This document shows positions 1-50,555 of a DNA stretch of 50,555 nt, piece by piece; the stretch's first letter is position 1; each line of letters begins with the position of its first letter. Made by a program: the position numbers and the translations under genes. The stretch covers positions 1-50,555 of the forward strand of contig JAITVN010000043.1 in the NCBI GenBank assembly GCA_031285775.1, in the 5' to 3' direction. Source of the stretch: Streptococcaceae bacterium. Its GTDB lineage: Bacteria; Bacillota; Bacilli; Lactobacillales; Streptococcaceae. The notes below the pieces were generated by a model, which saw nothing but the letters and a program-made list of their open reading frames with translations, was not told the DNA's origin and made no database searches.

Positions 1-70
1 AAGAGCTGAGTGTGGTTTGTCCTGTTTTTATCATATGAACCGCCTGTGGCTTGATAACTCTATTATACTA

Positions 71-108
71 AAAAATCACTATCTATTTTACTCAGATAGT
101 GACTTTTT
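71..108 (+). terminator. Rho-independent terminator of a gene upstream of the window
   Basis: A 14-base arm (71-84) pairs with 94-108, with one bulged C, around a 9-base loop, and the right arm ends in a T run. It probably ends a gene lying mostly outside the window. Bases 1-70 hold no coding sequence I can support. Confidence 0.65.
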
Positions 109-224
109 CAGCAGGTTCCCAAGGCTTATTTTTTTTTGCAGAGTCGCCCAGAAATAGAAAATTTTTGGATAAATATATAGATAGTGTCTATAAAACTGAA
201 AGTTAGTGTTACATTCGCCAAATA

Positions 225-234
225 TTTGCGTATA
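225..234 (+). promoter_or_regulatory. Candidate ComX (sigma-X) cin-box of ssbB
   Basis: The sequence TTTGCGTATA lies about 50 bases before ssbB. It matches the streptococcal/lactococcal competence box TACGAATA at 6 of 8 core positions, keeping the central CG and the final ATA. No good sigma-A promoter is obvious here. The assignment leans on the gene being the short competence-type ssb; the match itself is imperfect. Confidence 0.35.
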
Positions 235-282
235 AAACAGTAGGGAAGAAAAATCCCAAATTAACTTTGGAGGTTCTAATAA

Positions 283-672
283 ATGAACAAATCACTACTT
301 ATCGGCCGATTGGTCGAAAACCCAGAACTTGTCACAACAGCCAATGATAAAAGCGTCGTCCATACCACGATTGCTGTGAATCGCCGCTTTAGAAATTCAG
401 AGGGCGAGCGTGTTGCTGATTTTATCTCATTGGTTGTCTGGGGAAAGACAGCAGAAAATTTTGTTTCATATGCTAAAAAAGGCAGTCTGCTTTCTGTTGA
501 GGGAGAGATTCGTACGCATAGTTATGAAGACAAGCAAAAGCAGCGTCATTATGTGACAGAAGTTCTCTGTACCGCTTATAGCCTTTTGGAAAGTAAAGCT
601 GCCGTTGCACTGCGTGAAGGAAGTGTCAGTAATGAGGAAATGGTTCTAGCTGCAGAAGAGCTGCCTTTCTGA
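283..672 (+). CDS. ssbB: Single-stranded DNA-binding protein, short competence-type SsbB
   Basis: Binds single-stranded DNA; in transformable streptococci the short SsbB protects incoming DNA during competence. The 129 residues are one OB fold (about 1-105) starting MNKSLLIGRL, then a very short tail ending EELPF, which resembles the acidic DDDLPF tip that docks partner proteins. The housekeeping Ssb is usually about 160-170 residues with a long Gly/Gln-rich linker, absent here. A strong ribosome site (TTTGGAGG) precedes the ATG. The gene sits directly before groES-groEL, the same neighbourhood as ssbB in pneumococcus. Family is certain; the competence role is inferred from length and neighbours. 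Confidence 0.85.
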   Translation: MNKSLLIGRLVENPELVTTANDKSVVHTTIAVNRRFRNSEGERVADFISLVVWGKTAENFVSYAKKGSLLSVEGEIRTHSYEDKQKQRHYVTEVLCTAYSLLESKAAVALREGSVSNEEMVLAAEELPF

Positions 673-845
673 ATTCCGATAAAGATCTCTAAGCGTTTTT
701 GATTGAGTGCTTGTTTCTGCCTGAAGTCGTCAGAGTGACTTAGGTCAGAGAAGGTGTTCAATAAGAGAAATACAGCTTTGAGATTTATCTAAATTACTGC
801 ATGTAAAACTTCTTAGAAAAATGCAACATTTTTTGAACTAAACAG
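673..845. other. Intergenic stretch between ssbB and the groE promoter
   Basis: No gene is seen. A weak AT-rich hairpin, AAAAATG-CAA-CATTTTT at 817-834 followed by one more T, could end ssbB transcription. A second imperfect hairpin lies around 721-745. Confidence 0.35.
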
Positions 846-874
846 TTGACTAATTCTGACCTTTGCGATACAAT
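846..874 (+). promoter_or_regulatory. Sigma-A promoter of groES-groEL
   Basis: The -35 is TTGACT (846-851) and the -10 is TACAAT (869-874), with a 17-base spacer. It lies just upstream of the CIRCE operator, so the start point falls at or next to the left CIRCE arm, as expected for HrcA repression. Confidence 0.85.
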
Positions 875-885
875 AAAAAAGTAGA

Positions 886-912
886 TTAGCACTCTCGCCA
901 AAAGAGTGCTAA
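886..912 (+). promoter_or_regulatory. CIRCE operator (HrcA binding site)
   Basis: A perfect match to the consensus: TTAGCACTC (886-894), nine bases, GAGTGCTAA (904-912). HrcA bound here represses groES-groEL until heat or misfolded protein titrates GroEL. No convincing CtsR heptad repeat lies nearby, so this operon appears to be under HrcA alone. Confidence 0.97.
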
Positions 913-951
913 CTGAAAAAAACTATCTGAAAACATTTGGAGGTGTAGAGT

Positions 952-1233
952 ATGTTAAAACCCTTAGCAGATCGCGTTGTACTTCGCGTGAAAGAAGAGG
1001 AAGAAAAAACTGTCGGCGGTATTGTCTTGGCTAGCAGTGCACAGGAGAAGCCCCGTACGGCAGAAGTCGTTGCCGTAGGCCCAGGCAAGCGCAATGAAGA
1101 AGGAAAACTGATTCCGCTTGAGGTCAAGGTCGGCGATGTCGTCGTTTTTGCTGAATACGGCGGCAGTAAAGTCAAGATTGACGGCGAGGAATACCTCATC
1201 ACACGCGAATCTGATTTGCTTGCAGTTTTATAA
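952..1233 (+). CDS. groES: Co-chaperonin GroES
   Basis: Forms the heptameric lid of the GroEL folding chamber. The 93-residue length is normal for GroES. It starts MLKPLADRVVLRV, typical for the family, and carries a mobile loop around residues 17-33 (EEKTVGGIVLASSA). The ATG follows a GGAGG ribosome site (939-943). It is the first gene of a two-gene operon with groEL 19 bases downstream, under a CIRCE operator. Confidence 0.97.
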   Translation: MLKPLADRVVLRVKEEEEKTVGGIVLASSAQEKPRTAEVVAVGPGKRNEEGKLIPLEVKVGDVVVFAEYGGSKVKIDGEEYLITRESDLLAVL

Positions 1234-1246
1234 GAAAGGTCGTTAA

Positions 1247-2875
<1,629 letters not shown>

Positions 2876-2895
2876 TTCTTGGACAAAGAATAATT

Positions 2896-2932
2896 AAAAG
2901 TGAATTTCAATGCGTTGAAATTCACTTTTTTT
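2896..2932 (+). terminator. Strong terminator after groEL, likely bidirectional
   Basis: A perfect 15-base-pair stem (2896-2910 with 2915-2929) with a TGCG loop, followed by T residues. AT-rich sequence on the other side means it could also stop convergent transcription from xylR. Confidence 0.9.
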
Positions 2933-3034
2933 ACGTACTGAGGAAAAATCAGCGCGTTTTTTTATCTCAACTATTTCTATGTAAGCGCAACATTTCCACT
3001 AAAAAGTAGCACAAAGTTACAAGACAAATGTGAT

Positions 3035-3048
3035 AGAAAGCGTTATCA
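3035..3048. promoter_or_regulatory. Candidate cre site (CcpA) at the 3' end of xylR
   Basis: AGAAAGCGTTATCA fits the lactococcal cre consensus WGWAARCGYTWWMA at all 14 positions. It overlaps the xylR stop codon rather than a promoter, an unusual place. CcpA there might act as a roadblock, or the match may be fortuitous. Confidence 0.45.
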
Positions 3049-3987
3049 TAAATTCAGAAAGTTTAAAAGTTTATGAAGTTCCGCTAAACTTTCGCTAGGA
3101 CTGAATATTCTTTGCTGGTCAACGGTGCCTGTTCCACTGTCCGCACGTTGTTCTGGCATCGCTTCAGTACCAGCTTGTTTCAATTTACGGAAGTCCTTGG
3201 GACTGCAGCCGTAACGTTTGGCAAAGGATTTATTAAATGTTCTGACATCACAGAAGCCACAGAGGTTCGTGACATTGAGCAGATTCTCACGAGTGGTTAA
3301 TAGCAGCGTACGTCCATATTCGCAGCGGATATTGTCCATGTATGCTTGAAATGAAATTCCGAAATTCTTTTTGAAAAAGTGGCTAAAGTAAGTTTTTGAG
3401 AAACCTTCCTGATCGGCTAGCTCTTGCAGAGAGATTCCATTTACGAAGTTTTCCTGAATGGTGGCGGAAATTCTCTGGAATCGTTTTTGCAGGTCAAGCA
3501 GCTTGTTCTTTTGAGAATTGTTCAAAATATCAAATTGAGCTAAGTCCAACAAATCGTTAAGAACAAGATAAGTCATTCCGATCGTCTTTAGGGGCTGGTG
3601 AGGTGAATCTTCAAAGTAACTTTTGGCAGCCTGAAATAAGTGCTGCAGGTACAAGGAATTCTTTGGGATGTCTACTGGTTTGCTGTCAAAGAAGACAGCA
3701 TCAAGCACTGGGTAACTGAAGGCAAAACTCGTCAGAGGCAGCTGAAGGATCAAATAGATCGCATTAGATCGGAATTCATGCATCTGACAAGAGTTGAAAA
3801 CCATGATCTGGCCAGGGTAAAGTTTGTATTCGGTTTGCTGCGTATAGACGATTCCTTCGCCTTCTATGACATAAAGAATCTCTGTATCAAAATGAAGATG
3901 AGGTCGCCGATAGCGAATATCATTGATGAAATATCTTAAACCACTGACTTGATTGTGTTCCACTTTTTCGAATTCATTTTTCAGCAT
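3046..3987 (-). CDS. xylR: AraC-family regulator of xylose genes, XylR-like
   Basis: Probably activates the xylose genes in response to the sugar. The 313 residues have an N-terminal cupin-like sensing domain (about 20-90, with the H-F-D-T-E-I-L-Y-V-I-E-G-E-G run) and a C-terminal AraC double helix-turn-helix (about 185-275). Lactococcal XylR is of this AraC type, not the ROK type of bacilli. The ATG follows an AGGAG ribosome site. It is divergent from xylA with about 150 bases between them. Family is certain; the xylose role comes from position. Confidence 0.85.
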   Translation of the reverse strand: MLKNEFEKVEHNQVSGLRYFINDIRYRRPHLHFDTEILYVIEGEGIVYTQQTEYKLYPGQIMVFNSCQMHEFRSNAIYLILQLPLTSFAFSYPVLDAVFFDSKPVDIPKNSLYLQHLFQAAKSYFEDSPHQPLKTIGMTYLVLNDLLDLAQFDILNNSQKNKLLDLQKRFQRISATIQENFVNGISLQELADQEGFSKTYFSHFFKKNFGISFQAYMDNIRCEYGRTLLLTTRENLLNVTNLCGFCDVRTFNKSFAKRYGCSPKDFRKLKQAGTEAMPEQRADSGTGTVDQQRIFSPSESLAELHKLLNFLNL

Positions 3988-4139
3988 CTTTAATCTCCTG
4001 TTAATGATTATACCATATGACAGGAGTTTAGATATTAATCACCGCAAAGTGCTAGAAAGCTGCGGAAGTGCAGCGTCTGGCGCGATGCAATCAAAAAGCT
4101 GAGCCTTGTGCAAGGCTAATAAAGGAGGAGCTATATAAA
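3988..4139. promoter_or_regulatory. xylR-xylA divergent control region
   Basis: No strong -35/-10 pair toward xylA is visible, as expected for an activator-dependent promoter. AAGTGC occurs twice (4047-4052 and 4066-4071, 19 bases apart), possible activator half-sites. GCTGC and GCAGC form a short inverted repeat (4059-4074). A 7-base-pair inverted repeat AGCCTTG-TG-CAAGGCT (4102-4117) sits just before the xylA ribosome site. No cre site is seen. Confidence 0.4.
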
Positions 4140-5459
4140 ATGGCTTATTTTGACAACATTCCCACTGTGAAGTTTGAAGGCACAGGCACAAAGAACATGT
4201 TTGCTTTCCGTCACTACAACCCTGATGAAATCGTATTGGGCAAGACCATGCAGGATCAGCTGCACTTTGCTTTGGCTTTCTGGCACACCATTACAATGGA
4301 TGGGACTGATCCCTTCGGCTCAGCAACAATGGAGCGTCCTTGGGATCAGGAAGGCGGCTCTGAAATGGATCGGGCGCATCGTCGTGTGGAGGCATTCTTT
4401 GAAATTGCTCAAAAGCTGGGCGTTAAATATTACTGTTTCCACGACATTGACATTGCACCAACAGGTGAAACGCTGAAAGACTTTTATGCAAATCTGGATG
4501 AGATCACAGATCATTTACTGGAAAAGCAGAATGAAACAGGAATCAAGCTGCTTTGGAACACGGCCAATATGTTCTCAAATCCGCGTTATATGAACGGGGT
4601 GGCTTCATCTAACCGTGCAGAGGTCTTTGCTTACGGCGCCGCTCAGGTCAAGAAAGGGCTGGAATTGTCCAAAAAGCTAGGCGGAGAGAATTATGTCTTC
4701 TGGGGCGGACGTGAAGGTTATGAATCACTACTGAACACGGACATGGGGCTGGAAATGGATCACATGGCGAAGTTCTTCCATATGGCGGTAGATTACGCGA
4801 AGTCGATTGATCATCTGCCAGTCTTCTTGCTGGAGCCGAAACCGAAAGAGCCGATGAAACATCAGTATGACTTTGATGCTGCAACAGCGATGGCTTTCCT
4901 TGAAAAATATGACCTGACGGATTATTTCAAACTCAATCTTGAAACGAATCATGCTTGGCTGGCTGGTCACACCTTTGAGCATGAATTGAACACGGCGCGG
5001 ACATTTGGTGCACTTGGCTCGGTTGATGCAAATCAGGGCGACTATTTACTCGGCTGGGATACAGATGAATTCCCAACATTGGTGATTGACATTACCCTTG
5101 CCATGTATCAGATTCTTTTAAACGGCGGTCTTAATAAGGGCGGGATTAACTTTGACGCCAAAGTACGTCGGACGTCATTTAAGGCTGAAGATCTGCTTTT
5201 GGCACATATTGCCGGTATGGATACTTACGCGCGGGCATTGAAAGGTGCGGCTGCAATCATTGAAGACAAGTTCCTTTCCGACATTGTTGACGCACGTTAT
5301 GCATCTTACAAGAATACAGAAGTTGGCCGCTCAATCGAAAATGGCTCCGCAACTTTTGAAAGTTTAGCTGCTTATGCACTTGAACACGGTGAAGAAATAG
5401 AAATGGAATCGAACCATCTTGAGTACATCAAATCTGTTTTGAATGATTACCTGGTTTAA
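4140..5459 (+). CDS. xylA: Xylose isomerase
   Basis: Converts D-xylose to D-xylulose using two divalent metals. The length of 439 residues is standard. Catalytic H101 and D104 are in FHDIDIAP, and a metal-binding Glu is in the LLEPKPKEP segment near 232. NLETNHAWLAGHTFEHE is the conserved C-terminal metal site. The frame stays open upstream to 4068, but the ATG at 4140 is chosen because AAAGGAGGAG lies 8-17 bases before it and MAYF is the usual family N-terminus. Confidence 0.97.
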   Translation: MAYFDNIPTVKFEGTGTKNMFAFRHYNPDEIVLGKTMQDQLHFALAFWHTITMDGTDPFGSATMERPWDQEGGSEMDRAHRRVEAFFEIAQKLGVKYYCFHDIDIAPTGETLKDFYANLDEITDHLLEKQNETGIKLLWNTANMFSNPRYMNGVASSNRAEVFAYGAAQVKKGLELSKKLGGENYVFWGGREGYESLLNTDMGLEMDHMAKFFHMAVDYAKSIDHLPVFLLEPKPKEPMKHQYDFDAATAMAFLEKYDLTDYFKLNLETNHAWLAGHTFEHELNTARTFGALGSVDANQGDYLLGWDTDEFPTLVIDITLAMYQILLNGGLNKGGINFDAKVRRTSFKAEDLLLAHIAGMDTYARALKGAAAIIEDKFLSDIVDARYASYKNTEVGRSIENGSATFESLAAYALEHGEEIEMESNHLEYIKSVLNDYLV

Positions 5460-5482
5460 TTAATTGTAAAAAGGAAATAGTA

Positions 5483-6790
5483 ATGAAACTGAAGAAAAAG
5501 TTATTAGCTGCCGCAACTGTGGCATTAGGAGTTATTGCACTGGCTGCCTGCAGCAGCGGGAATTCATCAAAGCAATCTTCATCAGGCTCGTCTGGTAAAG
5601 AGATTATTTTGTGGACTTTCGCAGATATGAAGCCGCAGATTAAAGAGTATGAAAAGCTGAATCCAAAAGGCTACAAAATCAAAGAGACGGTCATTCCTTA
5701 TGCTGATTTCCAGACAAAACTAGATAAGGTTCTGGGAACGGACAAAGCGCCAGATATGATAGCGATGGATGCAGGATTTGTCAGCAAATATGTGGACTCA
5801 GGCATGCTGGCGGATTTGAAGGACTATGGCGTCGAAGAGGCGACAACAAAGAGTTTCCCTTATACGCTGGATATTGGAAAAGACAGCAAGGGAACTCAAG
5901 TTGCAGTTTCTTATCAAGCAGCGCCTGGTGCAGTTTACTATCGTGCTTCTCTGCTGCAGCAGTATTTGGGGATTGCTCCTTCAGATCAGACAGCAGCTCA
6001 GGCAGCTTTTGCCAGCTGGGATAAGGTTCAAGAGACAGCTCAGACGATTCATGACAAGTCCGGCGGCAAAGCTTATCTTTTCTCTTCGCTGCAGGACATG
6101 TACATGCCAGCGATTGGCGGACGTACTGAAGGCTGGGTAGATAAGGACAACAAGCTGCAGATTGATCCGACCTTGCTGACTTCGCTTGATATGATGAAAA
6201 CCTTTGTTGAAAAGGGCTTGACAAAGAACACTGTGGGTCAGAATTCTGACTGGTTTGCCGGAATGTCCTCAAATGATATTGTATCTTACTCCTTACCGTC
6301 ATGGGGCTTGTTCTACTGGCTGAAAGACTACTCTAAAGATACTGCAGGCGACTGGCGCGTCATTCAAGGTCCTCAATCTTATTCATGGGGCGGAACTTGG
6401 TTTGGTGCGGTCAAGGGAACTGAGCACGAAGAAAACGCTGCGAAGCTGGCGATTTACTGGTCAACAGATACAGAGTTCCAGACTTGGCAGGCACAGGCGA
6501 ATACAGACTTTGTTGCTGATCAGGAAGTGGATAAAACCGTGGCCGCAGATTACGCGAAAAATCCTGTAGAAGGCAGCCCGATCGGCACGCAGAATCCTTA
6601 TTCATTGTTCTCAGAAGCAGCAAAGAATATCAATGGTAAGATCATCACAAAATATGATCAGAATATTCAAGATCTCTGGATCAACGATGTGATCAATCCA
6701 TATTCGAATGGTAAGACTACAAAGGAAAAGGCTTTGGCAACATTCAAAGCGGATGTGAAGAGTGCTTATCCTGATGTGACAACTGACTAA
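5483..6790 (+). CDS. Sugar-binding lipoprotein of a CUT1 ABC transporter (probably xylo-oligosaccharide)
   Basis: Captures sugar outside the cell and delivers it to the two permeases downstream. The 435 residues begin with a lipoprotein signal peptide with lipobox LAAC, so C23 would be the lipidated N-terminus, followed by a Ser/Gly-rich linker. The rest is a family-1 solute-binding fold (EIILWTFADMKPQIKEYEK). Lying between xylA and the xylan-processing genes suggests xylose oligomers as substrate; this is inference. It is separated from the permeases by a 284-base structured spacer that may let it be made in excess. Confidence 0.85.
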   Translation: MKLKKKLLAAATVALGVIALAACSSGNSSKQSSSGSSGKEIILWTFADMKPQIKEYEKLNPKGYKIKETVIPYADFQTKLDKVLGTDKAPDMIAMDAGFVSKYVDSGMLADLKDYGVEEATTKSFPYTLDIGKDSKGTQVAVSYQAAPGAVYYRASLLQQYLGIAPSDQTAAQAAFASWDKVQETAQTIHDKSGGKAYLFSSLQDMYMPAIGGRTEGWVDKDNKLQIDPTLLTSLDMMKTFVEKGLTKNTVGQNSDWFAGMSSNDIVSYSLPSWGLFYWLKDYSKDTAGDWRVIQGPQSYSWGGTWFGAVKGTEHEENAAKLAIYWSTDTEFQTWQAQANTDFVADQEVDKTVAADYAKNPVEGSPIGTQNPYSLFSEAAKNINGKIITKYDQNIQDLWINDVINPYSNGKTTKEKALATFKADVKSAYPDVTTD

Positions 6791-7074
6791 GATGTGAGAC
6801 CGACTGCTTACATCTGTAGAAAATTAACCCCTGAATGGGAAAGCGACCTCTAAGAGCTGAAGCACAAAGAGTCTGCTTGGTAACTTGTAGCTTCCAACCG
6901 AAGGTTGGGTTCTAGAAGTTGTCTAATTTTCTAGGATGTAGGAGGGCGAACTCAGTTAAGCAGAGGTTCAGAAACGACGAGAAGAACCGAATATATTCCT
7001 TCGGTTCTTCTTTATAAGGTTGACGAAGCGAAAGCTTCGTTGATCCATTCAATCAGAAATGGAGTGGTTACGAC
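6791..7074 (+). other. Highly structured spacer between binding protein and permeases
   Basis: No gene is seen. A long-range stem pairs about 6810-6826 (TACATC, TG, TAGAAAATTA) with 6925-6941 (TAATTTTCTA, G, GATGTA). It encloses a dispersed repeat (6837-6878) and a hairpin CCAACC-GAA-GGTTGG (6894-6908). Two perfect hairpins follow: an 11-base-pair stem at 6981-7010 then TTTAT, resembling a weak terminator, and ACGAAGC-GAAA-GCTTCGT (7023-7040). Such structures between a binding protein and its permeases commonly adjust mRNA stability or partly terminate; that role is inferred. Confidence 0.6.
6837..6878 (-). repeat. Dispersed intergenic repeat, copy A
   Basis: This 42-base segment, read on the minus strand, matches 25871-25912 on the plus strand at 39 of 42 positions without gaps. 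Flanks are also related: AAGATGTGAG lies just after the stop codon at 6790 and GCGAACTCAGTTAAG at 6946-6960. Related pieces occur in the exporter leader and after exoA. The central hairpin (loop TTCA) is perfect in the other copy but has three T-T mismatches here. Confidence 0.75.
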
Positions 7075-8079
7075 ATGGAAAATTCTGTGAAAAAAACTAA
7101 AAAATTGAAATTTGAAAAATATAATCGTTTTGGTTATTATTTTCTAATTCCTTTTTGTATTGGCTTTCTCCTTTTTCAGCTTTATCCGATCATTTACACG
7201 TTCAGAATTGCTTTTACCAGTATGAACGGCTGGCAAACACTGGAAACGGCGGCAAATGTGGGCTTTGATAATTTTGTTACTTTGTTCACAAAAACGCCAT
7301 TATTCACTCAAAGTTTAGGGAATACACTGCTGCTTTGGATTTTGAATTTCATTCCTCAGATTTTGATGGCGTTGATTCTTGCGGCCTGGTGGACAAATCG
7401 AAAGTTGGCGCTTAAGGGCTCAAGCTTCTTCAAAACGATCTTCTACTTGCCGAATATGATCATGGCGGCATCTGTTGCAGCTTTGTTCATGATTTTGTTC
7501 TCTTATCCGCAAGGACCTGCAAATCAGATTTTGACGAGCCTACATCTGATTTCTAAACCTTTCAATTTTCTGCAGTCGGTTTGGGGAACTCGCGGCATTG
7601 TTATGTTTCTGCAATTTTGGATGTGGTACGGACAAACCTCCATCGTCTTTGTGGCGGCAATTTCATCCATTGACGAGTCTTTGTTTGAGGCGGCGCGTAT
7701 TGACGGTGCGACTGACGGTCAGATTTATCGCCGCATTACAATCCCTTTGATGCGGCCGATTATTATGTACACTTTTGTGACTTCCTTTGTCGGCGGTCTG
7801 CAGGTTTTCGATATCCCATTCTTGCTGACGCAGGGTTCAGGCGGTCCGCTTAACTCAGTTTATACGCTGGCGATGTTTATCTACAAGCAAGCTTTCCAGT
7901 ATCGAAATTACGGCATTGCTTCGGCGGCTTCAATCATTCTGCTGATCATTGCAGGGATTGTCTCTGTCGTTATGTTCAGATTTTTCCGAGAGCGAACATC
8001 AAACTCAGCCATTGGCGGTAAGAAAAAACAAAAGCGCGTGAAAGCGACGAGAGAAAATCTCGAAGGAGGTGTGCTTTAA
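7075..8079 (+). CDS. Sugar ABC transporter permease, MalF-like (CUT1)
   Basis: One of two membrane subunits that move the sugar across the membrane. The 334 residues have about six membrane helices and the EAA loop contacting the ATPase (EAARIDGATDGQIYRRITIP from residue 205). The stop overlaps the next permease start by one base (TAATG), indicating tight coupling. No ATPase gene lies in this cluster, so a shared MsmK/MalK-type ATPase elsewhere probably powers it. Confidence 0.9.
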   Translation: MENSVKKTKKLKFEKYNRFGYYFLIPFCIGFLLFQLYPIIYTFRIAFTSMNGWQTLETAANVGFDNFVTLFTKTPLFTQSLGNTLLLWILNFIPQILMALILAAWWTNRKLALKGSSFFKTIFYLPNMIMAASVAALFMILFSYPQGPANQILTSLHLISKPFNFLQSVWGTRGIVMFLQFWMWYGQTSIVFVAAISSIDESLFEAARIDGATDGQIYRRITIPLMRPIIMYTFVTSFVGGLQVFDIPFLLTQGSGGPLNSVYTLAMFIYKQAFQYRNYGIASAASIILLIIAGIVSVVMFRFFRERTSNSAIGGKKKQKRVKATRENLEGGVL

Positions 8080-8936
8080 TGGAAAATGCAAGTTTAAGCA
8101 AGGCTTTGAGAACAAGGCGAATCTTGATTTATATTGTTTTTGTGCTGCTGACAGTTATCAGTATTTTGCCTCTGGTCATGATGCTGGCGAATTCGACACG
8201 CTCGGTGGTTCAGATCAATACTGGCGTTTCGCTGCTGCCTGGTGGTTCCTTGATTCACAACATCCAAGTGCTGATCCAATACGGCTTTAATATGGTGCGC
8301 GGTGTGGGGAATTCCTTCTTTGTTGCCGCGGGTTCAACGATTTTGTCAGTTTATTTCTCGGCAATGGCTGCTTATGCGCTGGTGGCTTATGACTTCAAAG
8401 GTCGTAAATTTATTTATGGCTTCATCGTGGCTTTGATTATGATTCCAAGTCAAGTTTCAATGATCGGCTTTTACGAAATGATGATCAAGCTGAACTTACT
8501 GGATAATTTCCTGCCCTTGATTTTGCCGGGTATTTCTGCACCTGCAACGGTATTCTTTCTGGTAGAATACATGTCGACGGTCTATAATAAAGATTATGCA
8601 GACTCCGCTCGATTGGACGGCGCCAGTGAATTGAAAATCTTCCATCGCATCATGCTGCCGATGATGAAACCAGGACTTGCAACGATGGCTATCTTTGGAT
8701 TTGTCTTCTCTTGGAACAACTTCCTGATGCCATTGATCCTGATTTCTAAGCAAGAAATGTACACTCTGCCGATGATTGTGCAGACCATTACAGCAATGGG
8801 CGCAGGCGGACACACAGTAGAGTGGGGTGCCATCTATGTCGGACTTTCGATCACAGTTGTACCGATCATCATCGTTTATCTGCTTTTGTCCCGCTTTATC
8901 GTAGGCGGCGGAAATGCCGGCGGTGTCAAAGGTTAA
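8079..8936 (+). CDS. Sugar ABC transporter permease, MalG-like (CUT1)
   Basis: Second membrane subunit of the importer. The 285 residues have about six membrane helices and an EAA loop (DSARLDGASELKIFHRIMLP from residue 175). It is preceded by GAAGGAGGTG inside the upstream permease, a strong ribosome site. The stop is followed at once by a 61-base tandem repeat array. Confidence 0.9.
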   Translation: MENASLSKALRTRRILIYIVFVLLTVISILPLVMMLANSTRSVVQINTGVSLLPGGSLIHNIQVLIQYGFNMVRGVGNSFFVAAGSTILSVYFSAMAAYALVAYDFKGRKFIYGFIVALIMIPSQVSMIGFYEMMIKLNLLDNFLPLILPGISAPATVFFLVEYMSTVYNKDYADSARLDGASELKIFHRIMLPMMKPGLATMAIFGFVFSWNNFLMPLILISKQEMYTLPMIVQTITAMGAGGHTVEWGAIYVGLSITVVPIIIVYLLLSRFIVGGGNAGGVKG

Positions 8937-9119
8937 ATGCGACCAAGAGGGAGCATTTAATCGGCGGATAAGGAAAACGCAGTTTTCCACGTTCGTAATG
9001 CGACCAAGAGGGGGCATTTAATCGGCGGATAAGGAAAACGCAGTTTTCCACGTTCGTAATGCGACCAAGAGGGAGCATTTAATCTGCGGATAAGGAAAAC
9101 GCAGTTTTCTACATTGTTA
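8937..9119 (+). repeat. Three tandem copies of a 61-bp hairpin unit
   Basis: Units begin at 8937, 8998 and 9059, period exactly 61, nearly identical; the third drifts at its end. Each holds the hairpin GGAAAA-CGCAG-TTTTCC (one pair lost in copy 3) and an upstream pairing ATGCGACC/GGGAGCAT closed by two adjacent G-A mismatches in copies 1 and 3. The array lies within the operon between the second permease and the deacetylase gene. It is not CRISPR: there are no unique spacers. Confidence 0.9.
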
Positions 9120-9129
9120 TGGTGAATTT

Positions 9130-9750
9130 ATGAAAGAAATTGCACTCACATTTGATGACGGACCTTGGGGAGAGACAACGCTGCAAATCCTGGATGAATT
9201 GATACAGCGGCAGATTCCAGCAACTTTTATGATCTGGGGTGAACATGCGCTGCAATATCCGAATATCTTGAAAAGAGCAGCAGAGGCGAAACTATTTGCC
9301 TTTGGAAATCACACTTACAGCCATCCGTCACTACTTACGATTCCGCGCAAAGAAATTTTGTCAGAAATTAAAAAAACAGACGAAATTGTGAAAAAAATTA
9401 CTGGAGAAATCCCGCGTTTCATTCGTCCCCCCTTTGGTGACGGCAATCTTGAGACACTGCAGATCATCAATCGCCCAATGATTTGCTGGTCATTAGACAC
9501 AGAATCCTGGCAGCATCATGAAGCGAAGCTTTGTCTTGAAAAAGTAAGAGCAGCCAAGGACGGTGATATTGTCCTGATGCATGATTTTCAGGCGGCCGAT
9601 GCAAAAGCCTTGCCGGCGATCATTGATTTTCTGCAGCAGGAAGATTATGTATTCAAAACGATTCCAGATTTGCTAGGCAATCAGCTGTCAGACGAGCCAT
9701 TTTATTACTATTCCAGAGATTCCAGGAATAATGTTGGTTTTAAAAAATAA
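9130..9750 (+). CDS. Cytoplasmic polysaccharide deacetylase (NodB/CE4 family)
   Basis: Metal-dependent removal of acetyl groups from a carbohydrate. All five family motifs are present: TFDDGP (7-12), HTYSH (61-65), RPPFG (99-103), SLDTESW (121-127) and LMHD (149-152). At 206 residues it is only the catalytic domain. The N-terminus (MKEIALTFDDGP) goes straight into the domain with no signal peptide or membrane anchor, so it should act inside the cell. CE4 includes acetylxylan esterases, and its place between the permeases and xylB suggests deacetylation of imported acetylated xylo-oligosaccharides. The substrate is inferred. The ribosome site is weak. Confidence 0.82.
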   Translation: MKEIALTFDDGPWGETTLQILDELIQRQIPATFMIWGEHALQYPNILKRAAEAKLFAFGNHTYSHPSLLTIPRKEILSEIKKTDEIVKKITGEIPRFIRPPFGDGNLETLQIINRPMICWSLDTESWQHHEAKLCLEKVRAAKDGDIVLMHDFQAADAKALPAIIDFLQQEDYVFKTIPDLLGNQLSDEPFYYYSRDSRNNVGFKK

Positions 9751-9771
9751 AGAGAAATTAGGAACTAAAAA

Positions 9772-11280
9772 ATGATGTCATATGTTTTAGGAATAGATCT
9801 CGGCACTTCCAGCCTCAAGGGAATCTTGATGACGCAGGCTGGAGAAGTTGTCACAAGTAAAAGCGCCAGCTACGGAATTGACAATCCCAAACAGGGATTC
9901 TCTGAGCAGCGGCCGAAGGTTTGGGTAGAAGCGCTGGAAGACGTTCTCGCGCAGCTGAAATCCGAAGTTGCAGATATTGGTACCGCGCTTGCGGGAATTA
10001 GTTTTTCTGGCCAAATGCACTCGCTCGTAGTGTTAGATGAAAATAATCAGCCAGTTTATCCGGCCATTCTTTGGAATGACGTACGCACGAGCGCACAGTG
10101 CAAAGAAATCATGGATAAAATGGGCGAACAGCTGCTGAAAATCACTGGAAACATTGCCCTGGAAGGCTTTACTTTGCCGAAAATTCTCTGGCTGCAGGAA
10201 AATGAACCTGAAGTCTGGGCGAGTGTCAAGCACATCATGCTGCCGAAAGATTATCTAGGTCTGTACTTGACGGGAAAAATTCACAGTGAATATTCTGACG
10301 CCGCAGGCACGCTCTTGCTTGATGTTGAAAAACATGCCTGGTCCGAAGAAATTGCTGCTGCGTTCAATGTGCCGATGGACATTTTGCCGGAAGTTGTTGA
10401 ATCCACTGATTTTATCGGGAATTTGACAGATGAAGTCAAGGAAAAATTCGGCATTTCAGCGGATGTTAAAGTTTTCGCTGGCGGTGCAGACAATGCAGCT
10501 GCAGCGCTTGGTGTGGGATTGATCAGCGAAGAGATTGGTCTGATTTCAATGGGAACCTCAGGCGTGGTATCAAGTTATGAGCCGAAAGTTGTCGATTACA
10601 AAGGCAAACTGCATTTCTTTAATCATACGGTGCCTGAGGCTTATTATTCGATGGGCGTAACGCTTGCGGCGGGAAATTCACTGAGCTGGTACAAAGAAAC
10701 ATTTGGCCAGGGCCTTAGCTTCGCTGAACTGCTGGCAGATGTCAATACTGTCAGCCCAGGATCTGAAGGCCTGCTCTTTACCCCTTATATTGCTGGAGAG
10801 CGAACACCGCATTTTGACTCTAAGATTCGCGGCAGTTTCTTAGGCATTTCGGTCAGGCATGAACAGCGTCATTTTTCACGCGCTGTGCTGGAAGGTATTC
10901 AGTTCAGTTTGCGCGACAGCAAAGACATTATGGAAACAACTAAAGGGAAAAAATTCAGTCGCTTGATTTCTGTCGGCGGTGGTGCACAAAATCCTGATAT
11001 TATGCAGATGCAGGCTGATATTTTCAACGCTGAAATGATTCGTCTGACCGTCGAGCAAGGGCCAGGACTTGGTGCCTGCATGATTGCCGCTTATGGCTGC
11101 GGTTTTTATACGAATTTATTAGAATTGACCAAAGCCTTCGTACATTATCAGACAGATAGCTTTAAGCCGATTGCTGCCAATGTTGCCCGCTACGAGGAAG
11201 TTTACCAGATCTGGAAAACTGCTTATAGCGCCACATCACAAATTAGTCACCAGCTAGTAGATTTCAATGAGGGAGCTTAG
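9772..11280 (+). CDS. xylB: Xylulokinase
   Basis: Phosphorylates D-xylulose to xylulose 5-phosphate. The 502 residues are normal for FGGY kinases. The N-terminal ATP-binding loop GIDLGTSSLKG is at about 7-17, GQMHSLV around 81, and the C-terminal SVGGGAQNP motif near 401. Two adjacent ATGs (9772 and 9775) are possible starts, differing by one Met, after a modest TTAGGA ribosome site. Together with xylA it completes entry of xylose into the pentose/phosphoketolase route. Confidence 0.95.
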   Translation: MMSYVLGIDLGTSSLKGILMTQAGEVVTSKSASYGIDNPKQGFSEQRPKVWVEALEDVLAQLKSEVADIGTALAGISFSGQMHSLVVLDENNQPVYPAILWNDVRTSAQCKEIMDKMGEQLLKITGNIALEGFTLPKILWLQENEPEVWASVKHIMLPKDYLGLYLTGKIHSEYSDAAGTLLLDVEKHAWSEEIAAAFNVPMDILPEVVESTDFIGNLTDEVKEKFGISADVKVFAGGADNAAAALGVGLISEEIGLISMGTSGVVSSYEPKVVDYKGKLHFFNHTVPEAYYSMGVTLAAGNSLSWYKETFGQGLSFAELLADVNTVSPGSEGLLFTPYIAGERTPHFDSKIRGSFLGISVRHEQRHFSRAVLEGIQFSLRDSKDIMETTKGKKFSRLISVGGGAQNPDIMQMQADIFNAEMIRLTVEQGPGLGACMIAAYGCGFYTNLLELTKAFVHYQTDSFKPIAANVARYEEVYQIWKTAYSATSQISHQLVDFNEGA

Positions 11281-11284
11281 AATC

Positions 11285-12313
11285 ATGAGCTCTGAAATCT
11301 CTGTTAGAAAACTCCCGCTCGCCAGCGGCTTTATCCAAGAAATTACCCTATCAAATGGGCGACTTAGCATCGTCGTTCATGACTTCGGCGCCAGACTTCA
11401 TAAACTTTTCGCGCCGGACAGACATGGAAAATTTGAAAATATCCTACTTCCGAAAGACGATCCGACCTCCTACATGATCGACAAAGGATATTATGGGCTG
11501 ATTTGCGGTCCTGTCGCTGGCCGCATTGCGGGGGCAAAATATGACAATGTAAGATTTACTGCAAAAGAAAATGGAAATTTGCTGCACTCTGGCGATTTTG
11601 GCTGGGCGCGGCAATTTTGGAATTACGAAATTCTTTCTGACGCCTCTACAGGAGATCCGCTAGGCGTAGAATTGACACTGCTGGATGAGAAATCAGGTTT
11701 TCCTGGTCCCATTCAAGTCAAAGTGACTTATAAACTGATGGAAAATCAGCTGGAAGTTAAAATGTCCGCACAAAGTCAGCAGGAAACACTTTTTAATCCC
11801 GCTTGGCATCCTTATTTTAATTTGTCAGCGGATAGGGACACTACTCTGGGCCATATTTTGACAATTTCCGCAAATCAAGTGGTTGAGACCGACGATGAAA
11901 ACATACCAACTGGACGACTGCTGGATGTTGCGAATACGGCTTATGACTTGCGTGCCGGCAAGAGTATCGCTGAAGTTCAGGAGACGCTCCCAGCTGGTCT
12001 TGATGACTGTTTCATCTTTTCTCCGCAAGATGAGAAACAGCTGACCTTGCTTGATCCCAATTCCGGCCGAAAACTCAGTTGCCAAACTGACCGTCAAGCT
12101 GTGGTCATTTATACGGCAACAAATCCTGAACAGGATTCGACGATTTCTGGTAGAAAAATGAGCCCGAATCGCGGCATTGCGATTGAGTGCCAAGAAATTC
12201 CGGACATTGTCCATCATCCCGAGTGGGGCTCGATAACGCTTAAAGCTGAAGAAGAAAAGACCTGTACGACGACTTATACATTCACTGTAGAAGATTCGCC
12301 GGGTTCGGACTAA
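11285..12313 (+). CDS. xylM: Aldose 1-epimerase (xylose mutarotase)
   Basis: Interconverts alpha and beta anomers so that isomerase receives the right form. It is a galactose-mutarotase-like beta-sandwich of 342 residues, with HPYFNLS in the middle and the IECQE motif near the C-terminus carrying the conserved Glu. The frame extends to an ATG at 11267, but the ATG at 11285 is preferred because GAGGGAG lies about 10 bases before it. xylM is the name of the lactococcal xyl-operon epimerase; its position right after xylB supports it. Confidence 0.88.
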   Translation: MSSEISVRKLPLASGFIQEITLSNGRLSIVVHDFGARLHKLFAPDRHGKFENILLPKDDPTSYMIDKGYYGLICGPVAGRIAGAKYDNVRFTAKENGNLLHSGDFGWARQFWNYEILSDASTGDPLGVELTLLDEKSGFPGPIQVKVTYKLMENQLEVKMSAQSQQETLFNPAWHPYFNLSADRDTTLGHILTISANQVVETDDENIPTGRLLDVANTAYDLRAGKSIAEVQETLPAGLDDCFIFSPQDEKQLTLLDPNSGRKLSCQTDRQAVVIYTATNPEQDSTISGRKMSPNRGIAIECQEIPDIVHHPEWGSITLKAEEEKTCTTTYTFTVEDSPGSD

Positions 12314-12339
12314 ATATGAAAGATAGGAGAATTTACAAA

Positions 12340-14019
12340 ATGCCGAAATTACAAAATCCAGTATTGCCGGGCTTCAATGCAGATCCGTCCATGGTTCGTG
12401 TGGGCGACACTTACTACATTGCCAATTCCACCTTTGAATGGTTCCCAGGTGTGCGCCTGCACGAATCGAAAGACTTGGCCCATTGGAATTTACTGCCCAG
12501 CCCTTTGTCAAACACGACATTGCTGGACATGAAAGGAAACCCCTCCTCAGGCGGAATTTGGGCGCCTGATTTGACATATGCCGACGGGAAGTTTTGGCTG
12601 GTTTACACAGATGTCAAGCTCGTCGAAGGCTCATTCAAGGACATGACGAACTACTTGACGACAGCTGCTGATATTCATGGTCCTTGGACAGAGCCGATCA
12701 AGCTGAATGGTGTAGGATTTGACGCGTCGCTTTTCCATGATAATAACGGCCGGAAATATCTGGTTCAGCAGACCTGGGACCATCGCGAATATCATCATCC
12801 TTTCGACGGTATTACGCTGACAGAATTTGATCTTTCAACCATGAAACTTCGTCCTGAAACGGCACGCTGCATTTATCGCGGCACTGACATTAAACTGGTA
12901 GAAGGCCCGCATCTTTATAAGATAAACGGTTACTATTTCCTTTTTGCGGCACAAGGCGGCACCGTGTTTACGCATCAGGAAGTCGTCGCACGCTCGAAAA
13001 CACTTGAAGCTCTGAGCTTTGAAACTAAGCCTGGCGAGCCATTCATCACGAATTTTGACAAGCCGGATCAATACCTTCAGAAGCAAGGCCATGGTGCTTT
13101 GGTCGAGACGCCAAGCGGCGAGTGGTATTATGCGTCGCTCTGTGCACGTCCCTGGCATCATGCCGATGAGTCTGTCACAGATCCGCGCGGTTGGTCAACT
13201 CTCGGTCGTGAAACGTCTATTCAAAAGGTCGAGTGGGATGAAGCAGGCTGGCCGCGCATTGTCGGCGGTCACGGCGGTAGGACCTTTGTCGAATTACCAA
13301 AGGATGCAAAAGCGACTTCCGCACCTGAAAATCATAATCAGCACGATGAATTTGACAGTCCAACGCTTGATCTGAACTGGAATACATTGCGCGTACCCTT
13401 TACAGACAAAATGGGGCAGGTCGGCGACGGGAAATTAATACTCATCGGTCAAGGTTCATTGGCTAATCTATTTAATCTGTCTCTGATTGCGCGCCGCTGG
13501 CAGGCCTTTTACTTTGATGCAGAAACCAAAGTCAAATTTGACCCCTTCAGTTATCAGCAAATGGCTGGATTGACCAATTATTACAATGATCAGCACTGGT
13601 CATTTGTTCATGTGACATGGAATGAAATTAACGGTCATGTGATTGAAATCGGAGAAAACAATCGCGGAAATTACAGGTCCTACCTCAAAGATGCTGCGAT
13701 AAAGATTCCTGAAGAAACAGAGTATGTCTACTTCCGCACGAAAGTTCGCAAAGAATTCTATCACTACGAATACTCCTTTGATGGTCAGAATTTTATTGAA
13801 ATTCCTGTCCAGCTTGACAGTAAAGTCCTGTCAGATGACTATGTTCTGCAGACTTACGGCGGCTTTTTCACCGGCGCTTTTGTCGGGCTGGCTGTGGTAG
13901 ATTATTCTGGTTATGAGAAATCTGCAAAATTTGATTATTTCGACTATAAGGAGCTGGGCGACAAACTGCTGCCAGACGGAAGCTACAGTTGGCAAGCGGG
14001 CGAATCAAGATTTGACTGA
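12340..14019 (+). CDS. xynB: Beta-xylosidase, glycoside hydrolase family 43
   Basis: Releases xylose from xylo-oligosaccharides in the cytoplasm. The N-terminal five-bladed propeller (about 1-320) has general base D15 (NADPS), a supporting D128 (GFDASLF) and general acid E188 (VEGPH). A C-terminal concanavalin-like domain (about 340-559), typical of GH43 xylosidases, follows. There is no signal peptide. An ATG at 12316 is in frame, but the one at 12340 has a ribosome site (ATAGGAG), giving 559 residues. The next gene starts two bases after its stop. Confidence 0.93.
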   Translation: MPKLQNPVLPGFNADPSMVRVGDTYYIANSTFEWFPGVRLHESKDLAHWNLLPSPLSNTTLLDMKGNPSSGGIWAPDLTYADGKFWLVYTDVKLVEGSFKDMTNYLTTAADIHGPWTEPIKLNGVGFDASLFHDNNGRKYLVQQTWDHREYHHPFDGITLTEFDLSTMKLRPETARCIYRGTDIKLVEGPHLYKINGYYFLFAAQGGTVFTHQEVVARSKTLEALSFETKPGEPFITNFDKPDQYLQKQGHGALVETPSGEWYYASLCARPWHHADESVTDPRGWSTLGRETSIQKVEWDEAGWPRIVGGHGGRTFVELPKDAKATSAPENHNQHDEFDSPTLDLNWNTLRVPFTDKMGQVGDGKLILIGQGSLANLFNLSLIARRWQAFYFDAETKVKFDPFSYQQMAGLTNYYNDQHWSFVHVTWNEINGHVIEIGENNRGNYRSYLKDAAIKIPEETEYVYFRTKVRKEFYHYEYSFDGQNFIEIPVQLDSKVLSDDYVLQTYGGFFTGAFVGLAVVDYSGYEKSAKFDYFDYKELGDKLLPDGSYSWQAGESRFD

Positions 14020-14020
14020 A

Positions 14021-14869
14021 ATGAAAAAAGAATATGGAAGAAATCTCGTCAGATTAAACAATGGCGTTGAGATGCCGATGTTGGGTTTCGGCTCTGTGCT
14101 TGAATCTGACACGACAGATTTCAGCGCAGTGTATGACAGCGCCTGGCAGTCAGGTTATAGACTTTTTGACACGGCCTCAAGCTACGGCAATCAGACAGCG
14201 TTTGGTCACTGGCTCAAAGCGCGTGGCCACATACGTGAAGACTATTTCCTAACCAGCAAAGTCGCCCAGAAGGAGCAAGGTTACGAGAATGTGCTGGCCG
14301 CCTTTCAACAAACAATCTCAGAACTACAGACGGATTATCTGGATTTGTATCTGATACACTGGCCGAAAGAAGCCACTTTTTTCGAAAGCTGGAAAGCCTT
14401 GGAGCATCTCTATGATGAAGGCCTGGTGCGGGCAATCGGTGTGTCAAATTTTGAGGCCAATCATCTGGATCGTTTGTTGACACAAGCAAAAATTCTCCCA
14501 GCGCTTGATCAGCTGGAAACGCACCCCTATTTTAGCAATCATGTGACACACGCCTATCTTGAAGAACTTGGCATTCAGCATCAGGCCTGGAGTCCACTCG
14601 GTCACGGCGGCCAAGAATTGAATGATCCCATGCTCAAACAACTGGCGCTCAAATATAATAAAACAGTTGGCCAGATTATTTTGCGCTGGCTCTACCAGAA
14701 AAATGTGGCCGCAATTCCCAAGTCAAGCAATTCACTACGGCAAAAACAGAATATCAGTCTATTTGATTGGCAGCTGACGCTGCCCGATGAGCGTCGCATT
14801 GACGGATTGCAGAAAGGGGAACGCGTGATGGGCGCACCAGATGAAAATTACAAGGCAGATTTATGGTAA
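14021..14869 (+). CDS. Aldo/keto reductase
   Basis: NADPH-dependent reductase of aldehydes or ketones; the substrate is not readable from sequence. The 282 residues form a complete AKR barrel with catalytic tetrad D50, Y55, K80 and H113 (FDTASSYG, TSK, IHWPK), closest in style to the 2,5-diketogluconate reductase group. The open frame reaches back to 13913 inside xynB, but the ATG at 14021, one base after the xynB stop, gives the proper family N-terminus and suggests translational coupling. A xylose- or aldose-reductase role is only suggested by context. Confidence 0.85.
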   Translation: MKKEYGRNLVRLNNGVEMPMLGFGSVLESDTTDFSAVYDSAWQSGYRLFDTASSYGNQTAFGHWLKARGHIREDYFLTSKVAQKEQGYENVLAAFQQTISELQTDYLDLYLIHWPKEATFFESWKALEHLYDEGLVRAIGVSNFEANHLDRLLTQAKILPALDQLETHPYFSNHVTHAYLEELGIQHQAWSPLGHGGQELNDPMLKQLALKYNKTVGQIILRWLYQKNVAAIPKSSNSLRQKQNISLFDWQLTLPDERRIDGLQKGERVMGAPDENYKADLW

Positions 14870-15477
14870 ACAATCACAGAATATTGGATGAAAATGAGCG
14901 AGCGCGTCTGGAAAAAATTGACATCTTTCAGAAACTTGAAAATGGGGACTGGTATTGCTACAGTCAAGAAGCCCAGCTGCAGGCCATTGTAAAGCAGAGC
15001 AGCCGGACGCTTCAGGCGATCAATCATGCGGCAGAAACAGATTTTGATGCTGGGGAAGAAATGTTACGGGAATTTTTGCCGAATTTTAACAAAGAGGCTG
15101 AGATTTACTTCCCGATTGCATCCATCGAATACCCGCAGAAATTATTCGTAGGCTCAGAAACTTTCATAAATTCCGGACTTCAAATCATCAGTGCAGGAAA
15201 AGTTACCATCGGCGCACACTGCTTTATTGGTCCGAATTGCCAAATGTGCACACCGAATCATCATGTCACAGACAAAATGCTGAGACGGCAGGGCTGGCAA
15301 TATGATGCAGCAATCACGATAGGAGATGACTGCTGGTTAGGCGCATCAGTCATTATTCTACCAGGCGTCAGCATCGGCAGCAATGTGGTAATTGGCGCAG
15401 GAAGCGTGGTCACGCATGATCTACCAGATAATTGTATGGCTGCTGGAAATCCGGCCCGAATTAAGAAACACTTCTAA
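14863..15477 (+). CDS. xylX: Sugar O-acetyltransferase (hexapeptide repeat), XylX-like
   Basis: Transfers acetyl from acetyl-CoA to a sugar hydroxyl. The 204 residues have the N-terminal helical segment of maltose/galactoside acetyltransferases, then a left-handed beta helix of hexapeptide repeats (about 95-200), with the catalytic His in TPNHHVTD. It overlaps the aldo/keto reductase by seven bases and is last in the xyl cluster. The lactococcal xyl region has a similar acetyltransferase named xylX; I assign the name by position and family. It may detoxify excess non-metabolised sugar. Confidence 0.8.
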   Translation: MVNNHRILDENERARLEKIDIFQKLENGDWYCYSQEAQLQAIVKQSSRTLQAINHAAETDFDAGEEMLREFLPNFNKEAEIYFPIASIEYPQKLFVGSETFINSGLQIISAGKVTIGAHCFIGPNCQMCTPNHHVTDKMLRRQGWQYDAAITIGDDCWLGASVIILPGVSIGSNVVIGAGSVVTHDLPDNCMAAGNPARIKKHF

Positions 15478-15513
15478 ATGTACATTTCTTGACAGCAACT
15501 TGAAAACAACATG

Positions 15514-15549
15514 AAAATCGTGCAGATTCTAGGATCTCCATGATTTTTT
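15514..15549 (+). terminator. Terminator of the xylose cluster
   Basis: AAAATCGTG (15514-15522) pairs with CATGATTTT (15539-15547, one G-T pair), with an inner AGAT/ATCT pairing, followed by a T run. Confidence 0.8.
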
Positions 15550-15601
15550 ATAAAAAAGTTATGTAAAATACGTATAAAATAATAAAAATAATTCGGAATA
15601 G

Positions 15602-15630
15602 TTGCAAATTTTCTGATAATTTGATAGAAT
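15602..15630 (+). promoter_or_regulatory. livJ promoter with overlapping CodY box
   Basis: The -35 is TTGCAA (15602-15607) and the -10 is TAGAAT (15625-15630), spacer 17. Between them AATTTTCTGATAATT (15607-15621) matches the CodY consensus AATTTTCWGAAAATT at 14 of 15 positions. CodY bound here would block polymerase when branched-chain amino acids are plentiful, which fits the gene. Confidence 0.85.
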
Positions 15631-15659
15631 ATTTTTTATCTAATAAGGGAGAATATTTT

Positions 15660-16841
15660 ATGAAAAATAAAGCAAAACTTTTTACACTGGCGACAGTATT
15701 GGCTACTGGCTTTGCACTGCTTAGCGCCTGTAGCGCGGCACCCACAAGTTCTTCAAGCGCTGGAACAGAAATCGGCAAAACCTTCAAGATTGGCGAAGAT
15801 CTTGAATTATCCGGCGGCGTTTCTGCATACGGCACAGCAATTAAAAACGGCGCAAGTTTAGCCGTCAAAGAAATCAACGAAAATGGAGGCATTGACGGCA
15901 AAAAAATAGTAATGACCAGCAAAGACAACAAATCAGACAATGCTGAAGCTGCAACTGTTGCCAGCAACCTCATTTCCAACAATAAAGTCAATGTCATCTT
16001 CGGACCAGCCACCTCAGGAGGTGCTATGGCATTGTTGCCGACAGCCACAAAGAGTTCTGTCCCAGTAGTTTCGCCGACCGCGACAGCTGATGCTTACACT
16101 GTGACAAAAGGAAAAGTCAATCAGTACGCTTTCCGCAACACCTTCCAAGACAGTTTCCAGGGAAAAGTCCTAGCAAATTATGCTGAGAAAAACTTGAAGG
16201 CAGAAAAAGTGATCATGTATTATGATAATTCATCAGATTATGCCAAAGGGATTGAAGCAGCTTTTGAAAAGAATTTCAAGGGAAGCATCGTTGATAAAGT
16301 AACTTTTACATCTGGCGACACAGATTTCCAGGCCACGCTCTCTAAGATCAAAGGCGAAGAGTTTGATGCCATCATCATGCCCGGCTATTACAATGAAACA
16401 GGCTTGATCACGAAGCAGGCGCGCGCACTTGGAATTAGCGTACCGATTCTTTCAGGAGATGGCGCGGCAGATCCGGCATTTATCGAATTAGCTGGTAAAG
16501 AAGCAGCTTCAAACGTATTCTTTGTTTCAGGTTATTCTGCGACTGTTACCCTTTCCGAGCGCGCTTCAGAATTTGTCAAAGCTTACAAAGAGAAGTTTAA
16601 TGAAGAACCAGGCATGTTCTCAGCCTTGGCTTATGACGGCATTTACTATATCAAGCAGGCTCAGGAAAAGAGTCACGCTAAAACATCTAAAGAGCTTGCT
16701 GAAGCGCTGGCAAAGGTGAAAGACTTCACAGGTGTGACGGGTGAGATGACGATCGATTCAGAGCATAATCCTGTCAAGTCTGCCCTTGTTATCAAACTAG
16801 ATAATGGTGAAATGACTTCATCAGAAATTGTTAAGCCTTAA
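15660..16841 (+). CDS. livJ: Branched-chain amino acid-binding lipoprotein
   Basis: Binds an amino acid, probably leucine, isoleucine or valine, outside the cell for the LivHMGF importer. The 393 residues begin with a lipoprotein signal peptide (lipobox LSAC, C24) and a Ser-rich linker, then a two-lobed Leu/Ile/Val-binding fold (IKNGASLAVKEINENGG). The ATG at 15660 follows GGGAG; the longer open frame from 15621 lies in the promoter. Permeases and ATPases follow after 169 bases with their own promoter. Confidence 0.92.
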   Translation: MKNKAKLFTLATVLATGFALLSACSAAPTSSSSAGTEIGKTFKIGEDLELSGGVSAYGTAIKNGASLAVKEINENGGIDGKKIVMTSKDNKSDNAEAATVASNLISNNKVNVIFGPATSGGAMALLPTATKSSVPVVSPTATADAYTVTKGKVNQYAFRNTFQDSFQGKVLANYAEKNLKAEKVIMYYDNSSDYAKGIEAAFEKNFKGSIVDKVTFTSGDTDFQATLSKIKGEEFDAIIMPGYYNETGLITKQARALGISVPILSGDGAADPAFIELAGKEAASNVFFVSGYSATVTLSERASEFVKAYKEKFNEEPGMFSALAYDGIYYIKQAQEKSHAKTSKELAEALAKVKDFTGVTGEMTIDSEHNPVKSALVIKLDNGEMTSSEIVKP

Positions 16842-16868
16842 ATTCGGAAAAAATGCTTGATACAAATA

Positions 16869-16990
16869 TGGACAGCATGTCTAAAAATTGATATAATCAT
16901 TGTATCTGTTTAAGCAGTTTTGAAAAACAGATACAATGAAATATCTAAGGAATAAAAGCATCTTCTCAGGGAACAAAGTGTTTTGTTCCC
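16869..16990 (+). promoter_or_regulatory. livHMGF promoter and hairpin leader
   Basis: The -35 is TGGACA (16869-16874) and the -10 is TATAAT (16892-16897), spacer 17. A 14-base inverted repeat begins one base after the -10 (16898-16911 with 16925-16938), so it lies at the start of the transcript or acts as an operator. A second perfect hairpin, GGGAACAAA-GTGT-TTTGTTCCC (16969-16990), is followed by CTTAATTGTT, resembling a leaky terminator in front of livH. Confidence 0.65.
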
Positions 16991-17010
16991 CTTAATTGTT
17001 AGGAAACACT

Positions 17011-17892
17011 ATGCAAATAATACTGAACGGACTCATTCTGGGCTCGGTATATGCCCTGATAGCACTAGGCTACACCATGGTCTACGGCATTATCAAACTC
17101 ATCAACTTTGCCCACGGCGATATTTACATGATGGGTGCTTTCGCGGGTTACTACCTCATTAATGCGCTGCACATGAACTTTTTCCTGGCGCTCATTTTAG
17201 CGATGATTTTCTGTGCTATTTTGGGTGTGGTCATTGAGTATCTGGCTTATCGCCCTTTGAGAAATTCCACACGAATTGCCGCCCTTATCACAGCCATCGG
17301 TGTGTCTTTTCTGCTGGAGAACGGTATGAACTTCTTGGTCGGCTCTGGTTCACGAGCATTTCCTCAAGCAATCAGTGTGGTGAAGTTTAATGTTTTGGGC
17401 ATGAACATCACAAATGTCCAAATTATGATTCTTGCCACATCAATTATTCTGATGCTGCTCTTACAGTTTGTGGTCAAGAAAACGAAGATGGGCAAAGCCA
17501 TGCGAGCAGTCTCTGTCGAAATGGATGCAGCGCGACTAATGGGCATCAATGTCAATCGAACCATCAGTTTTACCTTTGCTATCGGCTCAGCATTGGCGGG
17601 CGCAGCAGGCGTGATGATCGGCCTTTACTACGGCTCAATTGATCCGCTGATGGGAATGGTTCCCGGCATCAAAGCTTTTATCGCTGCAGTACTCGGCGGA
17701 ATCGGCATTATTCCAGGCGCTGCCCTCGGCGGTATCGTCATCGGGCTCATTGAGACAATTGCGCAGTCTCTGCCAGGTAAACTGTCATTTATTGCTGGCT
17801 ACAAGGACGCGGTCGTCTACATCATTTTGATTCTGATCTTGCTGGTGCGGCCGTCAGGAATTTTAGGCAAAAATGTGAAGGAGAAAGTCTGA
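17011..17892 (+). CDS. livH: Branched-chain amino acid ABC permease LivH
   Basis: Membrane subunit of the importer, 293 residues with about eight membrane helices. It starts MQIILNGLILGSVYALIALG, typical for LivH, and has the conserved cytoplasmic segment AMRAVSVEMDAARLMGI that contacts the ATPase. The ATG at 17011 follows TTAGGA; an upstream TTG is rejected for lack of a ribosome site. It overlaps livM by one base. Confidence 0.93.
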   Translation: MQIILNGLILGSVYALIALGYTMVYGIIKLINFAHGDIYMMGAFAGYYLINALHMNFFLALILAMIFCAILGVVIEYLAYRPLRNSTRIAALITAIGVSFLLENGMNFLVGSGSRAFPQAISVVKFNVLGMNITNVQIMILATSIILMLLLQFVVKKTKMGKAMRAVSVEMDAARLMGINVNRTISFTFAIGSALAGAAGVMIGLYYGSIDPLMGMVPGIKAFIAAVLGGIGIIPGAALGGIVIGLIETIAQSLPGKLSFIAGYKDAVVYIILILILLVRPSGILGKNVKEKV

Positions 17893-18860
17893 TGAAAAAG
17901 AATTTAAAGGTAAATATCAGCTGGCTGATTCTCTTCGCAGCGGCTTATGCAATTCTGGCACTTCTGATTCAGTTCGGCATCTTCAATGACTTCATGGTGC
18001 AGATTCTCACGCAGATCGGCATTAACATTATCCTAGCAGTTGGTCTCAACGTCATTATCGGCTTTGCAGGGCAATTCTCGCTTGGACATGCAGGCTTTAT
18101 GCTGATTGGTGCCTATTCCGGCGCAATTATCGGCACTGAGACAGGCACCTATCTGGGCTTCTTTTTAGCCATGCTGATCGGCATGATCATTGCAGGCCTG
18201 GCAGCTCTCCTCGTTGGTATCCCAACCTTGCGGCTCAAAGGTGATTATCTTGCCATCGCGACCTTAGGAGTCGCTGAAATCTTCCGAATTCTCGTCATCA
18301 ACGGCGGTTCGCTTACCAACGGCGCGGCAGGACTGACAGGCATTCCCCTTTTCACGAGCTGGCAGATGGTTTTCATCTTTGTCATTCTCACAACAATTCT
18401 TAGTTTGAATTTCGGCCTATCGGCCAATGGGCGCGGCATTCGAGCAGTTCGTGACGATGAAATCGCAGCAGAATCGGTCGGTGTCAACGCCACCAAGGTT
18501 AAAGTTTCAGCATTTGTCTTCGGTGCCGTTACAGCCTCCATTGCAGGCACACTCTACTCTGGCTTTATTGGAACGGTCACACCGAAAGATTTTACTTTCA
18601 TGAATTCGGTCAATATTCTGATTATTGTCGTCTTTGGCGGCTTGGGCTCAGTCACAGGGTCTATTGTCGGCGCGATAGTTCTCGGCGTGTTGAACATGTT
18701 TCTCCAGGATTTCGGCGCCTTGCGAATGATCATTTTCTCGCTGATTCTGATACTCATCATGATTTTCCGTCCCGGCGGTCTGCTAGGTATCAATGAATTT
18801 CAGCTGTCTAAAATCATCAACCGCAACAGCAAGGTGAAAGCAGCAAAGGAGGGCGAATAA
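17892..18860 (+). CDS. livM: Branched-chain amino acid ABC permease LivM
   Basis: Partner permease of LivH, 322 residues with about eight to nine membrane helices. The conserved coupling segment GRGIRAVRDDEIAAESVGVN lies near residue 180. The start overlaps the livH stop (TGATG) and the stop overlaps the livG start (TAATG). Confidence 0.93.
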   Translation: MKKNLKVNISWLILFAAAYAILALLIQFGIFNDFMVQILTQIGINIILAVGLNVIIGFAGQFSLGHAGFMLIGAYSGAIIGTETGTYLGFFLAMLIGMIIAGLAALLVGIPTLRLKGDYLAIATLGVAEIFRILVINGGSLTNGAAGLTGIPLFTSWQMVFIFVILTTILSLNFGLSANGRGIRAVRDDEIAAESVGVNATKVKVSAFVFGAVTASIAGTLYSGFIGTVTPKDFTFMNSVNILIIVVFGGLGSVTGSIVGAIVLGVLNMFLQDFGALRMIIFSLILILIMIFRPGGLLGINEFQLSKIINRNSKVKAAKEGE

Positions 18861-19627
18861 TGGCATTACTTGAAGTAAAAAATTTGACTCGAAAATTCGG
18901 CGGTTTGACCGCAGTGGACAATGTTTCCATGGAGATCGGCGAATCTGAGCTGATTGGCCTCATTGGCCCCAATGGTGCGGGCAAAACCACGCTTTTCAAT
19001 CTCTTGACAGGTGTTTATACACCGACGACAGGTACGGTCACTTTGAACGGTGAATTGCTCAATGGCAAAAAACCTTACAAATTTGCGCTGTCAGGACTGT
19101 CGCGAACTTTCCAGAATATACGATTATTTAAAGATTTAAGCGTTCTCGATAATGTCAAAGTGGCGATGGATGCCAGAAAAAAGTACGGTTTTTTTGCCAA
19201 TCTGCTGCGATTGCCAGTTTATTATAGGCGTGAGGAAGAAAAGCATCAGCAGGCGGTTGATTTGCTGAAAATCTTTGAAATGGAGGACTTCCAGGACACG
19301 CTGGCCAGAAACTTGCCCTACGGCGAGCAGCGACGCTTAGAAATTGTCCGTGCGTTGGCAACAAAACCCAAAATCGTCTTCCTTGATGAGCCTGCAGCAG
19401 GTTTGAACCCGCAGGAAACCGCAGAGTTAACCGAACTCATTCGCAGAATTCAGCAGCAATTCGGTATTTCCATTGTACTGATTGAACACGACATGAGCTT
19501 GGTGATGGAAGTGACTGAGCGGATCTATGTTCTTGATTACGGCAAACTGCTTGCCGAAGGAAGCCCAGAAGAAATCAGACACAATGAGCAAGTTGTTGAA
19601 GCATATTTAGGAGGAGGTGCAGTCTAA
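18860..19627 (+). CDS. livG: Branched-chain amino acid ABC ATPase LivG
   Basis: One of two ATPases powering the importer. The 255 residues carry Walker A GPNGAGKTT (about 35-43), a signature YGEQRRLEI (the usual LSGGQ is YGEQ, as is normal for LivG), Walker B IVFLDEPAAGLNP and an H-loop EHD. One-base overlaps with livM and livF. Confidence 0.95.
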   Translation: MALLEVKNLTRKFGGLTAVDNVSMEIGESELIGLIGPNGAGKTTLFNLLTGVYTPTTGTVTLNGELLNGKKPYKFALSGLSRTFQNIRLFKDLSVLDNVKVAMDARKKYGFFANLLRLPVYYRREEEKHQQAVDLLKIFEMEDFQDTLARNLPYGEQRRLEIVRALATKPKIVFLDEPAAGLNPQETAELTELIRRIQQQFGISIVLIEHDMSLVMEVTERIYVLDYGKLLAEGSPEEIRHNEQVVEAYLGGGAV

Positions 19628-20331
19628 TGTTAAAGATCGAACACATCTCTGTCAATTATGGCCTGATTGAAGCAGTGCGCGATATCAGTTTTGAAGTCAA
19701 CGAAGGTGAGATTGTCGCGCTGATCGGCGCAAACGGGGCAGGGAAAACGACCACGCTTCACACGATTTCAGGACTTCTGCGTCCCAGAGAAGGCAAGATT
19801 ATGTTTCTTGGCCAAGACATTACCAGCTTACAGCCGCAGAAGATTGTCGCCATGGGGCTTTCTCAAGTTCCAGAAGGTCGTCACGTCTTTCCAGGCTTGA
19901 CTGTCCTTGAGAACCTTGAAATGGGCGCCTACCTGAAAAAAGACCATGCAGAAAACCTCAAGAATATGAAAGAAGTTTTTGAGCGCTTTCCTAGACTTGA
20001 AGAACGAAAGAATCAGGACGCAGCCACCTTATCAGGCGGAGAGCAGCAGATGCTGGCGATGGGACGTGCCCTTATGTCTACGCCTAGACTTCTTTTGCTT
20101 GATGAACCCTCTATGGGGCTTGCGCCGCAATTGATTCAAGAAATTTTCAATATTATCGTGGACATTCAGAAAAAAGGCACGACTGTCCTGCTGAATGAGC
20201 AAAATGCTAAGCAGGCTCTGTCCATCGCTGACCGTGGTTATGTGATGGAAACCGGCAGGATTATTCTGTCTGGAACAGGGCAGGAACTGCTTCAATCAGA
20301 GGAAGTCCAGAAAGCTTATCTTGGCGGCTGA
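19627..20331 (+). CDS. livF: Branched-chain amino acid ABC ATPase LivF
   Basis: Second ATPase of the importer. The 234 residues show Walker A GANGAGKTT, signature LSGGEQQML and Walker B LLLDEPSMGLAP. The position after Walker B that is usually His is Asn (LLNEQNAKQAL), as in LivF proteins generally. It is last in the operon and followed by a terminator. Confidence 0.95.
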   Translation: MLKIEHISVNYGLIEAVRDISFEVNEGEIVALIGANGAGKTTTLHTISGLLRPREGKIMFLGQDITSLQPQKIVAMGLSQVPEGRHVFPGLTVLENLEMGAYLKKDHAENLKNMKEVFERFPRLEERKNQDAATLSGGEQQMLAMGRALMSTPRLLLLDEPSMGLAPQLIQEIFNIIVDIQKKGTTVLLNEQNAKQALSIADRGYVMETGRIILSGTGQELLQSEEVQKAYLGG

Positions 20332-20352
20332 CAAAAGGAATTAATTAATATC

Positions 20353-20399
20353 AAAAAGGCGAATAAATGAACGTATATAGTTGTTACATTCGCTTTTTT
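20353..20399 (+). terminator. Terminator after livF
   Basis: AAAAAGGCGAAT (20353-20364) pairs with ATTCGCTTTTTT (20388-20399), with one bulged G, and a 23-base loop. Confidence 0.75.
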
Positions 20400-20444
20400 G
20401 TTACAATTTAACCCTGTGAGTTTTACCAAAGCTATTTCTTGATA

Positions 20445-20453
20445 TGGTATAAT
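20445..20453 (+). promoter_or_regulatory. Extended -10 promoter placed against the rnc start codon
   Basis: TGGTATAAT is an extended -10 (TG at 20445-20446, TATAAT at 20448-20453). Only seven bases separate it from the rnc ATG (20461), so transcription should begin at or within a base or two of the start codon. No ribosome site is present. Confidence 0.7.
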
Positions 20454-20460
20454 AAAGGCT

Positions 20461-21159
20461 ATGAAGAAATTACAAGAGAAATTAAAAAAGGACTACGAGA
20501 TTGAGTTTACAGACCCGAGAATCCTTGCGACTGCGTTCACTCATTCGTCATATGCCAACGAGAAGCACCTCCCAAAGACTGCAAACAACGAACGCTTGGA
20601 GTTTTTGGGAGACGCAGCTCTGTCTTTGGTCATTGCAGACTATCTTTATGAGAAATTTCCAGATAAGCCTGAGGGAGAACTTTCTAAAATTCGCTCTTCT
20701 TTGGTTCGCAGCGAATCCCTGTCAAATTTTACGCGTCAATGCGGCTTTGAGCACTTCATTCTTTTAGGTAATGGCGAAGAACAGACAGGTGGTCGAAACA
20801 GAAATTCTATTCTTGAAAATTTGTTTGAAAGCTTTTTAGGTGCACTTTTTCTAGATGCTGGTTTTGAAGCCGTCAAAAAGTTTCTTTATCAGGCGGTGAT
20901 TCCTGAGTTTGAAGATGGTGAATTCACAGGTGTGACAGATTATAAAACTGCCTTGCAGGAAGCGCTGCAGGTAAATGGCGACACACTCATCGAGTATCGT
21001 GTGCTTGAGGAAAAAGGACCTGATCACAAGAAAATCTTTACTGTGGCAGTTTTTGAAAATGATAGCCAGCTCGGACAAGGCAGCGGACATTCAAAAAAAC
21101 TAGCTGAGCAAGCAGCGGCAAAAAATGCTTTTCAAACAGTGATTCGGAATTCGCGTTAA
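20461..21159 (+). CDS. rnc: Ribonuclease III
   Basis: Cuts double-stranded RNA in rRNA maturation and mRNA turnover. The 232 residues have the catalytic signature ERLEFLGDAAL (44-54) and a C-terminal double-stranded RNA-binding domain (about 160-230). The gene has no ribosome site, and its promoter lies so close that the message is probably leaderless. The stop overlaps the smc start (TAATG), as in other Streptococcaceae. Confidence 0.96.
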   Translation: MKKLQEKLKKDYEIEFTDPRILATAFTHSSYANEKHLPKTANNERLEFLGDAALSLVIADYLYEKFPDKPEGELSKIRSSLVRSESLSNFTRQCGFEHFILLGNGEEQTGGRNRNSILENLFESFLGALFLDAGFEAVKKFLYQAVIPEFEDGEFTGVTDYKTALQEALQVNGDTLIEYRVLEEKGPDHKKIFTVAVFENDSQLGQGSGHSKKLAEQAAAKNAFQTVIRNSR

Positions 21160-24100
21160 TGTATTTAAAAAAATTAGAAATAACAGGCTTCAAGTCTTTT
21201 GCCGACCGTACAAAAATTGAGTTTGATCACGGCATTACAGCGATCGTAGGTCCAAACGGCTCTGGTAAGTCTAACATTACTGAGGCGCTTCGTTGGGCTT
21301 TAGGTGAGCAGTCAGCGAAATCACTGCGCGGCGGGAAAATGCCCGACGTGATTTTTGCGGGCACTGAGAAACGAAAAGCCCTGAACTTTGCTGAGGTAGT
21401 GGCTCACTTTGACAACAGTGATGCTTACCTTGACTCGCCCGCCAAAGAAGTTGCTGTGACACGCCGTCTCTATCGCAATGGTGATTCTGACTTCTTGATC
21501 AACGGGAAAAAGTGCCGCCTGCACGATATCCATGATCTCTTTTTGGACACAGGTCTTGGTCGTGACAGTTTTTCCATCATTTCTCAAGGACGCATTGAAT
21601 CTGTTTTCAGTTCCAAACCAGAAGAGCGCCGCGCCATTATTGAAGAAGCAGCGGGTGTTTTGAAATATAAAACCAGGAAAAGTGAGACCCAGTCAAAGCT
21701 TGCAAATACTCAGGACAATCTGGATCGTCTGGAGGACATCATTTACGAGCTCTCTGGGCAGCTCACGCCCTTGAAGGCACAAAAAGAAGCTGCCTTACAA
21801 TTTCAGAGCTTAGATGCCGACCGTTCCAAACTCGCCCTTTCCCTCCTCGTGGCACATGTCAATCAGGAGAAAACAAAGTTTGACCAAGCTGGAGCTGATT
21901 TAAAAGAAACATTGGCACAACTCGCCTCTTTGAGCGAATCCCAGCAAAGCTTCGAAAAAGAACTGTCAGAATTGAAACAACGCCGAGATTCAGCAGAAGC
22001 AGAAAGGGAGAAACTCCAGAGTCAAATATTACAACTCACTGAGCTAAAAGCCGAACTCGAAAGAAAAATCGAGCGATTTGACCGCGCAGTTTCCGACCAA
22101 GAAAAAACCGATAGCGCCCGCTCTGAACGCCAGACAGAATTGACCGCTCAGCAAGCACAACTCAATCAGCAAATCGAGGCAAGTACTAATAAAACGGTCA
22201 AATTACAGGCTGAAAAAGAAAAACTGGAGCAGAAAATCCAGCAGCTAGAGCGAGAACTCGAAGATTTCTCCGTCAGTCCAGAAACCCAGATGGAGCGCCT
22301 GCGTGAAGCCTATCTGGAGTTGGTTAACAAAGAAGCTTCACTTACCAATCAGCTGACCAGAAACCAGACCGAAGCTGATAATCTGCTGCGGCAGCAGTCA
22401 GAGTCAGACAGCTCAGCACAGGAAACCGCTGAAAAACTAGCAGGCGTCAGCAGCGAACTGGAAAGTCTTCAAAGTGAGTTTGCTCAGTTAAAGGCTGAAA
22501 TTGACAAGCTGCTGACAGATTTCCAAGAGAAAAATCTGCAAAGCCAGCAGGAAATAGCAGAGTTAGAGGCGGCAGGACAGGAACAGTTCAAGCTGCTTGA
22601 GAAAGTCAACAAACAGCGCGCCCAGCTTAATTCTCTGGAAAACATCCGCGAGAACCACAGCAATCTCTATGCTGGTGTACGTGCGGCCATGCGTGCTCAG
22701 CTGCCTGGTTTAATCGGCGTGGTGGCGGACTTGCTGGCCTTTGACCAGAAGTATGAAACAGCGCTGGAAGTCGCATTGGGCGGCGGTGCGCAAAATATCA
22801 TTACTGAAAATGAACAATATGCTCAGTCTGCCATTAAACATCTGCGGGATAACAAGCTCGGCCGTGCAACATTTCTACCGCTGACAACCATCCGGCCGCG
22901 TGATTTCCGCAATCTTGCGCAGGTTTCAAATCAGACAGGTTTCATTGACCTTGCCAGTAATCTTGTCAGCTACGATGAGGCGCTTCATCCGGCGATTTCC
23001 AATCTCCTGGGCAGCACCATCATTGTGGATACTGCGGATCATGCGACGCAGATTGCCCGTTCGCAGGGCTTTAATGTACGCATTGTCACGCTGGACGGTA
23101 CTTTGCTCTCGCCTGGCGGCTCTTATGCTGGCGGTTCTCGCCAAAATAAGAACAATAGCACTTTTATTGCCAACGAAATCAAAAGTCTCAGTGAAGAAGT
23201 TCAGGAACTGGACGCTGTGTTGAAAAATAAGGAAAAGACTGTACAGGAATTGCGGAGCAGGCAGGAGGCCACACAAGCAGAATTGTCTAGCCTCCGTGAA
23301 AAAGGTGAAGAAAAACGTCTGCAGGAAAAAGAACAAGAGCTGAAAATTTCACAGCTTGAGCAGAATAAGGCGGACTTGACCCAGCTTTTGGCGCTATCCG
23401 CTAGTGAAGCGCACGAGTCGCAACTGCAAGCCTTGACGATGCAAAATGAAGAAATTGAACAGAAACTGTCCAAAATCACAGAGGATAAGCAAAAAATGGA
23501 CACTGAGCTAGATAATGTGAAATCGAGTTCTACTGAGCGCAATGCGCTGCAGGCTGAAAAAGCAACAGATTTGACGGATACTAAAGTCACACTGTCTAAA
23601 ATCAATTCAGAGAAGAGTTTTGCACAGTCTGAGCAAAATCGACTTCTGGCTGACTTAAACAAGCTAGAATCAGAACTTGAGCAGCTCACTAGCAATGACG
23701 GTGTGAAGCTTGACGCTGCAGAACGTGAACGGCTCAGCGCACAGCTCGCAGAAAGCACAGAAAAGCTCCAGAATGCCAACGTTCGACAAGTCAGTCTACG
23801 CTTTGAGCGAGACGATTTAGCTGACCAGATGGATGACTTGAATGCGCAGAATTCGGTCGCTCGGGAAGAATACCAAACGCTCCACGATCAGAAAACACGT
23901 TTGGAATTGCGCAGCGAGCAGTCAGAAAAAATCCTTCGTGATGCTCAGCAATCACTGGCAGAGGATTACCAGCTCAGTTTTGACGAAGCATCTGCACAGT
24001 CAGATACAATAGAGGAGGCTGACCAAGCCAAGAAAGAAAAAGACTTGCGCAGCCTTGAACGACAAATCCGAGCAATTGGTCCAGTTAACCTTGATGCCAT

Positions 24101-24689
24101 CGGCCAGTACGAGGAAGTTAACCAGCGTTTCGAGTTTCTCAACAGTCAAAAGTCCGACTTGCTCGAAGCCAAAAACCTGCTGCTCTCCAACATTAACGAG
24201 ATGGACGATGAAGTCAAAGTCCGCTTCAAATCCACTTTTGAGGAAATTCGAGCCAGTTTCAAGACAACCTTTGCGCAAATGTTCGGTGGCGGTGTGGCTG
24301 ATCTCGTCCTCACCAGCGATGACCTGCTTGAAGCAGGCGTTGACATCACGGCGCAGCCGCCCGGTAAGCGCCTAGGAAGCCTTACCCTCATGTCAGGCGG
24401 TGAAAAGGCATTGACTGCGCTCGCGCTTTTGTTTGCTATTCTGCGGGTGCGCACCGTGCCTTTCGTCGTGCTGGATGAAGTCGAGGCGGCCCTTGACGAA
24501 GCCAATGTCAAGCGCTTTGGCGACTATATGAACCACTTCGATAACTCAAACCAGTTCATTGTGGTCACCCACCGAAAAGGCACCATGGCTGCTGCCAAAG
24601 TCATGTACGGCGTCACCATGGGCGATGCCGGCGTTTCCAAAATCGTCAGCGTGCGATTTGATGATGTGAAAACGGACAAAACTGCTTAA
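21159..24689 (+). CDS. smc: Chromosome partition protein SMC
   Basis: ATP-driven DNA-organising complex with ScpA and ScpB. The 1176 residues comprise an N-terminal ATPase lobe with Walker A GPNGSGKSN (about 32-40), a long coiled coil (about 170-500), a hinge (about 505-660, with the LPGLIGVVADLL start), a second coiled coil (to about 1000), and a C-terminal lobe with signature LMSGGEKALTALALLFAI and Walker B VVLDEVEAALDEANV. It is translationally coupled to rnc. Confidence 0.97.
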   Translation: MYLKKLEITGFKSFADRTKIEFDHGITAIVGPNGSGKSNITEALRWALGEQSAKSLRGGKMPDVIFAGTEKRKALNFAEVVAHFDNSDAYLDSPAKEVAVTRRLYRNGDSDFLINGKKCRLHDIHDLFLDTGLGRDSFSIISQGRIESVFSSKPEERRAIIEEAAGVLKYKTRKSETQSKLANTQDNLDRLEDIIYELSGQLTPLKAQKEAALQFQSLDADRSKLALSLLVAHVNQEKTKFDQAGADLKETLAQLASLSESQQSFEKELSELKQRRDSAEAEREKLQSQILQLTELKAELERKIERFDRAVSDQEKTDSARSERQTELTAQQAQLNQQIEASTNKTVKLQAEKEKLEQKIQQLERELEDFSVSPETQMERLREAYLELVNKEASLTNQLTRNQTEADNLLRQQSESDSSAQETAEKLAGVSSELESLQSEFAQLKAEIDKLLTDFQEKNLQSQQEIAELEAAGQEQFKLLEKVNKQRAQLNSLENIRENHSNLYAGVRAAMRAQLPGLIGVVADLLAFDQKYETALEVALGGGAQNIITENEQYAQSAIKHLRDNKLGRATFLPLTTIRPRDFRNLAQVSNQTGFIDLASNLVSYDEALHPAISNLLGSTIIVDTADHATQIARSQGFNVRIVTLDGTLLSPGGSYAGGSRQNKNNSTFIANEIKSLSEEVQELDAVLKNKEKTVQELRSRQEATQAELSSLREKGEEKRLQEKEQELKISQLEQNKADLTQLLALSASEAHESQLQALTMQNEEIEQKLSKITEDKQKMDTELDNVKSSSTERNALQAEKATDLTDTKVTLSKINSEKSFAQSEQNRLLADLNKLESELEQLTSNDGVKLDAAERERLSAQLAESTEKLQNANVRQVSLRFERDDLADQMDDLNAQNSVAREEYQTLHDQKTRLELRSEQSEKILRDAQQSLAEDYQLSFDEASAQSDTIEEADQAKKEKDLRSLERQIRAIGPVNLDAIGQYEEVNQRFEFLNSQKSDLLEAKNLLLSNINEMDDEVKVRFKSTFEEIRASFKTTFAQMFGGGVADLVLTSDDLLEAGVDITAQPPGKRLGSLTLMSGGEKALTALALLFAILRVRTVPFVVLDEVEAALDEANVKRFGDYMNHFDNSNQFIVVTHRKGTMAAAKVMYGVTMGDAGVSKIVSVRFDDVKTDKTA

Positions 24690-24706
24690 ATGTTCAAAAA
24701 TATCGC

Positions 24707-24737
24707 TTGACATTCCTGCAGCAGGAGACTGTATACT
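24707..24737 (+). promoter_or_regulatory. MerR-type promoter with 19-bp spacer
   Basis: The -35 is TTGACA (24707-24712) and the -10 is TATACT (24732-24737), separated by 19 bases, the overlong spacing typical of MerR-activated promoters. A perfect 11-base palindrome, CCTGCAGCAGG, is centred in the spacer. Both elements are near consensus, so a regulator that untwists the spacer could switch it on. It drives the regulator gene just downstream. Confidence 0.85.
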
Positions 24738-24764
24738 TAAGTCATGAAAGAGAGGAAGTGAGAA

Positions 24765-25571
24765 ATGTATCGTATCGGCATGTTTTCAAAACTCGGCCGT
24801 GTCACAGTCAAGACTTTGCGTTACTACGATGAAATCGGACTGCTGACAGCCAGCCGCGTTGACGAAGAGAGCGGTTATCGTTATTACGTGACGGATCAGC
24901 TGTTTCGACTGAATAAGATTGTCGCGCTCCGGCAGATGGGATTTTCAATTCCAGAAATTTCTGCAATTGTTGATGGCCACAACATCGCAGAAACATTTGC
25001 CCAACGTAAAAAGGAACTGACGAACGATTTACAGACACTCAACGACCAACTCTTTCGATTGAACAATTACATTTCCGAACAGAAAGAGGACAAAACTATG
25101 ACTTATCAAGCAGTTATCAAAGAAATTCCCGCCTGCACCGTTTTCGCAGCAGAGTACACCCTTCCTAACTACGCGGCGCTCAACAGCGTCATGCCCGCAC
25201 TCGGCGAGAAAGTCGCCAAAGCCAATCCCGGCATCAAGTGTGTCGAGCCCGACTATTGCTTCAACGTCTACCTTGACAAAGAATACCGCGAGACAGACGT
25301 CCACGTCGAAATCTGCCAAGCTGTGACAAGCCGGGGGAAGGACGGCGACGGCGTCGTATTTAAAGACCTCCCGGCCGTAACCGTCGTCTCCGTCCTGCAT
25401 CCTGGCAGCTACGAAAAATTGGGCGAAGCCTATGCCTACGCTATTAAATGGGTAGAGGACAACGGCTACCAAATCATCGACAACATCCGTGAAAGCTATA
25501 TAGACGGCGTTTGGAACAAAGACAACATTGAAGACTGGCTGACGGAAATTCAGGTTCCAGTCACTAAATAA
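24765..25571 (+). CDS. MerR-family regulator with GyrI-like ligand-binding domain (BmrR type)
   Basis: Senses a small, probably hydrophobic or cationic molecule and activates transcription. The 268 residues have an N-terminal MerR winged helix (1-75; RIGMFSKLGRVTVKTLRYYDEIGLL), a connecting coil (about 78-108), and a C-terminal GyrI-like effector domain (about 112-266) as in BmrR. It has its own 19-bp-spacer promoter and probably controls itself. The multidrug-type exporter downstream is a plausible target, but no 19-bp-spacer promoter was seen in front of it. Confidence 0.88.
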   Translation: MYRIGMFSKLGRVTVKTLRYYDEIGLLTASRVDEESGYRYYVTDQLFRLNKIVALRQMGFSIPEISAIVDGHNIAETFAQRKKELTNDLQTLNDQLFRLNNYISEQKEDKTMTYQAVIKEIPACTVFAAEYTLPNYAALNSVMPALGEKVAKANPGIKCVEPDYCFNVYLDKEYRETDVHVEICQAVTSRGKDGDGVVFKDLPAVTVVSVLHPGSYEKLGEAYAYAIKWVEDNGYQIIDNIRESYIDGVWNKDNIEDWLTEIQVPVTK

Positions 25572-25590
25572 AGCCAGAGCTTCACTAACC

Positions 25591-25627
25591 AATCCGAGAA
25601 AAAACTTTATTGACTCGGATTTTTCTT
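25591..25627 (+). terminator. Terminator after the MerR-family gene
   Basis: AATCCGAG (25591-25598) pairs with CTCGGATT (25614-25621), followed by TTTCTT. Confidence 0.8.
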
Positions 25628-25687
25628 GTCCTTTGTCTGTGGCTGTATTGCGCGTTATATTAGAAGTAATTCAATAGTCTAATCCGA

Positions 25688-25729
25688 CAATGTTAATGGC
25701 TTGACAAATAATTAACATTGAAGTACAAT
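25688..25729 (+). promoter_or_regulatory. Promoter of the exporter operon with flanking inverted repeat
   Basis: The -35 is TTGACA (25701-25706) and the -10 is TACAAT (25724-25729), spacer 17. A 10-base inverted repeat, CAATGTTAAT (25688-25697) and ATTAACATTG (25711-25720), brackets the -35 and is a likely repressor operator. A second extended -10 (TGC TATAAT, ending 25802) may be an additional start. Either leaves a leader of about 400-480 bases before the first exporter gene. Confidence 0.75.
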
Positions 25730-25870
25730 TTTGATTGTTAGTTTAATAGATTATAAAACTAAATAAAAAATCTAAACAATTCTGGCAGAAATGTGCTATA
25801 ATTCTTAAATTAAATTATCTAAATTTTGTTATTTTGCTTTGAGTTAGACGTTCAGGTGCTATGAATCCCT

Positions 25871-25924
25871 AAGCAGACTCTAAGTGCTTCAGCACTTAGA
25901 GGTCGCTTTCCCCCTTGGGGGTAA
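25871..25924 (+). repeat. Dispersed intergenic repeat, copy B
   Basis: Bases 25871-25912 match the reverse complement of 6837-6878 at 39 of 42 positions. The centre is a perfect hairpin, CTCTAAGTGC-TTCA-GCACTTAGAG (25879-25902). A second small hairpin, CCCCC-TT-GGGGG (25910-25921), follows, and the 118-bp tandem units begin at once afterwards. Confidence 0.8.
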
Positions 25925-26200
25925 ATCGCTACGCTTCAGAACGAGCGCGCTTCACATCTTATTTAATTGAGTTCAGTGCGCTTGAAGCTAGGCGATTAGA
26001 TGCCTTGTGAACCTGCCTGGCGGCAGAACCACAAGACCCTAAATCGCTACGCTTCAGAACGAGCGCGCTTCACATCTTATTTAATTGAGTTCAGCGCGCT
26101 TGAAGCTAGGTGATTAGATGCCTTGTGAACCTGCCTGGCGGCAGAACCACAAGGCCCTAAATCGCTACGCTTCAGAACGAGCGCGCTTCACATCTTATTT
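25922..26200 (+). repeat. Tandem 118-bp two-hairpin repeat (2.4 copies)
   Basis: Copies start at 25922, 26040 and 26158; the third is a 43-base partial ending 20 bases before the exporter start codon. Each unit has a long hairpin (in copy 1, TCGC, GCTTCA and AGCGCGC arms pairing across 25926-25995) and a second hairpin, GCCTTGTG...CACAAGGC, enclosing CTGCC-TGGC-GGCAG (26002-26037 and 26120-26155). Copies 1 and 2 differ at only a few bases; one change restores pairing in each hairpin of copy 2. Confidence 0.93.
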
Positions 26201-26215
26201 GAAAGGAATTATTAT

Positions 26216-27952
26216 ATGGTATTTAAAGCTATCGGAAAGTACAAAATGCTGATTATCGCGGCGCTATTGATGACTGTGATTCAAGCAGGTGCTTCACTTT
26301 GGCAGCCGCAGTTCATGAAAGAAATTTTGTCGGCTGTTACAGATTCTAGCCTTACACACAGTGAACAGCTTGACAAGATAAGCCAGTACGGCGTGCAATT
26401 GATGATTGTTGCGTTTGCAGGGCTAATTGGCGCTATTCTCAATACGATTGCGGCAGCAAAATTGGCCCAGTCTGTTGCTGCAGATGTTCGCGACAAAATG
26501 TTCCGGAAAATTCAATCCTTCTCATATGAAAATATCGAGAAGTTTAATGCCGGAAACCTAGTTGTCCGGATGACTAACGATGTAAACCAGGTTCAAATGC
26601 TGGTCATGATGATTTTCCAGGTCTTTATGCGGATTCCGATTCTTCTGGTGGGCGGTATTATTCTTTCAATCTTGACTCTGCCTAAACTCTGGTGGGTTGT
26701 CATTGTGATGATTGTTCTCATTATTATTGTAACAGCGCTTTCAATGGGTGCCATGGGGCCGCACTTTATGGCCTTCCAGAAACTGATGGACCGTATCAAC
26801 GCCATTGCCAAGCAAAATCTTCGCGGCGCGCGTGTGGTGAAATCTTTCGTGCAGGAAGACAATCAGATTCATGAGTTTGATGCAGCTTCAGACGAGCTCT
26901 TTGGTCATAATCTAGCTGTTGGTTATACTTTCTCCAGCATGATCCCTGCCTTCACGTTCATTTCCCAAGCCGCTATCTTTGTGGCAATTTGGTTTGTCTC
27001 AACCTTTGTTACTAAGGATGCCGGCGCTGCTGGTGACACACTCGGCGGCATTATGTCATTTATACAATATTTAATGCAGATTATGTTTGCCATTATCATG
27101 GGCGGCATGATGTCGATGTTCGTTTCCCGCGGCTTTGTGTCTATCGCACGTATCAATGAAGTGATGTCTACAGAGCCAGCCATGAAGTTTGAAGATGTTC
27201 CAGATGAAAATTTGGTAGGCTCTGTCACGTTTGACCACGTCTCATTTGCCTATCCAAACGATGAAAATCCGACACTGAAAGACATCAGCTTTAATATTCA
27301 GCCTGGACAGATGATTGGTATCGTTGGCGCAACAGGTGCGGGCAAATCGACACTTGCTCAGCTGATTCCACGTTTGTTCGACCCGACGGAAGGAACGGTT
27401 TACATTGGCGGAAAAGATTTGAAGCAAGTTTCAAAAGGCACGTTGAAAAAGACGATTTCCATTGTCTTGCAGAAAGCGATTCTTTTCTCAGGCACAATTG
27501 CCGGAAATCTGCGCCAAGGCAAGGCTGACGCGAGTGATAAAGAAATGACGCGGGCGGCCGAAATTGCACAAGCTGCTGAGTTCATCAATAAACTGCCGGA
27601 AACCTATGAGGCAGAAGTAGAAGAGCGTGGCAATAATTTCTCTGGCGGACAGAAGCAGCGTATGTCGATTACCCGCGGCGTTATCAAGGATCCGAAGATA
27701 CTGATACTGGATGACTCGACCTCAGCTCTTGATGCTAGGTCAGAAGCTCTGGTTCAGGAAGCGCTGAATAAAGATCTTGAGCACACGACCACAATTATCA
27801 TTGCCCAAAAGATTTCCTCTGTCGTTCACGCCGACAATATCCTTGTTCTGGATGAAGGCAGGCTGGTCGGTCAAGGCACACACCATGAACTCCTGAAGAC
27901 CACACCGGTTTATCAGGAAATCTACGAAACACAGAAAGCGATGGAGGACTAA
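26216..27952 (+). CDS. lmrC: Heterodimeric multidrug-type ABC exporter subunit, LmrC-like
   Basis: Half of a drug- or lipid-type exporter. The 578 residues have six membrane helices (about 1-320) and one ATPase domain. Walker [10 protein letters not shown] starts at 371 and signature [10 protein letters not shown] follows. The residue after Walker B is D500 (LILDDSTS) in place of the catalytic Glu, and the H-loop residue is Q531 (IIAQK) in place of His, so this is the degenerate half. Lactococcal LmrC has the same Asp substitution and similar size. The name is by homology recalled from family features; no LmrR gene lies next to it here. Confidence 0.87.
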
Positions 27953-27955
27953 AAT

Positions 27956-29947
27956 ATGTCAGATACAAGACGCGCGTTAAGGTTCTTCTACCTTTATCTT
28001 AAAAAATACAAAATCCAATGGGTTGCCATTGTCGTCTTCGTGATTGCGGCCACTTGGCTTCAGGTTCAGTCGCCGATCATCATGGGCGATGCCATTACCA
28101 ACCTCTCCCAGTATGTGATTCAATTCTTCCAGCATCAGGCAGCACCAGGCTTGAAGAAGATGCTTGATAGCATGGCTCCGCTGATTAATCAGGCACATCT
28201 GCCGGGATCAACCAAATTTGCGGATGTCTTCCAGATGGCGCATCAAACCGCCAGCAGTTTGGAAATGCCTGTCAAAGAGTTCAATCAGCTCTCTGCGATG
28301 ACCATTGACCAGGCAACCGCTGCTGCTGTAGTTAAAGCGCCAAGCACTTCAATGTTCATGAATGGTCTCTGGAAGCTCCTTCTTTTCTATGTCATGACAG
28401 GTGTTTCCATGCTGATTTATAGCCTCTTATTTACACGCATCATTGCTCATTCGACCAACCGTATGCGCAAAGGTCTCTTCGGTAAGCTTGAGCGCTTGAC
28501 AATTGCCTATTTTGACCGTCATGCAGACGGCGACATCCTTTCAAGATTTACATCCGACTTGGATAACATCCAGAACTCACTGAATCAGTCCGCTGTCAGC
28601 GTTGTGTCGAACTTTGCCATGTTCGTCGGCGTTCTTTACATGATGATTGACAAAAACCTGCAAGCTACCGGTAACATTGAAATGGCGCTGGTGGTCATGG
28701 CAGCGGCGATTGTTGCAATTCCAGCTTCGATTATTATTGTCATTCAAGCAAAGAAAAATACCGACCGCCAGCAAAACGAAGTAGGTCAGCTGAATGCTTA
28801 TATGGACGAGAAAATTTCTGGACAAAAAGCCATTATTGTAGAAGGACTTGAAGACGAAACAATAAAAGATTTTGAACCAAAAAATCAAAAGGTTCAAAAA
28901 GCCACTTTCCGAGCACAAGCTTGGTCAGGGATGATATTTCCCATCATGAACGGCTTCCAGCTGGTTGCCATGTCAATGGTCATCTTTCTGGGCGCCCGCA
29001 TTCTGCTCAATGACAAGTCCATCTCAACTTCCGTTGCACTTGGCTTGCTTGTGACATTTATCACTTATTCGCAGCAATTCTACAACCCGATCATGCAGAT
29101 TTCCTCGTCATTTGGTCAGCTGCAGCTTGCCATCACAGGTGCCACTCGACTGAATATCCTCTTTGACGAGCCAGAGGAAGTTCGTCCGAAAAACGGTGTG
29201 AAGCTTAACAAGCTAACTGACAATGTTAAAATCGAGAACTTGGATTTCGAGTATATACCTGGCGAACCCGTTTTGAAAAATGTCAACATCGAAGTGGACA
29301 AAGGACAAATGGTGGCGCTTGTCGGTCCGACCGGTTCAGGCAAAACAACTGTCATGAACTTAATGAACCGCTTTTACGATGTTACCAGCGGCTCAATTAA
29401 GATTGATGGTGTTGATGTTCGTGACTACGATTTGGACTCTCTGCGAAGCAAAGTCGGCATCGTACTGCAGGAGTCAACCCTCTTTGACGGTACGATTGCA
29501 GAGAATATAGCCTTTGGCAAGCCGGAAGCAAGCATGGACGAAATCATCACTGCCGCGAAAACGACACACATTCATCCATTCATTGACGGTTTACCAGAAG
29601 GTTATGAAACACATGTCAATGATGACGACAATGTCTTCTCGGTCGGTCAAAAGCAGCAAATTTCTATTGCGCGAACGATTCTGACCAATCCAGAACTTCT
29701 GATTCTGGATGAGGCGACTTCAAACGTGGATACCGTTACTGAGCAATTGATTCAATGGGCAATGGAAGCAGCAATTGCTGGACGCACTTCATTTGTGATT
29801 GCGCATCGACTGAAGACGATCTTGAACGCGGATAAGATCATTGTCCTCAAAGACGGTCAAGTTATAGAGCAGGGAACTCACCATGAGCTGGTTGCTGAGA
29901 ATGGATTTTATGCAGAGCTATACCATAATCAGTTCGTGTTTGAATGA
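27956..29947 (+). CDS. lmrD: Heterodimeric multidrug-type ABC exporter subunit, LmrD-like
   Basis: Partner of the gene three bases upstream. The 663 residues include an insertion of about 70 residues between the first two membrane helices (about 45-125), typical of LmrD. The ATPase domain has Walker A GPTGSGKTT, Walker B LILDEATS with catalytic E586, and H-loop H617 (AHRLK). The signature is FSVGQKQQIS, with Val in place of the first Gly. Thus the site using this signature and the LmrC Walker motifs is degenerate, and the other site is canonical. Confidence 0.88.
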   Translation: MSDTRRALRFFYLYLKKYKIQWVAIVVFVIAATWLQVQSPIIMGDAITNLSQYVIQFFQHQAAPGLKKMLDSMAPLINQAHLPGSTKFADVFQMAHQTASSLEMPVKEFNQLSAMTIDQATAAAVVKAPSTSMFMNGLWKLLLFYVMTGVSMLIYSLLFTRIIAHSTNRMRKGLFGKLERLTIAYFDRHADGDILSRFTSDLDNIQNSLNQSAVSVVSNFAMFVGVLYMMIDKNLQATGNIEMALVVMAAAIVAIPASIIIVIQAKKNTDRQQNEVGQLNAYMDEKISGQKAIIVEGLEDETIKDFEPKNQKVQKATFRAQAWSGMIFPIMNGFQLVAMSMVIFLGARILLNDKSISTSVALGLLVTFITYSQQFYNPIMQISSSFGQLQLAITGATRLNILFDEPEEVRPKNGVKLNKLTDNVKIENLDFEYIPGEPVLKNVNIEVDKGQMVALVGPTGSGKTTVMNLMNRFYDVTSGSIKIDGVDVRDYDLDSLRSKVGIVLQESTLFDGTIAENIAFGKPEASMDEIITAAKTTHIHPFIDGLPEGYETHVNDDDNVFSVGQKQQISIARTILTNPELLILDEATSNVDTVTEQLIQWAMEAAIAGRTSFVIAHRLKTILNADKIIVLKDGQVIEQGTHHELVAENGFYAELYHNQFVFE

Positions 29948-30035
29948 TTCTTTAATAAGCCGTTTTATCTCAATGATTTTATCTTTGTTTTCTAGAAATT
30001 TCACTTAACTGGGAGAAAAGTGGGCGAGGTAATAA

Positions 30036-30064
30036 AAAACTGTTAGATTAATTCTAGCAGTTTT
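30036..30064. terminator. Bidirectional terminator between the exporter genes and rgg
   Basis: AAAACTGTTAGA (30036-30047) pairs with TCTAGCAGTTTT (30053-30064, one G-T pair). There are T residues after the stem in the plus direction and a run of six T in the minus direction, so it can end both convergent units. Confidence 0.8.
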
Positions 30065-30074
30065 CTTGTTTTGT

Positions 30075-30989
30075 CTATGCTCTATTCTTGTCTTTGTCCT
30101 TGATCAAACAACCAATCTCGTTTCTGACAATGTTTGCAAGTTCATAATTTTCAGTGTACTTCAGGACGTCATAATAGTACCACATCTCTTTTAAAGCGAA
30201 CTCTGCTTCAAAATCTGATAGAAAATTGAAGCGGGCTTTGTCGTATTTCAACTCCATTTTTTCGAACAGCAACTGCGGATGAATGTCATAGTTTTCAAGT
30301 TCAAATAGTGCATCTTTCGCGCTTACCAGGTCTTTTCTTGTTAGAAAAGTATCTAAGATATTGAGGCTAGTGTCAATGAAGAGTTTGTTATCGTTAAAGG
30401 AATAAAGTTTACTCTTGTTTTTTGTAAACATTTGATTTAGCAGAAGATTCAACGTCTCTTTTTCAAGTATTTCTGTAGTCCAGCTGATCAAAGTGACTTC
30501 GTAGTGCCCCCAGTACTTGGTATTTTTCAGGAAGTGCGTGAGAAATTTTACTTCTTCAGAAGGCACTTTTCGAGTGGCATCCAAATGAAAGATGACCGTT
30601 TCTGCTAATATTTTATCCAGACGGAATCTTTTTATATTGGGCTGGAGTTGGATTCTTCTTTCTATTTTATCAAGTAGAATCTCCATTAGAGGCAGATTAT
30701 TCGAATTAGCTGCCTTGGTCAAAGCCCAATAGCTTGGGAAAAGATCAAGGCTGTTGGACAATTGATAAGATATATACTCGAATTCAGCCGCAGACACACC
30801 GATGTTTTCTAGGATCTCCATGAAAGAATCAGTGCCTATCATGGTTTCGCCTCTCTCAAAACGCGAAATTGATGCAGCAGACACATTTGAATCTTCTATT
30901 TCATGCTGGGAATACCCTTTTTCTTTTCTGATTTCAGCAAAAATATGGCCATATTCCCGATTAATTTTCCTTATCTTTTTATTTTTCAT
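30075..30989 (-). CDS. rgg: Rgg/MutR-family transcriptional regulator
   Basis: Rgg proteins bind short secreted peptides that are re-imported and then switch promoters. The 304 residues have an N-terminal XRE-type helix-turn-helix (about 12-67; FAEIRKEKGYSQHEIED...SRFERGE) and a C-terminal all-helical repeat domain (about 75-300) that would hold the peptide. The start codon has only a weak ribosome site, and a TAATAT -10-like sequence lies about 17 bases before it on the minus strand. It is divergent from a 27-codon hydrophobic peptide gene, the usual layout of Rgg/SHP pairs. Family is well supported; the exact Rgg group is unknown. Confidence 0.88.
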   Translation of the reverse strand: MKNKKIRKINREYGHIFAEIRKEKGYSQHEIEDSNVSAASISRFERGETMIGTDSFMEILENIGVSAAEFEYISYQLSNSLDLFPSYWALTKAANSNNLPLMEILLDKIERRIQLQPNIKRFRLDKILAETVIFHLDATRKVPSEEVKFLTHFLKNTKYWGHYEVTLISWTTEILEKETLNLLLNQMFTKNKSKLYSFNDNKLFIDTSLNILDTFLTRKDLVSAKDALFELENYDIHPQLLFEKMELKYDKARFNFLSDFEAEFALKEMWYYYDVLKYTENYELANIVRNEIGCLIKDKDKNRA

Positions 30990-31008
30990 TTTGACACCAA
31001 CGCTTAAT

Positions 31009-31053
31009 ATTAAAAACAGCTACTATTTTAAACATTAAAAACAGCTACTATTT
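31009..31053 (+). repeat. Perfect 20-bp direct repeat in the rgg-shp promoter region
   Basis: ATTAAAAACAGCTACTATTT occurs at 31009-31028 and 31034-31053, period 25 bases. The second copy ends three bases before the -35 of the peptide gene, a position suited to an activator. This is a likely Rgg operator, by inference. Confidence 0.75.
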
Positions 31054-31056
31054 AAC

Positions 31057-31084
31057 TTGACATTAATTTATTATATTATATAAT
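31057..31084 (+). promoter_or_regulatory. Promoter of the small hydrophobic peptide gene
   Basis: The -35 is TTGACA (31057-31062) and the -10 is TATAAT (31079-31084), spacer 16. The peptide ATG lies 33 bases further on. Confidence 0.75.
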
Positions 31085-31117
31085 TAAGTAAAGAATTTTA
31101 CAAATAAGGAGATTTTG

Positions 31118-31201
31118 ATGAAAAAGTACAAGCTCAATCTTATAAATCTGGCAGTTATCATCGTCAGTTTTGCAGCTTTCCACCATATTTGGCCCGTTTA
31201 A
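31118..31201 (+). CDS. shp: Small hydrophobic peptide (SHP-like pheromone precursor)
   Basis: A 27-residue peptide too short for routine gene calling. It has a basic start (MKKYK), a hydrophobic middle (LNLINLAVIIVSFAAF) and the C-terminal end HHIWPV. AAGGAG lies six bases before the ATG, an excellent ribosome site, and a near-consensus promoter and direct repeats lie upstream. Its layout, divergent from rgg, is that of streptococcal SHP genes, whose C-terminal 7-11 residues become the signal after cleavage and export. The sequence does not resemble the SHP classes I can recall, so a new pheromone type is possible. Function is inferred. Confidence 0.75.
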   Translation: MKKYKLNLINLAVIIVSFAAFHHIWPV

Positions 31202-31282
31202 AAGATTCATTTCCACGCTTCGAGCGGAATTCGACTCATCGTCCGAATGAAGTTGCGGGAAAAATCTGAATAAAGGAAAATT

Positions 31283-31330
31283 ATGTGTGAAAACTGCGAA
31301 GGGAACAGTAAGCCAAGGCTCCTGTCATGA
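31283..31330 (+). CDS. Possible 15-residue open frame in the shp transcript
   Basis: ATG at 31283 follows AAAGGA by five bases and opens a 15-codon frame, MCENCEGNSKPRLLS, ending TGA at 31328-31330. It has a CxxC pair. It lies between shp and the terminator at 31372, so it would be on the same message. It may be a real tiny gene, a decayed gene remnant or chance; nothing in its sequence identifies a function. Confidence 0.25.
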   Translation: MCENCEGNSKPRLLS

Positions 31331-31371
31331 ATGTCTATTCAGGATCAAAAGGCCTTTTGCAACAGCGATAG

Positions 31372-31403
31372 AAAGCAGGTTTATAAATGAAACTTGCTTT
31401 TTT
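31372..31403 (+). terminator. Terminator of the shp transcript
   Basis: AAAGCAGGTTT (31372-31382) pairs with AAACTTGCTTT (31390-31400, one G-T pair), followed by more T. From the promoter at 31084 this defines a transcript of about 310 bases. Confidence 0.75.
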
Positions 31404-31434
31404 GTAGTTTTTTCTGTAAAATAAAACTTATCTG

Positions 31435-31506
31435 GAGCTCGTAGTGTAATGGATATCACGCAAGATTCCGGTTCTTGCGATGCGGGTTCGATTCCCGCCG
31501 AGCTCA
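31435..31506 (+). tRNA. tRNA-Arg (anticodon CCG)
   Basis: A 72-base cloverleaf: acceptor stem GAGCTCG pairs with CGAGCTC, anticodon stem CAAGA/TCTTG holds loop TTCCGGT with anticodon CCG (reads CGG), and T stem GCGGG/CCCGC holds TTCGATT. The 3' CCA is not encoded (the next bases are GTA), so the end must be trimmed and CCA added by enzyme. The RNase Z gene that does such trimming lies 226 bases downstream. Confidence 0.93.
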
Positions 31507-31567
31507 GTAACTCTAAAAGACAGAAAACACTAAAGTGGAGAATGCGGCTTTCCTCCAGCAGAAAATG

Positions 31568-31594
31568 AAATCCGAACAACGCGGATTTTTATTT
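31568..31594 (+). terminator. Terminator after tRNA-Arg
   Basis: AAATCCG (31568-31574) pairs with CGGATTT (31582-31588), followed by TTATTTT. Confidence 0.75.
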
Positions 31595-31732
31595 TGCAGA
31601 GGCAGAATGACACTTTATCACTTAAACTGGTCTTTAAACAAGGTGCTTCTAAAGTAAGGCTGACGCAATCATCGTGCTTCACTCAGCCAAGACAAGCTTC
31701 GGAACGCAAAATCTCATTCAAAGGAACAAACT

Positions 31733-32662
31733 ATGAATCTCTTATTTTTAGGAACATCTGCTGGACAGCCCTCAAAAACGCGCAATGTCAGCTCGCTGGC
31801 GCTTAAAATGCTGAATGAGCGCAACGAAGTATGGCTCTTTGACTGTGGAGAAGGAACCCAGCGACAGATTTTAGCCACTTCAATAAGGCCGCGTAAAGTG
31901 GCAAAAGTATTCATCACTCATCTGCACGGTGATCACGTCTTTGGTCTGCCAGGATTTTTAGCCAGTCGGAATTTTCAAGCCAGCGAAGAATTAGGACAGA
32001 CTGACTTGGACATGTACGGTCCGCTTGGCTTAAAAGAATTTGTGATGAATGCTCTGAAGCTCACGAAAACCAGACTGGCTTTCCACATCAATTTCCATGA
32101 ACTCTCCGAAGGTGGGCGAATATTTGAAGACGAGACTTTTGAAGTCTATGCTGAAAAGCTGAACCATACCATTTTCTGTCTTGGCTATCGCGTGGTTGAA
32201 AAAGACAAAGTCGGTGAGTTGGAGGCTGAAAAGCTCAAGGCTGATGGTTTACCTTTTGGCCCGCTTTTTGGAAAGCTAAAAAGAGGCGAGAATGTTGAAT
32301 ACGAGGGCAAAACCTTTCTTGCGGAAGATTATATCGGTGCAGTTAAAAAAGGAAAAGTGCTGACGATTCTTGGCGATACAAGAAAAACAGATGCAGCCGT
32401 GCGTTTAGCGATCGCTTCTGATGTTTTAGTACATGAGGCGACTTATAAAGCAGGTGAAGAGTCTTTGGCAAAGAGACACGGCCACTCAACCTCACGACAA
32501 GCTGCAGAAGTTGCAAAAGAAGCTGGTGTCAAGCGCCTCCTGATGAATCACGTTTCCGCGCGTTACCTTGGGGCAGACATCTCAGAACTTGCACAAGGCG
32601 CCCGAAATATTTTTGAAAATTCATTTGTGACAAAGGATTTCTATGAAGAAGAAATCAGCTAG
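31733..32662 (+). CDS. rnz: Ribonuclease Z
   Basis: Endonuclease that trims the 3' end of tRNA precursors lacking an encoded CCA. The 309 residues have the metallo-beta-lactamase motif HLHGDH (63-68), an N-terminal GTSAG, the exosite region around 150-190, and a late histidine motif (RHGHST). AAAGGAA precedes the ATG. Its last bases overlap the next gene. Confidence 0.95.
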
Positions 32663-33278
32663 AAATATTGTGATTACAGGTGCGACAGGAGACATTGCCC
32701 AAGCTATGATCAAGCGCTTACCTGGTGATAATCTTTATCTTATGAGCCGTTCCTTGCCCGAACCAGAATTACCAGAAAAGATTGACATTCTGGTTAATAA
32801 TTCAGGTTTCGGATTATTTGACAATTTGACCAATTTAAGCGATGACCAAGTGGACGAAATGTTCAAAGTAAACACCCTTGATGCCATCAAATTAACTCGG
32901 AAACTAAAGCCAACAAAGCTTGTAAATATTGCCAGCATTTCAGCCAAACTGCCGACGAAAAAAGCGAGCGTCTATGCGGCCTCCAAAGCGGCATTGATTG
33001 TTTTTGGAGAAGCCTTGCGCTTTGAAGGCGTCAATGTGCTGAATGTGAATACTGGCCCAGTCAGCACAAAATTCCACGCAGCGCGGCCTGATTACCTGAG
33101 AAAAGTTGGCTCTTATGTCCTCACTGCAGATGTTGTGGCTGAAAAAATTGTGAAAAACCTAGACACACACAAGCGCGAGTTGAATCTACCTTGGCAGCTT
33201 GCGTTTGCCTCAAAGCTGCGTGCTATATTTCCAGGCTTGGTTGACACGATGAGTCAGAGATTTTTTAACTACAAGTAG
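32643..33278 (+). CDS. Short-chain dehydrogenase/reductase, compact
   Basis: NAD(P)-dependent oxidoreductase of unknown substrate. At 211 residues it is shorter than the usual 240-260. Nucleotide-binding GATGDIAQ (13-20), NNSG, a catalytic Ser in NIASISAK and YAASK are all present, so the active site seems intact; the missing length falls between the first strand and the NNSG motif (about 30 residues). It begins inside the end of rnz (20-base overlap) and is probably coupled to it. Confidence 0.85.
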
Positions 33279-33321
33279 TCATCGCTCACAAATAAATAAT
33301 TACAACTATCGGAGAAGAAAA

Positions 33322-33756
33322 ATGGCAAGACCTACACTGGATCAATATTTTATGGAAATTGCTCAGCTGACCAGTTCACGTGGTACCTGTGATCGGCGCT
33401 TTGTCGGCGCCCTTGTGGTAAAAGACCGTCACGTTATCGCAACCGGCTACAACGGCTCAGTCAGCGGGGATGTTCACTGTGACCAAGTCGGCCACAAGAT
33501 GGAAAATGGACATTGTATTCGAACAGTTCATGCGGAGCAGAATGCCTTGATTCAATGCGCCAAATATGGTGAATCAACACTGAATACCAGCCTCTACGTG
33601 ACGGATTTTCCCTGTCTGATCTGTACCAAATTGATCATTCAAGCCGGGGTCAATGAAATCATATACGGGCGTGAATACGGAGACACTGATTACGCCAAAG
33701 AACTACTGGCAGGGGCAGGAATCAGAGTGCGGCAGTATGAATTGATAGAGTCCTGA
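33322..33756 (+). CDS. comEB: dCMP deaminase (ComEB-like)
   Basis: Converts dCMP to dUMP for thymidylate synthesis. The 144 residues hold the zinc-binding HAEQ (H70, E72 catalytic) and PCLIC (C98, C101) motifs. In bacilli the homologue is called comEB from the late competence operon; here it stands apart from comEA/comEC, so a metabolic role is enough. CGGAGA precedes the ATG. Confidence 0.9.
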   Translation: MARPTLDQYFMEIAQLTSSRGTCDRRFVGALVVKDRHVIATGYNGSVSGDVHCDQVGHKMENGHCIRTVHAEQNALIQCAKYGESTLNTSLYVTDFPCLICTKLIIQAGVNEIIYGREYGDTDYAKELLAGAGIRVRQYELIES

Positions 33757-33803
33757 ATAAATGCACTGTGCTGCTGATGATGTCTAAATAATTCGGGCAG
33801 ATG

Positions 33804-33834
33804 TTGATATACAGCCTCTCTAGTATGCTAGAAT
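33804..33834 (+). promoter_or_regulatory. Extended -10 promoter abutting the first cytochrome b5-like gene
   Basis: TGC TAGAAT (33826-33834) with a possible -35 TTGATA (33804-33809, 19-base spacer). Only six bases separate the -10 from the ATG at 33841, so the mRNA would be leaderless. Confidence 0.6.
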
Positions 33835-33840
33835 AAGTGT

Positions 33841-34077
33841 ATGGAAAAATAATTTACCTTAGACGAGCTGTTGACATTTGACGGAAAAGAAGGACGTTCC
33901 GCTTATGTTGCTGTTGATCAGGTGGTTTATGATGTGACGAACATGCCGCATTGGATCAATGGGGAGCATCACGGGCGAATGGCAGGTCATGATCTTTCCG
34001 AAAGTATTAAGAAACGACACAAGTCGATTTTTAAGGCGCGCCATGTGCCAGTTGTTGGGAAATTGACTTCCTTATAA
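33841..34077 (+). pseudogene. Cytochrome b5-like heme/steroid-binding domain gene with stop at codon 4
   Basis: Reads MEK, stop (TAA, 33850-33852), then FTLDELLTFDGKEGRSAYVA and on to TAA at 34075-34077. It is clearly a duplicate of the next gene: both run MEK-x-(F/Y)TLDEL...YDVTN...W..G.HH...AG.DL...I...HVP(I/V)VGKL. The promoter and start codon spacing are the same in both. Unless a TTG at 33871 (no ribosome site) starts a shorter protein, this copy is dead. It also lacks the SPHG segment of its partner. Confidence 0.8.
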
Positions 34078-34146
34078 AATGCTACACGAAGCTGAATGAT
34101 GTGTCCAAAAAGACGAGACAGAAGTTCCCCTTCATCCCAGCCAAAG

Positions 34147-34155
34147 TGCTAAAAT
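34147..34155 (+). promoter_or_regulatory. Extended -10 promoter abutting the second cytochrome b5-like gene
   Basis: TGC TAAAAT (34147-34155) lies six bases before the ATG at 34162, the same spacing as in the duplicate upstream. No clear -35 and no ribosome site are seen. Confidence 0.6.
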
Positions 34156-34161
34156 AGGCAC

Positions 34162-34407
34162 ATGGAAAAAACATATACTTTAGACGAGCTGTCAGCATAT
34201 GACGGCAAAGAAAATCGCGCGGCATACCTTGCGATTGACGGAATTGTTTACGATGTGACAAACTTTCCTGCCTGGGCAGGAGGGAGTCATCACAAACAGC
34301 TTGCCGGCCGAGACCTGACAGACGCCATCAAAACAATCTCTCCTCACGGCACAGCCGTTTTGGAGGCACATCATGTTCCAATCGTTGGAAAACTGGTCAA
34401 AGACTGA
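34162..34407 (+). CDS. Cytochrome b5-like heme/steroid-binding domain protein
   Basis: A single small domain of 81 residues of the bacterial cytochrome b5-like class, with no signal peptide or membrane segment. Key features are the start YTLDELSAYDGKENRAAYLA, DGIVYDVTN, SHHKQLAGRDLTDAI, SPHG and the end PIVGKL. Relatives are thought to bind heme or a steroid-like ligand; no function is established. Probably translated from a leaderless message. The broken duplicate lies 84 bases upstream, and a terminator follows. Confidence 0.83.
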   Translation: MEKTYTLDELSAYDGKENRAAYLAIDGIVYDVTNFPAWAGGSHHKQLAGRDLTDAIKTISPHGTAVLEAHHVPIVGKLVKD

Positions 34408-34426
34408 CAAAGCAAAAAACGGAAAG

Positions 34427-34449
34427 AAAACGCAATTGCGCGTTTTTTT
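34427..34449 (+). terminator. Terminator after the cytochrome b5-like gene
   Basis: AAAACGC (34427-34433) pairs with GCGTTTT (34440-34446), followed by more T. It ends immediately before the recJ promoter. Confidence 0.8.
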
Positions 34450-34457
34450 CGTATTTC

Positions 34458-34466
34458 TGCTATAAT
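34458..34466 (+). promoter_or_regulatory. Extended -10 promoter abutting recJ
   Basis: TGC TATAAT (34458-34466) lies eight bases before the recJ ATG (34475), leaving a leader of at most about two bases and no ribosome site. Confidence 0.65.
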
Positions 34467-34474
34467 AAGTTCTC

Positions 34475-36703
34475 ATGATTCAATCAAAATATGACTGGAA
34501 ATTGTTGGATGTAACCCCAACAGAAGAATTTCAGAAAATCACAAAAAAACTAAAATTAGACCAGCTGGCGGCAAATACCCTTTGGGAACGCGGATTACAC
34601 GGTCAGAATGAAATAGAAGACTTCCTCAATCCTTCTCTTGATCAGCTGCACGATCCTTACTTGCTTCATGACATGGAAAAAGCCGTGACGAGAATCCGTC
34701 AAGCTATTGAAGCAGGCGAAAAAATCTTGATTTACGGCGATTATGATGCCGACGGCATGACCAGCGCCAGCATCATGAAGTCTGCGCTGGACGAGCTTGG
34801 AGCCGATGAACAGTCCCAAGTTTATCTGCCCAACCGCTTTACTGACGGTTACGGCCCAAATCTGGAGGTTTACAAGTACTGGATTGAAAAAGAAGACATT
34901 ACACTGATTATCACCGTGGATAACGGCATCGCAGGTCTGGAGCCGATTGCCTGGGCTCAGGCCAAAGGCGTAGATGTTATCGTGACAGATCATCATTCGC
35001 TGGCAGATGAGCTGCCCAATGCCTTTGCCATCGTGCATCCTCGTCATCCTGAGTCCCAATATCCATTTGACGATTTGTGCGGCGCAGGCGTTGCCTTTAA
35101 AGTCGCCACGGCCTTGCTGGAAAATGTCCCAGTGGACATGCTTGACCTCGCCGCCATCGGCACGGTTGCTGACATGGTCAGTCTCACCGACGAAAATCGA
35201 GTCATTGTCGCGCTTGGCCTAAAACAGCTGCAGGCCACAGACAGAATTGGCTTATTGGAGCTGATGCGGCTTGCTGGCTGTGATTTGTCCAATTTGAACG
35301 AAGACACTATCGGCTTTCAAATCGCGCCCAGACTGAACGCACTGGGGCGTCTTGATGATCCGAATCCTGCTGTAAAGTTATTGATTGGCTGGGATGAGGA
35401 AGAGTGCATTGAAATTGCTAAAACTATTGATCAATGGAACTCGAAACGGCGAACCATTACGGATAAAATCTACCAGGAAGCAGAATCCATGCTGGATACG
35501 GATGCACTTGTACAAGTTCTTTACCATTCGGGCTGGAATAAGGGCGTACTCGGCATTGTCGCCGGCCGCTTATTAGAAAAAATCCATCGCCCAGTTCTGA
35601 TTCTGGCCGAAGAAGACGGTATCTTGCGCGGTTCTGGCCGCTCAATTGAAGGCTTTAATATCTTTGAGGCCATGAATAAACACCGTGAACTTTTTATTAC
35701 TTTTGGCGGACATGCCCAAGCTTGCGGATTGACAATTGCTCAGGAAAACGTAGAAAAGTTAAAAGCAGTCTTAGCACAAGAACTGATAGATCAGAAGATT
35801 GATTTAGACAAGAAGCCTGAAATTTCGCTCATTGGCAGCCTCGTTTTTGATGACATTTCGATTGACACCGTTAAATCCCTTTCCAAGCTGGCGCCATTCG
35901 GGATGAATAATCCTCTTCCGAGATTTTTGGCCAAAAACTATCAAGTTGTCCAATCACGCACCATGGGGGCTGATAACCAGCATCTGAAACTCCAGCTCGC
36001 GCAGGGGAAGACACAAATTGATGCGGTTTATTTTGGACACGGTGATGAACAGTTTGAATTTGAGCAGGTTGAAAGCGAGCTCGTCGTCGGCTTATCTGCA
36101 AATTCATGGAATGGCCAGACCACCTTGCAGATGATGATAGAAGATGCCAAAGTTGTCGGCATCGAGTTGCTAGACATCCGCAGCCGGAAAATCTCTCTTC
36201 CTGAAAATGCAGTTATTTTTGAGAAAAATTATAGTAAAAGTGATATAATGGAAAAGGTGCTTGTCGTCCTTGATGCTCCAGAGGATTCTGTAGATTTTGC
36301 TAATTTGTCACAGCTGATAAAGGAAAATGATTTTCAGGTCATTTATTTCAAAAACCAGCTCAAGAAGAGCTATTATCTTTCAGGAGCCGGAACACATGAA
36401 CAATTTGCGATGCTTTACAGAGCGCTGTCACAATATCCGGAATTTGATGTGAGATACAAATTAGGGAGTTTATCAAACTATTTAAAGATTCCTGAAGGAT
36501 TGCTGCAAAAGATGATCCAGGTTTTTGAAGAGCTTGGCTTCGTCAAAATTGATGAAGGCCTGATGACCAAAATAAAGGACGCGCCGCACAAGGAAATATC
36601 CAGCAGCCGGATTTATCAAGAATTGTTGAAAACAATTCAGCTGCAAGAATTTTTTTCGTTAGCCCCCGTTAAAGAGATTTACCAGAAGCTCATGCTTGAA
36701 TAA
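34475..36703 (+). CDS. recJ: Single-stranded-DNA-specific exonuclease RecJ
   Basis: 5'-3' exonuclease for recombination and repair. The 742 residues have the DHH domain motifs DYDADGMTSAS (near 89) and VTDHHS (near 170), the DHHA1 domain with GGHAQACGL (near 410), an OB fold (about 455-560), and a C-terminal extension of about 170 residues found in Firmicute RecJ. Start choice rests on the extended -10 just upstream and on lack of another ATG nearby. Confidence 0.95.
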   Translation: MIQSKYDWKLLDVTPTEEFQKITKKLKLDQLAANTLWERGLHGQNEIEDFLNPSLDQLHDPYLLHDMEKAVTRIRQAIEAGEKILIYGDYDADGMTSASIMKSALDELGADEQSQVYLPNRFTDGYGPNLEVYKYWIEKEDITLIITVDNGIAGLEPIAWAQAKGVDVIVTDHHSLADELPNAFAIVHPRHPESQYPFDDLCGAGVAFKVATALLENVPVDMLDLAAIGTVADMVSLTDENRVIVALGLKQLQATDRIGLLELMRLAGCDLSNLNEDTIGFQIAPRLNALGRLDDPNPAVKLLIGWDEEECIEIAKTIDQWNSKRRTITDKIYQEAESMLDTDALVQVLYHSGWNKGVLGIVAGRLLEKIHRPVLILAEEDGILRGSGRSIEGFNIFEAMNKHRELFITFGGHAQACGLTIAQENVEKLKAVLAQELIDQKIDLDKKPEISLIGSLVFDDISIDTVKSLSKLAPFGMNNPLPRFLAKNYQVVQSRTMGADNQHLKLQLAQGKTQIDAVYFGHGDEQFEFEQVESELVVGLSANSWNGQTTLQMMIEDAKVVGIELLDIRSRKISLPENAVIFEKNYSKSDIMEKVLVVLDAPEDSVDFANLSQLIKENDFQVIYFKNQLKKSYYLSGAGTHEQFAMLYRALSQYPEFDVRYKLGSLSNYLKIPEGLLQKMIQVFEELGFVKIDEGLMTKIKDAPHKEISSSRIYQELLKTIQLQEFFSLAPVKEIYQKLMLE

Positions 36704-36781
36704 ATGGACAACTTGTCCGACTAAAATCAAGTGTGACTCAGTATATAAAAAAATAGACCTGTTGAAGAAAGGCTTTACAAA

Positions 36782-37303
36782 ATGGAACTTTCAGATTATA
36801 TTGCCACGATTAAGGATTACCCTCAACCAGGGATCCTTTTCCGTGATATTACGCCGCTGATGGCGGATGGCAATGCTTATAACTATGCCTGCACAGAAAT
36901 TGTTCAGTACGCACGTGACAAGGAAATTGATGTGGTCGTTGGACCTGAGGCGCGCGGTTTCATTATCGGCTGCCCCGTAGCTTATGCCTTGGGTGTAGGA
37001 TTTGCACCAGTACGTAAACCAGGAAAACTGCCGCGTGCAACCGTTGAAGCAACATATGACAAAGAATATGGCACAGATACGCTGACCATTCATGCGGATG
37101 CCATCAAACCTGGACAGCGTGTCCTGATTGTTGATGATTTACTGGCAACCGGCGGTACCGTTCAAGCAACCATCGAACTCATTGAAAAGCTTGGTGGCGT
37201 TGTCGCTGGCTGCGCCTTCATTATTGAGCTCGATGATCTGAAGGGACGCGAAAAAATTGGTAATTATGACTATAAAGTTTTGCTGCATTATGCTGGCGAT
37301 TGA
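36782..37303 (+). CDS. apt: Adenine phosphoribosyltransferase
   Basis: Makes AMP from adenine and PRPP. The 173 residues are standard length, with N-terminal [22 protein letters not shown] and the PRPP loop [13 protein letters not shown]. It follows recJ by 78 bases, a common order in streptococci. A 13-base palindrome, GGACAACTTGTCC, lies just after recJ. Confidence 0.96.
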
Positions 37304-37486
37304 CAGATGAAGTAAAATCAGATAAAATAGACCGAATGTAAAAGCATTTTGAGCGCGCGTTCAAGATGTTTCATTGTGTTAGCTCAAGGCGAAAAAAGTT
37401 ATATTGAGTCATAACAGCTGGGCAAGTCTAGCCCTTCCCGCACTTTTCCCATTTGAGGGTAAAATTTTCGAAGAGAGGTGTTAAAT

Positions 37487-38050
37487 ATGAAAATTAAAAT
37501 ACTTGAAGGACAAAAAATTGAAGAACTTTCAATGATTGAGGTCGCACATGCTATTTTGGAACAAAAAGGCGAAGAGATGCCTTTTTCCGACTTAGTCAAA
37601 GAAGTTCAGGCTTATCTGAACAAATCAGACGAGGAAATGAAGCGCGCTTTGTCTACTTTTTATACAGATCTAAATACTGACGGCTCATTTATTCCTTTGG
37701 GAAATAATACTTGGGGACTTCGTTCGTGGTACGCGATCGACTCGATTGACGAAGAAACGATTTCTTTGGATTATTTCGATGACGAGGGCAAAATCAAAGA
37801 AGAAGTCATTGATGATTCAACAGGTGTTGTTCCCTTGGAAACAGATGATGAAGAAACAGATGCTTTTTCAGCCAAGAAGCTTGAAAGCATTACCTACGAT
37901 GATGATGACGATGAAGACGATGAAGCTGGCGCTTATGATGCTGAGCTTGCGGAAGTAGAAGTTGATGCAGACATTCCCGAACTTGAAGTTGTTGAAATAG
38001 ACGAAGATCTTGATGATGATGATGAGTTAGAAAACGAAGAGCGTAAATAA
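37487..38050 (+). CDS. rpoE: RNA polymerase delta subunit
   Basis: Firmicute-specific subunit that speeds polymerase recycling and affects promoter selectivity. The 187 residues have an N-terminal HARE-HTH domain (about 1-85; MIEVAHAILEQKGEEMPF) and a disordered, strongly acidic tail (from about 105, rich in D and E). The ATG at 37487 follows GAGAGG; a GTG nine bases earlier is rejected. The upstream leader has two small hairpins (GGGC...GCCC; TTTTCCC...GGGTAAAA). Confidence 0.93.
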   Translation: MKIKILEGQKIEELSMIEVAHAILEQKGEEMPFSDLVKEVQAYLNKSDEEMKRALSTFYTDLNTDGSFIPLGNNTWGLRSWYAIDSIDEETISLDYFDDEGKIKEEVIDDSTGVVPLETDDEETDAFSAKKLESITYDDDDDEDDEAGAYDAELAEVEVDADIPELEVVEIDEDLDDDDELENEERK

Positions 38051-38065
38051 TATCAGGAGGCTGTT

Positions 38066-40147
38066 TTGGCACACGATTCAAACAGTGGCAATTCATTCGA
38101 AAACTTTTTTAATGAAGCTTTCGGAAGTGAAACAAAAAGTGAGTCCCGCCTAAGGTCGGGAGCACCTGTTTTTGCTGACCAGAAAGTACCAGATGACATC
38201 TTGGAAACTGCACAGCAGGCCATGATTGAACAGGGAAGCGCTACAAACACTGAGCCTCATCAATCGACTCAAAATGAAGAAAATAGCAGTACAAAAAGTG
38301 ATTCTACGGCTGTCTCCTCTTCCAAGGCGATTGAAAAAGACAAAACTGAAGAGGATTCAGCCCACTCTTTAAAAATTTCTAAGGTTCGTTTCATTGACAA
38401 CTTACCAAAGAAAAAAATAAAATCAATGGCTGCGAGCTCAAGCGGTTCTGATCAAGCGCAATCAAAGTCGACTATTCCTCCAAAGCCTGCTGCTTCAACA
38501 ACCGAGAATCATTCTGTGCAGGGTAAACCTGCCGATTTATCCAAAAGCATCGCGCAACAAGTCACCAGCAGTCCAGAAGATAATTTCAAGGAGCTTCCAG
38601 TGAATGAAAAGCCGCAAAAAGCGGCGCCCTCAGAATCTCATTCTTTCCGAGATGAAATCATGGCACGACTGAAGGCAGAGACTGAAAGCTATGCCCAAAC
38701 CGAAAGTAAATCCGATCCCACCGATCCAGAGCTGCATTTTCAGAGACAAAATGCCAGAACGACGCCTCCTCTTCCTCCTTCAGTTGATGAAGAAAGCTCT
38801 GCGAGAAAGAAGAGCCCAGAGAAGCTGCCAAGCAAAGCGGATTTTCTGGCTGCAGCAGGTGCTAAGCCCAAAAATATGCCCAAGCAAGTCGCTTCCCAAT
38901 TGGGAGAAGGCAGAATCGCATCATCTGGGCGAAAAAATCCTCCTGCTGGTAATTATTCAGCAACAGAAGAAAATTATAATCGGACGAGCCGTTCAGACCG
39001 AAAACAGTATGCTGGCCGTAAAACTCAACAGAATAAGAGGAATAAGCAGTCTAAAATTCACATCGGTCGCTCGATTGTCATCATTCTGCTTGTCCTAGTT
39101 TTGGCTTTAGGCGGCTTCGGATACTTTTATGTGCAGAATAACTTGAAAGCTGTTAATCCCAAAGATAAGACGGCTCAAGTGATCCATATCCCAGAGAGTA
39201 CCTCTTCAAAAGGAGTGGCTCAAATTCTAAAGAGAAATAATCTCATCAGAAATTCAACCGTTTTCAGTATTTATACAAAGATGAATGGCTTGTCAAATTT
39301 CAAGAGCGGGTATTACTCATTGAACAAGTCAATGACACCAACTCAGATTGCGACAGCACTTGAAAAAGGCGGTTCGGCAACGTCTCCAGCCGAAGGCAAG
39401 ATCACAATTCCTGAGGGCTATACCATTGAACAAATGGCGACAGCTTTTACAATCAATGCAGGGAGTAAGACGACTGCAAAGACGCCATTTAGCTCAGATG
39501 ACTTTCTAAATGTTGTCAAAGATCCTGCTTTTATTGCTGAGATGACGGGGAAATATCCTCAACTCTTTGCAAATCTGCCAGCTGCAGATTCTGGGGTTAA
39601 ATATCAGCTTGAGGGTTATCTTTTCCCAGCAACTTACACTTACAATTCTAAAGATACAGCAAGAAATATTGTTGAGCAAATGATTGTAACGATGGATAAG
39701 ACCCTTCAGCCTTATTATGCGCAGCTGCCGGATTTAGGATTAGATGTGAATAGTCTGTTGAGCTTGGCGGCTTTAGTTGAAAAAGAAGCTAATTCTGAAG
39801 AGGATCGCAAGAATGTTGCAGATGTCTTCTTGAAGCGATTAAACGAAGGTTGGACATTGGGTTCAAATGTTGCCCTGCTCTATGCAGAAGGTAAACTGGG
39901 AACAGCGATCACTGCAGAAGAAGATAAAAATCTAGATACAACATTGGATTCTCCTTTCAACCTTTATCAGAATACTGGCGTCGGTCCTGGTCCGATTGAC
40001 AGTCCAAGCGCGATGTCGATAGCAGCTGTGATAAATCATACCGCAAATCCTTATTATTACTTCGTTGCGGATCCTTCAACTGGGACGATTTACTTTGCTC
40101 AGACAGAAGCAGAACAGCAAGCAAATGAGGAAGAGTACTTAAATTAA
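38066..40147 (+). CDS. mltG: Endolytic murein transglycosylase MltG (YceG family)
   Basis: Cuts new peptidoglycan strands at the membrane. It starts at TTG, since AGGAGG lies five bases before it and no ATG fits. Of 693 residues, the first 335 are a cytoplasmic, disordered Ser/Lys/Glu/Pro-rich tail, unusually long even for streptococcal MltG. A membrane helix follows (about 336-356; SIVIILLVLVLALGG) and then the YceG domain, with a LysM-like part and catalytic E572 in LVEKEANSEEDR. It is 15 bases after rpoE and probably cotranscribed. Confidence 0.92.
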   Translation: MAHDSNSGNSFENFFNEAFGSETKSESRLRSGAPVFADQKVPDDILETAQQAMIEQGSATNTEPHQSTQNEENSSTKSDSTAVSSSKAIEKDKTEEDSAHSLKISKVRFIDNLPKKKIKSMAASSSGSDQAQSKSTIPPKPAASTTENHSVQGKPADLSKSIAQQVTSSPEDNFKELPVNEKPQKAAPSESHSFRDEIMARLKAETESYAQTESKSDPTDPELHFQRQNARTTPPLPPSVDEESSARKKSPEKLPSKADFLAAAGAKPKNMPKQVASQLGEGRIASSGRKNPPAGNYSATEENYNRTSRSDRKQYAGRKTQQNKRNKQSKIHIGRSIVIILLVLVLALGGFGYFYVQNNLKAVNPKDKTAQVIHIPESTSSKGVAQILKRNNLIRNSTVFSIYTKMNGLSNFKSGYYSLNKSMTPTQIATALEKGGSATSPAEGKITIPEGYTIEQMATAFTINAGSKTTAKTPFSSDDFLNVVKDPAFIAEMTGKYPQLFANLPAADSGVKYQLEGYLFPATYTYNSKDTARNIVEQMIVTMDKTLQPYYAQLPDLGLDVNSLLSLAALVEKEANSEEDRKNVADVFLKRLNEGWTLGSNVALLYAEGKLGTAITAEEDKNLDTTLDSPFNLYQNTGVGPGPIDSPSAMSIAAVINHTANPYYYFVADPSTGTIYFAQTEAEQQANEEEYLN

Positions 40148-40290
40148 ATATGAAAGTGCTTCATCCTAGTCTTAAACATCTTTTAAAAAGTCAGAGTGCT
40201 AATATCTGTTAGGAATAAAAGTCTTTTAGGATTAAAATCAAAGTTAATCAAATTTTTAAATAATATATCATAAAGTTTATAGAGGAAAAT
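40148..40290. other. Intergenic stretch between mltG and greA
   Basis: AT-rich, with no clear terminator. A lone half-CIRCE sequence GAGTGCTAA (40194-40202) has no matching left arm. A promoter for greA is probably here but is not distinct. Confidence 0.3.
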
Positions 40291-40770
40291 ATGGCAGAAA
40301 AAGTTTATCAAATGACCCGAGAAGGGCTTGAAAAGTTAGAAAAAGAACTCGAAGAATTAAAACAAGTGAAACGTCCTGAAGTGGTTGAGCGGATTAAAAC
40401 GGCACGTGAATATGGTGATTTGTCAGAGAATTCTGAATATGAGTCTGCCAAAGATGAGCAAGCTTTTATTGAAGGCCGAATTACGACCGTTGAGACAATG
40501 ATCCGTTATGCTGAAGTCGTTGACAGCGCAAGTGTCGCTAAAAATGAGGTGGCTTTAGGTAAAGTGGTCAGCTTCATCCCTGACGGCGAAAAAGAAGAAG
40601 AGACCTACGAAATTGTGGGCACAGCTGAAGCAGATCCGTTTTCTGGAAAAATTTCAAACGAAAGCCCAATTGCTCAGGCATTAATTGGCCGTAAAAAAGG
40701 TGATCATGTCACTGTTTCACTGCCGAATGGCAAAGAGATGAAAATCAAAATCACAAAGGTGTCTCATTGA
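40291..40770 (+). CDS. greA: Transcription elongation factor GreA
   Basis: Rescues backtracked RNA polymerase by stimulating transcript cleavage. The 159 residues have the N-terminal coiled coil (about 1-75, with [20 protein letters not shown] at the tip) and the C-terminal FKBP-like domain. AGAGGAA precedes the ATG. It commonly follows mltG in streptococci and lactococci. Confidence 0.96.
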
Positions 40771-40825
40771 TTTCATTGCTTTAAATTTGAAATCAGATTG
40801 CTTATTATTATGATGAGTAGAAATG

Positions 40826-40843
40826 GCGCTTCAGGCGCTTTTT
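40826..40843 (+). terminator. Weak terminator after greA
   Basis: GCGC (40826-40829) and GCGC (40835-40838) around TTCAG, followed by five T. The stem is short. Confidence 0.4.
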
Positions 40844-40940
40844 CGTAATCTTTACTGTAATAAATGAATGATGTATGATGATTTGAGTGATTGAAGCAAC
40901 TCTATTCTATCCAGCAGCAGTTGCCTATCAACCAAATTTT

Positions 40941-40986
40941 ATGACAAGACGGACAAAATTTGTTATAATAGTCAAAAATAGTCAAA
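40941..40986 (+). promoter_or_regulatory. ctsR-clpC promoter with CtsR operator
   Basis: The -35 is ATGACA (40941-40946), the extended -10 is TGT TATAAT (40961-40969), spacer 17. Immediately after it AGTCAAA-AAT-AGTCAAA (40970-40986) matches the CtsR heptad repeat (RGTCAAA NAN RGTCAAA). It covers the start point, so CtsR would repress its own operon. Confidence 0.9.
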
Positions 40987-41000
40987 GTCAGGAGGCCGAG

Positions 41001-41441
41001 TTGGAAAATACATCAGATTTGATTGAAGCTTATCTGAAGCAGTTGCTGGCAGAAGCAAGAGAAATAGAAATCAAACGTTCGGAAATTGCTGAGCGCTTTT
41101 CGGTTGTCCCTTCACAGATAAATTACGTGATCAAGACGCGTTTTAACTCCATTCAGGGCTTTGATGTGGAATCAAAGCGGGGCGGCGGCGGTTACATAAA
41201 AATTGTCAAGTTTGAATATTCCAGCAAACATGAGCTTCTGACAAAGCTGCGTGCGCGTCTTCCTGACAGCTTGACAACACACGACGTCAGTGAAGTTTTC
41301 CAATTGCTCTTTGATGAGGGGATCTTGACCGAACGTGAGAAAAATCTGCTCACAACAGTTTTGAACAATGATGTGCTTTCTGGTGCAGTTAGGGGACTTT
41401 TATTGTTCCAAGTACTCGAAAGATTAGACAGGATGAATTAA
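41001..41441 (+). CDS. ctsR: Class III heat-shock repressor CtsR
   Basis: Represses clp genes until heat releases it. The 146 residues have the winged helix with the glycine-rich wing (ESKRGGGGYIKI, about 62-73) that acts as thermosensor, and a C-terminal dimerisation domain. The frame is open from 40887, but that would run through the promoter; TTG at 41001 is chosen because AGGAGG lies five bases before it and NTSDLIEAYLK is the family start. It overlaps clpC by one base. Confidence 0.93.
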   Translation: MENTSDLIEAYLKQLLAEAREIEIKRSEIAERFSVVPSQINYVIKTRFNSIQGFDVESKRGGGGYIKIVKFEYSSKHELLTKLRARLPDSLTTHDVSEVFQLLFDEGILTEREKNLLTTVLNNDVLSGAVRGLLLFQVLERLDRMN

Positions 41442-43921
41442 TGCTATTTGATAAGAATGAGTTCACACCATCCGCACAAAAAGTTTTGCGGCGGGCCATC
41501 GATATTGCTTATCGTTTTGCCTATCAGGTTGTAGGCTCTGAACACTTACTGGCTGCACTTTGTGATATTTCCGACACCTTGGTTGATGGTTATCTGCTCG
41601 ATCGAGGCGTGACTTATGAACGCGTAGCAAACGAGATTTCGGAAATGTCCAGTAAAAACATTTTCAATAAAAATGACATGGAACTTAGTCCGCGTCTCAG
41701 AAAAATATTGTCAAAAGCCAGAATTCTCGCTGACGAAAATCAGATGGAGAGGATAGGCACTGAGTTTATTCTGCTTTCTATTTTAGGTGAAGATAACTCC
41801 TTTGCCTTAACGATACTAGATGAGCTGGACATTGACATGCGTGAGCTTTATAAAGCAATTGTCAAAGACAACAATCTCCGGATTCCCAAGCTAAGTCAGC
41901 AGCAAAATAAAATGGTTGTGCCTATGTCGCAGCGGCGTCGTATCAGTCTGGCGGACAAAAACTCTAAAACGCCGACATTGGACAGCGTTTCTTCCAATAT
42001 GACGGCGGATGCGATAGAAGGAAAATTCGACCCGACCATCGGACGTGAGGATGAAATCAACCGATTAATTCATGTCTTGAGCCGTCGCAGCAAGAACAAT
42101 CCAGTGCTTGTGGGTGAACCTGGTGTTGGAAAAACTGCGATCGTTGAGGGACTGGCGACTCGAATTGCCAATGGGCAGGTGCCGAAAAATCTTCAGAATA
42201 TTCGGCTCGTGTCACTTTCTATGGCCAGTGTTGTAGCTGGGACTTCTTTGCGCGGTGAATTTGAAGATCGCATGGTGGCTATCGTTGATGAAGTCTCAAA
42301 GGATCCGAATACGATTTTATTCATTGATGAGCTGCACACAATCATTGGTGCCGGCGGCGGAAATGATTCTGTCAGTGATGCGTCGAATATTCTGAAACCT
42401 GCACTTGCACGCGGGGATTTCCAGTTGATTGGTGCGACCACTTTCAAGGAATATCAAAAGTATATTGAAAAAGATGAAGCGCTTGAGCGAAGACTGTCGC
42501 GGATTGTGGTAGAAGAGCCCAGCCCGGAAGTATCTGTTGAGATTCTCAAAGGCTTGCGCTGGAAATTTGAAGATTTTCATCATGTTAAAATTTCAGATAA
42601 AGTCCTTGCAAAAACGGTTGAAATGAGTCTGCGCTATCTTCCTAGCCGAAAGCTGCCAGATAAAGCAATAGATTTATTGGATGAGGCTTGCGCCCGTGTC
42701 AAGATTCAAGAAAACAGCACTGCAAATAAAAATATTGATTTAGAAAAACAGTTGTCTTTATTGCAGGAAGCTCTTCCAGAAGCTGTTGAAGCGATGAACC
42801 TCAAGAAGGCAAAAGCGATCAATAAAGAAATTGATCAGATCAATCAGAAGCTTTATCGCGGGGAGGCAATGAATTCATCAGCTGCTGGACGCGATGTCAC
42901 TTTGGATGACCTTTATACTGTCCTCTCTCAATTGACGGGTGTGCCTGTTCAGCAGATGACCAAATCTGAAACAGACAGGCTGCTCCGTTTAGAGCGCGAA
43001 TTACATAAGCGCGTCGTGGGACAGGAAGAAGCAATTTCTGCCGTGTCTCGAGCAATTCGCCGCAGTCGTTCCGGCATTTCTGATGGTAAACGGCCAATGG
43101 GCAGTTTCATGTTTTTAGGGCCTACTGGCGTGGGTAAGACTGAGTTGGCCAAAGCTCTGGCAGATTCAGTCTTCGGCTCAAAAGATGCTTTGATTCGAGT
43201 GGATATGAGCGAATACATGGAGAAGTTTTCAACCAGCCGATTGATAGGTGCACCTCCTGGCTATGTCGGCTATGAAGAAGGCGGACAATTGACCGAGCGC
43301 GTGCGAAATAAGCCTTACAGCGTGGTTCTCCTGGATGAAGTTGAAAAAGCCCACCCTGATGTGTTCAATCTTCTCCTTCAAATTCTTGATGATGGTTTTG
43401 TGACAGATACTAAGGGTCGAAAGGTTGATTTCCGCAACACAATTATCATTATGACAAGTAATTTGGGGGCAACCGCCCTACGAGATGACAAAACTGTCGG
43501 TTTCGGTGCAAAAGACTGGTCGCAGGATTATCAAGCCATGAAGAAGCGAATTCTTGAGGAATTGAAACTGCAGTATCGGCCAGAATTTCTTAATCGAATT
43601 GACGAAATTGTTGTCTTTAAGCCTTTGACCAAAGAAGAGCTGCAGCAGATCGTAAAATTGCTGCTTAAGCCGCTGACCGAGCGCTTGGCCGATCAAGGGA
43701 TCACCGTGAAATTTCGCTCAACGGCCATCAAATATATCAGCCAGAAAGGTTTTGATCCTGAATATGGAGCCAGACCTTTACGCAAAGCAATTGAGCGGGA
43801 AGTGGAAGACGAGTTGTCACAACTTGTTTTGTCTGGACAGCTCAAGGCTGGCAGCACACTTAGCATCGGCATTGAAAAAGAAAAGTTAAAATTTACGATC
43901 GCTGCTTCAAATTCATTGTGA
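41441..43921 (+). CDS. clpC: ATP-dependent Clp protease ATPase ClpC
   Basis: Unfolds proteins and feeds them to ClpP. The 826 residues have a Clp N domain (about 1-140), a first AAA+ module with GEPGVGKT (near 226), a short middle coiled coil (about 425-465), a second AAA+ module with GPTGVGKT (near 560), and a C-terminal D2-small domain. It is controlled with ctsR by the CtsR operator. Confidence 0.96.
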
Positions 43922-43944
43922 AAATGTCCAAAATTTGGTATAAT
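43916..43944 (+). promoter_or_regulatory. hpf promoter
   Basis: The -35 is TTGTGA (43916-43921, overlapping the clpC stop codon) and the extended -10 is TGG TATAAT (43936-43944), spacer 17. Confidence 0.75.
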
Positions 43945-43977
43945 TAAGCTGAGCCAAAAATTAGAAAGAGGTTTCTT

Positions 43978-44520
43978 ATGATTAAATTCAATATTCGTGG
44001 CGAAAACATCGAAGTCACTGACTCACTGCGTTCTTACGTTGAAGATAGGATTTCAAATCTTGAAAAATACTTCGACGACAAACATGAAATGACCGCCCAC
44101 GTTAATCTGAAAGTATACAAAGACAAAACCGGCAAGGTAGAAGTGACGATTCCTGCCAAACAGATTACTTTTAGGGCTGAAGACAAAGATCGTGACCTTT
44201 ATAACTCAATTGATAAAGTCCAGGAAAAGCTGGCGCGTCAGATCCGTAAGTACAAGACGCGTATGAACAACAAACAGGATCATGTTGCTTTGGCTGATGA
44301 ATTTAGCCGTCTTCCTGAGGATGAAGAAGTGACGGATGAGCCAGTAAAACTTGTTCGTACAAAGAATGTTGACCTGAAACCAATGACAATTGAAGAGGCA
44401 ACACTGCAGATGGAAATGCTAGAGCACGATTTCTTCTTCTTCGTTGATGGAGATACTAGCCAGCCAGCAGTTCTTTACAAACGTACAGACGGTAATGTCG
44501 GTTTGATAGAAGGAAAATAA
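43978..44520 (+). CDS. hpf: Long ribosome hibernation-promoting factor
   Basis: Pairs 70S ribosomes into inactive 100S dimers in stationary phase. The 180 residues are the long form: an N-terminal ribosome-binding domain (about 1-100), a linker, and a C-terminal dimerisation domain (about 122-180; KNVDLKPMTIEEATLQMEML, then HDFFFFVD). AGAGG precedes the ATG. Confidence 0.95.
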   Translation: MIKFNIRGENIEVTDSLRSYVEDRISNLEKYFDDKHEMTAHVNLKVYKDKTGKVEVTIPAKQITFRAEDKDRDLYNSIDKVQEKLARQIRKYKTRMNNKQDHVALADEFSRLPEDEEVTDEPVKLVRTKNVDLKPMTIEEATLQMEMLEHDFFFFVDGDTSQPAVLYKRTDGNVGLIEGK

Positions 44521-44536
44521 TTTAAATAATTTATAG

Positions 44537-44569
44537 AAATACACCTCATTTTTCGGGGTGTATTTTTAT
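44537..44569 (+). terminator. Terminator after hpf
   Basis: AAATACACC (44537-44545) pairs with GGTGTATTT (44557-44565), followed by TTATTTTT. Confidence 0.88.
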
Positions 44570-44581
44570 TTTTCTCACTTA

Positions 44582-44610
44582 TTTACATATTTGTAATTTT
44601 TTTGTATAAT
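44582..44610 (+). promoter_or_regulatory. Promoter of the secreted repeat protein gene
   Basis: The -35 is TTTACA (44582-44587) and the -10 is TATAAT (44605-44610), spacer 17. Confidence 0.8.
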
Positions 44611-44658
44611 GAGGTTGTGATTAAAAAATCATATTAGAGCGAAAGAGAGGATTTTTTT

Positions 44659-45513
44659 ATGAACAAGAAGCGTTATTTGATTGCAGGTCTTGCAGTTGCT
44701 GCAGGTCTAGGAATGGGAATTAGTGCGAATGCAGATGTTGACATGCAGCGTCTCTACAATCCGAACTCCGGCGAGCACTTTTACACTGCGGGTTCTGCCG
44801 AAAAAGACAGTTTGATAAAGGCTGGCTGGAAATATGAGGGGATCGGCTGGGTTGCGCCTGACAACGGGGATCCAGTTTATCGCCTCTACAATCCCAATGC
44901 GGGTGATCATTTCTATACACTGAGTGCTTATGAAAGAAATGAATTGGTCAAAGTCGGCTGGAATGACGAAGGCATCGGCTGGTATTCTGGCGGAAATACG
45001 CCAGTCTATCGCGCTTACAATCCAAACGCGGTTTCAGGCGCACACAATTACACACCAGGCAGTTTTGAGCAGAATTCGCTGATAAAAGCGGGCTGGAAGG
45101 ATGAAGGGATTGCCTGGTACGGCATTAGTTCTGAACCAGTGACTTCGTCTCAAATGAATTTGGCGCAAATTCAAAAAGGGGATTTTTCTAGTATTGAAGG
45201 AATCTGGAAAGATAAATACGGAAACACACTTACGATAACAAAATCTGATATTACAGGCTATATTCCAGAAGCTGATTTTACTCAGAAGGTCATCGTTAAG
45301 GATCCCAAAATTGTAGATGGTTATCTGATGGCAAATCCAAGCCTTGAGGATCAATCACCACTTATTGTTCCAAAGGATGTCAAAGTGACAGGAAGTCCAT
45401 ACTGGGCGGACGATTCTGACAGCACTCAGGACAGGATTATCGCAGCTGTCGGAAAAGGTGCCATGGCGCCTTTCAATGAAATGAGCAGATTTGCATACTA
45501 TAAAGTAAAATAA
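44659..45513 (+). CDS. Secreted protein with three DUF5648-type repeats and a DUF6287-like C-terminal domain
   Basis: No function is known to me. The 284 residues start with a signal peptide (about 1-25, cut after ANA), then three repeats of about 45 residues (28-72, 73-117, 118-165). Each has the pattern (V/Q)YR-x-YNPN...HxYT...E...L...GW..EGI.WY. The C-terminal part (about 172-284; SSIEGIWKDKYGNTLTI) resembles a domain common in lactococcal and streptococcal secreted proteins, often met as DUF6287. There is no LPXTG or choline-binding motif, so it is free or non-covalently bound. It is a single-gene unit with its own promoter and terminator. Domain names are from memory. Confidence 0.8.
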   Translation: MNKKRYLIAGLAVAAGLGMGISANADVDMQRLYNPNSGEHFYTAGSAEKDSLIKAGWKYEGIGWVAPDNGDPVYRLYNPNAGDHFYTLSAYERNELVKVGWNDEGIGWYSGGNTPVYRAYNPNAVSGAHNYTPGSFEQNSLIKAGWKDEGIAWYGISSEPVTSSQMNLAQIQKGDFSSIEGIWKDKYGNTLTITKSDITGYIPEADFTQKVIVKDPKIVDGYLMANPSLEDQSPLIVPKDVKVTGSPYWADDSDSTQDRIIAAVGKGAMAPFNEMSRFAYYKVK

Positions 45514-45514
45514 A

Positions 45515-45542
45515 TTAAAAGAGCTTGAAAAAGCTCTTTTAA
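45515..45542. terminator. Bidirectional terminator between the repeat protein gene and exoA
   Basis: A perfect 12-base-pair stem, TTAAAAGAGCTT (45515-45526) with AAGCTCTTTTAA (45531-45542), and a GAAA tetraloop. T tracts lie within the stem end on both strands. Confidence 0.88.
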
Positions 45543-45550
45543 TCACTAAA

Positions 45551-45577
45551 CTGAGTTCGGCGCGCCTCACATCTTGA
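45551..45577 (-). repeat. Short member of the dispersed intergenic repeat, copy C
   Basis: Read on the minus strand directly after the exoA stop codon: AAGATGTGAGGCGCGCC then GAACTCAGTTTAG. The first half matches AAGATGTGAAGCGCGC in the 118-bp units and AAGATGTGAG after the binding-protein gene at 6790. The second half matches GAACTCAGTTAAG at 6948-6960. It looks like copy A with the middle removed. Confidence 0.55.
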
Positions 45578-46417
45578 TTATATCTCCATTTCCAGAATTA
45601 TCGGCACATGATCCTGTCTGGCGCCTGTGTCAATCATATCGGAGCAGATAATTTTGTCAGCCAGGCGATTGCTTACCAGCCAGTAATCAATGCGCCAGCC
45701 AGTGTTATTGACTTTGGCCATGCGGCTGCGCTGAGAATACCAGCTGTAGCGGCCTGGAACATCTCCGTGAACATAACGGAAGCTGTCTGTGAATCCAGCA
45801 TCAAGCAGAAGTCCGAATTTTTCACGCTCTTCATCGGTAAATCCGGCATTCATATGATTAGATTTAGGGTTTGCAAGGTCGATTTCCTGAAAGGCTGCAT
45901 TGAAGTCGCCAGATGAAAAGACTGGTTTCTGTTTGTCTAGACTTGAAAGATATTCTCTGTACTTGTCGTCCCAACTTTCACGAAGTTTTAAGCGCTTCAG
46001 ACCTTCGCCGGAATTTGGCGTGTAAACTTGGCTGACAAAGAATTCTGGAAACTCTAGAGTAATGATGCGTCCTTCAGAGTCCATAGTTTCGGGCGCACCG
46101 ATTTCTGGAAAGGTAACTTTCGGTTCCGGCAAAGTTTCTTTATACAGAAACATTGTTCCGGCATAACCTTTACGGGCAGGCGGCGTCGAGATGCGTTGGA
46201 CAATTTTATAGCCTGGAAAGTTTTCGGACAAGATCGCTAGAATTTTGCTGGTCTTTTTTTCATCGTCATTTAGCTTGGTTTCCTGAAGGGCCAGAACCTC
46301 TGGTTGTAATTCACTGAGCTTTTTAATGACAGCCATCGACAGGGCAGAGCGCTCAGAAGTGCCTGTAAGTGCTGCGTTCAAGGAATCAATGTTCCAGGAG
46401 ATAAATGTATATTTCAT
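45578..46417 (-). CDS. exoA: Exodeoxyribonuclease III / AP endonuclease family protein
   Basis: DNA repair nuclease that cuts at abasic sites. The 279 residues have the exonuclease-endonuclease-phosphatase fold: ISWNIDSLNA at the N-terminus, ALQETKL with the metal-binding Glu, SGDFNAAF (catalytic Asp/Asn) and the final RQDHVPI with the catalytic His. Convergent with the preceding gene. Confidence 0.9.
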   Translation of the reverse strand: MKYTFISWNIDSLNAALTGTSERSALSMAVIKKLSELQPEVLALQETKLNDDEKKTSKILAILSENFPGYKIVQRISTPPARKGYAGTMFLYKETLPEPKVTFPEIGAPETMDSEGRIITLEFPEFFVSQVYTPNSGEGLKRLKLRESWDDKYREYLSSLDKQKPVFSSGDFNAAFQEIDLANPKSNHMNAGFTDEEREKFGLLLDAGFTDSFRYVHGDVPGRYSWYSQRSRMAKVNNTGWRIDYWLVSNRLADKIICSDMIDTGARQDHVPIILEMEI

Positions 46418-46483
46418 AATTCAAATTATATCATGAGTTGATCTAAAATTAGGTCAGCTGAAATTGAATGTTTTTGAGTTGAC

Positions 46484-46515
46484 CGTAAAAAACCCGAAGC
46501 GTAACTCCGGATTTT
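46484..46515 (-). terminator. Terminator of the PEP synthase gene
   Basis: On the minus strand AAAATCCGGAG pairs with CTTCGGGTTTT (plus 46505-46515 and 46489-46499, two G-T pairs), followed by T residues. Confidence 0.75.
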
Positions 46516-46555
46516 CATTATTTTGGTGCAGAATTTTTCTGAAGTTTTCTGGCTT

Positions 46556-48961
46556 TTACCAGTCTAGCTCAGTTGATTCAGATTTGCCGCGGCCGGTCAT
46601 TGCGTCCAGCATGATGCGCTGCTCCAGCTGAGCGACCATTTTCTTTGTGCTCTTAACGGCATCAGGGTTGACAGATATGCTGTCTACGCCGCTGTGGACA
46701 AGGAAGTCGCAGAAGTCTGGATAGACACTTGGCGCCTGACCACAGATAGAAACAGTTTTGCCGTCTTTATGAGCCACTTCAATCAAGTGACGAATGGCAC
46801 GGCGGACAGCCAGGTTTCGTTCATCATAAATGTATTGAACGGTATCATTGTCGCGATCACAGCCGAGAATCAGCATTGTCAGGTCGTTTGATCCGATGGA
46901 ATAGCCATCGATAAACTGATTAAACTGATCTGCCAAGATAATGTTTGACGGAATTTCTGCCATCAGCCAGATCTTGAAGTCATTTCCGCGCTCCAGGCCT
47001 GCATCTTCCATGATCTTGGTGACCTTTTTCGCCTCTTCGACAGTTCGGCAGAATGGAATCATGATTTGTAGATTCTTGAAGCCGAATCCGTCACGAACTT
47101 TTTTAACAGCTTCTAATTCCAGTTTGAAAGCAGGAAGGTATTTCGGATCATAGTAACGTGACGCACCGCGCCAGCCCAGCAGAGCAGACGGCTCTTCAGG
47201 CTCATATTTATCGCCGCCTTTGAGGTCACGATATTCGCTTGACTTAAAGTCGGACAAACGCAGGACAACTTGGCGAGGCGCCATGGCTTGACAGACTTTA
47301 CGGATACCTTCGGCCAGCTGGTCGACCACAAAGTCAGAACGTCCGGTCTCAATCAAATAAAGCGGATGTTCATGGATAAAGGTCGTCCAGATAAATTCTT
47401 CACGCATCAAACCGATACCATCTGCAGGCAGACTGCTGTATTTATCTGCCAAATCCGGATCACCCAAGTTCATATAAACCTTAGTTGCTGTTGTTGGGAA
47501 GACTTCAGCGACAGCAGCAGAAGCGATTGGATTTTCAGTGTTTTCTTTGACCAAGTCTGCAATGATGCCGTCGTAGACGATTCCGTTGGTTGCGTCAACC
47601 GTGATAATCTGGTCATCTTCGATTGCCCGGGTGGCTTCGATTTCGGAGCGCGCCTCAGTTCCGACGATACAAGGAATCCCCAGTTCACGACTGACAATGG
47701 CTGCGTGACAGGTCATGCCTCCTGCATTGGTGACAATAGCACGAGCCTTTTTCATCGCTGGAACCCAATCAGGTGTTGTCATTGTAGTGACAAGGACTTC
47801 GCCTTCATTGAATTTATCGATATCTTTAGGGTCAAAGATGATGTGTGCTTTTCCCGCAGCTCTGCCAGGACTTGCTGGGAGACCGCGAACGACGACTTCA
47901 CGAGCGGTGGTTACTGCAGATGCATTTTTTTCAAGCTCTTCACTTCCTGCTTTAGGTTGTATTTTAGCTTTGCGGGCCCAAACGGTTTCTGGACGTGCTT
48001 GGAGCATCCAAAGTTTATTTGTGCGCTCATCTAGGGCAAACTCTGTGTCCATGTAGACACCGTAATGACGCTCTAGTTTCTTGACATATCCAGCTAATTC
48101 AATGATTTGATCCTCAGTCAGAACTTGAGCTTTGGCTTCGTCTTCAGGTACCTTTTCTTCGATGCAGTCACCGCCAGGCTTACGAACTAAGCGAACTTTC
48201 TTATTATTGACGGTGATATCGGCAATTGTTAGTGTATCTTTGTTGACCAGGTAATTGTCAGGGGTAACGGTACCCTGCACAACGTATTCGCCCAATCCCC
48301 AAGCGGCTTCAATGTCAATGATTTTGTCATTTCCAGTTGAGACGTTAATGGAGAACATGACACCTGAAGCCTTGGAAAATACCATCATCTGTACCGCCGC
48401 AGACAAGGCGACCTTCATATGGTCGAAGCCTTGTTTTGTCCGATAATAGGTGGCACGATCTGTAAATAATGAAGCATAGCAGTCTTTGACGCGCTGAACG
48501 ACATTATCTGCGCCGCGGACATTCAAATAGGTATCTTGCTGTCCGGCAAAGCTGGCATCTGGTAAGTCTTCAGCAGTGGCAGAAGAACGAACAGCTACAA
48601 ATGGCTCAGCTTCTCCAGCCCGACTGGCTAATTCTTGGTAGGCTTCTCGAATGGTCTTTGCCAGATCTTCCGGCATGTCAACGGATTGAATCATTTCACG
48701 TATGTTACTGGCTACCGTATGAAGCTGTTGTGAATTTTCAACATCAGTTAAGCCTTCCAGTTCTCGTGCAATTCGATCCTCTAAACCAGTCGCTTTCATA
48801 AAGTGCTGGTAACCGTAAGCTGTGGTTGCAAAACCGTAAGGGACAGGAATTCCTTCAATTGAAGTCATTTCTCCGAGTGAGGAAGATTTACCACCCACCA
48901 GTGCAACATCTTCGCGCTTCAATTCATCAAACCAAAGCACATATTTGTCATCTCGAGCCAT
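46556..48961 (-). CDS. ppsA: Phosphoenolpyruvate synthase
   Basis: Makes PEP from pyruvate and ATP, releasing AMP and phosphate, for gluconeogenesis. The 801 residues have an N-terminal ATP-grasp domain (about 1-345; VALVGGKSSSLGEM, AVRSSATAEDLPDASFAGQ), a phosphohistidine swivel domain with TNAGGMTCHAAIVSRELGIP (catalytic His near 417), and a C-terminal PEP/pyruvate barrel ending with SICGQAPSVYP. The CGQAPS motif and length fit PEP synthase rather than pyruvate phosphate dikinase (about 870-880). AGGAGG lies before the ATG. Its promoter carries a cre site. Confidence 0.92.
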   Translation of the reverse strand: MARDDKYVLWFDELKREDVALVGGKSSSLGEMTSIEGIPVPYGFATTAYGYQHFMKATGLEDRIARELEGLTDVENSQQLHTVASNIREMIQSVDMPEDLAKTIREAYQELASRAGEAEPFVAVRSSATAEDLPDASFAGQQDTYLNVRGADNVVQRVKDCYASLFTDRATYYRTKQGFDHMKVALSAAVQMMVFSKASGVMFSINVSTGNDKIIDIEAAWGLGEYVVQGTVTPDNYLVNKDTLTIADITVNNKKVRLVRKPGGDCIEEKVPEDEAKAQVLTEDQIIELAGYVKKLERHYGVYMDTEFALDERTNKLWMLQARPETVWARKAKIQPKAGSEELEKNASAVTTAREVVVRGLPASPGRAAGKAHIIFDPKDIDKFNEGEVLVTTMTTPDWVPAMKKARAIVTNAGGMTCHAAIVSRELGIPCIVGTEARSEIEATRAIEDDQIITVDATNGIVYDGIIADLVKENTENPIASAAVAEVFPTTATKVYMNLGDPDLADKYSSLPADGIGLMREEFIWTTFIHEHPLYLIETGRSDFVVDQLAEGIRKVCQAMAPRQVVLRLSDFKSSEYRDLKGGDKYEPEEPSALLGWRGASRYYDPKYLPAFKLELEAVKKVRDGFGFKNLQIMIPFCRTVEEAKKVTKIMEDAGLERGNDFKIWLMAEIPSNIILADQFNQFIDGYSIGSNDLTMLILGCDRDNDTVQYIYDERNLAVRRAIRHLIEVAHKDGKTVSICGQAPSVYPDFCDFLVHSGVDSISVNPDAVKSTKKMVAQLEQRIMLDAMTGRGKSESTELDW

Positions 48962-49111
48962 TTTGACCCTCCTTTAAAAATTTTATTTTAGATTTTGAAT
49001 TTTGAAAAAAATAAATAAATAAATAACAAGCCTGCTTCATATACCGATTTGCGAGTGAATGAACCTTAAAAAAGGGATATATGAAACGCGTTTAAGAGAA
49101 AAAGTAGGTTT

Positions 49112-49125
49112 TGAAAACGTTTTCT
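49112..49125. promoter_or_regulatory. cre site (CcpA) downstream of the ppsA start point
   Basis: TGAAAACGTTTTCT has a perfect palindromic core, GAAAACGTTTTC, and fits the cre consensus at 13 of 14 positions. It begins about 10 bases after the ppsA -10 on the minus strand, so CcpA bound here should block ppsA when glucose is present. Confidence 0.8.
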
Positions 49126-49134
49126 TCATAACTC

Positions 49135-49163
49135 ATTTTATTCCTTTATTTTAAATTTGTCAA
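49135..49163 (-). promoter_or_regulatory. ppsA promoter
   Basis: On the minus strand the -35 is TTGACA (49163-49158) and the -10 is TAAAAT (49140-49135), spacer 17. The leader is about 165 bases long and AT-rich. Confidence 0.82.
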
Positions 49164-49195
49164 TCAAAATTCATCTATTTTTTTACTTTTATCAA

Positions 49196-49224
49196 TTGAC
49201 AAAATGGCTAGTTTTCCGTACAAT
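49196..49224 (+). promoter_or_regulatory. Promoter of the aminotransferase gene
   Basis: The -35 is TTGACA (49196-49201) and the -10 is TACAAT (49219-49224), spacer 17. It is divergent from the ppsA promoter 33 bases away, so the cre site might also influence it from upstream. Confidence 0.85.
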
Positions 49225-49230
49225 ACAAGG

Positions 49231-49418
49231 AAGCGGCCTAGAAGAGAGGAAGCAGGAGAAATCCGCGCTTAAAACAAGATTAATTGAAGATGAAGGTCAA
49301 GAAAAACGCATCTGCATCCTTTTTATGAGAAGGTGTGTTCAGATGACTGGTTTTGAGTTAAGCACTTGTAGCGTCGAAAATTTCAGGCTGGCACCTTCTA
49401 GGATAGAGGAGATAAGAA
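49231..49418 (+). other. Roughly 190-base structured leader of the aminotransferase gene
   Basis: Between the promoter and the ribosome site. AGAAGGTG (49329-49336) can pair with CACCTTCT (49392-49399), closing a 55-base loop that ends just before the AGAGGAG ribosome site. No T-box sequence and no known riboswitch could be recognised. An ATG at 49326 opens a frame without a ribosome site that overlaps the real gene out of frame; it is not called. Confidence 0.45.
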
Positions 49419-50555
49419 ATGAAGAATTTTCAGAAATCACAAAAATTGGAACATGTGTCTTATGATATTCGCGGACCTGTTTTGGATGAGGCCAATCGAA
49501 TGCGGGCGAAAGGCGAAAAAATCCTGCGCTTAAATACTGGAAATCCGGCAGAGTTCGGCTTTTTAGCTCCAGACGAGGTCGTTCATGATTTGATTACAAA
49601 TGTTGTCAACTCCGAAGGCTATTCAGATTCAAAAGGAATTTTTTCGGCGCGTAAGGCCATCATGCAGTATTGCCAGCTCAAAAGGATACCCAATGTAGGC
49701 GTAGAGGATGTTTATCTGGGAAATGGTGTGTCTGAGATGATTGTCATGGCCATGCAGGGGCTGCTGGATACTGGTGATGAAGTATTAGTGCCAAGTCCTG
49801 ATTATCCGCTTTGGACAGCAGCCGTCTCATTAGCTGGCGGAAAGGCAGTGCATTATATCTGCGATGAGGGAGCTGACTGGTTTCCAGATATCGACGACAT
49901 TAAGTCGAAAATTACCCGTAACACAAAGGCCATCGTCATTATCAATCCTAATAATCCGACAGGCGCGCTGTATTCTACTGATTTGCTGCTGGAAATCGTG
50001 AAGATTGCGCGTGAAAATGACCTGATTATCTATTCTGATGAAATTTATGATCGCATGGTCATGGATGGGTTGACCCACACTTCCATTGCTTCACTTGCGC
50101 CAGATCTGTTTGTGGTTACGATGAACGGTCTGTCCAAGTCACACCGGATTGCGGGCTTCCGTGTCGGCTGGATGGTTTTATCAGGCGACAAGACGCACGT
50201 CAGAGATTATATTGAGGGGCTGAACATGCTGGCCTCTATGCGGCTCTGCTCCAATGTTTTAGCGCAGCAAGTGGTACAGACTTCCCTCGGAGGCTATCAG
50301 TCAGTTGATGAATTGCTGCTGCCGGGTGGTCGAATTTATGAGCAGCGTGAAGTGATTTGTGATGTGATCAATTCTATTCCGGGTTTGACTGTGGTTCGTC
50401 CTAAAGCTGCTTTTTATGTCTTTCCCAAAATTGATCGAGAAATGTATCACATTGAGAGTGACGAACAATTTGTTTTAGACTTTTTGAAGCAGGAGAAGGT
50501 GCTGCTGGTGTCTGGAAAAGGCTTCAACTACACTGAGTCTGATCATTTCCGTATT
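49419..50555 (+). CDS. alaT: Alanine-type aminotransferase (AlaA/AlaT-like), cut by the window end
   Basis: PLP enzyme of aminotransferase class I, probably interconverting pyruvate/glutamate and alanine/2-oxoglutarate. 379 residues are visible with no stop; about 25 more are expected. The N-terminus KLEHVSYDIRGPVLDEANRM and LNTGNPAEFGF are typical of the AlaA group. INPNNPTGALYS, SDEIYD and the PLP-binding K240 in NGLSKSHRIAGFRVGW are present. AGAGGAG precedes the ATG. Substrate is by family resemblance. Confidence 0.9.
   Translation, partial: MKNFQKSQKLEHVSYDIRGPVLDEANRMRAKGEKILRLNTGNPAEFGFLAPDEVVHDLITNVVNSEGYSDSKGIFSARKAIMQYCQLKRIPNVGVEDVYLGNGVSEMIVMAMQGLLDTGDEVLVPSPDYPLWTAAVSLAGGKAVHYICDEGADWFPDIDDIKSKITRNTKAIVIINPNNPTGALYSTDLLLEIVKIARENDLIIYSDEIYDRMVMDGLTHTSIASLAPDLFVVTMNGLSKSHRIAGFRVGWMVLSGDKTHVRDYIEGLNMLASMRLCSNVLAQQVVQTSLGGYQSVDELLLPGGRIYEQREVICDVINSIPGLTVVRPKAAFYVFPKIDREMYHIESDEQFVLDFLKQEKVLLVSGKGFNYTESDHFRI

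Follow-up and report, generated by a model that had tools for sequence, protein, structure and literature searches.

A divergent rgg and short peptide gene pair in a Lactovum relative, probably a peptide signalling cassette whose signal sequence is new

The locus lies in a stretch of Streptococcaceae DNA of 50,555 nucleotides, referred to as the window (50.6 kb). It consists of an rgg regulator gene on the minus strand and a 27-codon gene transcribed divergently from it, with the elements that may control both genes arranged between and around them:

30036-30064, plus strand: terminator-like hairpin between an ABC gene and rgg, possibly shared by both converging genes
30075-30989, minus strand: rgg, complete ORF for an Rgg/GadR/MutR-family regulator of 304 aa with an N-terminal HTH and a helical peptide-binding domain
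31006-31028, no strand assigned: direct repeat copy 1, 23 bp, AATATTAAAAACAGCTACTATTT, proposed Rgg operator
31031-31053, no strand assigned: direct repeat copy 2, 23 bp, 25 bp from copy 1 and ending 3 bp ahead of the -35 box
31057-31084, plus strand: peptide-gene promoter by motif match, TTGACA-16-TATAAT, 12/12 consensus
31075-31103, minus strand: candidate rgg promoter, TTGTAA-17-TATAAT, 10/12, overlapping the peptide promoter
31106-31111, plus strand: Shine-Dalgarno sequence AAGGAG, 6 nt 5' of the peptide-gene ATG
31118-31201, plus strand: shp-like gene for a 27-aa peptide, MKKYKLNLINLAVIIVSFAAFHHIWPV, divergent from rgg
31283-31330, plus strand: possible second mini-ORF of 15 aa, cysteine-containing, MCENCEGNSKPRLLS, with an SD-like AAAGGA, a candidate within the predicted peptide transcript
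31370-31402, plus strand: terminator-like hairpin with a 13-bp stem and then a T run, starting 168 nt past the peptide stop

The rgg ORF is intact, as expected from the original prediction of a full-length Rgg-type regulator on the minus strand. The encoded protein matches Rgg_C (5e-15, 56 bits, cut-off 27) and HTH_3 (33 bits, cut-off 23) in Pfam as well as TIGR01716 (2e-17, 63.5 bits, cut-off 36.9), in each case above the curated cut-off. Its AlphaFold model is all-helical, with a mean pLDDT of 85.9, and the top Foldseek matches in the PDB are Rgg2 (3.6e-11), Rgg144 (1.3e-10) and Rgg3 (2.5e-10), followed by PrgX; ComR is a weaker structural match. The sequence profiles agree with this fold-based placement, and the HTH, the Rgg C-terminal domain and the all-helical, TPR-like fold of the known receptors are those of the RRNPPA family. 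Identity to the structural matches is about 20%, so that pocket residues are not confidently transferable from them.

The peptide gene has the ideal ribosome site that had been claimed for it, with AAGGAG six bases ahead of the ATG. The SHP build proposed for its product is likewise seen in the sequence, which runs from a basic start (MKKYK) through a hydrophobic core to the short C-terminal tail FHHIWPV. A length between 20 and 35 aa, a basic N-terminus, a hydrophobic core, a strong SD and an rgg neighbour characterize SHP-type propeptides, and all are found here. None of the 27 residues is Asp or Glu; Trp occurs once, and the penultimate residue is Pro (IWPV). Neither Pfam nor NCBIfam contains a match to the peptide above cut-off, and the silence of NCBIfam is uninformative because the sibling peptides described below and a canonical-looking SHP are also unmatched there.

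The expected frequency of such an ORF was estimated with a composition-matched, first-order Markov null for the region 30990-31434. ATG ORFs that combine an SD with at least two basic residues at the N-terminal end and a strongly hydrophobic stretch appear in 0.24% of the null sequences, and in 0.02% when a 6-base SD is required. Under similar, fixed criteria, a divergent SHP-like gene within 300 nt is detected at 13 of 66 distinct rgg loci versus 0 of 645 control long ORFs, a rough background given that these ORFs include non-coding ones and all come from one conserved chromosomal region in named Streptococcaceae loci. When applied to the window, the detector is positive for one of 43 long ORFs, the rgg at 30075-30989. 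Next to the rgg of locus L011 it also picks out the canonical-looking SHP, whose last residues are GGIIVIGVG.

Of the promoter pairs in the window with a spacer of 15-19, only that of the peptide gene is perfect; it had been described as near-consensus, which was right as to its presence and understated its quality. Just 5' of its -35 box lies a 23-bp tandem repeat, AAtATTAAAAACAGCTACTATTT, whose copies are 96% identical and which the first reading of the sequence had missed. These direct repeats are proposed as the Rgg operator. A search of the source genome (about 90% complete) that allowed up to three mismatches places the core repeat at this locus and at two other sites only, each differing by three mismatches. 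Both of these fall within or at a gene of unrelated function (one murC-like, the other for a sugar ABC transporter), and neither is accepted as an Rgg target. The overlap of the candidate rgg promoter with the peptide promoter means that the repeats would fall in the rgg 5' leader. The hairpin at 31370-31402 had been assigned to the peptide gene as its own terminator. The hairpin exists, but this ownership is not clear, given its distance from the stop and the presence of its 3' half upstream of tRNA-Arg in the MAG Ehx436_bin1, a relative without the pair, so that the hairpin may be ancestral to the site.

The RNase Z encoded in the window is 84% identical to that of Ehx436_bin1 and 81% identical to that of Lactovum miscens DSM 14925, as opposed to 70-73% in other Streptococcaceae MAGs and at most 65% in Streptococcus. 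These values identify the organism as a Lactovum relative rather than the Lactococcus-like bacterium first supposed. L. odontotermitis has been described from termite guts (PMC12281737), and a termite source for the genome is no more than conjecture. An ABC transporter and tRNA-Arg(CCG) bound the variable gap that holds the pair (window 29948-31434, compared with loci L098 and L099). In L. miscens and Ehx436_bin1, rgg and the peptide gene are absent from the same gap, which holds a membrane-protein gene, LysE-like by eye, in the former and measures only about 370 bp in the latter. The GC content of the cassette is 37%, against 45-46% in the flanking genes, and no integrase is seen beside it. 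This is most naturally read as a variable site at which the cassette was acquired by horizontal transfer or lost.

Among 58 relatives and 335 family genomes, the best identity to the Rgg is 33%, and no closer relative appears in 395 genomes sampled from the order, GTDB contigs, plasmids, phages or IMG/VR; plasmid matches reach only 22-28% and the single phage match 29%. The full peptide has only chance-level matches in 295 family genomes, and the C-terminal pattern HIWPV-stop occurs twice in 335 genomes, both times by chance in frames without SHP features. The missing orthologues of Rgg and peptide represent absence, not disruption of the frame, and the HHIWPV tail is new as a sequence.

The same layout recurs at other loci. 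Ten Rgg-like matches are present in the source genome, four of which have a divergent SHP-like gene: the HHIWPV pair, C22 (...LLYRIIDF), C98 (...EPLYAVIMG) and, with a weaker score, C57. The tail PLYA-[FLV]-IMG is shared by C98, Ehx436_bin1 and another Streptococcaceae genus (g8), probably Lactococcus, with Rggs 70% identical; the loci are L060 (G000:C98), L002/L056 (G003, equated with Ehx436_bin1 by the identical position and identity of RNase Z) and L077 (G084). The siblings from Lactovum and other Streptococcaceae (tails PLYA-x-IMG, AHVIGGN, YRIIDF, YPIIIW, EVLPWG) resemble the HHIWPV pair in divergent layout, in SD and in the build of the propeptide, and their Rggs are about 30% identical to the HHIWPV one. 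They differ in their tails, and relaxase or radical SAM genes lie beside some of them. At the sibling pairs tested, neither tandem repeats nor a perfect promoter are found and the promoters are weaker, which makes the HHIWPV pair unusual in its control region. The shared PLYA-[FLV]-IMG tail supports the divergent layout as functional in these bacteria, though not the HHIWPV peptide in particular.

Several observations concern the siblings themselves. At L056, the peptide gene is followed downstream by a radical SAM gene. Two genomes belonging to another genus of Streptococcaceae carry MobA/VirD2-type relaxase genes (L077:2437-3750 and L083:2374-3711) next to Rgg-peptide pairs, suggesting mobilisable elements linked to pheromones. 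Locus L004, from a second species, encodes the same 25-aa peptide as L083.

Among characterized systems, Rgg/SHP groups I and II (Rgg2/Rgg3, RovS) share with the HHIWPV pair the divergent rgg-shp arrangement and a short propeptide with a basic start and hydrophobic core, and the Rgg has Rgg2 and Rgg3 among its closest structural matches. The signals of groups I and II conserve an Asp (I) or Glu (II) (PMC13361665), whereas the putative HHIWPV signal has neither, and its promoter differs in being full consensus. In group III, shp is convergent with rgg and overlaps its 3' end (PMC13361665); here the peptide gene is upstream and divergent. Leaderless communication peptides (RopB/SIP) comprise 8-10 aa and no leader (PMC13361665), unlike this 27-aa product with a leader. 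ComR/ComS shares an Rgg-like receptor and a short pheromone, but ComS is not divergent from comR, the HHIWPV peptide has no Trp-Trp, and ComR is the weaker structural match.

The pair most resembles RtgR/RtgS. RtgS is divergent, non-acidic and SHP-like, with Trp near the C-terminus, and in type A a penultimate Pro important for activity (PMC7018657), paralleling IWPV. Rgg1518/Rio84 likewise has a non-acidic, SHP-like pheromone with Trp near the C-terminus, and a second mini-ORF (Rio83) beside the pheromone gene (PMC9426450); by analogy, the mini-ORF at 31283-31330 might be a co-product of the peptide gene. In the Rgg1518 system, C6 and C8 peptides are inactive and C12 is active (PMC9426450). 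Both systems, from Streptococcus pneumoniae, share with the present pair an Rgg, a charged propeptide N-terminus, a signal outside the Asp/Glu rule and the Trp near the C-terminus. The differences are the single Trp in place of the Trp-X-Trp (WxW) of RtgS, a direct rather than inverted repeat as operator candidate compared with RtgR, and, relative to both, no adjacent transporter or bacteriocin-type operon. The original prediction had considered HHIWPV unlike known pheromones and possibly a new signal class. It is new as a sequence, but non-acidic pheromones with Trp close to the C-terminus were already known; RtgS, Rio84 and the non-canonical Rgg propeptides reported in the RRNPP_detector survey (PMC10075063) precede it, and the class claim is not well supported. 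A narrow search of the open-access literature found no report of Rgg/SHP in Lactovum.

The locus is probably a self-contained cassette for peptide signalling of the Rgg/SHP type, and its signal sequence is new; the pair as first proposed, minus the new class, is well supported by its anatomy, by the fold of the Rgg and by the comparative context. In the Rgg/SHP route, the peptide is exported, trimmed, re-imported and bound by Rgg (PMC5167397, PMC3150281). Here, by analogy, the strong promoter would yield the 27-aa propeptide, exported by a PptAB route and trimmed to its C-terminal residues, which would return through an Opp-type permease and bind in the helical Rgg pocket. At the level of family assignment, the genome carries an EcsB/PptB-family gene, one M50 (RseP/Eep-family) protease gene and four OppA-like genes.

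Apo-Rgg would repress the peptide gene and peptide binding would relieve this, a Rgg3-like mode that is somewhat favoured over Rgg2-like activation, since a full-consensus promoter is already in place and its -35 box is abutted by the repeats. Because Rgg would bind past the candidate rgg start, it would repress its own gene as well. Control is probably local, the repeats being limited to one locus; no obvious output gene adjoins the pair. A variant compatible with the signalling cassette, in which the pheromone pair is real and Rgg acts as an activator like Rgg2 or RtgR, is less likely. Repeats upstream of -35 occupy the usual activator position, the promoter spacer is 16 and not 17, and RtgR and Rgg1518 are required for expression (PMC7018657, PMC9426450); against this, a 12/12 promoter should need no activator, and the sibling peptide genes, whose promoters have weak -35 boxes, look likelier to depend on an activator.

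The Rgg could instead be a stand-alone regulator of the MutR/GadR type that does not use this peptide, the small ORF being translated into another small membrane peptide or non-functional. MutR and GadR are without known quorum-sensing functions (PMC9765709), about four-fifths of the surveyed rgg loci have no detectable divergent SHP-like gene, and the peptide frame has no orthologue in the genomes and collections searched. This reading is improbable in view of the roughly 0.2% chance of such an ORF, its full-consensus promoter abutted by locus-specific repeats, and the recurrence of the pair layout in relatives. A type I toxin-antitoxin system, with the peptide as its small hydrophobic membrane toxin and rgg as a chance neighbour, is very improbable: the length, single hydrophobic segment, strong promoter and accessory location would suit it, but no sigma-70-like minus-strand site for an antisense RNA over the peptide body or 3' region lies at 31130-31430, the nearby minus-strand promoter matches fall at or before the peptide start and read towards rgg, Rfam matches only the tRNA, the RNA fold z-score is only -1.7, and the peptide lacks the charged C-terminal tail that Fst-type toxins have.

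A more specific form of the signalling cassette is offered tentatively. HHIWPV, with one Trp, a penultimate Pro and no acidic residue, may be a new pherotype read by an Rgg acting on tandem 23-bp repeats at a full-consensus promoter, in a minimal, horizontally exchanged cassette that has no dedicated output operon and belongs to a wider, diversified Rgg-pheromone repertoire of Lactovum and neighbouring Streptococcaceae. Published work describes Rgg/SHP signalling as centred on Streptococcus (PMC13361665); evidence of many divergent Rgg-peptide pairs in Lactovum and in a further genus of Streptococcaceae would carry peptide quorum sensing over to these groups. Their diverse tails, one of them conserved across genera, would supply new receptor-ligand pairs for specificity studies, and the HHIWPV pair is a clean test case with a single promoter, repeat operator and peptide.

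Two minor points concern the window itself. A structured-RNA reading of the locus was rejected on the Rfam and folding results given above. At 33871-34407, between a deaminase gene and recJ, lie two consecutive small ORFs (68 and 81 aa); the second, of 81 aa, matches the cytochrome b5 heme-binding domain, and the 68-aa ORF is similar to it by eye.
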